Origin: Glutamicibacter soli
Lineage (GTDB): Bacteria > Actinomycetota > Actinomycetes > Actinomycetales > Micrococcaceae
Direction: 5' to 3'
NCBI RefSeq assembly: GCF_003309065.1
Contig: NZ_POAF01000012.1
Coordinates: 1-49,862, forward strand
DNA length: 49,862 nt
The number at the start of each line of letters is the position of its first letter. The stretch's first letter is position 1. Of this stretch, positions 1-49,862 are shown one piece after another. Made by a program: the position numbers and the translations under genes. Below the pieces are notes generated by a model. It was not told the origin of the DNA and did not search any database. It saw nothing but the letters and a program-made list of their open reading frames with translations.

Positions 1-1
1 G

Positions 2-541
2 ATCAAGTACCTGTTCGTCGGCCGGCGGGTGAAGCACCGCCGCCGCGAACTGATCTCGATCGGCCTGCGCATTGCCCTGTACCTGGGCGCCGTCTTCTTC
101 CTCTTGCCGATAGGCATGGCCTTCGCCTTCCTCGGCGTGCAGCTGGCTGTCTTCGGCATCTACATGGGCGCCTCGTTCGCGCCCAACCACAAGGGCATGC
201 CGCTGGTGCCCGCGGACGCCCGCATCGACTTCTTCTCGCGCCAGGTGCTCACGGGACGCAACGTGTTGGCTCGCTCCAGCTTCGGCAACAGCGTGCTTTC
301 GCACGTCTACGGCGGGTTGAACTACCAGGTGGAGCACCACTTGTTCCCCGCGATGCCGCGCGCCAATCTGGCAGGGGTTTCAAGGATCGTGCGCAGCTAC
401 TGCGCCGAGCACCGGATCCCCTACACCGTGGCCAGCGTCCGCGAGTCCTACGCCCAGGTCATCTCTTACTTGAACAAGGTCGGGCTTTCGGGCCGCGACC
501 CGTTCGAGTGCCCCATGATTTCCGGGTACCGGCTCTCGTAA
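2..541 (+). CDS. Fatty acid desaturase, C-terminal part
   Basis: The reading frame is open from the window edge, so the gene starts upstream and about 179 C-terminal residues are present. It shows a hydrophobic segment followed by the third histidine box QVEHHLFP of membrane-bound di-iron acyl desaturases. These enzymes insert a double bond into membrane acyl chains using O2 and electrons from a redox partner. The first histidine boxes lie outside the window, so the regiospecificity cannot be read. A GTG at 29 is only an internal codon, because the frame continues to its left without a stop. A desaturase beside a cold shock gene suits membrane adaptation to low temperature, but the link is only by position. 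Confidence 0.85.
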   Translation: MKYLFVGRRVKHRRRELISIGLRIALYLGAVFFLLPIGMAFAFLGVQLAVFGIYMGASFAPNHKGMPLVPADARIDFFSRQVLTGRNVLARSSFGNSVLSHVYGGLNYQVEHHLFPAMPRANLAGVSRIVRSYCAEHRIPYTVASVRESYAQVISYLNKVGLSGRDPFECPMISGYRLS

Positions 542-719
542 ACAGCATTCGTTCAGCAGGTGAAACGCTGAAGATGGCTCCAGGCATGCTCACCGAATCC
601 GCCTAACCGCCGACCTGAATGAGTCAACCGCGCTAAGCATGGTAGGCTCACTCGTGGATGCTATGCCGCTAAGCAAAAGTTGTATCGCCTCTTTTTTGGA
701 TTTTTAATAAGCGCCTCCT

Positions 720-1008
720 CGGAAGAAACTTCCATATGAGCGAGTCGCGTCTCTTGAAATATTCGTCCCGACTTCTTATGTCGGGCATTCGGTTGGACAC
801 CTGGTTTCTATAGGACCTATCCGACCGCTCACACATGCATCTGGATCGAAGTTTCTGTATACCCGGACTCAGAATTCGATGTTCTGGTCGAAGAGCCCAC
901 TTGGGCTCGATGAAAAATCATTTGATGCATCCCAGACTTACTGCGTGCTGCCCAGGCGGCACATGCTTAAACCCCGGTCTCACCGCTGGCAAAGATTTAG
1001 GAATACAC
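720..1008 (+). promoter_or_regulatory. Long structured leader region of the cold shock gene
   Basis: The 467-bp gap between the desaturase and the csp gene has no convincing ORF. Three small perfect hairpins occur: GGAAG/CTTCC near 720-732, CCCGAC/GTCGGG at 767-785, and GAGCCC-ACTT-GGGCTC at 893-908. Local GC is lower than in neighbouring genes. Long folded 5' leaders are known for cspA-type mRNAs, where they control stability and translation with temperature. A possible -35 (TTGGAC, 793-798) lacks a well-spaced -10, so the transcription start is not assigned. Confidence 0.4.
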
Positions 1009-1212
1009 ATGGCTACTGGCACTGTTAAATGGTTCAACTCGGAAAAGGGCTTTGGCTTTATCGCTCCTTCAGACGGATCCGCCGACGTTTTCGCACACTA
1101 CAGTGCGATCCAGAGCTTCGGCTTCAAAAACCTTGAAGAAGGCCAAGCCGTTGAATACAAGCTTGAAGCTGGCCCTAAGGGTCCTCAGGCTACCGAGATT
1201 CAGACGCGCTAA
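1009..1212 (+). CDS. Cold shock protein (CspA family)
   Basis: This encodes a 67-residue single cold-shock domain. RNP1 (KGFGFI) and RNP2 (VFAHYSAI, family form VFVHxSAI) are both present, with the usual TGTVKWFN start. Such proteins bind single-stranded RNA and act as RNA chaperones in the cytoplasm. A longer open frame extends upstream, but the ATG at 1009 gives the exact family length and a GGA-containing ribosome site lies just before it. A long folded leader precedes it and a perfect terminator follows, so it is monocistronic. Confidence 0.96.
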
Positions 1213-1234
1213 ACGCATCTAGCAATTACCAAAT

Positions 1235-1273
1235 GAGTCTGGGTGGGCATAAAGCCCACCCAGACTCGTTTTT
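1235..1273 (+). terminator. Intrinsic terminator of the csp gene
   Basis: A perfect 14-bp stem (1235-1248 with 1254-1267) closes a five-base ATAAA loop and is followed by GTTTTTATT. This is a textbook Rho-independent terminator 22 bp after the csp stop codon. Confidence 0.95.
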
Positions 1274-1392
1274 ATTAAGGTGTCTCGTCGCTCATCATGA
1301 AAATTCGAGAAGCACAGCAGCGGACGGAGGGTTTTCCTGCGGCTTCGCGAGGAGGCCTAGGAGTTTATCAGCTCTACCTGGCTGCAAGGGCG

Positions 1393-2073
1393 CTAGCTCC
1401 AGGCTTCCTCCATCGGCGTCTGCCCGTCGAAGAAGTTCGCCGTCTGGCGAATGAGCAGGCCCTTGCCGATCACCAGCGCGATCGCCTCGGCTACGTTCTC
1501 GCGCGAGGTATCGGCCGAGGCCGGGTCGCTGCCATCGATCTTGCCCGACGCGTCGGCGACATCGACCTTGCCCGTCGCCGGACCCAAGGTCAGCGTTCCG
1601 GGGCCGAGAATCGTGTAGTCCAAATCCGAGTCGCGCAACGCTTGGTCCGCATCGTGCTTGGCGCGGGCATAAGGGTAGAAGGAATGCGCAGGGTCGAGGT
1701 TGTCGACATCGACCAGGGCGCGCGAGTAGGACACCATGACAAATCGCTTTACGCCGCTTTGCTGGGCCGCGCGGATCGCCCGCGTTGCAGCTTCGAAGTC
1801 TACGGCGTTGGTGCGCCGGGGGTTGCCTCCGCCAGCGCCTGCCGAAAAGACGATGGCCTGCGCACCGTTGAACACCTCGGCCAGCTCGTCCATCCCCGCA
1901 CGTTCGATGTCGAGCACCACGGGGTTGGCCGATGCGGCCTCGACATCCGAGGCATGTTCCGGGTTCCGGATCAGCGCGTCCACCGCGAACCCCTTGGCCT
2001 TCAATTTGGGGGCGGCCAGCAATGCGATCTTGCCGTGGCCGCCAATGATGACTACTCGTCGTGATTCGGTCAT
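1393..2073 (-). CDS. NAD(P)-binding reductase, NmrA/atypical SDR type
   Basis: This 226-residue protein starts with a Rossmann strand and the loop GGHGKIA (residues about 11-17), the nucleotide-binding signature of atypical short-chain dehydrogenases. The later YPYARAKHDAD segment holds the YxxxK-like pair. The family includes YwnB/NmrA-like flavin or quinone reductases and redox sensors; the substrate cannot be inferred. The frame stays open upstream to 2202, but the ATG at 2073 is preceded by AGGAAAG and begins directly at the Rossmann fold, so it is the better start. It stands alone, convergent with the csp gene. Confidence 0.85.
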   Translation of the reverse strand: MTESRRVVIIGGHGKIALLAAPKLKAKGFAVDALIRNPEHASDVEAASANPVVLDIERAGMDELAEVFNGAQAIVFSAGAGGGNPRRTNAVDFEAATRAIRAAQQSGVKRFVMVSYSRALVDVDNLDPAHSFYPYARAKHDADQALRDSDLDYTILGPGTLTLGPATGKVDVADASGKIDGSDPASADTSRENVAEAIALVIGKGLLIRQTANFFDGQTPMEEAWS

Positions 2074-2269
2074 GAACTTTCCTTCCTGCTTGGTCTCCAC
2101 TTCGCATAACCTCGCGATTCGGCCCACTATTCCATGGGCCTGGTGGTGCGCGGCGCACCTCGGGCCGAACTCCCGGCTCCTGTACGGACTGCATGTGGGC
2201 AATCCTCATGAACGGTTGCTGCCTCCGCGCCCGGCTGATTCAATGGCCGTAACCACCAAGGAGGTTCCC

Positions 2270-2485
2270 ATGGCACGCACATTCAAGATCGGCGACCACG
2301 TTTCGTGGAATTCCGAGGCAGGACGCGTCTCGGGCCGCATCGTCAAGGTCCACCACCGGGACTTCGACTACAAGGGGCACACCCACCGGGCGTCCTCGGA
2401 GGATCCGCAATACGAGATCAAGAGTGACAAGACCGATCACATCGCGGCGCACAAGGGCCAGGCGCTTCGGCTGCTCGACGACTAG
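2270..2485 (+). CDS. DUF2945 (hypervirulence-associated TUDOR-like) protein
   Basis: This is a 71-residue protein with FKIGDHVSWNSEAGRVSGRIVKV at its N-terminus, the small beta-barrel pattern of DUF2945 proteins. The biochemical role of the family is not established. The start is well supported: a full AAGGAGGT ribosome site lies at 2258-2265. The stop is 3 bp before the DUF488 gene, so the two are almost certainly co-transcribed. Pairing of these families suggests shared regulation rather than a known function. Confidence 0.85.
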   Translation: MARTFKIGDHVSWNSEAGRVSGRIVKVHHRDFDYKGHTHRASSEDPQYEIKSDKTDHIAAHKGQALRLLDD

Positions 2486-2488
2486 ATC

Positions 2489-3019
2489 ATGGCCGAACCA
2501 ACGATCCTGACCATCGGCCATTCGACACGCAGCATCGAGCAGTTCATCGAACTGCTGCGCGCCAACGAGGTGCAGACGGTCATCGACGTGCGCAAGCTTC
2601 GCGGCTCGAACAGATACCCGCAGTTCAACGCCGACGCCCTGGGCGCCTCGCTGGCGGAATACGGCATCGGACTGCGCGCCGATCCGGCCTTGGAGGGACG
2701 GCGCCCGGTGAGCACAACGGTGCCGTTCGAGACCAATGCCTGGTGGGAGAACCGCAGCTTCCACAACTACGCGGATCATGCGCTGGGACGGGAATTCGAC
2801 GCCGCCACGCGGGATCTGGTGGCGCAGGCAGGCTCCGAGCGCATGGCGCTGATGTGCTCCGAGGCTGTGTGGTGGCGCTGCCACCGGCGCATCATCGCCG
2901 ACCACCTGATGGCCCGCGGTGCCAGGGTGCTGCATATCGTCGAGTCGGCTACGGAAGCCGAACTCAGCCCGGGCGCGGTGATCGGCCCGGAATGCCAGGT
3001 GACCTACCCTAGGCGGTGA
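2489..3019 (+). CDS. DUF488 family protein
   Basis: This 176-residue protein has the DUF488 hallmarks: ILTIGHSTRS at the start, IDVRKLRGS, and the cysteine-containing MCSEAVWWRCHRRIIADHL region near residues 123-141. Function is not established for this family; conserved Cys, Arg and His suggest an enzyme. It starts 3 bp after the DUF2945 gene and probably shares its transcript. Its 3' end overlaps the convergent acetyltransferase gene by 11 bp. Confidence 0.85.
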   Translation: MAEPTILTIGHSTRSIEQFIELLRANEVQTVIDVRKLRGSNRYPQFNADALGASLAEYGIGLRADPALEGRRPVSTTVPFETNAWWENRSFHNYADHALGREFDAATRDLVAQAGSERMALMCSEAVWWRCHRRIIADHLMARGARVLHIVESATEAELSPGAVIGPECQVTYPRR

Positions 3020-3605
3020 CCAGTTCTCCCCACTCGTCAGCCAGCATCGCGTAGACCACGCCGTCCATCCACTCGCCGCTGCGGTGCAGCCCGTTGCGGC
3101 GGTTGTAGGACTCGCGGCGCATGCCGACCCGTTCCATGAGTTTCCAAGACGGGTCGTTGGCCGCGAAGCTCTCCGCGACAACGCGGCGCAGCCCCAGCGC
3201 GCCGAAGCTCAGCTCCAGCACCGCCCGGACGGCCTCGGTGGCGTAGCCCTTGCCTCCGTAGGCAGGGTCAAAGCTCCAGCCGATCTCCGCTTCGACGTGG
3301 CGGGTCTGGTCAAGGATTTCGCTCTGTCCCCAGGCATCATGCACCTTGAGCATGACCGTGCCGATCAGCACCTTGCTGCCGTCGTCCTCGGTGACCTCGA
3401 CTGCCACATCGCGCTCCACCCGGCCTTCCTCGTGGAAATACACGCGGTACTCCTCGAGGGTTCCGGGAGCGGAGGTGATCCACCGGGTCACTTCCGGAAG
3501 CTGGCGATACCGCCAGGTGGCCTCCAGATCCTCGGATTCGAGCCTGCGCAGGGTCAGGCGTTCGGTGGCTACGGGCCAGGCGACTTTATTCAGAGAATCT
3601 TCCAT
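3009..3605 (-). CDS. GNAT N-acetyltransferase (RimJ/RimL-like)
   Basis: This 198-residue protein shows the RimJ/RimL pattern TERLTLRRLESEDLEATW at the start and the acetyl-CoA-binding stretch EIGWSFDPAYGGKGYATEA (Q/RxxGxG/A-type loop) near residues 116-134. These enzymes transfer acetyl from acetyl-CoA to amino groups of proteins or small molecules; the acceptor is unknown. The frame continues upstream to 3680, but the ATG at 3605 fits the domain start. No clear ribosome site is seen there, so the start is tentative. It is divergent from the iron importer. Confidence 0.82.
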   Translation of the reverse strand: MEDSLNKVAWPVATERLTLRRLESEDLEATWRYRQLPEVTRWITSAPGTLEEYRVYFHEEGRVERDVAVEVTEDDGSKVLIGTVMLKVHDAWGQSEILDQTRHVEAEIGWSFDPAYGGKGYATEAVRAVLELSFGALGLRRVVAESFAANDPSWKLMERVGMRRESYNRRNGLHRSGEWMDGVVYAMLADEWGELVTA

Positions 3606-3832
3606 ACCAAGAAGCTTATTCCATGGCGTTTCAGCCGGCCTGAGCCAGAATTCGGCCCATTGGTCGCCACGGCAAGTCACAAATAGCTAACTTTTTTCGG
3701 TTGCAATTATCAACCATGAATCTTAGGTGCGTCTATTAATGCCCGGAAAACCGGGGTTTTCGCCCGAAGTTAGCCAATGCAGGCCTATTTTATGTGTCCC
3801 ACACAACAGGACAACGGCTTAACGTATTTCCT

Positions 3833-3851
3833 GCAGCTAAGGCTAAGCTAA
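3833..3851. promoter_or_regulatory. IdeR/DtxR-like iron box
   Basis: GCAGCTAAGGCTAAGCTAA matches 14 of 19 positions of the IdeR consensus (TTAGGTTAGGCTAACCTAA), with the right half almost complete. It lies 56 bp upstream of the siderophore-binding lipoprotein start, where an iron repressor would block transcription. A second, weaker match surrounds AGTTAGCC at 3765-3783. Confidence 0.7.
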
Positions 3852-3906
3852 TACTTAAATCACTTGTTCCAGCAACCTTTACGGTTGCTTCGACACGAAG
3901 GAAACC

Positions 3907-4893
3907 ATGGCCTCCATGAAGCTTCGCGCAGCAGCCTTGCTGAGCATCGCAGCCCTGTCCCTGACCGCCTGCGGTTCGACCACCTCGGCCGCTTCCGACG
4001 ACACCGACACCGCAGCCAAGACCGTAACCATCACGGACAACGAGGGCGAGAAGAACATCGCCACTCCGCCGGCCTCCGTCGTCGCCACCGACAACCGCAC
4101 CTTCGAGACCCTCTCCGACTGGGGCGTGGAGCTGAAGGCTGGCGCCGTTGCGCTGATGCCGGACACCATCGCCTACACCAAGGACGAGAAGATCGTCGAC
4201 CTGGGCAGCCACCGCGAGCCGAACCTGGAAGCAGTCGTCGAGGTCCAGCCCGACCTGATCATCAACGGCCAGCGCTTCACCCAGCACGCCGACAAGCTCA
4301 AGGAACTGGCCCCGAAGGCCACCTTGGTGAACCTCGACCCACGCGACGGCGAGCCGCTGGACGCCGAGCTGGAGCGCCAGACCACCGTGCTGGGCGAGAT
4401 CTTCGGCAAGCAGGACGAAGCGGCCAAGCTGGTCGCGGACCTCCAGGCCGCCGAGAAGCGCGTCACCGACGCCTACAACCCTGAAGACACCGTCATGGGC
4501 CTGATCACCTCCGGTGGCGAGTTCGGCTACTCCGCGCCGGGCACCGGCCGCACCGTCGGCCCGCTGTTCGACGTGCTGGGCCTGACCCCGGCGCTGAAGC
4601 TGGACGAAGCTTCCACCGACCACGAAGGCGACGACGTCTCGGTCGAGGCCATCGCAAAGTCCAACCCGGACTGGATCATCCTGATGGACCGCGACGCAGC
4701 CGTGGAGGCCGACGCCGAGGGCTACAAGCCGGCCAAGGAACTGCTGGAGAACTCCGAGGCGCTGAAGAACGTCACCGCCGCCAAGGAAGGCAACGTCGTC
4801 GTCATGCCGGCGGACACCTACACCAACGAAGGCATCCAGACCTACACCGAGTTCCTCAACGAATTCGCCGACGCCCTGGAAGCGGCGAAGTAA
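3907..4893 (+). CDS. Iron-siderophore ABC importer, substrate-binding lipoprotein
   Basis: This 328-residue protein has an N-terminal signal ending in the lipobox LTAC (Cys22), then a Ser/Thr/Asp-rich linker and a type III (FecB/FhuD/YclQ-like) periplasmic-binding fold. Motifs include VVATDNRTFETL, VEVQPDLIINGQR and SNPDWIILMDRDA. It would sit on the outer membrane face, capture ferric siderophore and deliver it to the permeases encoded next. GAAGGA precedes the ATG at 3907; an internal ATG at 3916 is also possible. An IdeR-like box lies upstream. A hairpin separates it from the permeases, which would allow excess of the binding protein. The siderophore type cannot be read; the set resembles YclNOPQ (petrobactin) most. 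Confidence 0.92.
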   Translation: MASMKLRAAALLSIAALSLTACGSTTSAASDDTDTAAKTVTITDNEGEKNIATPPASVVATDNRTFETLSDWGVELKAGAVALMPDTIAYTKDEKIVDLGSHREPNLEAVVEVQPDLIINGQRFTQHADKLKELAPKATLVNLDPRDGEPLDAELERQTTVLGEIFGKQDEAAKLVADLQAAEKRVTDAYNPEDTVMGLITSGGEFGYSAPGTGRTVGPLFDVLGLTPALKLDEASTDHEGDDVSVEAIAKSNPDWIILMDRDAAVEADAEGYKPAKELLENSEALKNVTAAKEGNVVVMPADTYTNEGIQTYTEFLNEFADALEAAK

Positions 4894-4916
4894 TCCAACC
4901 GCGCATCACAGCGTAG

Positions 4917-4948
4917 AAGTGGCGGGCCCGGCGACGGTCCCGCCACTT
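4917..4948 (+). terminator. Intra-operon hairpin after the binding-protein gene
   Basis: A perfect 10-bp stem (4917-4926 with 4939-4948) closes a 12-base loop, followed by only TG rather than a T-run. It lies between the binding-protein and permease genes. It probably acts as a partial terminator or 3'-end stabiliser. Confidence 0.6.
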
Positions 4949-4980
4949 TGCACCACCACCACACTTTCATCGGCGGCTTC

Positions 4981-5961
4981 ATGACTACCACGTTGTCCAC
5001 ACCTCGCACCAAGGGCAGGCTCTTGAGCTGGCAGCTGCTCCTGGGCATCATCGGTGTGCTCATCCTCCTGGCGTTCTCCCTGTTCACCGGCGTGTACGAC
5101 GTCTTCGGCGCGCAGGACGGCGCCGAGATGTTCGCCATCACCCGCATCCCGCGCACCATCGCCCTGGTGCTGGCCGGCGCGGCGATGGCGATGAGCGGGC
5201 TGGTCATGCAGCTGCTGACGCAGAACCGGTTCGTCGAGCCGACCACCACCGGCACCACCGAATGGGCGGGCCTGGGTTTGCTGGTGATGCTGGTGCTCTT
5301 CCCGCAGGCCTCCATCCTCTCCAAGATGGCAGTGGCGATCGTCTTCGCCTTCGCCGGCACCATGCTCTTTTTCCTCTTCCTGCGCCGCGTCTCGCTGAAG
5401 GCCTCGCTGACCGTGCCCATCGTGGGCATCATGCTTGGCTCGGTGGTCGGGGCGTTTTCCACGTTCTTGGCGCTGACCACCGACAAGCTGCAGTCCCTGG
5501 GCATCTGGCTGGCAGGCTCGTTCACCTCGGTGATCCGCGGGCAGTACGAGGTGCTGTGGATCGTGGCCGCCGTGGCCGTGGCGATCTTCATCGTCGCTGA
5601 CCGCTTCACCGTGGCGGGCCTGGGCGAGGAGATCGCAACCAACGTGGGGCTGAACTACCGCAACGTCATGCTGCTGGGCACCGCGCTGATCGCGGTGGCC
5701 ACCGGCGTGGTGACCGTGGTGATCGGCAACCTGCCGTTCCTGGGGCTGATCGTGCCGAACCTCGTGTCCATGGTGCGCGGCGACGACCTGCGCAGCAACC
5801 TGCCGTGGGTGTGCCTGCTGGGCATCGCGATCACCACCGTGTGCGACCTCGTGGGCCGCACCATCATCATGCCGTTCGAGATCCCGGTGTCGCTGATCCT
5901 GGGTGTGGTCGGCGCCGTCGTCTTCATCATCATGCTTCTAAGGCAGCGCAAACGTGGCTAA
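4981..5961 (+). CDS. Iron-siderophore ABC importer permease 1 (FecCD family)
   Basis: A 326-residue polytopic membrane protein of the BtuC/FecCD family with about nine helices. Typical segments are the early RIPRTIALVLAGAAMAMSG, the FVEPTTTGTTEWAG turn, and the NLPFLGLIVPNLVSMVRGDD loop that contacts the ATPase. The open frame reaches back to a TTG at 4948, but the ATG at 4981 fits the family start. Its stop overlaps the GTG of the next permease by 8 bp, showing translational coupling. It would form a heterodimer with that permease. Confidence 0.92.
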   Translation: MTTTLSTPRTKGRLLSWQLLLGIIGVLILLAFSLFTGVYDVFGAQDGAEMFAITRIPRTIALVLAGAAMAMSGLVMQLLTQNRFVEPTTTGTTEWAGLGLLVMLVLFPQASILSKMAVAIVFAFAGTMLFFLFLRRVSLKASLTVPIVGIMLGSVVGAFSTFLALTTDKLQSLGIWLAGSFTSVIRGQYEVLWIVAAVAVAIFIVADRFTVAGLGEEIATNVGLNYRNVMLLGTALIAVATGVVTVVIGNLPFLGLIVPNLVSMVRGDDLRSNLPWVCLLGIAITTVCDLVGRTIIMPFEIPVSLILGVVGAVVFIIMLLRQRKRG

Positions 5962-7000
5962 TCTGATTTCACTGCCGGCACTTGCCGGCCACAACTCCTC
6001 CCGGGCCTCCGGCGCGATGCCCACCTCCAAGGTGCGCAAGCGCTACTGGATCACCTTAGGGATCATGATCGCGCTCGCGCTGGTCTTCGCCGCGGGGCTG
6101 CTGGCCTGGGACAACCCCATGCCGGTGGGCTCCGAGGGTTTCTGGATCATCGCGAAGATGCGCGCCGGAAGCATCCTGACCATGGCAGTGGTCGCCGCCT
6201 GCCAGGCGATCGCCACCGTCTCCTTCCAGACCGTCACCAACAACCGCCTGCTCACCCCGTCCATCATGGGCTTCGAGGCGCTGTACCGCGTGGTGCAGAC
6301 CGGCGCGGTGTTCTTCCTCGGCGTCGCCGGCATCACCTTCTTCACCGGCGTCAGCCAGTTCGCACTGCAGGTGGCGATCATGGTGGCCCTGTCCGTGGCG
6401 CTGTACGGCTGGCTGCTGTCCGGGAAGCTGGGCAATATCCAGATCATGCTGCTGGTGGGCATCATCATCGGCACCGGGCTCGGCTCGGTGGCGACATTCA
6501 TGCAGCGCATGCTCACCCCGAGCGAGTTCGACGTGCTCACCGCACGCCTGTTCGGCTCCATGACCAATGCCGACATGAGCTACATGCCGCTGGCCATCCC
6601 GCTGCTCATCGTCGCCGGCGGCTACCTGGTGGCAAGCTCCAAGAAGCTGAACATCCTGGCCCTGGGCAAGGAAACCACCATCAACCTGGGCATCAACCAC
6701 CGCCGCGAAGTCATGGTCACCCTGTTCTTCGTCTCCATCCTGATGGCTGTGAGCACCGCCCTGGTCGGCCCGCTGACCTTCCTGGGCTTCCTGGTCGCGA
6801 CCCTGGCCTACCAGCTGGCCGACACCTACGACCACCGCTTCATCTACCCGATGGCATTCCTGGCCGGCTTCGTGGTGCTGGCCGGGTCCTACTTCATCAT
6901 GAAAAACGTCTTCTACGCCCAGGGCGTGGTCGGCATCATCATCGAAGCCGTCGGCGGCATTACATTCCTCATCTTCATCCTGCGAAAGGGCCGGCTGTGA
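5954..7000 (+). CDS. Iron-siderophore ABC importer permease 2 (FecCD family)
   Basis: A 348-residue FecCD-family membrane protein starting with GTG inside the end of permease 1. About nine to ten helices are visible, with KMRAGSILTMAVVAACQAIATVSFQ near the start, NNRLLTPSIMGFEALY, and GPLTFLGFLVATLAYQLADTYDHR at the ATPase-coupling loop. It is the second half of the transport channel. Its stop overlaps the ATPase start by 4 bp (GTGA), so the order binding protein, permease, permease, ATPase is one operon. Confidence 0.92.
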   Translation: MANLISLPALAGHNSSRASGAMPTSKVRKRYWITLGIMIALALVFAAGLLAWDNPMPVGSEGFWIIAKMRAGSILTMAVVAACQAIATVSFQTVTNNRLLTPSIMGFEALYRVVQTGAVFFLGVAGITFFTGVSQFALQVAIMVALSVALYGWLLSGKLGNIQIMLLVGIIIGTGLGSVATFMQRMLTPSEFDVLTARLFGSMTNADMSYMPLAIPLLIVAGGYLVASSKKLNILALGKETTINLGINHRREVMVTLFFVSILMAVSTALVGPLTFLGFLVATLAYQLADTYDHRFIYPMAFLAGFVVLAGSYFIMKNVFYAQGVVGIIIEAVGGITFLIFILRKGRL

Positions 7001-7752
7001 TTACCCTCAACGACGTCCAGAAGAAGTACTCATCCGAGGTCTCGATCGGCCCGGTCACCTTGCAGATCCCCACCGGCGGCATCACCGCACTGGTCGGCCC
7101 GAACGGCGCCGGCAAGTCCACCATGCTGACCATGGTCGGACGCCTGCTGGGCATCGACTCGGGGTCCATCGAGGTCGCCGGCTACGACGTCTCCAAGACC
7201 AACTCCAAGGACCTGGCCAAGATCGTCTCGATCCTGCGCCAGGAGAACCACTTCGTCACCCGCCTGACCGTCCGCCAGCTGGTGGGCTTCGGCCGCTACC
7301 CGCATTCCAAGGGCCGGCTGACCATGGCGGACGAGGAGATCATCTCCCGCTCGATCGACTTCCTGGACCTCTCCGAGCTGGAAGGCCGCTACCTGGACGA
7401 GCTTTCCGGCGGGCAGCGCCAGCGCGCCTACGTGGCGATGGTGCTGGCACAGGACACCGACACCGTGCTGCTGGACGAGCCGCTGAACAACCTGGACATG
7501 AAGCACTCGGTCATCATGATGCGCCACCTCAAGCGCGCCGCCGCGGAGCTGAACCGCACCATCGTGATCGTGCTGCACGACATCAACTTCGCCGGGCACT
7601 ACGCTGACTACATCTGCGCCATGAAGCAGGGCAAGGTCGTCGAGTTCGGCACCCCGGAGCGCATCATGGATGACGAGATCCTCACCAACGTATTCGAGAC
7701 CCCGGTGCGCGTGATCGCCGGGCCGGAGGGACCGCTGGCGGTGTACTACTGA
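6997..7752 (+). CDS. Iron-siderophore ABC importer ATPase
   Basis: A 251-residue ABC ATPase with Walker A GPNGAGKST (residues 34-42), signature LSGGQ (136-140), Walker B LLLDEP with the catalytic Glu161, and the switch histidine in VLHDINFA. It powers uptake through the two FecCD permeases from the inner membrane face. The GTG start overlaps the permease stop. The gene ends 3 bp from the convergent ATPase gene and has no obvious terminator of its own. Confidence 0.94.
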   Translation: MITLNDVQKKYSSEVSIGPVTLQIPTGGITALVGPNGAGKSTMLTMVGRLLGIDSGSIEVAGYDVSKTNSKDLAKIVSILRQENHFVTRLTVRQLVGFGRYPHSKGRLTMADEEIISRSIDFLDLSELEGRYLDELSGGQRQRAYVAMVLAQDTDTVLLDEPLNNLDMKHSVIMMRHLKRAAAELNRTIVIVLHDINFAGHYADYICAMKQGKVVEFGTPERIMDDEILTNVFETPVRVIAGPEGPLAVYY

Positions 7753-7755
7753 CGA

Positions 7756-8940
7756 TCAATCCTCGAGGAGTCTGCGATAGCGTTCAATAAAGTTAGCCAT
7801 CCCCGGAACGGTGTAGGCGATGAAGCTTCGTTGCGGCGAATAGATAATACCCTTGGTTATTAGCGAAGCCCTGACTGGCGCCAGCGCTTGCGGGGTTTTC
7901 GAGAGCCGGCTGGCAACGTCGGAGCTCCGTGAACCTGCGTCACCATCCAAGGCCATTGCCTTCATATAGTCTCGTTCCGCCGGGGTTGCCCGTTCCCAAC
8001 GAGCAGGAAAGAAACCAGAATCAAGTTTCGCCCGACCTAGAGCAGTAGCAGCTTCGGCGTTCTGCGATGTGAACGGCGATGCCGTTGCCACCGTCCACAT
8101 TGCACTACCGAATTCTTGCAAGAAATAAGGGTAGTTCCCTGCTTCGGCTACCAATATGTCGAGCGCCTCATCGGTATAAGTTTGCCCCATCTGGCGAGCT
8201 GGTCCTGCTAAGGATTCTCGTGCTGCTGCGTCATCGAGCTTTCCAATCCCCCGATATTCGAAGAGCCTTTCGGCATAGCTTCTTGAATCAGTCAGCTTTG
8301 TTGGCAGGTTAGGAAGTCCAGCGCCTATGACATAGAACGGAAGCTCTCTTTGCAAGGCAAAATGCTGGGCGGTGAGTAGCGATTCCAAGAGCTCACTGTC
8401 CAACTCTTGCATCTCATCAATGAAGATCATCAATGCGCTTCGCTCGTTTCGAAGCAAACGCGAAATGTCTTCGATGGTGTCCTGGAGGTCAAGATCGATT
8501 AATCCGCTTGACGCACGCGTTACGTCGCGTTCAATTCCCAGAGAGACCCCTTCAATGCCAAGGCTCACGGAAAACGAAGAAACGGTTCCAAGCATGCGTT
8601 TGACTAAGTCTTTCGATATCTGAGAGCGAAAGCGTGCGGAGATTTTCACAAAGCCTGCGGTCAATTCCCTGCGTGCAGCCTTGCCACCTGCATCGCCAGG
8701 CCTAGCCTCGAATTGAACAACATGAAAACGGTGATGCTCAGCGAGACTTCGAACTCGATTAAGCAGGACCGTCTTGCCAACGCCGCGCAACCCACTGAAA
8801 ATAATGGGACGTACGGGTGAGAAACGTTTTGCTCGTGCGATGAGAGCGTCAAAAGCATCGATGTCACCGCTGCGACCAGCCAAAACCCTAGGCACCATCC
8901 CCGCGCCCGGATGATAAGGATTGAGCTCCGCTTCCATCAT
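7756..8940 (-). CDS. AAA ATPase with C-terminal winged-helix-like region
   Basis: A 394-residue P-loop ATPase with GLRGVGKT (residues 50-57) and a Walker B ending in FIDE (173-176). The last 80 residues (from about ATPAERDYMKAMA) look like a winged helix, as in Orc1/Cdc6-like and MalT-like ATPases. The family is common in actinobacteria, with no agreed function. A short internal repeat, SLGIEGVSLGIE, lies near residues 126-137. Its third codon positions carry more A and T than those of all neighbours and its upstream DNA is strikingly AT-rich, which suggests acquisition by transfer. No partner gene is visible, so a role as sensor, defence factor or regulator stays open. Two ATG codons in tandem begin the frame. 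Confidence 0.8.
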   Translation of the reverse strand: MMEAELNPYHPGAGMVPRVLAGRSGDIDAFDALIARAKRFSPVRPIIFSGLRGVGKTVLLNRVRSLAEHHRFHVVQFEARPGDAGGKAARRELTAGFVKISARFRSQISKDLVKRMLGTVSSFSVSLGIEGVSLGIERDVTRASSGLIDLDLQDTIEDISRLLRNERSALMIFIDEMQELDSELLESLLTAQHFALQRELPFYVIGAGLPNLPTKLTDSRSYAERLFEYRGIGKLDDAAARESLAGPARQMGQTYTDEALDILVAEAGNYPYFLQEFGSAMWTVATASPFTSQNAEAATALGRAKLDSGFFPARWERATPAERDYMKAMALDGDAGSRSSDVASRLSKTPQALAPVRASLITKGIIYSPQRSFIAYTVPGMANFIERYRRLLED

Positions 8941-8964
8941 TCACATCCCTAGTATAAGAAAATA

Positions 8965-9010
8965 TATACATGTATAACTTTTCACTATACTTCACTATAT
9001 TTCCCTATAC
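8965..9010. promoter_or_regulatory. AT-rich control region: palindrome plus three tandem decamers
   Basis: TATACATGTATA (8965-8976) is a perfect 12-bp palindrome. Directly after a short spacer come three contiguous 10-bp units at 8981, 8991 and 9001 with consensus TTCACTATAY. On the minus strand a good -10 (TATACT) lies at 8951-8956, only 10 bp from the ATPase start, so the mRNA would be nearly leaderless. The repeats sit where an activator or repressor of the ATPase gene would bind. The remaining gap to 9213 shows no gene or strong signal. Confidence 0.5.
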
Positions 9011-9213
9011 CCGAGCACCGAAGATACACGACGTCACCTTGTCGGGTTCCTTGCACAGGTGCGTGAACTGAGCATGGACCAGTATCAAAGCATCGAGGGC
9101 TTACACCATGACGAGACCCTTACCGATTTACCCAACGCCTCGAGTCGCTTCGTCCGTGAGTCCAGGTCACATACTTCAAGTCATGTTGCCACAACAGCCA
9201 ACGGTATCTGCCA

Positions 9214-10416
9214 CTACCGTCGGCCCTTCGATCGGCGCGCATTCAGCACCGGCGAGCACAAGAGCACGATCACCCCGGCGGCCGGCACCACCAGCAGGCC
9301 AGCGCGCAGCGAGAAGGCCTGCGCGATGAAGCCCACCAGCGGCGGGGAGAGCAGGAAACCCAGGCGCATCAGCCAGGAGACCACGCTCAGGCCCGTGCCC
9401 GGGGCCAGGCCCGGGATCTTGTCGGCCTGCTCCATGGCCGCCGGCACCAGCATGGCCACCCCGAATCCGGCGGCAGCGAAACCCAGCAGGCTTCCGGGGA
9501 TACTCGGGAAGGCCAGCGCCAGGCCCATGCCGCCGGCCACCAGCACCGCACCGAGCTGCGCGACGAGCCGCTGGCCGAAGCGGTGCACCAGACCATCACC
9601 CAGGATGCGGCCGATGAATTGGGCCCCGACCAGCGCGATATAGCCCGCGGCGGCCAGCGCGGACGGCGCGCCCAGGGACCCTAGGTACAGCGTGGCCCAC
9701 GAGTTGCCCGCGTCCTCCACCATGATCCCGGCCGAGGCGATCAGCACCAGCGCCGCGATCGCCACCACGATGCGGGCGCGGGTGAAGACCCGCACCGGCC
9801 CGGCGTCGGCGGCCTGCTCCCCGACCGGTTCGACGGGCCCGCGCGCCGGCAGGCAGAACTTGAACGCGGTCAGCGCCACGGCGGCGAAAAGCAGCGCGGA
9901 AATCGTGAAGTGCGCGGCCAGCGGCAGGCCCAGCGCCATGGCTCCGGCCGCCATCAGGCCGCCGAGCACCGCGCCGACGGACCACAGCGCGTGGAAGGAG
10001 TTCAGGATCGGTCGGCCGTAGCGCCGCTGTACCTGCAGGCCGTGCGCGTTCTGCGCGACGTCGGTGATCGCGTCCATGGCCCCGCCGACGACGAAGGCCG
10101 CCGCCACCAGGACCAGGCTTCCTGCCGAGCCTGCGCCCAGCACCGCCAGCCCGGTGGCCAGCGTGCCGAACACCGCGACCGCGGCCGATCCGAACCTCCG
10201 GATCAGCGACCCGGCGGCCAGCCCGGCGATGATCGCCCCGGTCGGCCAGGCGGCGACCAGCAGTCCGTAGGCCCCGGCGTCCAGCCCCAGCTGCGCCTTG
10301 AACTCGGGCAGCCGCGGCGCCATGTTGGCGAACAATGCCCCGTTGGTCAAAAACAGCGCGGCGACGGCCCCGCGGGCACGGCGGTTCTCACGGGTGGGCG
10401 CGGCCGGTGCGTTCAC
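9214..10416 (-). CDS. MFS transporter
   Basis: A 400-residue major facilitator protein with about twelve hydrophobic helices. It shows the first-half motifs LTNGALFANMAPRLPEFK and an RRFGSAAVAVFG loop like the MFS A-motif. The group resembles YbjJ-like carriers whose substrates are unknown. The frame is open far upstream into the ROK gene, but the real start is the GTG at 10416, which overlaps the ROK stop by 4 bp (GTGA). It is therefore translationally coupled to the ROK regulator. A sugar or sugar-derivative substrate is possible from this pairing. Confidence 0.85.
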   Translation of the reverse strand: MNAPAAPTRENRRARGAVAALFLTNGALFANMAPRLPEFKAQLGLDAGAYGLLVAAWPTGAIIAGLAAGSLIRRFGSAAVAVFGTLATGLAVLGAGSAGSLVLVAAAFVVGGAMDAITDVAQNAHGLQVQRRYGRPILNSFHALWSVGAVLGGLMAAGAMALGLPLAAHFTISALLFAAVALTAFKFCLPARGPVEPVGEQAADAGPVRVFTRARIVVAIAALVLIASAGIMVEDAGNSWATLYLGSLGAPSALAAAGYIALVGAQFIGRILGDGLVHRFGQRLVAQLGAVLVAGGMGLALAFPSIPGSLLGFAAAGFGVAMLVPAAMEQADKIPGLAPGTGLSVVSWLMRLGFLLSPPLVGFIAQAFSLRAGLLVVPAAGVIVLLCSPVLNARRSKGRR

Positions 10417-11591
10417 TTGGCAAAGGGGGCGGCGCGACGCACCAGGTCCAGGGCGTTGGCCAGCGCGCCCTTGAGGGCGACATCCGCGCCCAGACTGGAG
10501 GCCGCCAGCTGCACAGCGGCCAGCTCGGGATCCTTGGCCAGCTCGCGGTGCGCGATGCACAGCACCGGGTCCAGGTATTCGGCCATGGCCCCGCACAAAA
10601 CGATCCTTTCCAGCCCCAGGAATCCGGCGGTCACCGCAGCGATCCGGGCCAGCCGTTCGCCCAGTGACTCCAGGATTTCCCCGGCCAGCAAGTCCCCTGC
10701 AGCGGCCACGCGGAAAACCTGCCGCGCGTCCAGGCCCTCGCGGCGCAGGGTGCTCACGCGCCCATTTTCCAGTGCCTCCCGTGCTTCCTTGCGGGCCAGG
10801 TATCCCAGGCCCAGCGCGTTGCCGACCCCACTGACGTAGGACAGCGCGCGCATTTCCCCGGCAAAACCCTGGCCTCCGCGCAGCAGGGCGCCGTCCACGA
10901 CAATGCCCGCGCCCAAGCGTTCTCCGACCATCAGCGCAGCGAAGGAGCCACTGGCGCCGGCGCGCATTTCCGCGACCGCGGCCAGGTTCGCGTCGTTGTC
11001 CACCGCCAGCAGCTGGGCGTAGGGCTCCAGCGCTGTAATCCAATTCGGGTTCATCCGCTGCCAGAAGCCTTCAGGGTGTTCCGGCGAGCGCCCAGCGGAG
11101 TCCACGGGGGCGGGCACGGCGATGACCAGGGCGGCGAAGCGCTGCACTCCCAGACTGCCCAGGGTGCGCTGCAGCAACCCGATGACCGCTGTGATGCGTT
11201 GTTCGGCGCCGGCCTCCGGATCGGTGCGGACCTCCTCGCGCAGCAGTTCAGCGCCGGTGAGGTCGGCCAGGGCCAGGGTGATGCGATGCTGGCCGGCGTC
11301 CAGGCCGGCGATCAGCCCAGAACTGTCGTCCAGTTCATAGCGCAGGGCAGGGCGTCCCTTGGAGTACTCGCCAGCACTGCGGGTGTCGGCGGCTTCGCGC
11401 AGCCATCCGGCGGCGACGAGCTCCTTGGCCTGGTTCAGCACGGTGGCGCGGGTGAGCCCGGTGGCTTCAATCAGCTCGCTGGCGGTTACCGGACCCTGGT
11501 CCCAAGCGGCATGCAGGATCTTTCGCGAGTTGCTCCGGCGCAGCTGGTGGGCGCCGGGTTGCTGGGCTATTGGTGCATCGCTGGAATTCAC
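10413..11591 (-). CDS. ROK family transcriptional regulator
   Basis: A 392-residue protein with an N-terminal winged helix (residues about 20-75, ending in the wing GRPALRYEL) and a ROK sugar-binding domain with IAGLDAGQHRITLALADL and DNDANLAAVAE. The usual zinc site CxCGxxGC and the GExGH motif are missing: the region reads FAGEMRALSYVSG. It is likely a sugar-responsive repressor without kinase activity. It starts with GTG and faces the alpha-glucoside operon; two inverted repeats lie between them. A minus-strand -10 (TATACT) ends 7 bp before the GTG, suggesting a leaderless mRNA. Confidence 0.9.
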   Translation of the reverse strand: MNSSDAPIAQQPGAHQLRRSNSRKILHAAWDQGPVTASELIEATGLTRATVLNQAKELVAAGWLREAADTRSAGEYSKGRPALRYELDDSSGLIAGLDAGQHRITLALADLTGAELLREEVRTDPEAGAEQRITAVIGLLQRTLGSLGVQRFAALVIAVPAPVDSAGRSPEHPEGFWQRMNPNWITALEPYAQLLAVDNDANLAAVAEMRAGASGSFAALMVGERLGAGIVVDGALLRGGQGFAGEMRALSYVSGVGNALGLGYLARKEAREALENGRVSTLRREGLDARQVFRVAAAGDLLAGEILESLGERLARIAAVTAGFLGLERIVLCGAMAEYLDPVLCIAHRELAKDPELAAVQLAASSLGADVALKGALANALDLVRRAAPFAK

Positions 11592-11595
11592 AATC

Positions 11596-11630
11596 TCGAG
11601 TATAGACTCGACTTTATTTAGATGCTAAAT
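11596..11630. promoter_or_regulatory. Two inverted repeats between ROK gene and alpha-glucoside operon
   Basis: TCGAGT-ATAG-ACTCGA (11596-11611) and ATTTAG-ATG-CTAAAT (11616-11630) are both perfect. The first overlaps the likely -10 of the ROK gene, the second its likely -35 (TTAGCA with 18-bp spacing). Both are well placed to control the divergent ABC operon too, so they are candidate ROK operators. Confidence 0.6.
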
Positions 11631-11678
11631 TTATATCCGATCAGCATGTGAACCACATCACCCCACCCGGAGGAGCCC

Positions 11679-12941
11679 ATGAGCATACCAAGGCATTTCG
11701 GCCGCCGCACCTTCCTCGGCGCGCTGGCCAGCACCGTGGCGCTGGCCGGATTACCCGGGTGCAGTCCGGCCCAAGCGCGCTCCACCATCCGCTTCAACCA
11801 GTCCAAGCCGGAGGTCGTCACGCACTTCCGCACGCTGCTGGAGCAGTTCAACACCTCTCAGGACTCGATCACCGCGGTCCACGAAGTCACCGCGGGGCTC
11901 TCGGCGGCGTTCGCCCGCCAGGATCCGCCGGATCTGGGCTGTCTGAACTACAACTTCGAGATGGCCCGCTTCCAGGAGCGCGGCGCGCTCAGCGACCTGT
12001 CTGACCTGCCGCAGGTGAAGATGAACGCGCCGTTCATCGCGGAGTTGCTGGCCCTGTACCCGGACTACCCGGGTCGCACCTCGGTGCTGCCGTATTCGAT
12101 GATGGGCGCCGCGGTGCTCTACAACAAGGAGATCTTCGCGCAGCACAATCTGCCGATCCCACAACGGTACTCGGAGCTCGTCGAGCTGTGCGAGCAGCTC
12201 AAGGACCTGGGCATCACCCCGATCTATTCCACCTTTAAGGACGCGTGGACCGCCAGCCAGGGCTTGGCCGACTATTCGCTGGGTGGCGCGGTGGACATCG
12301 GTGCGTTGTTCGCCGCGTTGCGCGAGGCCGGGGCGGATTTCACCCCGGGCTCAGAGCTCTCCTTTTCCGCCTTCTTCGCCGAACCGCTCACCCGGATGCA
12401 GCAGTTGGCCCGATACTCCAACGAGGATGCGACCAGCCGCGGTTACGGCGATGGCAACCTCGCCTTCGCCCAGGGCAAGGCAGCGATGTACCTACAGGGC
12501 CCCTGGGCGCTGCCGGAAATCGCCAAGAGCAACCCGGACGCGTCCATCGGCACGTTCCCGCTGCCGATGACCGAGGACCCGGCGGACCTGAAGGTCCGCG
12601 CCAACATCGATTTGGCCCTATGGATCCCGGAGCAGTCCGAGCACCAGCAGGAGGCCCGGGCCCTGTTGGAGTTCCTGTGCCAGCCCGAAATCCAGAACGC
12701 CTACAACGAGCTTGCCCTGGGCTTCGGGGTGCGCAGCGACTCCCCGCCGGCTACCGACGAGCGCCTGGCACAGATGCAACCGTACATTGATGCCGGCCGC
12801 ATCTACCAGGGCGTGTCCACCGCCATCCCGCGCACCATCCCCTTCGAGAACTACATGCAGTCGGTGGCCACCGGCGGCAACGTGCACCAGACCCTGGCCA
12901 CCCTCGACGCCGACTGGGCCCGGCTGGCCCGACGCAGTTAG
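11679..12941 (+). CDS. Sugar ABC importer, substrate-binding lipoprotein
   Basis: A 420-residue family 1 extracellular solute-binding protein. The signal contains a twin-arginine motif (GRRTFLGA, residues 8-15) and a lipobox LPGC (Cys28), so it is probably a Tat-exported lipoprotein. The ligand site is suggested by ALYPDYPGRTSVLPYSMMGAAV, WTASQG and MYLQGPWALPEI. It would bind oligosaccharides; the alpha-glucosidase in the same operon makes alpha-glucosides likely. A strong GGAGGAG site precedes the ATG. It is first in a four-gene operon. Confidence 0.92.
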   Translation: MSIPRHFGRRTFLGALASTVALAGLPGCSPAQARSTIRFNQSKPEVVTHFRTLLEQFNTSQDSITAVHEVTAGLSAAFARQDPPDLGCLNYNFEMARFQERGALSDLSDLPQVKMNAPFIAELLALYPDYPGRTSVLPYSMMGAAVLYNKEIFAQHNLPIPQRYSELVELCEQLKDLGITPIYSTFKDAWTASQGLADYSLGGAVDIGALFAALREAGADFTPGSELSFSAFFAEPLTRMQQLARYSNEDATSRGYGDGNLAFAQGKAAMYLQGPWALPEIAKSNPDASIGTFPLPMTEDPADLKVRANIDLALWIPEQSEHQQEARALLEFLCQPEIQNAYNELALGFGVRSDSPPATDERLAQMQPYIDAGRIYQGVSTAIPRTIPFENYMQSVATGGNVHQTLATLDADWARLARRS

Positions 12942-12950
12942 GAACGCACC

Positions 12951-13865
12951 ATGGCACTAATTGAATCCACGGTCAGCGCGCCTCCGGCCGCAGCGCCCCG
13001 CCCGGCCCGTCCGCGACGCCGGCCCAGCATGCACCTGCTGTTCCTGCTGCCCGCTCTGGCCTGCTTCACGCTGGCGATTACCGTGCCGGCGATCATGGGC
13101 ATCTTCTTCAGCTTCACCGATTCGGTGGGCTTCGGCGAGTTCGAGATGGTGGGGCTGCGCAACTACGCGGCTCTGGTCACGGATCCCGCTGTGCTCGGCG
13201 CTTACGCCTTCACCATCGGCTTCTCGCTGATCACGGTGCTGTTGACCAACGCCCTGGCCTTCCTACTGGCACTAGGGCTGACCGCGCAGATCCGCGCCCG
13301 AGTGGTGCTGCGCACCGTGTTCGTCATGCCCATGGTGATCTCCGGCATCGTAATCGCCTACGTGTTCAACTTCCTGTTCTCCAACACGCTGCCCGCCGCC
13401 GGCCAGGCGATGGGACTGGAAACGCTGGGCAGCTCGATCCTGGCCAACCCGGATCTGGCATGGATCTCGATCGTCATCGTCACCGCTTGGCAGGCGATCC
13501 CCTCGGCCATGCTGATATACATCGCCGGGCTCATGGCGATCCCCTACGACCTCTACGAGGCCTCCGCGCTGGACGGCGCCGGTGCCGTGGGCCAGCTGCG
13601 CCACGTCACCTTGCCGTTAATGGCCGGGTATATCGGCATCAACATGATCCTGGGGTTCAAGAACTTCCTCGCCGCGTATGACATCATCGTCGGCCTGACC
13701 AATGGCGGCCCGGGTGTTGCCACCCGCTCCATCGCGATGACGATCTTCACCGGGTTCGAACGCGGCGACTACGCCTACCAAATGGCCAACGCCACCGTCT
13801 TCTTCCTCATCTCGCTGCTGATCGCGCTCATCCAGCTGCGCCTGACCTCCAAGGAGTCCAAGTGA
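12951..13865 (+). CDS. Sugar ABC importer permease (MalF-like)
   Basis: A 304-residue permease with six helices and the cytoplasmic EAA loop EASALDGAGAVGQLRHVTLP that docks the ATPase. The N-terminus is Pro/Arg-rich before the first helix at about residue 24. It starts 9 bp after the binding-protein gene and overlaps the next permease by 4 bp. No ATPase gene lies in this operon; in actinobacteria a shared MsiK-type ATPase encoded elsewhere usually serves such importers. Confidence 0.93.
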   Translation: MALIESTVSAPPAAAPRPARPRRRPSMHLLFLLPALACFTLAITVPAIMGIFFSFTDSVGFGEFEMVGLRNYAALVTDPAVLGAYAFTIGFSLITVLLTNALAFLLALGLTAQIRARVVLRTVFVMPMVISGIVIAYVFNFLFSNTLPAAGQAMGLETLGSSILANPDLAWISIVIVTAWQAIPSAMLIYIAGLMAIPYDLYEASALDGAGAVGQLRHVTLPLMAGYIGINMILGFKNFLAAYDIIVGLTNGGPGVATRSIAMTIFTGFERGDYAYQMANATVFFLISLLIALIQLRLTSKESK

Positions 13866-14731
13866 GTACCCTGCAACAGCGGTTGACCCGTCCCTCCCGC
13901 GCCCGCATCGGCCGCGAGAAGACCAACTGGCCAGCCACCGCCATACTGGCCGCCTGCGCCTTCAGTGTGTTGATGCCGCTGTTCGTCACCGTCTCCATGG
14001 CGTTCAAGTCCGCCGGGCAGGCAGTGGACGGCAAAGCCTTCTCCTGGCCCGACCCGTTCTCCGTGGAGGGCTTCACCGCGGCCTGGGAGCTGGTGAACTT
14101 CCCGCGGGCATTCACCATTTCCTTGTTCATCACGCTGATCTCCGTCTGCGGCGGGGTGCTGGTGGCCTCCATGGCCTCCTACGCGATCCACCGCAACTGG
14201 AACCGCAAGTTCTACCGCTACAGCTTCTACTACCTGCTCGGCGCAATGTTCCTGCCCTTCCCGGTGCTGGCCCTGTCCCAGGTCAAGCTCACCGGCCTGG
14301 CCGGGCTGGACAACCCCTTCGGCGTGGCGATCCTGCACGTGATGTTCGGGCTGTCCTTCAACGTGCTGCTGTTCACCGCATTCATGCGCGGGCTGCCCGC
14401 CGAGCTGGAGGAAAGCGCCCGCATGGACGGGGCCAGCACCTGGACCGCGTTCTGGCGCATCATCTTCCCGCTGATCGCCCCGATGAGCGCGACCGTCGCG
14501 ATCTTCGCCTTCCTAGGCTCCTGGAACGACTTCATGATGCCCTCGCTGATCATCGCGGAACAGGCCAACCAGACCCTGCCGGTGGTCCAGCAGCTATTCC
14601 AGACCCAGTTCTCCAACAACTACCACGTCTCGTTCGCCTCCTACCTGCTGGCGATGGCTCCGAGCATCATCGCCTACCTCTTCACCCAGCGCTGGGTCAT
14701 GTCAGGCCTGACCCAGGGCGCCATCAAGTAA
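13862..14731 (+). CDS. Sugar ABC importer permease (MalG-like)
   Basis: A 289-residue permease starting with GTG inside the stop of the MalF-like gene. Six helices and the EAA loop EESARMDGASTWTAFWRIIFP are present, followed by the conserved LIAPMSATVAIFAFLGSWNDF region. It pairs with the MalF-like protein to form the membrane channel. The alpha-glucosidase gene follows after 10 bp. Confidence 0.93.
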   Translation: MSTLQQRLTRPSRARIGREKTNWPATAILAACAFSVLMPLFVTVSMAFKSAGQAVDGKAFSWPDPFSVEGFTAAWELVNFPRAFTISLFITLISVCGGVLVASMASYAIHRNWNRKFYRYSFYYLLGAMFLPFPVLALSQVKLTGLAGLDNPFGVAILHVMFGLSFNVLLFTAFMRGLPAELEESARMDGASTWTAFWRIIFPLIAPMSATVAIFAFLGSWNDFMMPSLIIAEQANQTLPVVQQLFQTQFSNNYHVSFASYLLAMAPSIIAYLFTQRWVMSGLTQGAIK

Positions 14732-14741
14732 AGGAAAACCC

Positions 14742-16388
14742 ATGACCATGCAGGAAACCGAAAAGCACTCCGCCATCGACGCCAGTTGGTGGCGCCAGGC
14801 CGCCGTCTACCAGATCTACCCGCGCAGCTTCGCGGACTCCAACGCCGATTCCCTGGGCGACCTGCCTGGCATCACCTCGCGCGTGCCCTACCTCAAGGAG
14901 CTGGGCATCGACGCGGTCTGGCTCTCCCCCTTCTACCCCTCGGCACTGGCCGACGGCGGCTACGACGTGGACGACTACCGCAACGTCGACCCGCGGCTGG
15001 GCACCTTGGAGGACTTCGACGCGATGGCCGCCGCCCTGCACCAAGCCGGCATCAAGGTGATCGTGGACATCGTGCCGAACCACTCCTCCAACCGCCACAA
15101 GTGGTTCCAGGCCGCGCTGGCCTCCCCCAAGGGCTCGCCGGAACGAGAACGCTACATCTTCCGCGACGGGCTGGGGGCCAACGGGGAACTGCCGCCAGCG
15201 GACTGGGAATCGGTCTTCGGCGGCCCGTCGTGGGCACCGGTGGGCGACGGTCAGTGGTACCTGCACCTGTTCGCCCCCGAACAGCCGGACTTCAACTGGG
15301 CGAACCCTGAGGTCCGGGAGGACTTCCTCACCACGCTGCGCTTCTGGTCGGACCGCGGGGTGGACGGCTTCCGCGTGGACGTCGCCCACGCGCTGACCAA
15401 GGACATCGCCGAGCGCGACCTGCCCACCAAGGCGCAACTGGACGCCATGCCGTGGGACGGAAGCCACCCGATCTGGGATCGCGACGAGGTGCACGAGATC
15501 TACGCCGAATGGCGCGCGCTGTTCAACGAGTACACCCCACCGCGCATCGCCGTGGCCGAGGCCTGGACCGACGCGGAACGCCGCCCGGCCTATGCCCGCT
15601 CCACCTCACTGGGCCAGGCGTTCAACTTCGACCTGCTGCAGGCCGATTTCCTCCCCGAGGCCTTCAAGAACATCATCACCTTCAACCTCGACCAGGCCGC
15701 GGCTGCAGGGTCCTCCACCACCTGGGTTTATTCGAACCACGACGTGGTCCGCCATGCCACCCGCTACGCACTGGAACCCGCCGGCGATCCGGAGGCCGCC
15801 CGCAAGTGGCTGTTCCGGGGCGCCGATGCCTCGGTGGCGGACACCGCGCTGGGCCTGCGCCGCGCCCGCGCCGCCACCTTGCTGCAGCTGGCTTTGCCCG
15901 GCAGCGCCTACCTCTACCAGGGCGAGGAGCTCGGCCTGCCGGAGGTGCACGAGATCGCCGACGAGCAGCGCCAGGATCCCACCTTCTTCCGCAACCGCGA
16001 CGTGGATCTGGGGCGCGACGGCTGCCGCGTACCGCTGCCATGGGCAACTACCGGAAGCTCGCTGGGCTTTGGCGGCGGCGGGACGCACCTGCCGCAACCG
16101 GCCGTGTTCGCAGGCCTGTCGGTCGCCGCCCAAGACGGGGTGCCCGGCAGCACCCTGGAGCTCTACCGTTCCGCACTGGCGCTGCGCCGCGAGCTGCAAA
16201 GCGGCGAATCGCTGGCCTGGCTGCCCTCCGCACCGGGGGTGCTGGCATTCAGCCGCCCGAACGGCTGGACCTGCATCACCAACTTCAGCGCCGAGCCGCA
16301 GGAACTGCCCTCCGCGCCCTTGCTGGCTAGCGGGGAGCTGGTGGACGGCAGGCTGCCGGCTGCCACCACCGCGTGGCTGCGCGGCTAA
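14742..16388 (+). CDS. Alpha-glucosidase, glycoside hydrolase family 13
   Basis: A 548-residue GH13 enzyme. The four family regions are visible: DIVPNHSS; GFRVDVAH with the nucleophile Asp; AEAW with the acid/base Glu; and SNHDVVRH with the transition-state Asp. The opening WWRQAAVYQIYPRSFAD is typical of oligo-1,6-glucosidase/alpha-glucosidase. With no signal peptide it would act in the cytoplasm, splitting imported maltose, isomaltose or similar oligosaccharides to glucose. It is last in the importer operon, with AAAGGAAAA as ribosome site, and a hairpin follows 10 bp after the stop. Confidence 0.93.
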   Translation: MTMQETEKHSAIDASWWRQAAVYQIYPRSFADSNADSLGDLPGITSRVPYLKELGIDAVWLSPFYPSALADGGYDVDDYRNVDPRLGTLEDFDAMAAALHQAGIKVIVDIVPNHSSNRHKWFQAALASPKGSPERERYIFRDGLGANGELPPADWESVFGGPSWAPVGDGQWYLHLFAPEQPDFNWANPEVREDFLTTLRFWSDRGVDGFRVDVAHALTKDIAERDLPTKAQLDAMPWDGSHPIWDRDEVHEIYAEWRALFNEYTPPRIAVAEAWTDAERRPAYARSTSLGQAFNFDLLQADFLPEAFKNIITFNLDQAAAAGSSTTWVYSNHDVVRHATRYALEPAGDPEAARKWLFRGADASVADTALGLRRARAATLLQLALPGSAYLYQGEELGLPEVHEIADEQRQDPTFFRNRDVDLGRDGCRVPLPWATTGSSLGFGGGGTHLPQPAVFAGLSVAAQDGVPGSTLELYRSALALRRELQSGESLAWLPSAPGVLAFSRPNGWTCITNFSAEPQELPSAPLLASGELVDGRLPAATTAWLRG

Positions 16389-16397
16389 GCGACTGAC

Positions 16398-16430
16398 AGG
16401 GCGCCGGGACCTCGAGGGTTCCGGCGCCCT
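16398..16430. terminator. Hairpin between convergent genes
   Basis: AGGGCGCCGG (16398-16407) pairs perfectly with 16421-16430 around a 13-base loop. No T-run follows on either strand. It lies between the convergent alpha-glucosidase and the frameshifted gene, so it can serve both as a non-canonical terminator. Confidence 0.6.
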
Positions 16431-16435
16431 TCGCG

Positions 16436-16989
16436 CTATTCCTGCCAGCGACGCCCTTCGCGGCCGGAAACCCAGGCAACAATTCGGCGCAGCACGATGT
16501 TTTCCGGGTCGGCCTTGGGTACCTGGCGCCACCCGGGCCGTGACAGATAGGCCTCGATCTTCGCCAGTGCCCGATCGTACTCGGCGCGCGCGAAGACCAG
16601 CTCCTGCGGCATGAGTTCCAGCGGATCCCCGGGCACAGACTCCTCTGGTTCCTCGGGCTCGTCGTCATCAGCCGCCCAGTGCGGCCGCGACCATGTCACT
16701 TGCTCCGGGCCGAGGTCCAGATCGACCGCCAGATTACCGCATCCCAGATCGCCGCAGGCGCAGCAGACGTGGAGTTCGATTTCGCTCCCGCTCATCCGGT
16801 CATCACGACGACTGAAGTCCGCGCGGTAGGTCGCAAGCGTCTCCTTCAGCGGCCTGCGCAGAAATCTCCGGGCAAAGGGCGACACCCCCAGGCGCGCTCC
16901 GGGTCGACGATCTCCTCCAGGCTGCGCCCGTCGACCACGAGTTCTGCGCATTGTTCGCGCACGTTCCACCGCACGTCGATCCGGTTCAT
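16436..16989 (-). pseudogene. Conserved hypothetical protein gene, frameshifted
   Basis: Two frames together make one sensible protein. The ATG at 16989, behind GAGAGGG, reads MNRIDVRWNVREQCAELVVD and continues to DPERAW. Then the coding pattern moves to another frame, GVSPFARRFLRRPLKET, which runs to the stop at 16436. Adding one base to the five-C run at 16885-16889 (five G on the coding strand) restores an uninterrupted frame of about 184 codons. The downstream part has CCACGDLGCGNLAVDL, a cysteine cluster that may bind metal, then an acidic DDDEPEEPEE stretch. Function is unknown. It is either a one-base deletion in the strain or a sequencing error in a homopolymer. Confidence 0.7.
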
Positions 16990-17134
16990 TCGCCCTCTCG
17001 AAGCCAGCCGCGGTACGGCCACCGCAACGTTGTTCCATGGGCTCCAGCATATTCGCTGTCAAGAATCGTCGCTTCAACAGCAAAACCCAATCAAGTGATT
17101 GACATCACGTGGCGACGTGCGGTGTACTGGGGGT

Positions 17135-17148
17135 CAATCGATCGATTG
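17135..17148. promoter_or_regulatory. 14-bp palindrome, likely TetR operator
   Basis: CAATCGATCGATTG is a perfect palindrome located 8 bp before the TetR start codon. Its position suggests autoregulation and control of the whole carboxylase operon. Confidence 0.7.
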
Positions 17149-17156
17149 GGAGCGGC

Positions 17157-17789
17157 ATGCAACTGGGACAGATCCACAAGGCGGCGGTGTCCTGCTTTGC
17201 GCGGCAGGGGTTCGCGGCCACCGGGATCCGGGAGCTGGGCGCCGCGGTCGGGCTGAATTCGGCGACCCTCTACCACTACGTCGGCGGCAAGCAGGAGCTG
17301 CTGCTGGGCGTGATCCGCAACTGCCTGGACGCGATGATCGACGGCGCGCAGGACGCCATCGAGGACGCCGACCCCGCGCAACGGCTGGCCGCACTGGTCG
17401 CCTTCCACGTCGGCTTCACTGCCACCAACCCGCAGACTGCGCGCGTGGCCGAATACGAGATGCGTTCGCTGTCCGGCGAGCACCGCGCTGCCATGCAGGC
17501 CCTGCGCGACGAATACGAGCAGCTGTTCACCGACGCGCTGGCCGACGGCGAGCGCGCGGGCCTGTTCCACGCCCCGGATGCGGGCATGGCCCGGCTGGCC
17601 ATCATGGAGATGGGCACCGGCGTGGCGCACTGGTACCGCCCCGGCGGGCGGCTGGCCCTGGCCCAGGTGCAGCTGAACTTCATCCAGATGGCCCTGCGCA
17701 TCCTGGCGGCCGACCCGGCCGTCCCTGAAGAGCTGCCGGTTCCCGCCCGGCTGGACAGCGAACCGCACGACCCCGAAGGAGCACGATGA
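17157..17789 (+). CDS. TetR family regulator
   Basis: A 210-residue TetR protein with the helix-turn-helix near residues 8-50 ([21 protein letters not shown], then [15 protein letters not shown]). The C-terminal region would bind an acyl-CoA or related effector. A GTG at 17109 opens the frame earlier, but the palindrome would then lie inside the gene; the ATG at 17157 has GGGAG upstream and fits the domain. Its stop overlaps the carboxylase beta start by 4 bp (ATGA), so it is the first gene of the operon it probably controls. Confidence 0.9.
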
Positions 17790-19381
17790 AGACCCTGCCC
17801 ACGCACGTTGACGCGGATTCCGAGGATTTCGCCCGCCGCCGCGGCGAGTACAAGCCGCTGGTCGACGAGCTCCATGAGCGCCTGGCACGGGCCGCGCGCG
17901 GCGGCTCGGAAAAGTCCCGGGCGCGTCACGTTCAGCGCGGCAAGCTGCTGCCCCGCGACCGGGTGGACCGGCTGCTGGATGACGGCTCGCCCTTCCTGGA
18001 GGTCGCGCCGCTGGCCGCGGAGGACATGTACGACGGGGCCAGCCCGGGCGCGGGAATGATCGCCGGCATCGGGCTGGTGCACGGCCGGCACGTGATGGTG
18101 GTGGCGAACGACCCCACCGTCAAGGGCGGCACCTACTTCCCGATGACCGTGAAGAAGCACCTGCGCGCGCAGGAGATCGCGCTGGAGAACAGGCTGCCCT
18201 GCGTGTACCTGGTGGATTCGGGCGGCGCCTTCCTGCCGATGCAGGACGAGGTGTTCCCGGACCGCGAGCACTTCGGGCGCATCTTCTACAACCAGGCGAA
18301 CCTCTCCGCGTCCAAGATCCCGCAGCTGGCGGCGGTGCTCGGCTCCTGCACCGCCGGCGGCGCCTACGTGCCGGCGATGAGCGACGAGACGGTGATCGTG
18401 CGCAACCAGGGCACCATCTTCCTGGGCGGCCCGCCGCTGGTGAAGGCCGCGATCGGCGAGGTGGTCACCGCACAGGAGCTCGGCGGCGGCGAGCTGCACG
18501 CCAAGACCTCCGGGGTGGTGGACCACCTGGCGGACAACGACGAGCACGCGCTGCAGATCCTGCGCGACATCATCTGCACCCTGCCCGAGCCGGAGCCCCG
18601 GAGCGCCGTGTACACCGAGCCGCTCTACGACGCCGCCGAGCTGTCAGGCATCGTCCCGGTGGACGTCAACACCCCCTACGAGGTGCGCGAGGTGATCGCC
18701 CGGCTGGTGGACGGCAGCGGGTTCCACGAGTTCAAGGCCGAGTACGGCACCACCCTGGTCACCGGGTTCGCGACCCTGTACGGGCACCGCGTGGGCATCA
18801 TCGCGAACAACGGGGTGCTGTTCTCCGAGTCGGCGCTCAAGGGCGCGCACTTCATCCAGCTGTGCGACCAGCGCGGCATCCCGCTGGTGTTCCTGCAGAA
18901 CCTCGCAGGCTTCATGGTGGGCCGCGACTACGAGGCGGACGGCATCGCCAAGCACGGGGCGAAGATGGTCACCGCGGTGGCCACCGCCCGGGTGCCCAAG
19001 TTCACCGTGGTCATCGGCGGCTCCTTCGGGGCCGGCAACTACTCCATGTGCGGGCGGGCCTACTCCCCGCGCTTCCTGTGGATGTGGCCGGCCGCGCGCA
19101 TCTCCGTGATGGGCGGGGCGCAGGCCTCCAGCGTGCTGGCAACCGTCAAGCGCGACGGGCTGGAAGCCGCCGGGCAGGACTGGCCCGCACAGGACGAGGA
19201 GGCCTTCAAGGCGCCGATCCGCGAGCAGTACGAAACCCAGGGCAGCCCCTGGTACTCCACCGCCCGGCTGTGGGACGACGGGGTCATCGCCCCGGCCGAC
19301 ACCCGCCGCGTGCTCGGCCTGGCGCTGGACGCCTGCGCCGGGCAGCTGCCGGACACCACCTTCGGCCTGTTCAGGATGTGA
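17786..19381 (+). CDS. Acyl-CoA carboxylase beta subunit (methylcrotonyl-CoA carboxylase type)
   Basis: A 531-residue carboxyltransferase of the crotonase fold. Landmarks are [45 protein letters not shown] and [22 protein letters not shown], which form the acyl-CoA and biotin sites. These patterns, particularly [10 protein letters not shown], fit 3-methylcrotonyl-CoA carboxylase better than propionyl- or acetyl-CoA carboxylase. The enzyme moves CO2 from biotin on the alpha subunit to 3-methylcrotonyl-CoA in leucine breakdown. It is coupled to the TetR gene and followed after 2 bp by the alpha subunit. Order and content resemble the M. tuberculosis accD1-accA1 region. Confidence 0.9.
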
Positions 19382-19383
19382 GC

Positions 19384-21357
19384 ATGTTCAACACAGTACT
19401 TGTCGCCAACCGCGGGGAGATCGCCGTGCGCGTGATCCGCACCCTGCGCGCGCTGGGCATCCGCTCGGCCGCCGTCTACTCCGACGCCGATGCCGGCTCC
19501 CCGCACGTGGCGGCCGCCGACGTGGCGGTGCGCTTGGGCCCCGCCCCGGCCGCCCAGAGCTACCTCGACATCGACGCGATCCTGTCCGCCTGCCGGGCCG
19601 TGGGCGCGCAGGCGGTGCACCCGGGCTACGGCTTCCTCTCGGAGAACGTGGACTTCGCCCGCGCCCTTGAGGCCGCCGGCATCACCTTCATCGGCCCGCC
19701 GGTTCACGCCATCAACCTGATGGGCGACAAGATCCGCGCGAAGAACCACGTCGCCGCCCACCGGGTGCCGACCACCCCGGGCATCGCCGAACCCGGGCTC
19801 GACGACGCCGCGCTGTCCGCCGCCGCGGCGGGCGTCGGCTACCCGCTGCTGATCAAGCCCTCGGCCGGCGGCGGCGGCAAGGGCATGGTGGCGGTCCACT
19901 CCCCCGAGGCCCTGCCCGAGGCGCTGGCCAGCGCCCGGCGCACCGCTGCCTCGGCGTTCGGCGACGACACCCTGTTCCTGGAGCGCCTGGTCCCCAGCCC
20001 CCGGCACATCGAGGTGCAGGTCCTGGCCGACGCCCACGGCACCGTCCTGCACCTGGGCGAACGCGAATGCTCGCTGCAGCGCCGGCACCAGAAGGTCATC
20101 GAGGAGGCGCCCTCCCCGCTGGTTGGCCCCGGGCTGCGGCAGAAGCTGGGCGCCGCGGCGGTCGCGGCCGCCGCCTCGGTGGGCTACGTCGGGGCCGGCA
20201 CCGTCGAGTTCCTGCTCAGCGACGCGAACCCGGACGAGTTCTACTTCATGGAGATGAACACCCGGCTGCAGGTCGAGCACCCGGTCACCGAGCAGGTGGT
20301 GCGCGTGCGCGGGCAGAAGCTGGACCTGGTCGCCTGGCAGGTGCGCATCGCCGCCGGCCAGCGGCTGGACTTCAACCAGGAGGAGGTCGGCCTGCAGGGG
20401 CACGCGATCGAGGCGCGGCTCTACGCGGAGGACCCGGCCGCCGGGTTCCTGCCCTCCGTCGGCACCGTGGAAAAGCTGCGGCTGCCCGGCGCCGTGCGCG
20501 TGGACGCCGCGCTGCGCGAGGGCCAGCAGATCAGCCCGCACTACGACCCGATGCTCGCCAAGGTGATCGCCGACGGGCCCGACCGCGCCGCCGCGCTGCG
20601 CGCCCTGGACCGGGCGCTGGCGCACACCGTGGTGCTGGGCGTGAAAACCAACATCGAGTACCTGCGCCTGCTGCTGGCCGACCCCGACGTCGTCGCCGGC
20701 AAGCTGGACACCACGCTGATCGAGCGCCGCAGCTTCGAGTTCCGCCGGCCCGGTCCGGCGCAGCTCGCGCTCGCCGCGCACCTGCTCAGCCCGGCGCCCG
20801 GCACCGGCCCCTGGGCGGCCGACGGCTGGCGGCCCGGCGCCCCGGCACCGCGGCGGATGCAGCTGGAGGCCGGGGACCGGGTGCACGAGGTGTCGCTGTC
20901 CGCCGGCACAGCGGTGGTGGACGGCGAGGCCCACGAGCTGCTCGACACCCCCAACGGCGTGCAGCTGGACGGGCAGCTGGCCGACATCTCCTGGGCGCGC
21001 GAGGGCGACACCCTCTGGCTGGGTTCCGAGGGCTGGAGCACCGCGGTGCGCCGCCTGGGCCGGCGCGAGCAGATCCGCCAGGCCCAAGCCGACGCGACCG
21101 TCTGCCCGCATGTCACCTCCCCCATGCCCGGCACCGTGATCGCGGTGAAGGCGGCCGACGGCGACGCGGTCGCCGCCGGGCAGGTGCTGCTGATCGTGGA
21201 GGCGATGAAGATGGAGCACCAGCTGGCCTCGCCGGCCGACGGGATCGTGCGCATGCCCGCGCTGAAGCCCGGCGACCTGGTCACCACCAAGCAGACCCTT
21301 GCCACCATCGAGCCGAGCGCCGATGATGAGCATACGCGAAAGGACGAAAATGGCTAA
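19384..21357 (+). CDS. Acyl-CoA carboxylase alpha subunit, biotinylated
   Basis: A 657-residue protein with three parts. The N-terminal biotin carboxylase begins FNTVLVANRGEIAVRVIRT and has the glycine-rich ATP loop SAGGGGKGM and the EMNTRLQVEHPVTE catalytic segment. A linker domain follows. The C-terminal biotinyl domain carries EAMKMEH, with the biotinylated lysine near residue 609. It carboxylates biotin with ATP and bicarbonate and hands it to the beta subunit. The true start is the ATG at 19384; a much longer overlapping open frame upstream is an artefact. The 3' end overlaps the MaoC gene by 8 bp. Confidence 0.93.
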   Translation: MFNTVLVANRGEIAVRVIRTLRALGIRSAAVYSDADAGSPHVAAADVAVRLGPAPAAQSYLDIDAILSACRAVGAQAVHPGYGFLSENVDFARALEAAGITFIGPPVHAINLMGDKIRAKNHVAAHRVPTTPGIAEPGLDDAALSAAAAGVGYPLLIKPSAGGGGKGMVAVHSPEALPEALASARRTAASAFGDDTLFLERLVPSPRHIEVQVLADAHGTVLHLGERECSLQRRHQKVIEEAPSPLVGPGLRQKLGAAAVAAAASVGYVGAGTVEFLLSDANPDEFYFMEMNTRLQVEHPVTEQVVRVRGQKLDLVAWQVRIAAGQRLDFNQEEVGLQGHAIEARLYAEDPAAGFLPSVGTVEKLRLPGAVRVDAALREGQQISPHYDPMLAKVIADGPDRAAALRALDRALAHTVVLGVKTNIEYLRLLLADPDVVAGKLDTTLIERRSFEFRRPGPAQLALAAHLLSPAPGTGPWAADGWRPGAPAPRRMQLEAGDRVHEVSLSAGTAVVDGEAHELLDTPNGVQLDGQLADISWAREGDTLWLGSEGWSTAVRRLGRREQIRQAQADATVCPHVTSPMPGTVIAVKAADGDAVAAGQVLLIVEAMKMEHQLASPADGIVRMPALKPGDLVTTKQTLATIEPSADDEHTRKDENG

Positions 21358-21850
21358 CCGCATCGTGCAGCGCGGGCTGTACCTGGACGAACTGAACGTG
21401 GGCGAGCTCTACGAGCACCGGCCCGGCCGCACGATCACCGAGTCGGACAACGTGCTGTTCACGACGCTGACCATGAACAACCAGGGGCTGCATCTGGACG
21501 CTGCCTGGGCTGCCACGCAGCCCTTCGGCAAGCCGCTGGTCAACTCGCTGTTCACGCTGGGCACCATGATCGGCCAGTCGGTGCCGCAGCTGACCGAGGG
21601 CACCATCATCGGCCAGCTGGGGCTGGACGCGGTCAGCTTCCCCCACCCGGTGTTCCACGGGGACACCCTGTACACCGAAACCGAAATCGTCGAGGTCCGC
21701 CCCTCGAAATCCCGCCCCGGCCAGGGCATCGCCACCATGCGGCACACCGGGCGCAACCAGGACGGGGTGGTTGTCGCGACCGCCACCCGTACCTGCCTGA
21801 TGTGGACCAAGGCCGCCCACGAGGCGGCACTGAACAAGGAGGAGCAATGA
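21350..21850 (+). CDS. MaoC family (R)-hydratase-like protein
   Basis: A 166-residue single hot-dog protein. GRTITESDNVLFTTLTMNNQGLHLD is the MaoC hydratase-2 motif with catalytic Asp and His positions, followed by KPLVNSLFTLGTMIG. It would hydrate an enoyl-CoA, here plausibly an unsaturated acyl-CoA of branched-chain catabolism. It overlaps the carboxylase alpha gene by 8 bp and the CitE gene by 4 bp, so it is tightly built into the operon. Its closest context analogue is the MaoC gene (Rv2499c) beside citE in mycobacteria. Confidence 0.88.
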   Translation: MANRIVQRGLYLDELNVGELYEHRPGRTITESDNVLFTTLTMNNQGLHLDAAWAATQPFGKPLVNSLFTLGTMIGQSVPQLTEGTIIGQLGLDAVSFPHPVFHGDTLYTETEIVEVRPSKSRPGQGIATMRHTGRNQDGVVVATATRTCLMWTKAAHEAALNKEEQ

Positions 21851-22644
21851 AACTCGGACCTGCGATCCTGTTCTGCCCGGCCGACCGGCCCGACCGCTAC
21901 GCCAAGGCCGCCGACCGCGCCGACACCGTCATCCTGGACCTGGAGGACGCCGTCGCCCCGGAGCACAAGGAGTCCGCCCGGCAGGCGGTGCTTGAGAGCT
22001 CGCTGGACCCCGAACGCACCATCGTGCGCGTGAACCCGTTCGACACCAACTACATCGTCGCCGATCTGCGCGCGGTCAAGCAGGCCGGGTACACCCGGAT
22101 CATGCTGCCCAAGTGCGAATCCGCCGAGCAGGTGCTGAAGCTGGATCCCTTCGAGGTCATCGCGCTGTGCGAAACCGCCCGCGGCATCAACGCCGCCGCG
22201 CAGATTGCGGCGGCCGCCAACGTCTCCGCGCTCATGTGGGGCGCCGAGGACCTGACCGCCTCGCTGGGCGGCACCTCATCGCGCCACCCCGACGGCAGCT
22301 ACCGGGACGTCTCCCGCTTCGCCCGCGCGCAGGTGCTGCTGCAGGCCGCAGCGCACGGCAAGGGATCCATCGACTCGGTCTACCTGGACATCGCGGACCT
22401 GGACGGGCTGCGGGTCGAGGCCGCCGACGCCGCTGCCAGCGGCTTCACCGCCAAGGCCAGCATCCACCCCAGCCAGATGCAGGTCATCCGCGAGGCCTTC
22501 GCTCCCTCCGCGGAACAGCTGGATCGGGCGCGGCGGCTGCTGGCCGCCGCCGAAGGGAACGCCGGCGCCTTCACGTTTGAAGGGCAGATGGTCGACGAGC
22601 CGTTGCTGCGCCAGGCCCGGGCCATCGTGGAAGGTGAAAAGTGA
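21847..22644 (+). CDS. CitE-like acyl-CoA lyase
   Basis: A 265-residue HpcH/HpaI-CitE family TIM barrel. Visible motifs are GPAILFCPADRPDRYAKA, VILDLEDAVAP (Glu/Asp for Mg), RTIVRVNPFDT with the substrate-binding Arg, and LMWGAEDLTASLGG. Stand-alone CitE homologues split beta-hydroxy/beta-methylmalyl-type acyl-CoAs rather than citrate; no citrate lyase partners are present. The ATG at 21847 overlaps the MaoC stop. It is the last recognised gene of the operon; an acyl-CoA dehydrogenase usually found in such clusters is absent here. Confidence 0.9.
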   Translation: MKLGPAILFCPADRPDRYAKAADRADTVILDLEDAVAPEHKESARQAVLESSLDPERTIVRVNPFDTNYIVADLRAVKQAGYTRIMLPKCESAEQVLKLDPFEVIALCETARGINAAAQIAAAANVSALMWGAEDLTASLGGTSSRHPDGSYRDVSRFARAQVLLQAAAHGKGSIDSVYLDIADLDGLRVEAADAAASGFTAKASIHPSQMQVIREAFAPSAEQLDRARRLLAAAEGNAGAFTFEGQMVDEPLLRQARAIVEGEK

Positions 22645-22788
22645 CGGCCTGTTAAGCACACCGGGCAAGCGGGCACCGTGCTGGCCTCCGACACCGACCG
22701 CTGAGCGTTTGGCGGCCCATGGCGCCTGCGCCTAGCGTTGATAATGTGCCGCCTGGACAGGCCATGCGCTTCGAACGCTCAAAGGTAG

Positions 22789-23049
22789 TTCGCCTCTTCC
22801 AGTCGCAAACCCGGCTACGACACCCTGGTCTTTTTCTGGTTCGCCATCATCCTCTGGGCTCTGGGCATTGCATCCAACAGTACCAACGCCTACTTGACGC
22901 TGAACGGTGCAATCACCATCAACTCATGGGGGCTGACGGTGGCCTCCATGTCGGGCATCGGCCTTTTCCTACTGGCCGGAATCTTCTCCATCGTGGTCCT
23001 GCACAAGATCATCGCGATGCTGATCCATCTGGTCCACCGCCAGCCGTAG
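22789..23049 (+). pseudogene. Membrane-protein reading frame without a start codon
   Basis: This 86-codon frame has strongly C/G-biased third positions, as real genes here do. It encodes two hydrophobic helices: one from LVFFWFAIILWALGIA, one from LTVASMSGIGLFLLAGIFSIVV, ending near HRQP. An in-frame TAG at 22786-22788 closes it upstream, and no ATG, GTG or TTG occurs before the first helix. An ATG at 22764 lies in another frame and could feed into it after a one-base slip. It is probably a 5'-damaged gene or a frameshift; I do not recognise the family. Confidence 0.5.
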
Positions 23050-23066
23050 TCGCCCCGGGATGCAAA

Positions 23067-23097
23067 ATCGGCACCGGAGAAGACCTCCGATGCCGAT
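23067..23097 (-). terminator. Terminator of the first DUF6069-like gene
   Basis: ATCGGCA pairs with TGCCGAT and, after one mismatch, CGGAG with CTCCG around a five-base loop. On the minus strand it is followed by TTTTGC, so it terminates the gene ending at 23113. Confidence 0.75.
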
Positions 23098-23112
23098 AGT
23101 TTCAACCTGTCG

Positions 23113-23550
23113 CTAGGCGATGGCGAGTGCCTGCGCTTCGGTATGCAGCTTCTTGTTTCCGTAGTGCACGGCGAAGAACCACGCCACACCGGTCATGATG
23201 TGGATGAGGCTCAGGGTGATGGCGGTGGCGGCGTCGGCGGAATTCATGATCGGGAAGGCGATCGACGCCACGGCGATGATCAGGCCGATCCACTGGGCCA
23301 CCTTGGTGATGCCCTTCTTGGCGCGGCCGAGCAGGAACACCACGAAGCCAAGGACAATCACCGAAGCCCAGGTGTAACCCAGAACCTGGGCGAAGTGCAC
23401 GACATCGTGCGAAGTTTCACCGATCTGCATGGAGGCTCCGGCCGAGCCGCCGATGAAGAAGATGATGACGTTGAGGTACCCTGCGCCGAGCGCGGCGATC
23501 GCTACCTGGATGAAATTGAATGGGCTGTTTGGGGTTCCCTGCGGGGCCAT
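23113..23550 (-). CDS. Four-helix membrane protein (DUF6069-like)
   Basis: A 145-residue protein with four hydrophobic helices starting at NFIQVAIAALGAGYLNVIIFFIGG. It aligns along its length with the protein encoded at 23701-24129: both have PFNFxQVxIAAxGA, GASMxx, VxGFxxFLxxR, and end in VAWFFAVHYGNK or the equivalent. Function is unknown. TAGGGAA precedes the ATG. A 22-bp inverted repeat lies just upstream and a terminator just downstream, so it forms its own unit. Confidence 0.8.
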   Translation of the reverse strand: MAPQGTPNSPFNFIQVAIAALGAGYLNVIIFFIGGSAGASMQIGETSHDVVHFAQVLGYTWASVIVLGFVVFLLGRAKKGITKVAQWIGLIIAVASIAFPIMNSADAATAITLSLIHIMTGVAWFFAVHYGNKKLHTEAQALAIA

Positions 23551-23567
23551 TGGCGTTCCCTAAAAAT

Positions 23568-23589
23568 ATCGTTGACAGTTCTCAACGAT
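23568..23589. promoter_or_regulatory. 22-bp inverted repeat upstream of the membrane-protein gene
   Basis: ATCGTTGA-CAGTTC-TCAACGAT has perfect 8-bp arms and sits 18 bp before the start of the gene at 23550. Spacing and size fit a dimeric repressor operator. No regulator gene is adjacent. Confidence 0.5.
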
Positions 23590-23700
23590 TCTATAGTCGA
23601 ACATATCCAGCCAAAACACTTGGGCCGGGTGACTTCCGCAACACCCGGCCCGCACCAGCTATCCGCGAGTTGGCACGCCCCCAGAACGTGCCAAGCCCAA

Positions 23701-24129
23701 TCACCCTGCCATGGCTCGCTCGTTGGCCCTCTTGTTGGAGTTGTTCACCGCGATGTACCAGCTGGCGCCGACGATCACGTGCATGATGGCGACCGCAACC
23801 GCGCTTCCTGCGTCTTCGGCGAAGAACAGTTGCGTCACGGCCGAGAGGAGCAGCAGGGCAAGCCCGATCACCTGGGCGACGCGGCAGAAGCCCGGACGGC
23901 CGCGTGCGATGAGGAAGGTCAGGAAGCCGAGCACCACGATCGGAGGCACGGTGAACCGGATGATGTGGATGAAATCGAGGTTTCGGAACATCCCGTCGGA
24001 GAATTTCATGGATGCCCCGGCGGCCTCCGCGATGAAGAACGTGAGCATGCTCAGGGCCATGGCGCCAAAGGCGGCGATCAACACCTGGACGAAGTTAAAC
24101 GGCATTTTGAATTTGACGTCAGCTTGCAT
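23701..24129 (-). CDS. Four-helix membrane protein, paralogue of the neighbouring gene
   Basis: A 142-residue membrane protein with four helices and the same motif order as the gene at 23113-23550 (PFNFVQVLIAAFGA, GASMKF, VVLGFLTFLIARG, IMHVIVGASWYIAVNNSNK). The two probably arose by tandem duplication, but sequence identity is moderate, so it is old. The frame opens at 24177, yet the ATG at 24129 has an AAAGGAGAT site and is preferred. No function can be assigned. Confidence 0.8.
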   Translation of the reverse strand: MQADVKFKMPFNFVQVLIAAFGAMALSMLTFFIAEAAGASMKFSDGMFRNLDFIHIIRFTVPPIVVLGFLTFLIARGRPGFCRVAQVIGLALLLLSAVTQLFFAEDAGSAVAVAIMHVIVGASWYIAVNNSNKRANERAMAG

Positions 24130-24246
24130 GGCTGGACATCTCCTTTGATGTGAAAAACCGAATACCCGTTCTTTCACTGTACGCCCGAAAACAACCTTTG
24201 AACCCGACGATTTTACGGCTCGCAGTTTCGATCGCCCGAGATGCGC

Positions 24247-25977
24247 TCAGGCCTCGGCGATGGTCACTTTCAGCTTTCCGGATTTCCAGAGCTGGGTCGC
24301 TTCGGCGGCCCAGGCCAAGGCGCGTTTCGACTCGGCAGGAGTGAGGAAGTGCGTGTTGATGTGAAGCCGCTGCTCGGGGTCCACGCTCTTGGGCAGCAGC
24401 ACCATGGGCCTGCTGCCTTCGACCTTGACTGCATGGAACAAGCCGCAGTGGCGCCCGATGTGGTGCACCGTGCAGTAGAGGTCGCTGCGGTCGATGTCCG
24501 TCCGGCCTCCCTTTTCCCATGCGTCCAGATGGTCGAGTTCGCAGCGTTCGGCGGGCATGGTGCACCCTGGGAAGGCGCAGCCGCGTCGCGCGGTGCGCAG
24601 GGCCTTGGCCTGACTCTTGGAAAACAGCCGCTGCGACCGGCCGAGGTTGAGGATCCGGTCGCGTCCGTTCAGGACCACCGGGTAGATGCCGGCATTGCAG
24701 ACCGCGGCCCTGGCCTCGCCCGCGGAAATCGGTTTGCCCGTGATGGTCACCGCGAAGTCCTGCCCCGTTTCGACCATCTTGTCGTAGTCGATGATGATGC
24801 CGACCTCGGTGGCGGAGCGTTGGCGCTTGCCCGTTCTGGCGGATCTCAGCGTCGCAAGCAGGCCCATCAGGTGGCGCAGTTCGGGCCGCATGTCCTCGAA
24901 GGGAACCAGCAGCTCGGCGGCTTCAGGGTCTGCCGGCGGTATGTCCTCGGCGGGTTCTCTGTCGACGTCGAAGCCTTCATGATCAGTGCGGTCTGTATCC
25001 AGATCTTCGTGGTCCGGCTCTTCAGCGGCCGCGTCGTCGGCTTCCTTGGGGTCCTGCGCCCAATCCGGCATGGTCTCGGAATCGTCCCAGTCCGGCGGGG
25101 CGGGGTCGCCGTTTTCGGCGGCCAGGTCCGCGGAGGCCTGGCGGTGGAGTTCTTCGCGGTTGCCGGTCTCGGTTTTGGGGTTGTCCACCTTGCGCAGGTG
25201 CGCCTCGACCACCTCGGCCTGCGAGGGCAGCACCCGCAGCAGGTAGTGTTCCAGCCCCTTGCGGCGGCCGAGCTTGAACAGGCCGATCTCGGAGAGCAGC
25301 GCGCCCAGCGGCCGCTTGCCGGACTTGAGCTGGTGGATCAGGTCGGCGACGTGCTTGCGGGCGGTTGCGGGCTGTTCGCGGATCAGCGCGACGGCCTCCG
25401 CCTGGATGTTGGCGCGCGCTTTCTGCCCGGCGGGGCCGGGCCCGAAGTCCTTCTGGGCGCCGTGGATCAGCCGGGAGGCGGAAAGCACCAGACGCGGGTC
25501 GGAGCGCGGGGCGGTGAATTCGGCGGCCAACTGGGGCAGCAGCGGCGCGGCGCGGTGCCCGGCGGTGGTGACCTGGGCGATGAGGCAGTCGGTCTGGGCC
25601 AGGCGGTCGCGGGCGGTGCCCAGCGGGATGCCCAGCCAGTTGTGCAGCAGCCCGGCGGTGTTCTTGTAGGGGGTGCGGCCCATGGTGGTGCGCCCGGCAG
25701 CGCGGGCGAGGTCCTCGGCGGAGGGGTGCTCGCCGGCGTCGGCGATGGCCTGAAAGGAGTCGGCGTCCAGCTGGTGGGCGCCGGTGCGGCGCAGCAGGTC
25801 GGCGGCGAAGAGCTGGGCGCGGGCGAACTCCTGGCCCAGCTGTTCGACAAGCAGCGCGAAGTAGGCGGCGTGGCCGGCGGGGAGGTCCGCGTCGGCCACG
25901 TCCGCCCAGGCCGCGGCGATGAGGCTGCGGGCCTCGGCCAGTTTCCCGACCGCTTCGGTGCTTGTGGAGGTCTGCAT
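24247..25977 (-). CDS. DUF222 / HNH endonuclease domain protein
   Basis: A 576-residue protein of the actinobacterial DUF222 (13E12 repeat-like) family. An alpha-helical DUF222 region spans roughly residues 20-250, followed by an acidic low-complexity linker (about 285-350). Near the C-terminus lies an HNH nuclease motif: CAFPGCTMPAERCELDHLD with paired cysteines, later YCTVHHIGRH. Such genes occur in many copies per actinobacterial genome and may be mobile; their role is not settled. Coding bias matches the neighbours. No terminal repeats were seen around it. Confidence 0.88.
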   Translation of the reverse strand: MQTSTSTEAVGKLAEARSLIAAAWADVADADLPAGHAAYFALLVEQLGQEFARAQLFAADLLRRTGAHQLDADSFQAIADAGEHPSAEDLARAAGRTTMGRTPYKNTAGLLHNWLGIPLGTARDRLAQTDCLIAQVTTAGHRAAPLLPQLAAEFTAPRSDPRLVLSASRLIHGAQKDFGPGPAGQKARANIQAEAVALIREQPATARKHVADLIHQLKSGKRPLGALLSEIGLFKLGRRKGLEHYLLRVLPSQAEVVEAHLRKVDNPKTETGNREELHRQASADLAAENGDPAPPDWDDSETMPDWAQDPKEADDAAAEEPDHEDLDTDRTDHEGFDVDREPAEDIPPADPEAAELLVPFEDMRPELRHLMGLLATLRSARTGKRQRSATEVGIIIDYDKMVETGQDFAVTITGKPISAGEARAAVCNAGIYPVVLNGRDRILNLGRSQRLFSKSQAKALRTARRGCAFPGCTMPAERCELDHLDAWEKGGRTDIDRSDLYCTVHHIGRHCGLFHAVKVEGSRPMVLLPKSVDPEQRLHINTHFLTPAESKRALAWAAEATQLWKSGKLKVTIAEA

Positions 25978-26034
25978 GTCCCCAGCGTGCGGCGGGCGCC
26001 GGGAGGGCGGGCCGCCGCAGCTGCGGATTGTGGA

Positions 26035-27252
26035 TTACTTCGAGGCGCCGATTGCCCAGACGCGCGGCAGCTGCGTGCCGTTGACCGCGAGGTCGCCGAT
26101 CAGCCGCGCCTTGAACACCCACGGGTTGTGGTTGCCGGCGGTGCGGGCGTTGCGCCAGTGGCGGTCGAGGTTCTTGGACACGCTGGTGGCGGAGGCGGCC
26201 AGCGCGTCGAAGGCGTGGGTGAGCGCGGTGAGCACCAGCGGGGTCAGCACCACCTGACCCTGGGCGGAGGCGAGCTCGGCCGCGTCGTTGGCGGCCTCGT
26301 CCTCCTGGATCGAGCCGCCGGAGTGCAGCGAGATCGCCGACTCGTAGGCGCCCTGCAGGGCGTGGGAGACGCGTTCCACGGTGGCCGCGGCGGCGAAGGC
26401 GGCCGCGGAGACCTCGCCGATGACCTGCAGCAGCTGCGGATCCTGCCCGGCGATGTTGGCCGCGGCGTGGCTGAAGGTGCGCTTGCGGGCCGCCAGCTGC
26501 GCGGCGAACTCGCGTTCGGCGGCCTTGGCGGAGCCGGCGAGCACCGCCAGCAGCACCTGCTGGTAGAACGCGGTCTGGTACTTGAAGCGGGTGTCGAACT
26601 CGATCAGCTCCTCCACCGCCGCGCCGGTGAAGGTGGAGGTGCCGGTGCCGGTGGTGCGCTGGCCGAAGCCGTCCCAGTCCTCGGCCAGCTCCACGCCCGG
26701 CTGGTGCCGGGAGACCGCGGCGATGACGCGGGTTCCGGTGTCGGTGCGCTGCGCGTAGGTGTCCAGCCAGTCGGCGAAGATCGATCCGGTGGAGTAGTAC
26801 TTGGCGCCGGTGATCGTGAAGCCGCCGGAACCGTCCGGGCTGACCTTGGTGATCACCTCGCCCACTGTCACCGGTCCGACCTCCGTCCAGGAGTTGCCGA
26901 CCAGCTCGCCTGAGGCGAAGCGGGCCAGCCAGGTATCGCGCCCCGGGCCCGGGGCGGCGACCAGCCGGTCCTCCACGAACGCGAAGTGCGCGCGCAGCGC
27001 CTGGGCGATGTTGGAGTCGGCGGCGGCCAGGTCGGTGAGCAGTTCGAACAGCTCGGGCAAGGTGGCGCCGGCGCCGCCGTGGGATTCCGGGACGCGGATC
27101 GCGCCGAAACCGGCGGCGGCGAGGTCGGCGACCTCGCGGTAGGGCAGTTCGCCGGTGCGGTCGCGGTCGGCGGCGCCGTCGGCGATGGCCTGGAAGTGCG
27201 GGGCGAAGCGTTCGCGCAGCCCCGCCAGGCGGGATGTGGACAGGGCGATCAT
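26035..27252 (-). CDS. SfnB/DszC-type flavin-dependent oxidoreductase (acyl-CoA dehydrogenase fold)
   Basis: A 405-residue protein of the acyl-CoA dehydrogenase fold. IRVPESHGGAGATLPELFELL, GNSWTEVG, ITGAKYYSTGSIFADWL and RHWRNARTAGNHNPWVFK match the SfnB/DszC group of reduced-flavin monooxygenases, which use FMNH2 or FADH2 from a partner reductase to attack organosulfur compounds. The frame opens at 27423, but the ATG at 27252 begins the domain. It lies 49 bp after the next family member and probably shares its SAM-riboswitch transcript, which supports a sulfur-scavenging role. No flavin reductase gene is adjacent. Confidence 0.87.
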   Translation of the reverse strand: MIALSTSRLAGLRERFAPHFQAIADGAADRDRTGELPYREVADLAAAGFGAIRVPESHGGAGATLPELFELLTDLAAADSNIAQALRAHFAFVEDRLVAAPGPGRDTWLARFASGELVGNSWTEVGPVTVGEVITKVSPDGSGGFTITGAKYYSTGSIFADWLDTYAQRTDTGTRVIAAVSRHQPGVELAEDWDGFGQRTTGTGTSTFTGAAVEELIEFDTRFKYQTAFYQQVLLAVLAGSAKAAEREFAAQLAARKRTFSHAAANIAGQDPQLLQVIGEVSAAAFAAAATVERVSHALQGAYESAISLHSGGSIQEDEAANDAAELASAQGQVVLTPLVLTALTHAFDALAASATSVSKNLDRHWRNARTAGNHNPWVFKARLIGDLAVNGTQLPRVWAIGASK

Positions 27253-27301
27253 CTGGTGTTCCAATCGGTGTTGCAGGCAGGGTGGCGTAGGCGTCCAGTG
27301 T

Positions 27302-28507
27302 CTAGGTGTACAGCGAGAGCGGCTGCGATTCGCCGCGCAGGAAGTAGGCGCCGACCTCGATCTTCTTGTAGTCCACCGGGTCGTGCAGCGAGTGCGTGCG
27401 CACGTTGCGCCAGAACAGGTCAAGCCCGACGTCGCTCTTGGTGGAGGAGGATCCGGTGACCTCGAAGATGCGGTTGGCGACGTCCACGCCGGCCTCGCTG
27501 GCCACGACCTTCAGCTCCGCGATCGCCACCGCCAACTCGGCGCGCTGCGGCTGGCTGACTGCCCCGCCCAGCACCTGATCGAAGCGGCGGCCCAGCTTCT
27601 CCGCCAGCGCGGCCACCGCGGCAGTGCGGGCCTTCAGCTCCCCCACGGTGCGCTGGAAGACGACGTCCTGCGAATAGGTTTCGGCCTGCGAGAGGAACCA
27701 GGCGTTGGTGCGCCCCAGCAGGATCTGCCGGCCCCGCGCCAGCGCGCCCTCCGCGATGCCCAGGTAGAAGTTCGCGAAGGCCAGCTGGATGCCCGGGGTG
27801 AGCAGGGTGGCCACCGGCTCGTCGGTGACCGGGCCCAGCACGTCGGACGGCTCGATGCGCACGTTGCGGTACACCAGCGAGTTCGAGGCGCTCAGCCGCT
27901 GGCCCAGATAGTCCCAGTCGTCGACGATGCGCAGTCCTTCGGCCTCGCGCGGGACCACGAAGGCCAGCAGCTCGCCGCTGCCTTCGACCTCCGCGTTGAC
28001 GACGATGACCTCGCCCACCCCGGAGCCGGTGGAGAAGCGCTTGGCCCCGTTCAGCCGGTAGCCATCGCCCTCGCGGGTCAGCACCAGGTTCGGGTCCACC
28101 GGGTTGACCGAGTCGCCCCACAGCCAGCTTCCCTCCACGGTGCGCCGCCACCAGTCGGCCTGCGCCTCGGCCGGGGCGTAGAAGGCGATGCCCGACTGGT
28201 TGATGTAGTGGTAGGCCAGCAGCTGGGAGATCGACCCGTCGGCGGCGGCCAGGATGCGGATGACCTCGAAGGCAGTCTCGAAGTGCCCGCCGGCGCCGCC
28301 GAACTCGGCCGGGACCAGCAGCTCCAGCAACCCTGCCTCGCGCAGCAGCTGCACCTCGGCGAAGGGCTGCTTGTTGGCGCGGTCGCGGGCCAGCGCGTCG
28401 GCGGCCAGGGTGCCGGCAACCTGGCGGGCGACGGCGCGCCAGCGCTCCAGTTCGGCCTCGCTGGCGGTGCCGGTGTACGGGACGCGGGGCAATGCGGTGA
28501 CGGTCAT
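27302..28507 (-). CDS. DszC-like flavin-dependent monooxygenase (sulfur acquisition)
   Basis: A 401-residue protein of the acyl-CoA dehydrogenase fold. Features are LVPAEFGGAGGHFETAFEVIR, the flavin-binding GAKRFSTGSG, and the C-terminal DLFWRNVRTHSLHDPVDYK, highly typical of dibenzothiophene monooxygenase (DszC) and SfnC relatives. It likely oxidises a sulfone, sulfonate or thiophene-type compound to release usable sulfur; the substrate is unknown. A SAM-I riboswitch lies directly upstream and AAGGAG precedes the ATG, so expression should rise when methionine/SAM is low. It is the first gene of a two-gene operon. Confidence 0.9.
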   Translation of the reverse strand: MTVTALPRVPYTGTASEAELERWRAVARQVAGTLAADALARDRANKQPFAEVQLLREAGLLELLVPAEFGGAGGHFETAFEVIRILAAADGSISQLLAYHYINQSGIAFYAPAEAQADWWRRTVEGSWLWGDSVNPVDPNLVLTREGDGYRLNGAKRFSTGSGVGEVIVVNAEVEGSGELLAFVVPREAEGLRIVDDWDYLGQRLSASNSLVYRNVRIEPSDVLGPVTDEPVATLLTPGIQLAFANFYLGIAEGALARGRQILLGRTNAWFLSQAETYSQDVVFQRTVGELKARTAAVAALAEKLGRRFDQVLGGAVSQPQRAELAVAIAELKVVASEAGVDVANRIFEVTGSSSTKSDVGLDLFWRNVRTHSLHDPVDYKKIEVGAYFLRGESQPLSLYT

Positions 28508-28561
28508 GATCGGGCTCCTTGGAATTGGACTTCCGAGGGATACCGGGACGCGGCCCGGGCT

Positions 28562-28646
28562 CCATCGAACCTGGCGTTAGCACTCCCTGCGGATTACAGG
28601 CTTGCTGCGGCGTCGCGGAGCCAGGTCTCTCAGCCGCTCTGGATGG
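28562..28646 (-). ncRNA. SAM-I (S-box) riboswitch
   Basis: On the minus strand the sequence has the S-box core in order: P1 strand CCATC, ATCCAGAGCGGCTGAGAGA, CTGGCTC, the GACGCCGCAGCAA segment, then GTGCTAACGCCAG and the closing GATGG. P1 pairs CCATC (28646-28642) with GATGG (28566-28562). This matches the known SAM-I aptamer consensus (AGAGxGGxxGAGGGA, GGCAACC, GGTGCTAAxTCC). A short CCGGG/CCCGG hairpin and the ribosome site follow, with no T-run, which suggests control of translation. It governs the two sulfur oxidoreductase genes. Confidence 0.87.
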
Positions 28647-28841
28647 TGTGCACCGATTCAAGCACGCCGCCGAAGCCTGAGGGAACCGCCCCGTCACGCG
28701 GCGGAACGCACCGCAAAACTGCGTCATATTGGGAGTTTGGAACCCGCGCCGGGCCCAGATCGCGAAGGCGCGCGGCAGCATCCAGCCGTCGCACGACGTC
28801 ATATTGGCGCACGCAGTGCCCGGGCCCGGCGGGCCTTGCTG

Positions 28842-29783
<942 letters not shown>

Positions 29784-30950
29784 TCAGCGCAGATAGGTCC
29801 GTGCGACGCTGAACGCGGTGCGCTCCAGCAGCTTCAGCGCGTCGGCGGACAACTCGGCCAAACTCGCCGGGCCCGGAGCGATCGAGTAGGCCGCGAGGAT
29901 TCCGGCGTCGGCCAAAACCTGGTCTTCCAGGCTGACCGATCCGGCGATCACGATAACGTCTCCCCCGGCGGCCTGCAGTACCCCGGATACCACCTTGCCC
30001 TGCAGGGACTGCGAGTCCAGCCGGCCCTCGCCGGTGATGACCAGATCCGCGCCGCCCATGATGCGGTGGGCGTCCAGCACCCGGGCGACCAGCTCCCACC
30101 CGGGGACCAGGTCGACCGCGAAGTAGCTGCCCAGGCTGAAGGCCAGGCCTCCGGCGGCGCCCATGCCTTCTCGGTCGCGCAGCACCCGGCCGGTGGCGGT
30201 TTCCAGCACATCGGCCAGCCGGCCCAGCCCGGCGTCGAGGGTTGCGACATCCTTCAGGGAAGCACCCTTTTGCGGCCCGAAGATCGCTGCGGCGCCGTTC
30301 TCGCCCAATAGCGGGTTGGTGACATCGCAAGCGATCTGCCACACTACCCCGGCGGCGCGCGGATCCAGCCCGCTGACATCGATGCTGTGCAGCTCGTTCA
30401 ACGGGCCGCCTCCCGATTGCAGCTGGTTGCCGTCGGCGTCGAGGAACTTGGCGCCCAGAGCGGAAAGCAAACCGGTGCCGCCGTCGGTGGTCGCGGAGCC
30501 GCCCAGGCAGAGGATGATTTGCTCGGCCCCGAGGTCCAGCGCCTTGGATACCAGCGCGCCGAGCCCGTAGGTGGTGGCCGACAGCGGCTGGCGCGGCGCA
30601 TCGGCGACCTGCGGCAGGCCGGCTGCTTCGGCTGCTTCGACCACCGCGATCTTCCCGTCGGCAGACAGCCCCAGCCGTGATTGCACCGGTCTGCCTAAGG
30701 CATCAGCGGTTTGCACCGGAACCGGTTCGGTGCCCCACGCGTCGATCAGCGCTTCCAGGGTTCCCTCGCCTCCGTCGGCGAAGGGCACCGCGGTCACGGA
30801 GATTTCACGGCCCAGGCTGCCGGCACCTGCGAGGAATCCGGTCCTGATGGCTTCGGCGACCTCGCTGGCGCGAGCGCTGCCTTTGAAGGAATCCGGCACC
30901 ACGGCGATTTGCAACCCAGTGGCCGGCGAAGAGTTCGGTGTTGAGGTCAT
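29784..30950 (-). CDS. glxK: Glycerate kinase (GlxK/GarK family)
   Basis: A 388-residue type I glycerate kinase. Marker segments are VVPDSFKGSARASEVAEAI, PFADGGEGTLEALI, LGGSATTDGGTGLLSALGA and DVTNPLLGENGAAAIFGPQKGA. It phosphorylates D-glycerate with ATP to 2- or 3-phosphoglycerate, feeding glyoxylate or aldarate breakdown into glycolysis. It starts 9 bp after the CdaR-type regulator, so the two form an operon. The usual gluconate/glycerate permease is not present nearby. Confidence 0.93.
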   Translation of the reverse strand: MTSTPNSSPATGLQIAVVPDSFKGSARASEVAEAIRTGFLAGAGSLGREISVTAVPFADGGEGTLEALIDAWGTEPVPVQTADALGRPVQSRLGLSADGKIAVVEAAEAAGLPQVADAPRQPLSATTYGLGALVSKALDLGAEQIILCLGGSATTDGGTGLLSALGAKFLDADGNQLQSGGGPLNELHSIDVSGLDPRAAGVVWQIACDVTNPLLGENGAAAIFGPQKGASLKDVATLDAGLGRLADVLETATGRVLRDREGMGAAGGLAFSLGSYFAVDLVPGWELVARVLDAHRIMGGADLVITGEGRLDSQSLQGKVVSGVLQAAGGDVIVIAGSVSLEDQVLADAGILAAYSIAPGPASLAELSADALKLLERTAFSVARTYLR

Positions 30951-30959
30951 GCATTAACC

Positions 30960-32036
30960 CTATGGAGATTCCTCCACAAGTCCTATAGGCCGAAGCCCAT
31001 ACTTCAGCTGCTTCGAATACTGGAATATGTGCATTTCGCCCAGCCGGACCCGGGCGTAGATGGAGCTGAGCAAGGCCATCAGCTCGCCGGGAACCCGCGG
31101 GTCGCTGCCGGTGACCTGCTTGATCCGGTCCATTCGTTGGATCAGCGTATTGCGGTGGACCGTGAGCCTTGCGATGGCTTCGGACTGCGTCGAACTGGCG
31201 GCCAGCGCCAGCAGCGTGAACGCATGCTCCGCACTGATCTGGGCCGTGCGCCGGGCCAGCGAACGGCAGTACGCTTCCGGTGCTCTGGCCGCCGACAGCG
31301 CCATGTCCTCGTTCCAGAGCTCGCGAAGTCCGGCAGCCGGAACCAGCGCGGGCACCGCGCCCAGGGTCCGCAGGTTCTCGGCGTCGACCAGAAGGTCGCT
31401 GGGCTGTGTCCGAGGGGGCCCGAGGATCGCGCGGGCAGAAGCAGGATCCTCGATTGGACCGGAGGACAGCACCCATCGGGCATTGTTAATCGTCAATGCT
31501 GCTTCGTACTGCTCAGGCCCGTCCTCGTCGAGCAGCAGGCTCAGCGACCATGGCGCGCTCAAGCCCAGCTGCTCGAGCTGCTCAGCCAAGGCTTCGTCGC
31601 TCGCGGATCCCGACACAAGTCCGGAGAGCATGTCACTAATCTGGGTGGCGCGCACCGTGCTTCGGACATGCTCCTCGTGCTGGGTAAGCAGCAGCTGCAC
31701 GGTCAGCGAAATCAGCTGGGCCAGCGACGCAACCTCCTGCGGTGCCCCTGTCACCCCCACGACACCCTGCACGACGCCGTCCGCATAAAGTGGCACGTTG
31801 ACGCCCGGCAGCTGCCCGGACACCGGGTCGGCCTGGGCGGTGACAATTGTGCGGTTCTCCGACAGGGCCCTGAGCGCATCCGGATGCGGGTTCCCCAACC
31901 GTTTAGGGTCGGACGAAGCGATGATGATCCCGCGCTCGTCCATGATGTTCAGCGGGTAGTCGACGCGCGGGGCGATGGTTTGGACAACACGCAGCGCCAC
32001 CGTGTGGGTGAGTTTTCCTGTTGCCTTCTGCGCCAT
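30960..32036 (-). CDS. CdaR-type sugar diacid regulator
   Basis: A 358-residue protein with an N-terminal diacid-recognition domain (YPLNIMDERGIIIASSDPKRLG) and a C-terminal PucR/CdaR helix-turn-helix region (TLLALAASSTQSEAIARLTVHRNTLIQRMDRIKQVTG). It senses glycerate, glucarate or galactarate and activates catabolic genes, here probably the glycerate kinase 9 bp downstream. The start is uncertain: ATG codons at 32036, 32057 and 32096 are in frame. 32036 fits the domain edge, although no ribosome site precedes it; a TAGACT 7 bp before it could be the -10 of a leaderless mRNA. Confidence 0.88.
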   Translation of the reverse strand: MAQKATGKLTHTVALRVVQTIAPRVDYPLNIMDERGIIIASSDPKRLGNPHPDALRALSENRTIVTAQADPVSGQLPGVNVPLYADGVVQGVVGVTGAPQEVASLAQLISLTVQLLLTQHEEHVRSTVRATQISDMLSGLVSGSASDEALAEQLEQLGLSAPWSLSLLLDEDGPEQYEAALTINNARWVLSSGPIEDPASARAILGPPRTQPSDLLVDAENLRTLGAVPALVPAAGLRELWNEDMALSAARAPEAYCRSLARRTAQISAEHAFTLLALAASSTQSEAIARLTVHRNTLIQRMDRIKQVTGSDPRVPGELMALLSSIYARVRLGEMHIFQYSKQLKYGLRPIGLVEESP

Positions 32037-32130
32037 GCTTGGTAGTCTACCCACCATCTGACCACGCGTCTTTTGACAACGTGGAGGCTGAGCCAAGCTT
32101 CTGCACAGAGTCGGGCAGTAATGTCGTAGA

Positions 32131-32193
32131 CACCTCCTTGAGGTGCGAGTGATGATCGTAAACTCCCGCCGGCTTCAGCCGGCGGGAGTTTTC
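32131..32193 (+). ncRNA. Putative small RNA, array unit 1
   Basis: CACCTC-CTT-GAGGTG forms a 5' hairpin (32131-32145) that overlaps the shared core. A perfect 13-bp terminator stem with TTCA loop (32161-32190) and T-run ends the unit. A TTGACA lies at 32073-32078 but the -10 is unclear; AGTAAT at 32117-32122 has the spacing to the core seen in units 2 and 4. The 5' end is therefore approximate. Confidence 0.65.
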
Positions 32194-32285
32194 ACTTTCC
32201 TGCGTCCCATGGCTGATGCAGACTCTTTGCCTGCGCCGGGCTCGGGCAAAGCCGAGGCATAGCCTTGCTCCCTAAAATGGAAGTT

Positions 32286-32356
32286 ACCTTCCTCAAAGGT
32301 GCGAGTGATGATGTAAGTCTGGCTCCGTTGCGCACGGCAACGGAGCCAGTATTTTT
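32286..32356 (+). ncRNA. Putative small RNA, array unit 2
   Basis: A good -10, TAAAAT, lies at 32273-32278, giving a start a few bases before the ACCTT/AAGGT hairpin (32286-32300). The core lacks the C that follows it in the other units and reads on into ATG TAA, so any peptide from the core ATG would be two residues. A perfect 13-bp terminator stem (32319-32349) is followed by TATTTTT. Confidence 0.7.
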
Positions 32357-32445
32357 AAGAAACCTTCGAGCGCCGCATCACCGATGCGCCGGCATTCTCC
32401 AGATGGTGTCCAGGCCCGGCATAGGAACCGGAAGTGCAGTGAAGG

Positions 32446-32508
32446 TAACTCAAAAGGTGCGAGTGATGATCGAGAACCCTCCAACGAAATGATTTCGGTG
32501 GGGGTTTT
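32446..32508 (+). ncRNA. Putative small RNA, array unit 3
   Basis: The core is at 32455-32470. The terminator (32475-32504) has a bulge and one mismatch with a TGA loop, then TTTT. The 5' hairpin is not conserved and no good -10 is seen, so this may be the weakest member. A core-start peptide would be only eight to eleven residues. Confidence 0.6.
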
Positions 32509-32608
32509 GAGTTTAACGTCCGGCCAGCTGCGTGGACACCGCAGAAATGCTTAGCTAGCGGCTCGGAATTCCAAAGCTCCGGCACAGGGTGCATTCCTAG
32601 AATTGAAG

Positions 32609-32678
32609 TACCTCATAAAGGTGCGAGTGATGATCGTGAAGTTCCCGTTGGATTTCCTCCCAACGGGAACTTTTCTTT
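32609..32678 (+). ncRNA. Putative small RNA, array unit 4
   Basis: TAGAAT (32598-32603) is a strong -10, five of six positions. Transcription would begin at about 32609-32611, just before ACCT-CATAA-AGGT and the core. A perfect 13-bp stem (32639-32651 with 32660-32672) and TTCTTT terminate it. The predicted RNA is about 70 nt. Its tail overlaps the stop of the convergent small gene by two bases. Confidence 0.7.
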
Positions 32679-32865
32679 AACCGCCCTGGCCTTCGATATG
32701 CCAGCCTTTGCACTGTTCGCATGCGTAGGTGCCCAGCTGCTTGCCAGCTACCGTGGAATGCCTCAGCGCGGCCTTGAGTGCGATCGCGTTAGTGCGGTAC
32801 CGCTGCTTCCCCGCGGCTTCACAGATATTGATGGTGCGTTTGGTGGGATCCTTCAATATGGCCAT
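32677..32865 (-). CDS. Small conserved hypothetical protein with CxxC and WH motif
   Basis: A 62-residue basic protein ending in TYACEQCKGWHIEG. The pattern Y-x-C-x2-C-x2-WH recurs in small actinobacterial proteins of unknown role and suggests a half zinc site or nucleic-acid contact. The start ATG at 32865 has no ribosome site, but TAGATT lies just upstream as a possible -10, so the mRNA may be leaderless. It is convergent with the small RNA array and divergent from the SulP gene. Confidence 0.7.
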   Translation of the reverse strand: MAILKDPTKRTINICEAAGKQRYRTNAIALKAALRHSTVAGKQLGTYACEQCKGWHIEGQGG

Positions 32866-32959
32866 GGCAGTAATCTAACAGCCAAGCGCAGTGCTGGAAC
32901 CTGCCGGGCAACTAGAATACATAGGTACGGAATTCGGCGAGCCAAAGAACAGGTCCACC

Positions 32960-34444
32960 ATGGCAACGGCGGCATTGACCCCCTTAGAACGGCAGTCGGT
33001 GTGGCGAACCCTCAAGTCTCCCCGATTGCTGAAAACCGAGCTGCTCGCCGGGCTGGTGGTCTCGCTGGCGCTGATTCCGGAGGTCATCGCGTTCACCGTG
33101 ATCGCCGGGGTGGATCCGCGGGTCGGCATTTTCGCCTCGTTCACCATGTCAGTTGTCATCGCCTTCACTGGCGGACGGCCGGCAATGATTACCGCGGCGG
33201 CTGGAGCGGTGGCCTTGGTGGTCGCTCCATTGGTGAGGACCCACGGCGTGGAGTACCTGTTCCCGGCCGTGATCCTGGCCGGAATCATCCAGATCCTGCT
33301 GGCCGCGCTGGGCGTGGCCAAGCTGCTGCGGTTCATACCGCGGCAGGTGATGATCGGCTTCGTGAACGGCCTGGCCATCTCGATCTTCCTGGCACAGATG
33401 CCCGAGCTGGTCGATGTGCCGTGGGCCGTGTATCCACTGGTGGCAGTCGGGATCGCGATCGTGTACCTGTTCCCGAAGCTGACCAACGCGGTTCCGGCGC
33501 CGCTGATCGCCATTGCGGTGCTCACGGCGGTGACGGTGTTCGCGAAGATCACGGTGCCCACGGTGGGCGACCAGGGCGAACTGCCCGAGTCGCTGCCGGT
33601 CTTCACGCTGCCCACTGTCCCGATCGACATGGAAACCCTGCGGATCATCGCGCCGTTCGCGGTGGCGGTGGCGTTCGTCGGCCTGCTGGAGTCGCTGCTG
33701 ACGGCGAAGCTTGTCGACGACATCACCGACACGCCGTCGAACAAGACGCGCGAGTCCTGGGCGCAGGGGGCCGCCAACGTGGTGACCGGCTTCTTCGGCG
33801 GGATCTGCGGCTGTGCGATGATCGGCCAGACCATGATCGGGGTGAAGGTTTCCGGCGGGCGCACGCGCATTTCCACGCTGTTCGCGGGCGTGTTCATGCT
33901 GGTGCTGGCCGTGGCGTTCGGCGACGTGGTGGCGCAGATCCCCATGGCCGCGCTCGTCGCGGTGATGGTAGTGGTCTCCGCCGCGACTTTCAACTGGCAC
34001 AGCATACGGCCTTCCACGCTGCGGATGATGCCCAAGAGCGAAACCTTCGTCATGCTCGTCACCGTGGTGCTGACCGTGGCGACCAGCAACCTGGCCATCG
34101 GGGTAGGCGCCGGCATCCTCACGGCGATGGTGCTGTTTGCCAACCGAGTGGCGCATTTCGTGACGGTCGACCGCAGGGTGGACGGGGACACCGCAATCTA
34201 TACGGTGACCGGCGAACTGTTTTTCGCCTCGTCCAACGACCTGTACACGCAGTTCGACTACGCGCAGGATCCGCAGCAGGTAGTGATTGACCTAAGCGCC
34301 TCGCACGTGTGGGACGCCTCGACCGTGGCCGCGCTGGATTCCGTAGCCGCCAAGTACGCCGGCTACGGCAAGAGCGTCGAGGTCCGCGGGCTGAACGAGC
34401 CCAGCGCCAGGTTCCGCGACCGGCTCAGCGGCAACCTGGATTAG
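32960..34444 (+). CDS. SulP family inorganic anion transporter
   Basis: A 494-residue SLC26/SulP protein. A polytopic domain of at least ten helices contains GGRPAMITAAAGAVALVVAPLV and the signature FFGGICGCAMIGQTMIGVKVSGGRTR. A C-terminal STAS domain follows (QQVVIDLSASHVWDASTVAALD). Such proteins carry sulfate, bicarbonate or other anions across the membrane; the substrate is not certain. The frame opens at 32891, but the ATG at 32960 begins the family N-terminus. Its stop overlaps the convergent GGDEF gene by 4 bp. A TAGAAT near 32912 may be its -10. Confidence 0.9.
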   Translation: MATAALTPLERQSVWRTLKSPRLLKTELLAGLVVSLALIPEVIAFTVIAGVDPRVGIFASFTMSVVIAFTGGRPAMITAAAGAVALVVAPLVRTHGVEYLFPAVILAGIIQILLAALGVAKLLRFIPRQVMIGFVNGLAISIFLAQMPELVDVPWAVYPLVAVGIAIVYLFPKLTNAVPAPLIAIAVLTAVTVFAKITVPTVGDQGELPESLPVFTLPTVPIDMETLRIIAPFAVAVAFVGLLESLLTAKLVDDITDTPSNKTRESWAQGAANVVTGFFGGICGCAMIGQTMIGVKVSGGRTRISTLFAGVFMLVLAVAFGDVVAQIPMAALVAVMVVVSAATFNWHSIRPSTLRMMPKSETFVMLVTVVLTVATSNLAIGVGAGILTAMVLFANRVAHFVTVDRRVDGDTAIYTVTGELFFASSNDLYTQFDYAQDPQQVVIDLSASHVWDASTVAALDSVAAKYAGYGKSVEVRGLNEPSARFRDRLSGNLD

Positions 34445-35478
34445 TCGCGCTGCTCCGCCCGCTCGCGCTTGGAGATATACATGGCGCGGTCCGCACGCAG
34501 GATGACCATGCTCAGGTTATCGTCCGGTTCCGCGGTGGCCACCCCAAAACTCCAGCTGTGCTCGGAGGATTCGTGGACGCGTTCCATGAGCTGCTGGGCC
34601 TGGTCGTATCCGGTCTGGGGCATCAGGAGCACGAATTCGTCGCCGCCCAGCCGGGTGATCACATCGTTCTTGCGGGTCGCGCGCTTCAAGTGCCGGACCA
34701 GCCCGCGCAGCACCTCGTCGCCGGCCGCGTGGCCGAACTGGTCGTTGATCTGCTTGAAGCCGTCCATGTCCACCAACGCGACGCTGACCGGCTGGTTCTG
34801 CCGGCGCCCCTGGGCCAGGGCGGCATCGCCCATCCGGCCCAGCGCCCGGCGGTTGTAGGCGCCGGTGAGCACGTCGATTTCCGTCTGCTGCTTGAATTTG
34901 CGTTTCACGAAGCTGCCGACAAACATGCCGACCACGGTGAAGAACACCAGGCTCAGGACGTTAAGCAGGCCGTTCTGGTGCTCGGTGCCCACCGCCGGGC
35001 CGAACAGCAGCGAATAGGTGAGGGTGAAGACGAGGATGGGATAAATGGTCATCCGGGAGATCACCGAAGGGAAGAGCCACGCCATGTACAGCGCGATCAG
35101 CGGGAACTCCTGGAGCCGGAAGACGAACTGCTCGTGGTCGACGGTGAAGCCCACAAAGTAGACGAAGGCCGTCAGTTCCGCCAAGGCGCCGAGGTAGGCG
35201 AGCCACAGCGGGAACGCGTCGCGCAGGATCACCACCAGCGTCACGACACCCAGGGCCCCGGCAAACCGCCCTACGGCCACTAGCTGCAGCGCTTCCGAAG
35301 GGAAGGTCCTGAACAGGTTCAGGCCGTAGAAGACGGACAGGAAGCAGGCGACGATGCCGGTCACCGCGATCTCCATACTGGTGATGGCGCGGACTCGCGC
35401 GGGAAGCAGCCTGGAGCGCCATGAAATACCCGTCTGACTTCGCCGCTCTACCTGTTTTTCCAAGCCCCGCCACCCCAT
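34441..35478 (-). CDS. Membrane-bound diguanylate cyclase (GGDEF)
   Basis: A 345-residue protein with about six N-terminal helices (residues 35-192) and a GGDEF domain (about 198-345). The active site reads GGDEF (278-282), and RKND (269-272) five residues upstream is a complete inhibitory I-site. It should make cyclic di-GMP from two GTP and be feedback inhibited. It is divergent from an EAL protein 125 bp away, an obvious synthesis/degradation pair. The ATG at 35478 has no clear ribosome site; an internal ATG at 35376 is possible. Confidence 0.92.
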   Translation of the reverse strand: MGWRGLEKQVERRSQTGISWRSRLLPARVRAITSMEIAVTGIVACFLSVFYGLNLFRTFPSEALQLVAVGRFAGALGVVTLVVILRDAFPLWLAYLGALAELTAFVYFVGFTVDHEQFVFRLQEFPLIALYMAWLFPSVISRMTIYPILVFTLTYSLLFGPAVGTEHQNGLLNVLSLVFFTVVGMFVGSFVKRKFKQQTEIDVLTGAYNRRALGRMGDAALAQGRRQNQPVSVALVDMDGFKQINDQFGHAAGDEVLRGLVRHLKRATRKNDVITRLGGDEFVLLMPQTGYDQAQQLMERVHESSEHSWSFGVATAEPDDNLSMVILRADRAMYISKRERAEQRD

Positions 35479-35603
35479 TGTCTACAAATTGTTCAAAAAC
35501 GGACCGCATCGGATCGGCCGGATGTGTAAAATCTGCTTCGGGCGTAAGCTCCGGCTGACCTTGGCCAGACGCAACGTACGGTCCCTCACCCGTTAGGCAA
35601 ATA

Positions 35604-36299
35604 GTGAAGTTCGTTTTCCAGCCCCTCATTGATCTTCGAAACAAAACTCTACTGGGTTTCGAGGCACTGACCCGATTCGACGACGGCCGCGGCCCTCAAG
35701 AGCATTTCAGCGAAGCCCGCGCCGATGGCCGGATCGTCGAGCTGGAGCTGGAGGCCATAAAGGGAATCCTCGACGCCAGCCGCCGGCTGCCAGACGAGTA
35801 CCTGGTCACGCTCAATGCCTCGGGCCCGACTATCGAGGCCTTCGCCGCTTCCGCGATGAAGCTTGATGGGCGGCTGGTCTGGGGGCTGGAGCTGAATGAG
35901 GAATCTGAGCCCTGCAGCTCCGGCCGCGCCCGGCAGTACGCCGATACCCTTGGCTGTCTGCTGCTGATCGACGACGCGGGCGTCGCCTACGCGAACCGCG
36001 AGCGCATCGAATGCCTGCATCCCGACATCGTGAAGCTGGATCGCAGCATGATCATCAACTACGAGTCCTCCGCCGAGGTACGCGGCATGGTCGCCAACCT
36101 GCTGGAGGCCGCCCGGGAGACCGGGGCCCGGACCCTGGCCGAGGGCGTCGAGACCCCGGAGCACATCGAGCTGGTCGACCGGCTGGGCTTCAGCTACGCC
36201 CAGGGGTTCTACTACAGCCGGGGCCTGCCCGCCGCGGAGCTTGCAGATGCCATGCGCGAGTTAAACCGGCGCGTCGGGATCGATACTCCGGGTTTCTGA
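35604..36299 (+). CDS. EAL-domain cyclic di-GMP phosphodiesterase
   Basis: A 231-residue stand-alone EAL domain. Metal and catalytic positions are kept: EAL at 20-22, Asn71, Glu96, the Asp-Asp pair 123-124, Lys144, Glu180 (AEGVE) and Gln200. Spacing from the Asp pair to the end matches active enzymes. It should hydrolyse c-di-GMP to pGpG, although the loop reads DDAG rather than DDFG. The GTG at 35604 is the only start between the domain and an in-frame stop. It is divergent from the cyclase, and its 3' end overlaps the small membrane-protein gene by 39 bp. Confidence 0.88.
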   Translation: MKFVFQPLIDLRNKTLLGFEALTRFDDGRGPQEHFSEARADGRIVELELEAIKGILDASRRLPDEYLVTLNASGPTIEAFAASAMKLDGRLVWGLELNEESEPCSSGRARQYADTLGCLLLIDDAGVAYANRERIECLHPDIVKLDRSMIINYESSAEVRGMVANLLEAARETGARTLAEGVETPEHIELVDRLGFSYAQGFYYSRGLPAAELADAMRELNRRVGIDTPGF

Positions 36300-36482
36300 G
36301 CGCCGCTCGCGCCCCTTGGAGCCGCCGAAGCGGATCGGCGGCAGGATCTTGGTGATGCCCAGGATCAGGTAGATCACCGTGTTGATCGCGACGAACGACG
36401 CCAGCACGCTGAACCACTGCGCGTAGAGCACCGACTCGGGAAGCAGTATGCCTCGCGGGACATGCATCGCTAATTCCATCAT
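36261..36482 (-). CDS. Small membrane protein linked to the glycosyltransferase
   Basis: A 73-residue protein with one or two helices (YAQWFSVLASFVAINTVIYLILGI) and a charged C-terminus. It starts two bases after the glycosyltransferase stop and is surely co-transcribed. Position and topology recall the small accessory subunits of exopolysaccharide synthases, such as PgaD, but there is no clear homology. The start is one of two adjacent ATG codons at 36482 and 36479. Confidence 0.7.
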   Translation of the reverse strand: MMELAMHVPRGILLPESVLYAQWFSVLASFVAINTVIYLILGITKILPPIRFGGSKGRERRSETRSIDPDAPV

Positions 36483-36484
36483 GA

Positions 36485-37915
36485 CTAGGCTTCCTTTCGG
36501 GCCGGTGCGTGCTCGACGTGCTTCCAGTCGGCGCTCTTGGCAAATGCGATGTCCCAAACGCCCTTGAGGAACGCCAGGTCCAGGAAGGCGTCGTAGACCA
36601 GCTCCGGCAGCACCAGCGCCGCCAGGAGCCGGGCCTTCCAGCCGCCGCTCCAGGCGGTGACCACGCGTTCAACCGCGAAGACCAGGCCGAGCAGCATCCA
36701 GAACGGGAACCACACCCAGGTGTCCATGGAAACAAGCATCAGCACCATCAGGAAGAAGTAGCTGAACAGGGCGATGACCCCGTAGCCGATGCCGATCTGC
36801 TGCGACCAGTAGCGCACGGTCTGCGGGGTGACGCCGTAGGCGCCCAGGTTCTCCAGCGCCCCGCGCTGCCAGCGCAGGCGCTGCGCCCAGAGCATCTTCC
36901 AGTTGGGCATCAGCTCGGTGACCACGGTGCACTCGTTCGGGGAGGTGATCAGCGCGCCCAGGGACTTCAGCGCGATGGTCAGCTCATTGTCCTCGGTCAG
37001 CGCCGCGGTGTCGTAGACCTCGCCATGCTTGCCCGGGATCGTGGTGCCGCGGGCGGCGGCCACCTCGCGCAGCGCGGTGGCGCGGAAGACCGAGGCGGTC
37101 CCGGTGAGCACGAAAACGCGGCCGTCGCGGCGGGCGATCTCGCGCTGGTAGCGGGCGTATTCGTTGCGCTGGAACTGGCCCAGCACCCCGTGGCCCTCTT
37201 CGCCGTGGAACAGCCCGCCCACGGACATCAGCGCGCGGTCGGCGGTGAAGCGGTCGCGGGCGGTGGCCAGGAAGTCGGTGCCGATCTGGCTGTCGGCATC
37301 CATGACCATGACGCAGTCGTTGTCGCCCATGCCGGGCAGGATCTGCGCCAGCGCCTGGTTCAGCGCGCCACCCTTCTTGTGCTTGTTGTCCACGGATTCG
37401 AACACGTCGACGCCGTGCGCTCGGGCGACGTCCACGGTGCCGTCGGTGCAGTTGTCCGCGACCACCAGGATCCGGGCGGGCAGGAAGCTCTGCTGCTTCA
37501 GCGCGTTGATGGTGTGCCCCAGCGAGGTTTCCTCATTGTGCGCGGGAATCAGCACGGTGACGGTAACCGGCCCGGCGTACACGCCGCGGGTGCGGTCCAT
37601 GATGCGCTTGGGCGCCAGCGGCCGGGAGGACTTCTGGATCGGGGTGCGGCGGTAGCGCAGGGTGACCACGCGTTCGCCGACCACGACGAACAGGATGAGG
37701 ACCAGGGCGATGAGCACCGCGCCAATGAGGATCGACAGGTCGGGCAACTGGGTGCTGTAGAACGTGGACCAGATGCCGCCGAGCTGCACCTTGACCGGGT
37801 GCCACATCTGCGGAGTCGTCCCGCTGGCGCTCAGCACCCACCAGAGCAGCAGCGCTGCCAGCACGACGATGACGATGACGGCGATACCCACGAGGCGACC
37901 GAAATGCTTGTGCAT
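36485..37915 (-). CDS. Processive family 2 glycosyltransferase
   Basis: A 476-residue membrane glycosyltransferase. Two N-terminal helices precede the GT-A domain with VLIPAHNEE (121-129), Asp154, DAD (206-208), TED (307-309) and QRLRW (345-349). Three to four helices follow. This D,D,D,QxxRW set defines processive synthases of cellulose, hyaluronan and poly-GlcNAc; the sugar is not readable. No PilZ domain is fused, so any c-di-GMP control would need another protein. GAAAG precedes the ATG. It forms an operon with a small membrane protein and lies beside GGDEF and EAL genes. Confidence 0.9.
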   Translation of the reverse strand: MHKHFGRLVGIAVIVIVVLAALLLWWVLSASGTTPQMWHPVKVQLGGIWSTFYSTQLPDLSILIGAVLIALVLILFVVVGERVVTLRYRRTPIQKSSRPLAPKRIMDRTRGVYAGPVTVTVLIPAHNEETSLGHTINALKQQSFLPARILVVADNCTDGTVDVARAHGVDVFESVDNKHKKGGALNQALAQILPGMGDNDCVMVMDADSQIGTDFLATARDRFTADRALMSVGGLFHGEEGHGVLGQFQRNEYARYQREIARRDGRVFVLTGTASVFRATALREVAAARGTTIPGKHGEVYDTAALTEDNELTIALKSLGALITSPNECTVVTELMPNWKMLWAQRLRWQRGALENLGAYGVTPQTVRYWSQQIGIGYGVIALFSYFFLMVLMLVSMDTWVWFPFWMLLGLVFAVERVVTAWSGGWKARLLAALVLPELVYDAFLDLAFLKGVWDIAFAKSADWKHVEHAPARKEA

Positions 37916-38038
37916 AACTATCTTTCGGAAATAGGCAAAATATTCAGCTGTGGGACCCCAGCTAAAACCTATCCCATCACCTCGGAGTTCGTACAGGACT
38001 CGCCGTGCGGTGCACCCGGAATCCGCAGCTTTGCGCGC

Positions 38039-39655
<1,617 letters not shown>

Positions 39656-39806
39656 GCGTGTACTCCCTGGGTCTTCAGCGGATGGGCGGCAGCGGCGCCG
39701 TGGTGTCCGGCGTCACATTCCACACCCTAACGCGCGGCCCGTGTCCAGCCAAGCAGCGGCGGACCCTGTGCCTGTCCACCGACGCTTCCCGCCATCGGGG
39801 TCGGAG

Positions 39807-40148
39807 CTAGCCGGCCGCCTTGGCCACCAGCTCCCGGATGCGCTGCTCCGTGGCATCGTCCAGCGAGGTGAGCGTCCAGGCTACTGGGTGCATGTGTGCG
39901 CCCTGTTCGAAGGCGGGGTTCGCTACCTCGCCGAAGCCGAAGACCAGGTAGTCCTTGTCCGGCTTGATGTAGCAGACGTCCTCGCCGTCCTTGACATAGA
40001 ACGGCAGGCCCCAGCGGAGAACGGGCTCCAGGCCGGGCGCGGTCTCGCGGATGATGGCGTGAAGGCGTTCGGCGATCCCGCGGTAGGGTTCCGGTGCCGA
40101 GGCGAGCTTGGCGAGGACCGCGTCGTCGCCCTTTTTACCGAAAATCAT
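39807..40148 (-). CDS. DUF1801 domain protein
   Basis: A 113-residue protein with the DUF1801 (YdhG/YdeI-like) pattern LRWGLPFYVKDGEDVCYIKPDKDYLVFGF and a C-terminal helical end. Members have a SufE/frataxin-like fold with no settled role. AAGGAGC precedes the ATG. A second DUF1801 gene lies at 41847, on the other strand after an MFS gene. Confidence 0.85.
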   Translation of the reverse strand: MIFGKKGDDAVLAKLASAPEPYRGIAERLHAIIRETAPGLEPVLRWGLPFYVKDGEDVCYIKPDKDYLVFGFGEVANPAFEQGAHMHPVAWTLTSLDDATEQRIRELVAKAAG

Positions 40149-40327
40149 TGGCTGGCTCCTTCAGGTGGCCGGTGGATGTCCACGGGGCAGGCTTAGATGC
40201 GCCACGCCCCGCCTGCAATTCTAGGTCCTGCCTCCGGCGGCATGCAGAAGAATTTTTTTCGCGTCTGAATTCGCCGACAGCGGCCAACTGCCGCTTCCTT
40301 CCGTACAGGTCAGCACAGGATCAGACA

Positions 40328-40340
40328 GGTTGCGGCAACC
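40328..40340. promoter_or_regulatory. 13-bp palindrome upstream of the MFS gene
   Basis: GGTTGC-G-GCAACC is perfect and lies 102 bp before the MFS start within a 294-bp divergent gap. It may be an operator. The rest of the gap holds GATATACGC near 40413, a possible -10, and a run of seven T near 40253, but no gene. Confidence 0.35.
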
Positions 40341-40442
40341 GTTGGAGCAGGCAGGGATTCGCGCAGCGCCTGCTGACTCTGTGGGTGGGTGTCCGTATCC
40401 TTTTCACTACCGATATACGCTGCACCGACCCGAGGAATCGAC

Positions 40443-41831
40443 ATGAGCGAGATCCCGCAGGGAAGCGATGTTCATGATTCGAACCCGCAGGTTCCGGAGC
40501 ATGGAATGCGCTCATTCCTGCATATCCTGATCAATACCGCCGTGGCCAACCTGACCACGAGCTACCTGTGGTTCGCGCTGACCTTCTGGGTGTACCTGGA
40601 AACCGAGAACGTCATGGCCACCGGCATCATCGGCGGTGCCTTCATGCTGCTGATTGCGCTGTTCTCCATGGTTTTCGGCACCATCGTGGACCAGCACCGC
40701 AAGAAAATCGTATTCGTCTTTTCCGCCGCCGTGACCGCGGTGATGTTCACGCTGGCGGGGCTGCTCTACCTGTGGCTGCCCACCGAGCGAATCCTGGACA
40801 TCGACGGCTGGGAATTCTGGCTGTTCTGCATCGTGATCCTGCTCGGCGCCATCGTGGAGCAGATGCGGGGCATCGCGTTGTCCACCACGGTGACGCTGCT
40901 GATCCCGGTGGAACGGCACGCGAACGCCAACGGCCTGGTCGGCACCGTGCAGGGGCTGGCGTTCATCGTCACCAGCGTGTTCTCCGGGCTGTCGATCGGC
41001 TTGCTGGGCATGGGCTGGACGCTGGTTATCTCCATCGCGCTTGTGGTGCTGACGATGCTGCATCTGGTCACCATCTCCATCCCTGAGGACAAGCCGCAGG
41101 CCGACCCCGAGGTTTCGGGCGGGAAGACCGCGCACCTGCGGCTGGGCTTCACCACGGTGATGGCGATCCCGGGGCTACTGGCGCTGATCATCTTCTCGAT
41201 GTTCAACAACCTGATCGGCGGCATCTACATGGCGCTGATGGATCCCTACGGGCTGACCGTGATGTCGGTGGAGGCCTGGGGCATCACCTTCGGTCTGGCC
41301 TCGACCGGCTTCATCGTCGGCGGCGCGCTGGTGGCGAAGTTCGGCTTGGGCAGGAATCCGATCCGCACGCTGCTGATCCTGGTCGCCTGCATGGGCTTCC
41401 TGGGCGCGGTCTTCACGGTGCGCGAATGGGTATGGCTGTATATCGCGGGCATCTGGCTGTACATGTGCCTGATTCCTGCCTGCGAGGCGGCCGAGCAGAC
41501 AGTGATCCAGAAGGTCGTGCCGTTCCGGCGGCAGGGCCGCGTGTTCGGCTTCGCCCAGATGATGGAGGCTTCCGCGGCCCCGATCACCGCATTCCTGGTC
41601 GCCCCGCTGGCCCAGTACCTGATCATCCCGTTCATGAAAAGCGCCGAGGGCGACGCCGCCTTCGGCTGGCTGGTCGGGCAGGGGCAGGCGCGCGGGATCG
41701 CGCTGATCTTCCTGGTCGGCGGCCTGGTCATGATCCTGGCCGCGCTGCTGGCCATGACCACCGGGCAGTACCGCAAGCTGTCCGCCATCTTCCTTTCGGA
41801 CGAGCCGACGCCGGCCGCCGAAGCCAGCTAG
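40443..41831 (+). CDS. MFS transporter
   Basis: A 462-residue major facilitator protein with about twelve helices and the loop GTIVDQHRKKIVFVFSAAV, a version of the MFS A-motif. It resembles the MFS_3/enterobactin exporter-like branch, generally drug or siderophore efflux, but the substrate is unknown. The frame opens at 40389, but the ATG at 40443 follows GAGGAA. A DUF1801 gene starts 15 bp after its stop and is probably co-transcribed. Confidence 0.88.
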   Translation: MSEIPQGSDVHDSNPQVPEHGMRSFLHILINTAVANLTTSYLWFALTFWVYLETENVMATGIIGGAFMLLIALFSMVFGTIVDQHRKKIVFVFSAAVTAVMFTLAGLLYLWLPTERILDIDGWEFWLFCIVILLGAIVEQMRGIALSTTVTLLIPVERHANANGLVGTVQGLAFIVTSVFSGLSIGLLGMGWTLVISIALVVLTMLHLVTISIPEDKPQADPEVSGGKTAHLRLGFTTVMAIPGLLALIIFSMFNNLIGGIYMALMDPYGLTVMSVEAWGITFGLASTGFIVGGALVAKFGLGRNPIRTLLILVACMGFLGAVFTVREWVWLYIAGIWLYMCLIPACEAAEQTVIQKVVPFRRQGRVFGFAQMMEASAAPITAFLVAPLAQYLIIPFMKSAEGDAAFGWLVGQGQARGIALIFLVGGLVMILAALLAMTTGQYRKLSAIFLSDEPTPAAEAS

Positions 41832-41846
41832 AACCAGGAGCCCGCC

Positions 41847-42263
41847 ATGGCCAGTGCACCCAAGACCCAGCCCACCGATGCCAGCGTCGAGGAGTTCCTC
41901 GCCGCCGCCACCCCGGCCAAACGCCGGACCGACGGCGAGCAGCTGGCCCGGATCTTCGCCGAAACCACCGGGGCCGACCCGGTGATGTGGGGGCCGTCGA
42001 TCGTGGGCTACGGCCAGTACCGGTATGTCTCCCCCGCCAATGCGCGCACCACCGGCATCTGGCCCAAAACCGGATTCTCGCCGCGCAAAACGGCGCTGTC
42101 CATCTACGGGCTCAAGGACCTGCCCGCAGGCGCAGCGCTGCTCCCGGAACTCGGCACGTATACCGAGGGAGCAGGCTGCGTCTACGTGAAGAAGCTGGAT
42201 GACGTCGACGAGTCGGTGCTGCGCAGGCTCATCGCGATTGCGTTTTCACGCGGGGATGACTAG
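41847..42263 (+). CDS. DUF1801 domain protein
   Basis: A 138-residue DUF1801 protein of a different subgroup from the one at 39807: TPAKRRTDGEQLARIFAETTGADPVMWGPSIVGYG and YVKKLDDVDESVLRRLI. Function is unknown. CAGGAGC precedes the ATG. It follows the MFS gene closely and its stop overlaps the convergent gene by 4 bp. Confidence 0.87.
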   Translation: MASAPKTQPTDASVEEFLAAATPAKRRTDGEQLARIFAETTGADPVMWGPSIVGYGQYRYVSPANARTTGIWPKTGFSPRKTALSIYGLKDLPAGAALLPELGTYTEGAGCVYVKKLDDVDESVLRRLIAIAFSRGDD

Positions 42264-43369
42264 ACGGCTTCCTCGAAGAAGGCTTCCACCTCGCTGATGC
42301 CGGCGGAGACCACCGGGACCAGGCGTTCGTCGATGCTGTAGGTTTCCCCGTCGCGCTGCAGCAGGCCGAAACCTGCCAGCGAGGCCATTGCCTCGGTGGC
42401 CTCTGGCAGCACCGAGTCGTAGATCTTCGCGCCGACATTGCGGCGCAGGCCTTCCAGGTCCCCGTCGCGTCCGGTGGACGCGGTGACCAGCAGGTTGCGC
42501 ACCACCAGGTAGTGGGCTTCGTCGCGCAGGCTGGTGTCCATGGTCGGGTTCAGGTGCGCCTGCACGCAGGCGACGGCCATCTCGAAGAGCAGCTGGGCGC
42601 TGTCGGCCTGCTCGCCGTCCAGGAATTCGGCGAAGGCTTCCTCGTCGCGCACGATGCTGGTTTCGGTGGTGGTCACCACGGACATCATCGCCGCGTTCCA
42701 GATGTAGTTGAAGCGCAGCGGGGCCGGGGCGTCGGCTTCCACGGACTGCGCGTCGATGCCCATGGCCTCGAAGACCTGGGCCCGCGAGGAGCTGGCGGAA
42801 TCGGTGAAGTCGTTGGTCGCGATGCCGTCGCCGATGGCCACCGCGAAGTTCTTCACGGCGTCGAAGAGCGGGGTGGCGCGCAGCAGGGCGCAGATTTCCG
42901 CATCGCCTTCAGCGAAGCCGTCCAGGGCGTCTTCCAGCATCTCGCGCACTTCCTCGAGATTATCCGCGCCGCCCTGCCACAGGCTGGTGTCCTCGGCGAA
43001 GCTGAAGAAGTCCAGCCAGGTGGAGAAGATCGGCTCGGGCGCCACGTTGTCCGGCAGGTTGACCAGGAAGTCGGCCAGGGCCTGGCCGAAGAGCTCCGGG
43101 TCCAGGTCGAACAGGTTGGAGCTGCGCGCGGTTTCGGCGTACTCCCCGCCGATGGTGCGGATGACGTCCAACTGGATCTCCGCGGCCTGGGCTGCGTCCG
43201 CCGGAGAGAAGGCAGGAACCTGGGCGGCGACCCAGGCGACGTACTGGCCGCGCAGCGCGTCAACCGACAGCTCGGCCTGGATCTTGTGCACGCTGCGGCC
43301 GCGCTGGGCCGCCTTGGCAGGGTTTCCTGCGCCGGAGTTCTTTTTGCCTTGACGCTTCTTGCTGGCCAT
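42260..43369 (-). CDS. Conserved actinobacterial hypothetical protein
   Basis: A 369-residue acidic soluble protein with a basic N-terminal tail (ASKKRQGKKNSG) and an otherwise helical sequence. No catalytic motif or membrane segment is visible, and I do not recognise a characterised family. The frame opens at 43417, but GAAGGACGG before the ATG at 43369 supports that start. It is on the same strand as purU, 73 bp downstream of it. Confidence 0.75.
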   Translation of the reverse strand: MASKKRQGKKNSGAGNPAKAAQRGRSVHKIQAELSVDALRGQYVAWVAAQVPAFSPADAAQAAEIQLDVIRTIGGEYAETARSSNLFDLDPELFGQALADFLVNLPDNVAPEPIFSTWLDFFSFAEDTSLWQGGADNLEEVREMLEDALDGFAEGDAEICALLRATPLFDAVKNFAVAIGDGIATNDFTDSASSSRAQVFEAMGIDAQSVEADAPAPLRFNYIWNAAMMSVVTTTETSIVRDEEAFAEFLDGEQADSAQLLFEMAVACVQAHLNPTMDTSLRDEAHYLVVRNLLVTASTGRDGDLEGLRRNVGAKIYDSVLPEATEAMASLAGFGLLQRDGETYSIDERLVPVVSAGISEVEAFFEEAV

Positions 43370-43442
43370 GAGCCGTCCTTCGCTTGGGTGGAGGTTTGCC
43401 ATTAAGCCTACGGGCAACGGCTGGCCTCCTGCGACCCGGATG

Positions 43443-44303
43443 CTAGCGCAGCACCACGGTGCGGTTGCCGTAGAGGAACACGCGCCCTTCGCAGTGCCAG
43501 CGCACCGCGTTGGACAGCGCCTTGCATTCCGAGTCGCGGCCGGCGGCCACCAGGTCCTGCGGGCCGTAGGTGTGGTCCACCTCCACCACCTGCTGGGCGA
43601 TGATCGGGCCCTCGTCGAGTTCCGAATTCACGTAGTGCGCGGTGGCGCCCACCGTTTTCACGCCGCGTTCCCACGCCTGGTGGTAAGGCTTGGCGCCCTT
43701 GAAGGATGGCAGGAACGAATGGTGGATGTTGATGGTCTTTCCGGTCAGCTCGCTGGCCAAGTGGTCGGAGAGCACCTGCATGTAGCGGGCCAGCACCACC
43801 AGCTCGGCGCCGGTCTGATCGATCAGTTCAAGCAGCGCGGCCTCGGCCCGCGGCTTGGTGTCCTTGCTGATCGGGATGTGGTGGAAGCCGATTCCGTACC
43901 ATTCCACCAGCGAGCGGTGGTCCGGGTGGTTGGAAGCAACCCCGACCACCTCGATGGGCAGGTCCCCCGAGTGCATGCGGAAAAGCAGGTCCTGCAGGCA
44001 GTGCTCGAACTTGGAGACCATGATCAGCACCTTGGTCTTCTGGCCGCGCTCGCGCAGCTGCCAGTCCATGTCGAATTTCGCGGCGACCTCGGAGAACTCG
44101 CTGCGCAGGGCGTCCAACAGATCCGGGGCGGAGTCGCCGGCGAAATCCACGCGCAGGAACAGGCGTCCGGCGCTCATGTCGTCGTACTGCTTGAGCTCCA
44201 CGATGGTGCGCTGGTGCCGGACCAGGAAACCGGTCACCGCGTGCACGATGCCGATGCCTTCAGGGCACTGAAGGGTCAAGACGTGCCGAACCTGTTCGCT
44301 CAT
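43443..44303 (-). CDS. purU: Formyltetrahydrofolate deformylase
   Basis: A 286-residue enzyme with an N-terminal ACT domain (VLTLQCPEGIGIVHAVTGFLV) and a C-terminal formyltransferase-fold domain containing VVLARYMQVLS, INIHHSFLPSFKGAKPY with the catalytic His, and LDEGPII with the catalytic Asp. It hydrolyses 10-formyl-THF to formate and THF, balancing the folate pool. Next to sarcosine oxidase genes it regenerates THF needed as formaldehyde acceptor. The ATG at 44303 follows GGAAGTGG; the frame's extension to 44528 is not coding. Confidence 0.95.
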   Translation of the reverse strand: MSEQVRHVLTLQCPEGIGIVHAVTGFLVRHQRTIVELKQYDDMSAGRLFLRVDFAGDSAPDLLDALRSEFSEVAAKFDMDWQLRERGQKTKVLIMVSKFEHCLQDLLFRMHSGDLPIEVVGVASNHPDHRSLVEWYGIGFHHIPISKDTKPRAEAALLELIDQTGAELVVLARYMQVLSDHLASELTGKTINIHHSFLPSFKGAKPYHQAWERGVKTVGATAHYVNSELDEGPIIAQQVVEVDHTYGPQDLVAAGRDSECKALSNAVRWHCEGRVFLYGNRTVVLR

Positions 44304-44439
44304 GATCCACTTCCATTCAGGTGTCTGGGGCGGAACACGCACTCGGGGCGTGCTCCGCGAAAAAGTTTGTGTCTGGTTTCTTCGCCCGGGGTGCTCCCAG
44401 GCTACTCCCCCTCGGCGGGCTGAACCGGTGAAGCCCCGG

Positions 44440-44470
44440 TGCCCGGCGGGAACCATCAACCCGCCGGGCA
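44440..44470. other. Perfect 11-bp hairpin in the purU-soxG gap
   Basis: TGCCCGGCGGG (44440-44450) pairs with 44460-44470 around a nine-base loop. It lies in the leader side of purU, about 140 bp before its start. No T-run follows on either strand. It may be a processing or attenuation structure. Confidence 0.5.
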
Positions 44471-44561
44471 GGGACCGCTCAACGCTCCGCCGCCGGACCT
44501 CCCAATGCGGCGGCGAGGCGCAGCCCATCCCGGCTGAGCAACGCCGGCGCCGGTCGCCACC

Positions 44562-44598
44562 GACCGGTTCCCGGCACTGGACGTGGCGGGAACCGGTC
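44562..44598 (-). terminator. Perfect 12-bp hairpin after soxG
   Basis: GACCGGTTCCCG (44562-44573) pairs with 44587-44598 around a 13-base loop, 44 bp after the soxG stop. It probably ends the glyA-sox transcript, although there is no T-run; such hairpins are common in high-GC actinobacteria. Confidence 0.5.
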
Positions 44599-44642
44599 GG
44601 GCCGCAAACCAGCCAGCGCCCGGAATGGAGGACTACGCCGCG

Positions 44643-45254
44643 CTAGGCGACCGGCTCCGAGGCGAATTCGCTCATCGCGTCGATCAGCCAGTGCACGGTG
44701 TGCTCGGTGAACGAGGCGCGCGGCAGGATGTACCAGGACTGCTCGCCGGTGCGCCACAGCAGCACCGGGATGTTCGCCAGCGTGGTGGTGATGGCGCGGT
44801 TGACGCCGAAGGCGCGCGGGTGCAGGTCCGCCGGGCAGCTCTTGCGCAGCACCAGCGGCGCGGCCGGTCCGGACAGTTCAAGCACACTGCGGTTGGCCGA
44901 CAGGTCGACCACCTGGCCGGGCTCGTCCCCCAGCGCCGCAACCAGCTCTGCGGCAAGTTCCGCGCCTTCCGGCGCGATGGCCAGGAACTCGTCCGGTCCG
45001 AGCCAGAGCACCGCGGTGCCCTCCACGGAGCCTGCGACCTCCCCGACCTGCTGCGGCAGCCCGGTGCCGACGGCTTCTGCCAGCGCGGCGAATCCGCCGC
45101 TGCCAGGCACCGCGCGCACGCCGACCTGGGTGGCGAAGGCGATTTCCCGCAGCTGGACCGTGCCGGCGGTGGAGCCCTGGGCCATGGCTTCGGCCAGGTG
45201 CTCGGCCGGGGAACGGCGCACGGAGGTTGATTCAATCAGGGTGTTGCTAGCCAT
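44643..45254 (-). CDS. soxG: Sarcosine oxidase gamma subunit
   Basis: A 203-residue protein of the SoxG family ([50 protein letters not shown]), related to the folate-binding half of aminomethyltransferases. It is a structural subunit of the heterotetrameric enzyme. Its start overlaps the soxA stop by 8 bp. It is last in the glyA-soxB-soxD-soxA-soxG run. Confidence 0.93.
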
Positions 45255-48150
45255 CGCGGCGGCTCCCTTCCGGGTCGAAAAGTACGAGATCGGAGACGAG
45301 GACATCGACCAGCTGGCCGTTGACCGGGGTCTTGAGCACTTCGCCGATGCGGCTGCGCCCGTTCTTAATCAGTGCCAGGCCGAAGGTGCGGCCCAGCGCC
45401 GGCGAGTTGTAGGAGCTGGTGACCCAGCCTTCCATCGGGGTGCAGCCCTCGGTTTCCACCGCGCCGTCGGCGACCAGGGCGGCGCCCTCGGCCAGCCGCA
45501 GCGCGGTGTCCACCGGCAGCACGGAGACCAGGTGCTTGCGATCCTCGCGCAGATTGTCTTCCCGCGAGAAGGAGCGCTTGCCCACGAAGTCCTTGAGCTT
45601 GGAGACCACCCATTCCATGCCGGCGTCCTGCGGGGTCACCGTGCCGTCGGTGTCCTGGCCGACGATGATGAATCCCTTTTCGGCGCGCAGCACGTGCATG
45701 GTTTCGGTGCCGTACGGCGTGATGTTGAATTCCTGCCCGGCGGCGTACACGTCTTCCCAGACGCGCAGGCCGTGCCAGGACGGGATCGCGATCTCGTAGG
45801 CCAGTTCGCCGGAGAAGGAGATGCGGCTGATGCGCGCCTCGATGCCCGAATCCAGGGTCACGTCCTGGAAGGACATGAACTTGAACGCGTCGTTGGAGAC
45901 GTCCAGCCCGGTCACCAGCTTGGCCACCACATCGCGCGACCGCGGACCGACCACCGCCACGGTGGCCAGCTGCTCGGTCACCGAGGTGCAGGTGACATCC
46001 AGCTCCGGCCATTCGGTCTGCAGCCATTCCTCCAGCCAGTCCAGCACGCCGGCGGCGCCGCCGGTGGTGGTGTGCATCAGGAAGCGGTCCTCGGCCAGGC
46101 GCAGGGTCACGCCGTCGTCGAAGACCATGCCGTCGGCCTTGCACATCACGCCGTAGCGGGCCATGCCGACCTTCAGCTTGGTGTAGCCGTTGGTGTAGAT
46201 GCGGTTCAGGAACTCGGCTGCATCCGCGCCGCGGATCTCGATCTTGCCCAGGGTGGTGGCGTCGAGCATGCCGACCGACTCGCGCACCGCTGCGCATTCG
46301 CGGTAGACCGCAGCGTCCATGTCCTCCCCGTCCTGCGGGTAGTACCAGGCACGCTTCCACTGGCCCACGTCCTCGAACTTCGCGCCCTGCGCCAGGTGCC
46401 AGGAGTGCATCGGGGTGATGCGCGCCGGGTCCAGCAGCTCACCGCGGGTCCGGCCGGCCAGGGCGGCGAAGGCGACCGGGGTGTACGGGGCGCGGAAGGT
46501 GGTGGTGCCGATCTCGGCCGGGTTCTCGATGCCCAGCACCGCGGCGATCACGCCGATGGCCGCGACGCCAGAGGTCTTGCCTTGGTCATTGGCGGTGGAG
46601 ATCGAGGTGTACCGCTTGATATGCTCCACCGATTCCAGGCCTGCGCCGGTGGCACGCAGCACGTCGGAGACGGTCTGGTCGCGCTGCAGGTCGACGAAGT
46701 GGGTGGTGTAGTTCGTTGCCTGGTCGCCGTTCAGCGAGGGCACCAGCCAAACCGGGCGGGTTTCCCCGGCCGGCACCGGCAGCGCCTGCGGCACCTGGGC
46801 GATGCGCTCGAAGCCCGCGGCGGTGGCCGCCGCGGCCCCCACCGCGGCGCCGGTGGACAGCGCGCTGGCGGTGTCGAACAGGCCGGTCAGCGCGCCGGCC
46901 AGGTGCTGGTTGGCCACTGCCGCGTCAGGGACGAAGGCGTGGATCGAGGTGTCCCACACCAGCTTGCCCTGGCGCTGTGAGTGCAGGTGCACCACCGGGT
47001 TGAAGCCGCCGGCCACTGCCAGCACGTCGGCCTCGAAGCGCTGCGGCTCGCCCAGGTCGCGGTCCTCGCCCAGCTCGGCGACGATCACTGCCGACAGTTC
47101 GCCTGACTCGTTGGCTTCGGTGTCCACGACGACGGAGCCAGTGATGACACGAACCCCGGCGCCCACTGCTTCCGCCGCCGCGGCGGACACCGTGGTACGG
47201 GCATCGATGACGGCGACTACTCCACCGCTGGCGGCGAGGTCCGCAACCAGCGGGTAGGCGGAGTCGTTGGTGGTAGCCACGACGATCTGCGCCCCGGCGC
47301 GCACGCCGTAGCGGTTCAGGTAGCTGCGCACGGCGCCGGCGAGCATGATGCCCGGGCGGTCGTTGTTCTCGAACACGATCGGGCGCTCGTGGGCGCCGGT
47401 GGCCAGCACCACCTGGTTGGCGCGGATGTGCCAGATGCGTTCACGCGAGACGCCGGCGCCGGAAGGCCTATCCAGGTGCACGGTGCGACGCTGCACGGCG
47501 ACCACGTAGTTCGCGTCGTAGGAGCCGAGCACTGTGGTGCGCTGCAGGTGGGTGGTTTCCTCGGCCGCTGCCAGCTCGGCGACGGTCGCATCGATCCACG
47601 CTGCGGCATCCTGGCCGTCGATCTGCTCGCCGGCGGCATCGCGCAGCGAGCCTCCGGCTTCGGCGCGCTCATCCAGCAGCAGCACACGGGCCCCGGAGCG
47701 GGACGCCTCGCGGGCGGCGGCCAGGCCGGCAGGGCCGGCGCCTACCACCAGCACATCGGTGTGCACGTGCACGTGGTCGTAGTAGGCCGGATCGGTGCTC
47801 GGGTCCAGCACGCCCAGGCCGCGCAGCAGCGTGGCGCTCAGGTTGGCGGTCACCGGAACGGTGGTGGCGGCGAGCATCGACTCGTTGATGTCCTGCTCGT
47901 GGCGGGCCTCCACGGTCACCAGGGCGTTGGGCTCCTCGACGCCGGCGGAGAAGATACCGCGCGGGCGGTCCAGGTACATCGAGTTGCCGCAGGCGCGCTG
48001 GCCGTTGGCGAGCATGGCGCTGGCTACGGTGTCGCCACGGAAGGCTTCCAGCTGCTTTCCGTCGACCGTCAGGACCAGGGCTTCTCCGCGGTCGATCCGG
48101 GCGGCCGGGGACTGCTCGGCCGGCAGCCGGTAGGACGTGTTCTGGCTCAT
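45247..48150 (-). CDS. soxA: Sarcosine oxidase alpha subunit
   Basis: A 967-residue subunit of the usual size. It has an N-terminal ferredoxin-like segment with [13 protein letters not shown], a dinucleotide-binding motif [17 protein letters not shown] (about residues 133-149) for NAD, and a C-terminal GcvT-like folate-binding half from about 580 on. The folate site takes the one-carbon unit formed at the flavin of SoxB, making 5,10-methylene-THF. Overall: sarcosine + THF + O2 gives glycine, methylene-THF and H2O2. It overlaps soxD by 4 bp. Confidence 0.96.
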
Positions 48151-48443
48151 CGGGATCCTCCCTGGGTGTTCAGTTCCGGACGCGGTTCCCCGGCCCGGTA
48201 GACGGCCTTGAATTCATAGGTTGCGGTATCGCGCAGGGCGTTGAACCACTTGCGGCATCCGCCGGAGTGGACCCAGCGTTCGGCGAAGATCCCCTTGGAG
48301 TTCTCGCGGTAGAACAGGTAGCGGGACCATTCCTTGTCGCTCAGGGCGTTCGGGTCCTCGGGGTAGGCCACATGGGCCTGGCCGCCGTAGGAGAATTCGG
48401 TTTCGTTGCGCGGCCCGCAGTTCGGGCATTCAATCAGCATCAT
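48147..48443 (-). CDS. soxD: Sarcosine oxidase delta subunit
   Basis: A 98-residue zinc-binding subunit. Cys6, Cys9, His59 and Cys63 are present exactly where the known Cys3His zinc site lies. It joins the alpha and beta subunits. The gene sits 11 bp after soxB and overlaps soxA by 4 bp. Confidence 0.95.
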
Positions 48444-48454
48444 GGTGGCTGCTC

Positions 48455-49672
48455 CTAGTGGGCCACGGCTGCTGCGCCGTGTTCGTCGATCAGGTGGCCG
48501 GTTTCAAAACGTTCCAGGCTGAACGGTGCGTTCAACGCGTGGGCCTCGTCGTTGGCAATGGTGTGCGCCAGGGTGAAACCGGCGCCCGGGGTTCCCTTGA
48601 AGCCGCCGGTACCCCAGCCGCAGTTGACGTAGAGGTTCTGGATCGGCGTCTTGGAAATGATTGGCGAGGCGTCCATGGTGGTGTCCACGATGCCGCCCCA
48701 GGTGCGCAGCACGTGCGCCCGGGCGAAGATCGGGAACAGCTCCACCGCGGCGGCCATCTGTTCCTCGATCACGTGGAACGCGCCGCGCTGGCCATAGCCG
48801 TTGTAGCTGTCGATGCCCGCGCCCATGACCAGTTCGCCCTTGTGGGCCTGGGAGACGTAGACGTGGATGTGGTTGGACATGACCACCGTCGGGTGGACCG
48901 GTTCGAACAGCTCGGAGACCAGGGCCTGCAGCGGGTGGGACTGGATGGGCAGTTCGAAGCCCGCCAGTTCCGCCAGCACCGAGGAGTGCCCGGCACCGGC
49001 CAGGGCGACCTTGCCGGCGTGGATGGTGCCGCGCGTGGTCTTCACGCCGGTGACCTTCTCGCCGTCCTTCAGGAAGCCGGTGACTTCGCAGTTCTGGATG
49101 ATGTCCACGCCCATTTCGTTGGCCTTGCGGGCGAAGGCCCAGGCCACGTGGTCGTGCTTGGCGATGCCGGCGCGCGGCTGGTAGGTGGCGCCCATGACCG
49201 GGTAGCGGATGTCGTCGCCGATGTTGATGATCGGGCAGACTTCCTTGACCTGTTCCGGGGTGAGCCACTCGGCGTCGACTCCGTTGAACTTGTTGGCCTC
49301 CACGCGGCGCACTGATTCGCGCACATCTCCCAGGGTGTGGGCGAGGTTCAGCACGCCGCGCTGGGAGAACAGGAAGTCGTAGTCCAGTTCCTCGGGCAGC
49401 TGCTCCCACAGCTTCAGGGACTTCTCGTAAATGCCCGCGGATTCGTCCCACAGGTAGTTCGAGCGGATGATGGTGGTGTTGCGGGCCATGTTCCCGCCGG
49501 CCAGCCAGCCCTTTTCCAGGACGGCGACGTTGGTGATGCCGTGGTTCTTGGCCAGGTAGTAGGCGGTGGCCAGGCCATGGCCGCCGCCGCCGACGATGAC
49601 GACATCATAGGACTTCTTCGGCTCCGGGTTGGCCCAGAGGAATTCCGGGTGCTCAGGCAGCAAATCAGCCAT
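48455..49672 (-). CDS. soxB: Sarcosine oxidase beta subunit
   Basis: A 405-residue flavoprotein with the FAD motif [19 protein letters not shown] (24-42) and His173 in AGIAKHDH, the residue that carries covalent FMN in known heterotetrameric enzymes. It oxidises sarcosine to the imine and passes electrons from FAD to FMN and O2. It starts two bases after the glyA stop, showing one operon from serine/glycine to sarcosine metabolism. Confidence 0.96.
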
Positions 49673-49674
49673 GG

Positions 49675-49862
49675 CTATTCTCCGATCTTTTTCAGGTTTG
49701 GGTACAGTGGGTGGGCTGCGGCCAGCTCCAGAACCCGGGCCTTCAACTCCGGCAACACCCCGGTGTTGCCTTCGGCCCCGGCAATCAGGGTCTGCGCGAT
49801 GATCTCCGCAACCTCGGCAAACGCCTCCTCGGAGAACCCGCGGGTCGCCAACGCCGGGGTGC
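49675..49862 (-). CDS. glyA: Serine hydroxymethyltransferase, C-terminal end
   Basis: The last 61 or so codons are in the window and read [21 protein letters not shown] and then [26 protein letters not shown], the conserved GlyA C-terminus. The full PLP enzyme interconverts serine and glycine with THF. Its stop lies 2 bp before soxB, so it is the upstream gene of the sox operon and may be a second, catabolic copy; that cannot be decided from this window. Confidence 0.93.

Follow-up and report, generated by a model that had tools for sequence, protein, structure and literature searches.

The window, i.e., the whole stretch of DNA analyzed here (49,862 nucleotides of a Glutamicibacter soli contig), carries an array of four short and similar units on the + strand. 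The 16-nt sequence AGGTGCGAGTGATGAT is present in four exact copies, at 32141, 32297, 32455, and 32619, with spacings of 156, 158, and 164 bp. These are the positions and the 156-164 bp spacing given in an earlier reading of the letters alone (the sequence-only reading). With up to three mismatches allowed the window has five matches, where 0.28 would be expected, and five were reached in 0 of 100 shuffles. The neighbors of the array are two genes on the − strand, one with the open frame 30960-32096 and the other small and convergent (32677-32865). A covariance model of the hairpin and core found the four units in the window and no other match below an E-value of 1. The predicted elements are as follows.

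32093-32124, +: unit 1 promoter, CCAAG-N6-CACAG (two 11-bp repeats), N10, −10 TAATGT (32119-32124); family matrix score 29.0
32131-32197, +: unit 1 predicted sRNA of about 67 nt, hairpin CACCUC-CUU-GAGGUG, core 32141-32156, terminator stem; z −7.3, 37.8 bits
32247-32278, +: unit 2 promoter, CAAAG-N6-CATAG, N10, −10 TAAAAT (32273-32278); family profile
32286-32356, +: unit 2 predicted sRNA, hairpin ACCUU-CCUCA-AAGGU, core 32297-32312, terminator; z −4.2, 31.2 bits
32409-32440, +: unit 3 promoter, TCCAG-N6-CATAG, N10, weak −10 TGCAGT (32435-32440); matrix score 16.6
32444-32514, +: unit 3 predicted sRNA, degenerate, 5′ hairpin broken (AACT), core 32455-32470, weaker terminator stem; z −1.8, 24.6 bits
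32572-32603, +: unit 4 promoter, CAAAG-N6-CACAG, N10, −10 TAGAAT (32598-32603); matrix score 23.3
32608-32678, +: unit 4 predicted sRNA, hairpin GUACCU-CAUAA-AGGUGC, core 32619-32634, terminator stem; z −5.2, 48.7 bits

The predicted RNAs are 67-71 nt long (the ends were chosen by us), with a 5′ hairpin followed by a single-stranded stretch and a terminator stem. The z values above compare the folding of each RNA with that of shuffles; units 1, 2, and 4 are far better, and unit 3, for which 15/200 shuffles fold equally well, is not clearly better. The 5′ ACCT/AGGT hairpin, which the sequence-only reading had described as sequestering part of the core in three copies, was found in units 1, 2, and 4 and is broken in unit 3. 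The same reading had given every copy an intrinsic terminator of its own. This holds in part: unit 2 was the only one of the four to score in a strict scan that required a T run, units 1 and 4 have clear terminator stems and shorter T runs, and in unit 3 the stem is weaker. The good −10 boxes that had been seen in units 2 and 4 (TAAAAT and TAGAAT) lie at the position typical of the family, TAATGT of unit 1 also fits the TANNNT pattern found there, and TGCAGT of unit 3 is weak. The convergent gene next to unit 4 (32677-32865, −) encodes a 62-aa protein with a CxxC pair (MAILKDPTKRT...), and the predicted end of the unit 4 RNA overlaps its stop codon.

The genome has seven such units in total, the other three being located on contigs C20, C24, and C19. 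A 15-mer of the core (at most one mismatch) was found in 266/395 genomes of the Micrococcaceae and in 31 of 32 genera, compared with 19/395 for the reversed pattern (counted from the listing), which excludes that the units are absent from related genomes, a finding that the earlier reading would have counted against itself. The other 17 Glutamicibacter genomes have 4-9 core matches each. When 30 loci from this search were fetched, 25 had the unit anatomy by eye and five did not (L019, L020, L023, L028, and L037), so the count of 266 genomes includes some chance or coding matches. The search of actinobacterial genomes with a covariance model, also proposed from the sequence alone, matched (hairpin and core, E ≤ 0.001) 25/396 genomes in the order, every one of them from the Micrococcaceae. 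That listing held 35 members of the family, of which ten were missed under strict filters, and more distant relatives could thus be missed too. A scan of GTDB contigs with ACCT-N2-8-AGGTGCGAGTGATGA returned at least 116 stretches; the matches listed are mostly from Micrococcaceae (Arthrobacter, Glutamicibacter, Paeniglutamicibacter, Micrococcus, Kocuria, Citricoccus, Zhihengliuella, Zafaria, Tersicoccus, Auritidibacter, Rothia, and others), and a G. protophormiae record (L144) has the same four-unit array. Six matches outside the family (two Acidobacteriaceae, two Rhizobium, one Campylobacterales, and one Saprospiraceae) were without unit anatomy by eye and were removed. This left 164 of 170 collected units, which were thinned at 80% identity to a set of 111; second copies in tandem cores were skipped.

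A few records stand apart from this distribution. A record of Vibrio cholerae strain 35D (L126) contains an Arthrobacter-type unit and is probably a mislabeled or contaminated assembly. The hairpin-core pattern also matches two IMG/VR contigs (L497, L498) and two Rhizobium records (L096, L111), the Rhizobium matches being without the anatomy by eye. In genus g10 (L008-L036) the RNA occurs in a longer form whose 3′ half is conserved (GGCGGGCATGGGGATGTCCGCC...), and some loci have two different tandem units; Rfam gave no match to this long variant in the loci scanned.

The sequence-only reading knew of no named family that fits, and we found none either. A search of the window and 26 further loci (two from the same genome) against Rfam 15 (4227 families) at the gathering threshold placed no family on the units. 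The matches at threshold in the searched DNA were a SAM and a SAM-IV riboswitch, both away from the units. At E-values up to 10 (901 bases), 13 weak matches appeared, all below threshold and mutually inconsistent, and these were discarded. In the literature covered, which leaves out most subscription papers, a query with the core letters returned unrelated papers alone, and searches on Micrococcaceae genera and sRNAs found no such family among the papers listed. We are confident that the units are a multicopy, dispersed sRNA family of the Micrococcaceae that is new to the libraries and literature searched. In the window itself, a SAM riboswitch (RF00162, 50 bits) is located at 28559-28649 (−), just upstream of an acyl-CoA-dehydrogenase-like frame (27302-28507, −; named by eye).

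Across the 111 units the invariant stretch is GGTGCGAGTGATGA, with its final A kept in 109/111. The next base 3′ is T in 37, C in 26, G in 25, and A in 23 units, i.e., the core has a sharp boundary. The 5′ arm of the hairpin was partly selected for, as the pattern scan demanded ACCT; the position outside the ACCT was unselected and is a C or T opposite G in 110/111 units. The loop is 3-7 nt and the stem is kept. Stem changes are one-sided in every case and double compensation is absent, as expected because one arm is the frozen core; the hairpin is thus supported, not proven. The DNA downstream of the core folds at a mean of −30.9 kcal/mol, versus −20.6 kcal/mol for control windows, and is below the 5% quantile of the controls in 43/111 units. 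At least four T within 10 nt were found at the stem end in 55/111. The predicted RNAs are 55-94 nt long, with a median of 73 nt. Six Micrococcus and Citricoccus units (L046, L100, L116 twice, L136, and L140) have the core twice in tandem, head to tail. The reading of the units as sibling sRNAs with a shared core and variable 3′ parts, which had been made from four copies, is supported here as the best one: the units recur family-wide, are mostly intergenic (5/111 lie inside a predicted gene), match no Rfam family, and keep no consistent reading frame. The common promoter pattern and the probable targets described below were not part of that reading.

A TANNNT motif lies 12-14 nt before the hairpin arm in 109/111 units. 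Aligned on this −10, the profile has C-N-C-A-G at −15, −26, and −37 and AG again at −45, a period of 11 bp, and a normal −35 is absent. With one mismatch allowed per box, at least two of the three CNCAG boxes are present in 101/111 units and all three in 40/111, the box profile having been derived from the same units; at positions slid by 3-5 bases, at least two boxes were counted in 3/666 cases. With zero mismatches at least two boxes are found in just 20/111 units, and no unit of the window has an exact three-box fit. Exact boxes are thus rarer unit by unit than the profile suggests, which slightly lowers our overall confidence. The units of the window have two boxes each, some of them mismatched (CCAAG/CACAG, CAAAG/CATAG, TCCAG/CATAG, and CAAAG/CACAG for units 1-4). 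Searches of the genome for these promoters were mostly noise (triple repeat, 34 matches versus 14 in the control; double repeat, 39 versus 29), and they nonetheless uncovered the seventh unit and the phoP site described below. A promoter matrix matched units in 202/211 cases, most of the loci searched having been fetched as unit-bearing. The pstS locus and two rpf-type loci of the genome have no promoter of the sRNA type (best scores 2.2-3.0). A sigma-factor-like gene (ECF type by eye; L161, G000:C11:681237) has a promoter that scores 17.2 with the sRNA promoter matrix.

Direct repeats such as these are typical of sites for OmpR-family regulators. M. tuberculosis PhoP is reported to bind direct repeats of TCACAGC whose spacer is strictly 4 bp (TCACAGC-N4-TCACAGC), which can be extended to trimers and tetramers (PMC4832192). 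The mycobacterial MtrA repeats are given as GTCACAgcg, 9 nt with 2 nt spacing (PMC6265350, PMC13189361), and the Corynebacterium glutamicum PhoR site as an 8-bp tandem repeat with a 3-bp linker (PMC3353115). The unit repeats have exactly the 11-bp period of the M. tuberculosis PhoP site and share CNCAG with it; of the TCACAGC letters, the first T is unconserved in the units and the last C is unconserved in the box adjoining the −10.

The phoP orthologue of this genome is itself directly preceded by a triple repeat, CCCAG-N6-TACAG-N6-CCCAG. The gene product matches M. tuberculosis PhoP at 293 bits, the next different regulator in the PDB scoring 181, and exactly one match at E ≤ 1e−80 was found in each of 61/61 genomes sampled. 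Among the best 30 of these 61 genomes by score, the repeat lies 79-80 nt before the VVDDE codons in 25/30 phoP loci and scores above all 50 shuffles in 25/30; in three of the 30 the score of the reverse strand is nearly equal or higher. The upstream score in our genome (18.6) is higher than that of all 627 gene upstreams in an 800-kb sample (maximum 14.1), and the distance from repeat to −10 looks equal to that of the sRNA promoters by eye. Given this footprint, its score, and the matching spacing, the simplest reading is that PhoP regulates its own gene and also controls the sRNAs. We consider control of the units by PhoP probable from these sites.

The core also has complements elsewhere in the genome. 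With at most two mismatches, complements were found in 27 places, seven of which are the units, versus four for the reversed control. The best site outside the units, a 14-mer without mismatches, is located in the leader of a gene of the MerR type (Pfam MerR_1). The core match at C24:40151, without hairpin or terminator, had been put down as a chance core and is this complement site. Another MerR-like gene and a DUF151-like gene precede the gene; the group is similar to M. tuberculosis Rv1828-Rv1830, and by gene order the MerR-type regulator gene resembles mycobacterial ResR/McdR. A complement of at least 7 nt is at the expected place in 7/30 orthologues, with 12-14 nt in the three of three loci from the genus and 7-9 nt at a similar position in four more, where one 7-mer is no better than shuffles; it is absent in the other 23. 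The predicted duplex of the core with a 110-nt stretch of the MerR leader has an energy of −27.4 kcal/mol, better than that of all 682 leaders of the genome (65-nt stretches).

A scan of mRNAs for core complements near start codons, as had been suggested from the array, was positive in this genome and not in samples of three others. The site CACTCGCA lies within −60 to 0 of the start in 5/682 predicted genes (850 kb of the genome), and reverse-oriented sites within 60 nt upstream are present in 0 of the 682. Permutations of its letters (n = 840) have a mean of 0.62, and two reach five, CACTCGCA itself among them. The five genes encode an NMT1-type substrate-binding lipoprotein, an ammonium transporter, a sodium:alanine symporter, a phosphonate-type binding protein, and an NfeD protein. 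A looser count of the start context gave 10 versus a permutation mean of 4.1, which is marginal as 73/840 permutations are as high. In 400-kb samples of two other genera there were 2/290 (47/840 permutations as high) and 0/289 genes, and in 400 kb of a second Glutamicibacter genome (G254) the looser count was 1 versus a mean of 1.7, i.e., no excess. Genes near the units have target sites in 0/195 (Glutamicibacter loci) and 0/391 cases (others). The targets may differ by genus, or the core may have a second, older function.

A search for the site followed by GGA and ATG in 18 Glutamicibacter genomes gave 250 matches versus 53 for the reversed control and was above the control in 18/18; as the control has no start context and the 250 include antisense matches to units and sites counted twice, the true excess is smaller. 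Our genome has 16 of the matches; 11 were identified at predicted starts, six of them in genes for transport components. One of the remaining matches is the antisense of unit 2, and two are inside genes (one by eye, one in a response-regulator match). Fifteen leaders from other genomes, picked by eye, include nine of transport components (for two of these the name comes from likeness instead of Pfam) and two of phosphatase-type exported proteins. The site persists despite a diverged leader in the genes for a PF04392 lipoprotein, an NlpA-type lipoprotein, and the alanine symporter. Duplex energies of foreign BioY and SBP_bac_5 leaders are unremarkable, with 26 and 20 of the 682 own leaders equally good. 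On balance we lean toward the transporter and MerR-type regulator mRNAs as the likely targets of the core in Glutamicibacter, judging by complementarity. The alanine symporter (L374:7012, L308) has, in addition to the core-complement site in its leader, a weak PhoP-like box (11.2, ~99th percentile), and possibly forms a mixed feed-forward loop.

Other explanations of the units were weighed against this. The hairpin and terminator architecture, together with a same-strand gene within 450 nt downstream in 33/111 units, would also suit cis-acting attenuators or riboswitch-like leaders. We consider this very unlikely, as the gene arrangement contradicts it for most units: 49/111 face a convergent gene, 29/111 have no gene start within 450 nt, and unit 4 of the window runs into its convergent neighbor; riboswitch families likewise matched none of the units. 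A conserved micropeptide, for which AGGTG...GTGATG in the core would be the ribosome site followed by the start codon it resembles, is hardly credible. The frame of the core ATG is of inconsistent length, with a stop within eight codons in 20/111 units and no stop through the 100 nt examined in 56/111, and the base after GATGA is random; a conserved peptide, which the sequence-only reading had named as evidence that would tell against sRNAs, was therefore not found at the core ATG. Both readings were dropped for these reasons. Less easily set aside, and in our view a minority possibility, is that the units are sRNAs whose core binds a protein or another RNA as a sponge or decoy, the complements in transporter leaders being coincidental. 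The core is conserved far beyond the genus with enriched target sites, those sites were not enriched in the two other genera sampled, and the doubled core of the six Micrococcus and Citricoccus units is as in a multi-site sponge. Against coincidence, the leader complements of our genome are over-represented and oriented, as seen in the absence of reverse sites and in the looser count (10 vs. 4), they are functionally coherent, and the site is kept in three genes whose leaders have diverged.

For the activator, the alternative is another regulator of the OmpR family, which we regard as rather unlikely. A second PhoP-like regulator (L221, G000:C22:282185-282835, −) has a similar CNCAG box upstream that scores 17.3 and is still a candidate. 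MtrA was our first idea, and direct repeats are reported for it (see above); the upstream region of the mtrA orthologue scores 7.9 (one genome), and this low score and the phoP footprint in 25/30 loci weakened the idea.

We thus favor, as likely, a reading of the units as PhoP-activated sibling sRNAs of about 70 nt that pair with nutrient-uptake mRNAs in a csRNA/LhrC-like manner. A PhoP-type response regulator of the OmpR family would bind two to four direct repeats that resemble CNCAG and have a period of 11 bp, which would stand in for the −35 element, and activate transcription. Each RNA would then consist of a 5′ hairpin (ACCUC/AGGUG), the invariant core GGUGCGAGUGAUGA with a single-stranded 3′ part, and a private terminator stem. 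The core would be the seed, and in Glutamicibacter it may pair with (AU)CACUCGCA before the start in transporter mRNAs (substrate-binding lipoproteins, the ammonium transporter, and the alanine symporter) and with the perfect 14-nt site in the leader of the conserved MerR-type regulator gene. Pairing would most likely block translation, a guess drawn from sites that lie ahead of the start. One environmental sensor probably activates all four units of the array, and their RNAs may jointly tune the nutrient importers of the cell. The family, the promoter pattern, the phoP footprint, and the complementary sites are present in the sequences; that the units are transcribed, that PhoP binds, that the core pairs, and in which direction it regulates is inferred.

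A broader version, in which PhoP drives several redundant sibling RNAs and their invariant 14-nt core, as a general seed for nutrient uptake, represses many transporter mRNAs and the MerR-type regulator gene, is tentative, and we hold it to be doubtful. One two-component sensor would then act at the RNA level on uptake and on a growth regulator alike. If the reading favored above is true, the family ties the conserved PhoP sensor system to nutrient uptake through RNA, and there would be a reason why Micrococcaceae retain many near-redundant small RNA genes. To our knowledge, base-pairing sRNA networks in actinobacteria are poorly known. The units may offer an experimentally tractable network in soil bacteria: the seed is fixed, one genome has seven natural copies, the candidate activator is named and its site predicted, and the candidate target leaders, which contain exact pairing sites, form a short list.

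The likeness to multicopy sibling sRNAs under one response regulator is put forward as one of kind, not of homology. The features of this kind that are present are several similar units per genome with a common core, and shared promoter repeats. CiaR of Streptococcus pneumoniae is an OmpR-type regulator, the LhrC1-5 genes of Listeria monocytogenes lie in tandem, and Mcr7 of Mycobacterium tuberculosis is single copy. The csRNAs of the CiaRH regulon are described as five highly similar sRNAs under one response regulator and differ from the units in phylum, regulator, and target (comC; PMC4507080). Mcr7 is reported as a PhoP-dependent actinobacterial sRNA for which pairing with the 5′ end of an mRNA is predicted; it is described as ~350 nt long and confined to the M. 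tuberculosis complex, whereas the units are ~70 nt, multicopy, and found in Micrococcaceae (PMC4038636). The LhrC1-5 sRNAs of the LisR regulon are multicopy and reported to be induced via one response regulator (PMC5880928). They are from another phylum and have another core sequence. The targets of the GcvB sRNA are mostly nutrient-transporter mRNAs, as proposed for the units; GcvB is single copy and Hfq-dependent, and its seed is not that of the units. The 6C RNA and other actinobacterial sRNAs have C-rich loops. They differ from the units in that no Rfam family reached threshold on the units searched, and they are alike in that 39/111 units have a C-rich unpaired stretch. It lies in the main stem-loop and is a possible second seed.
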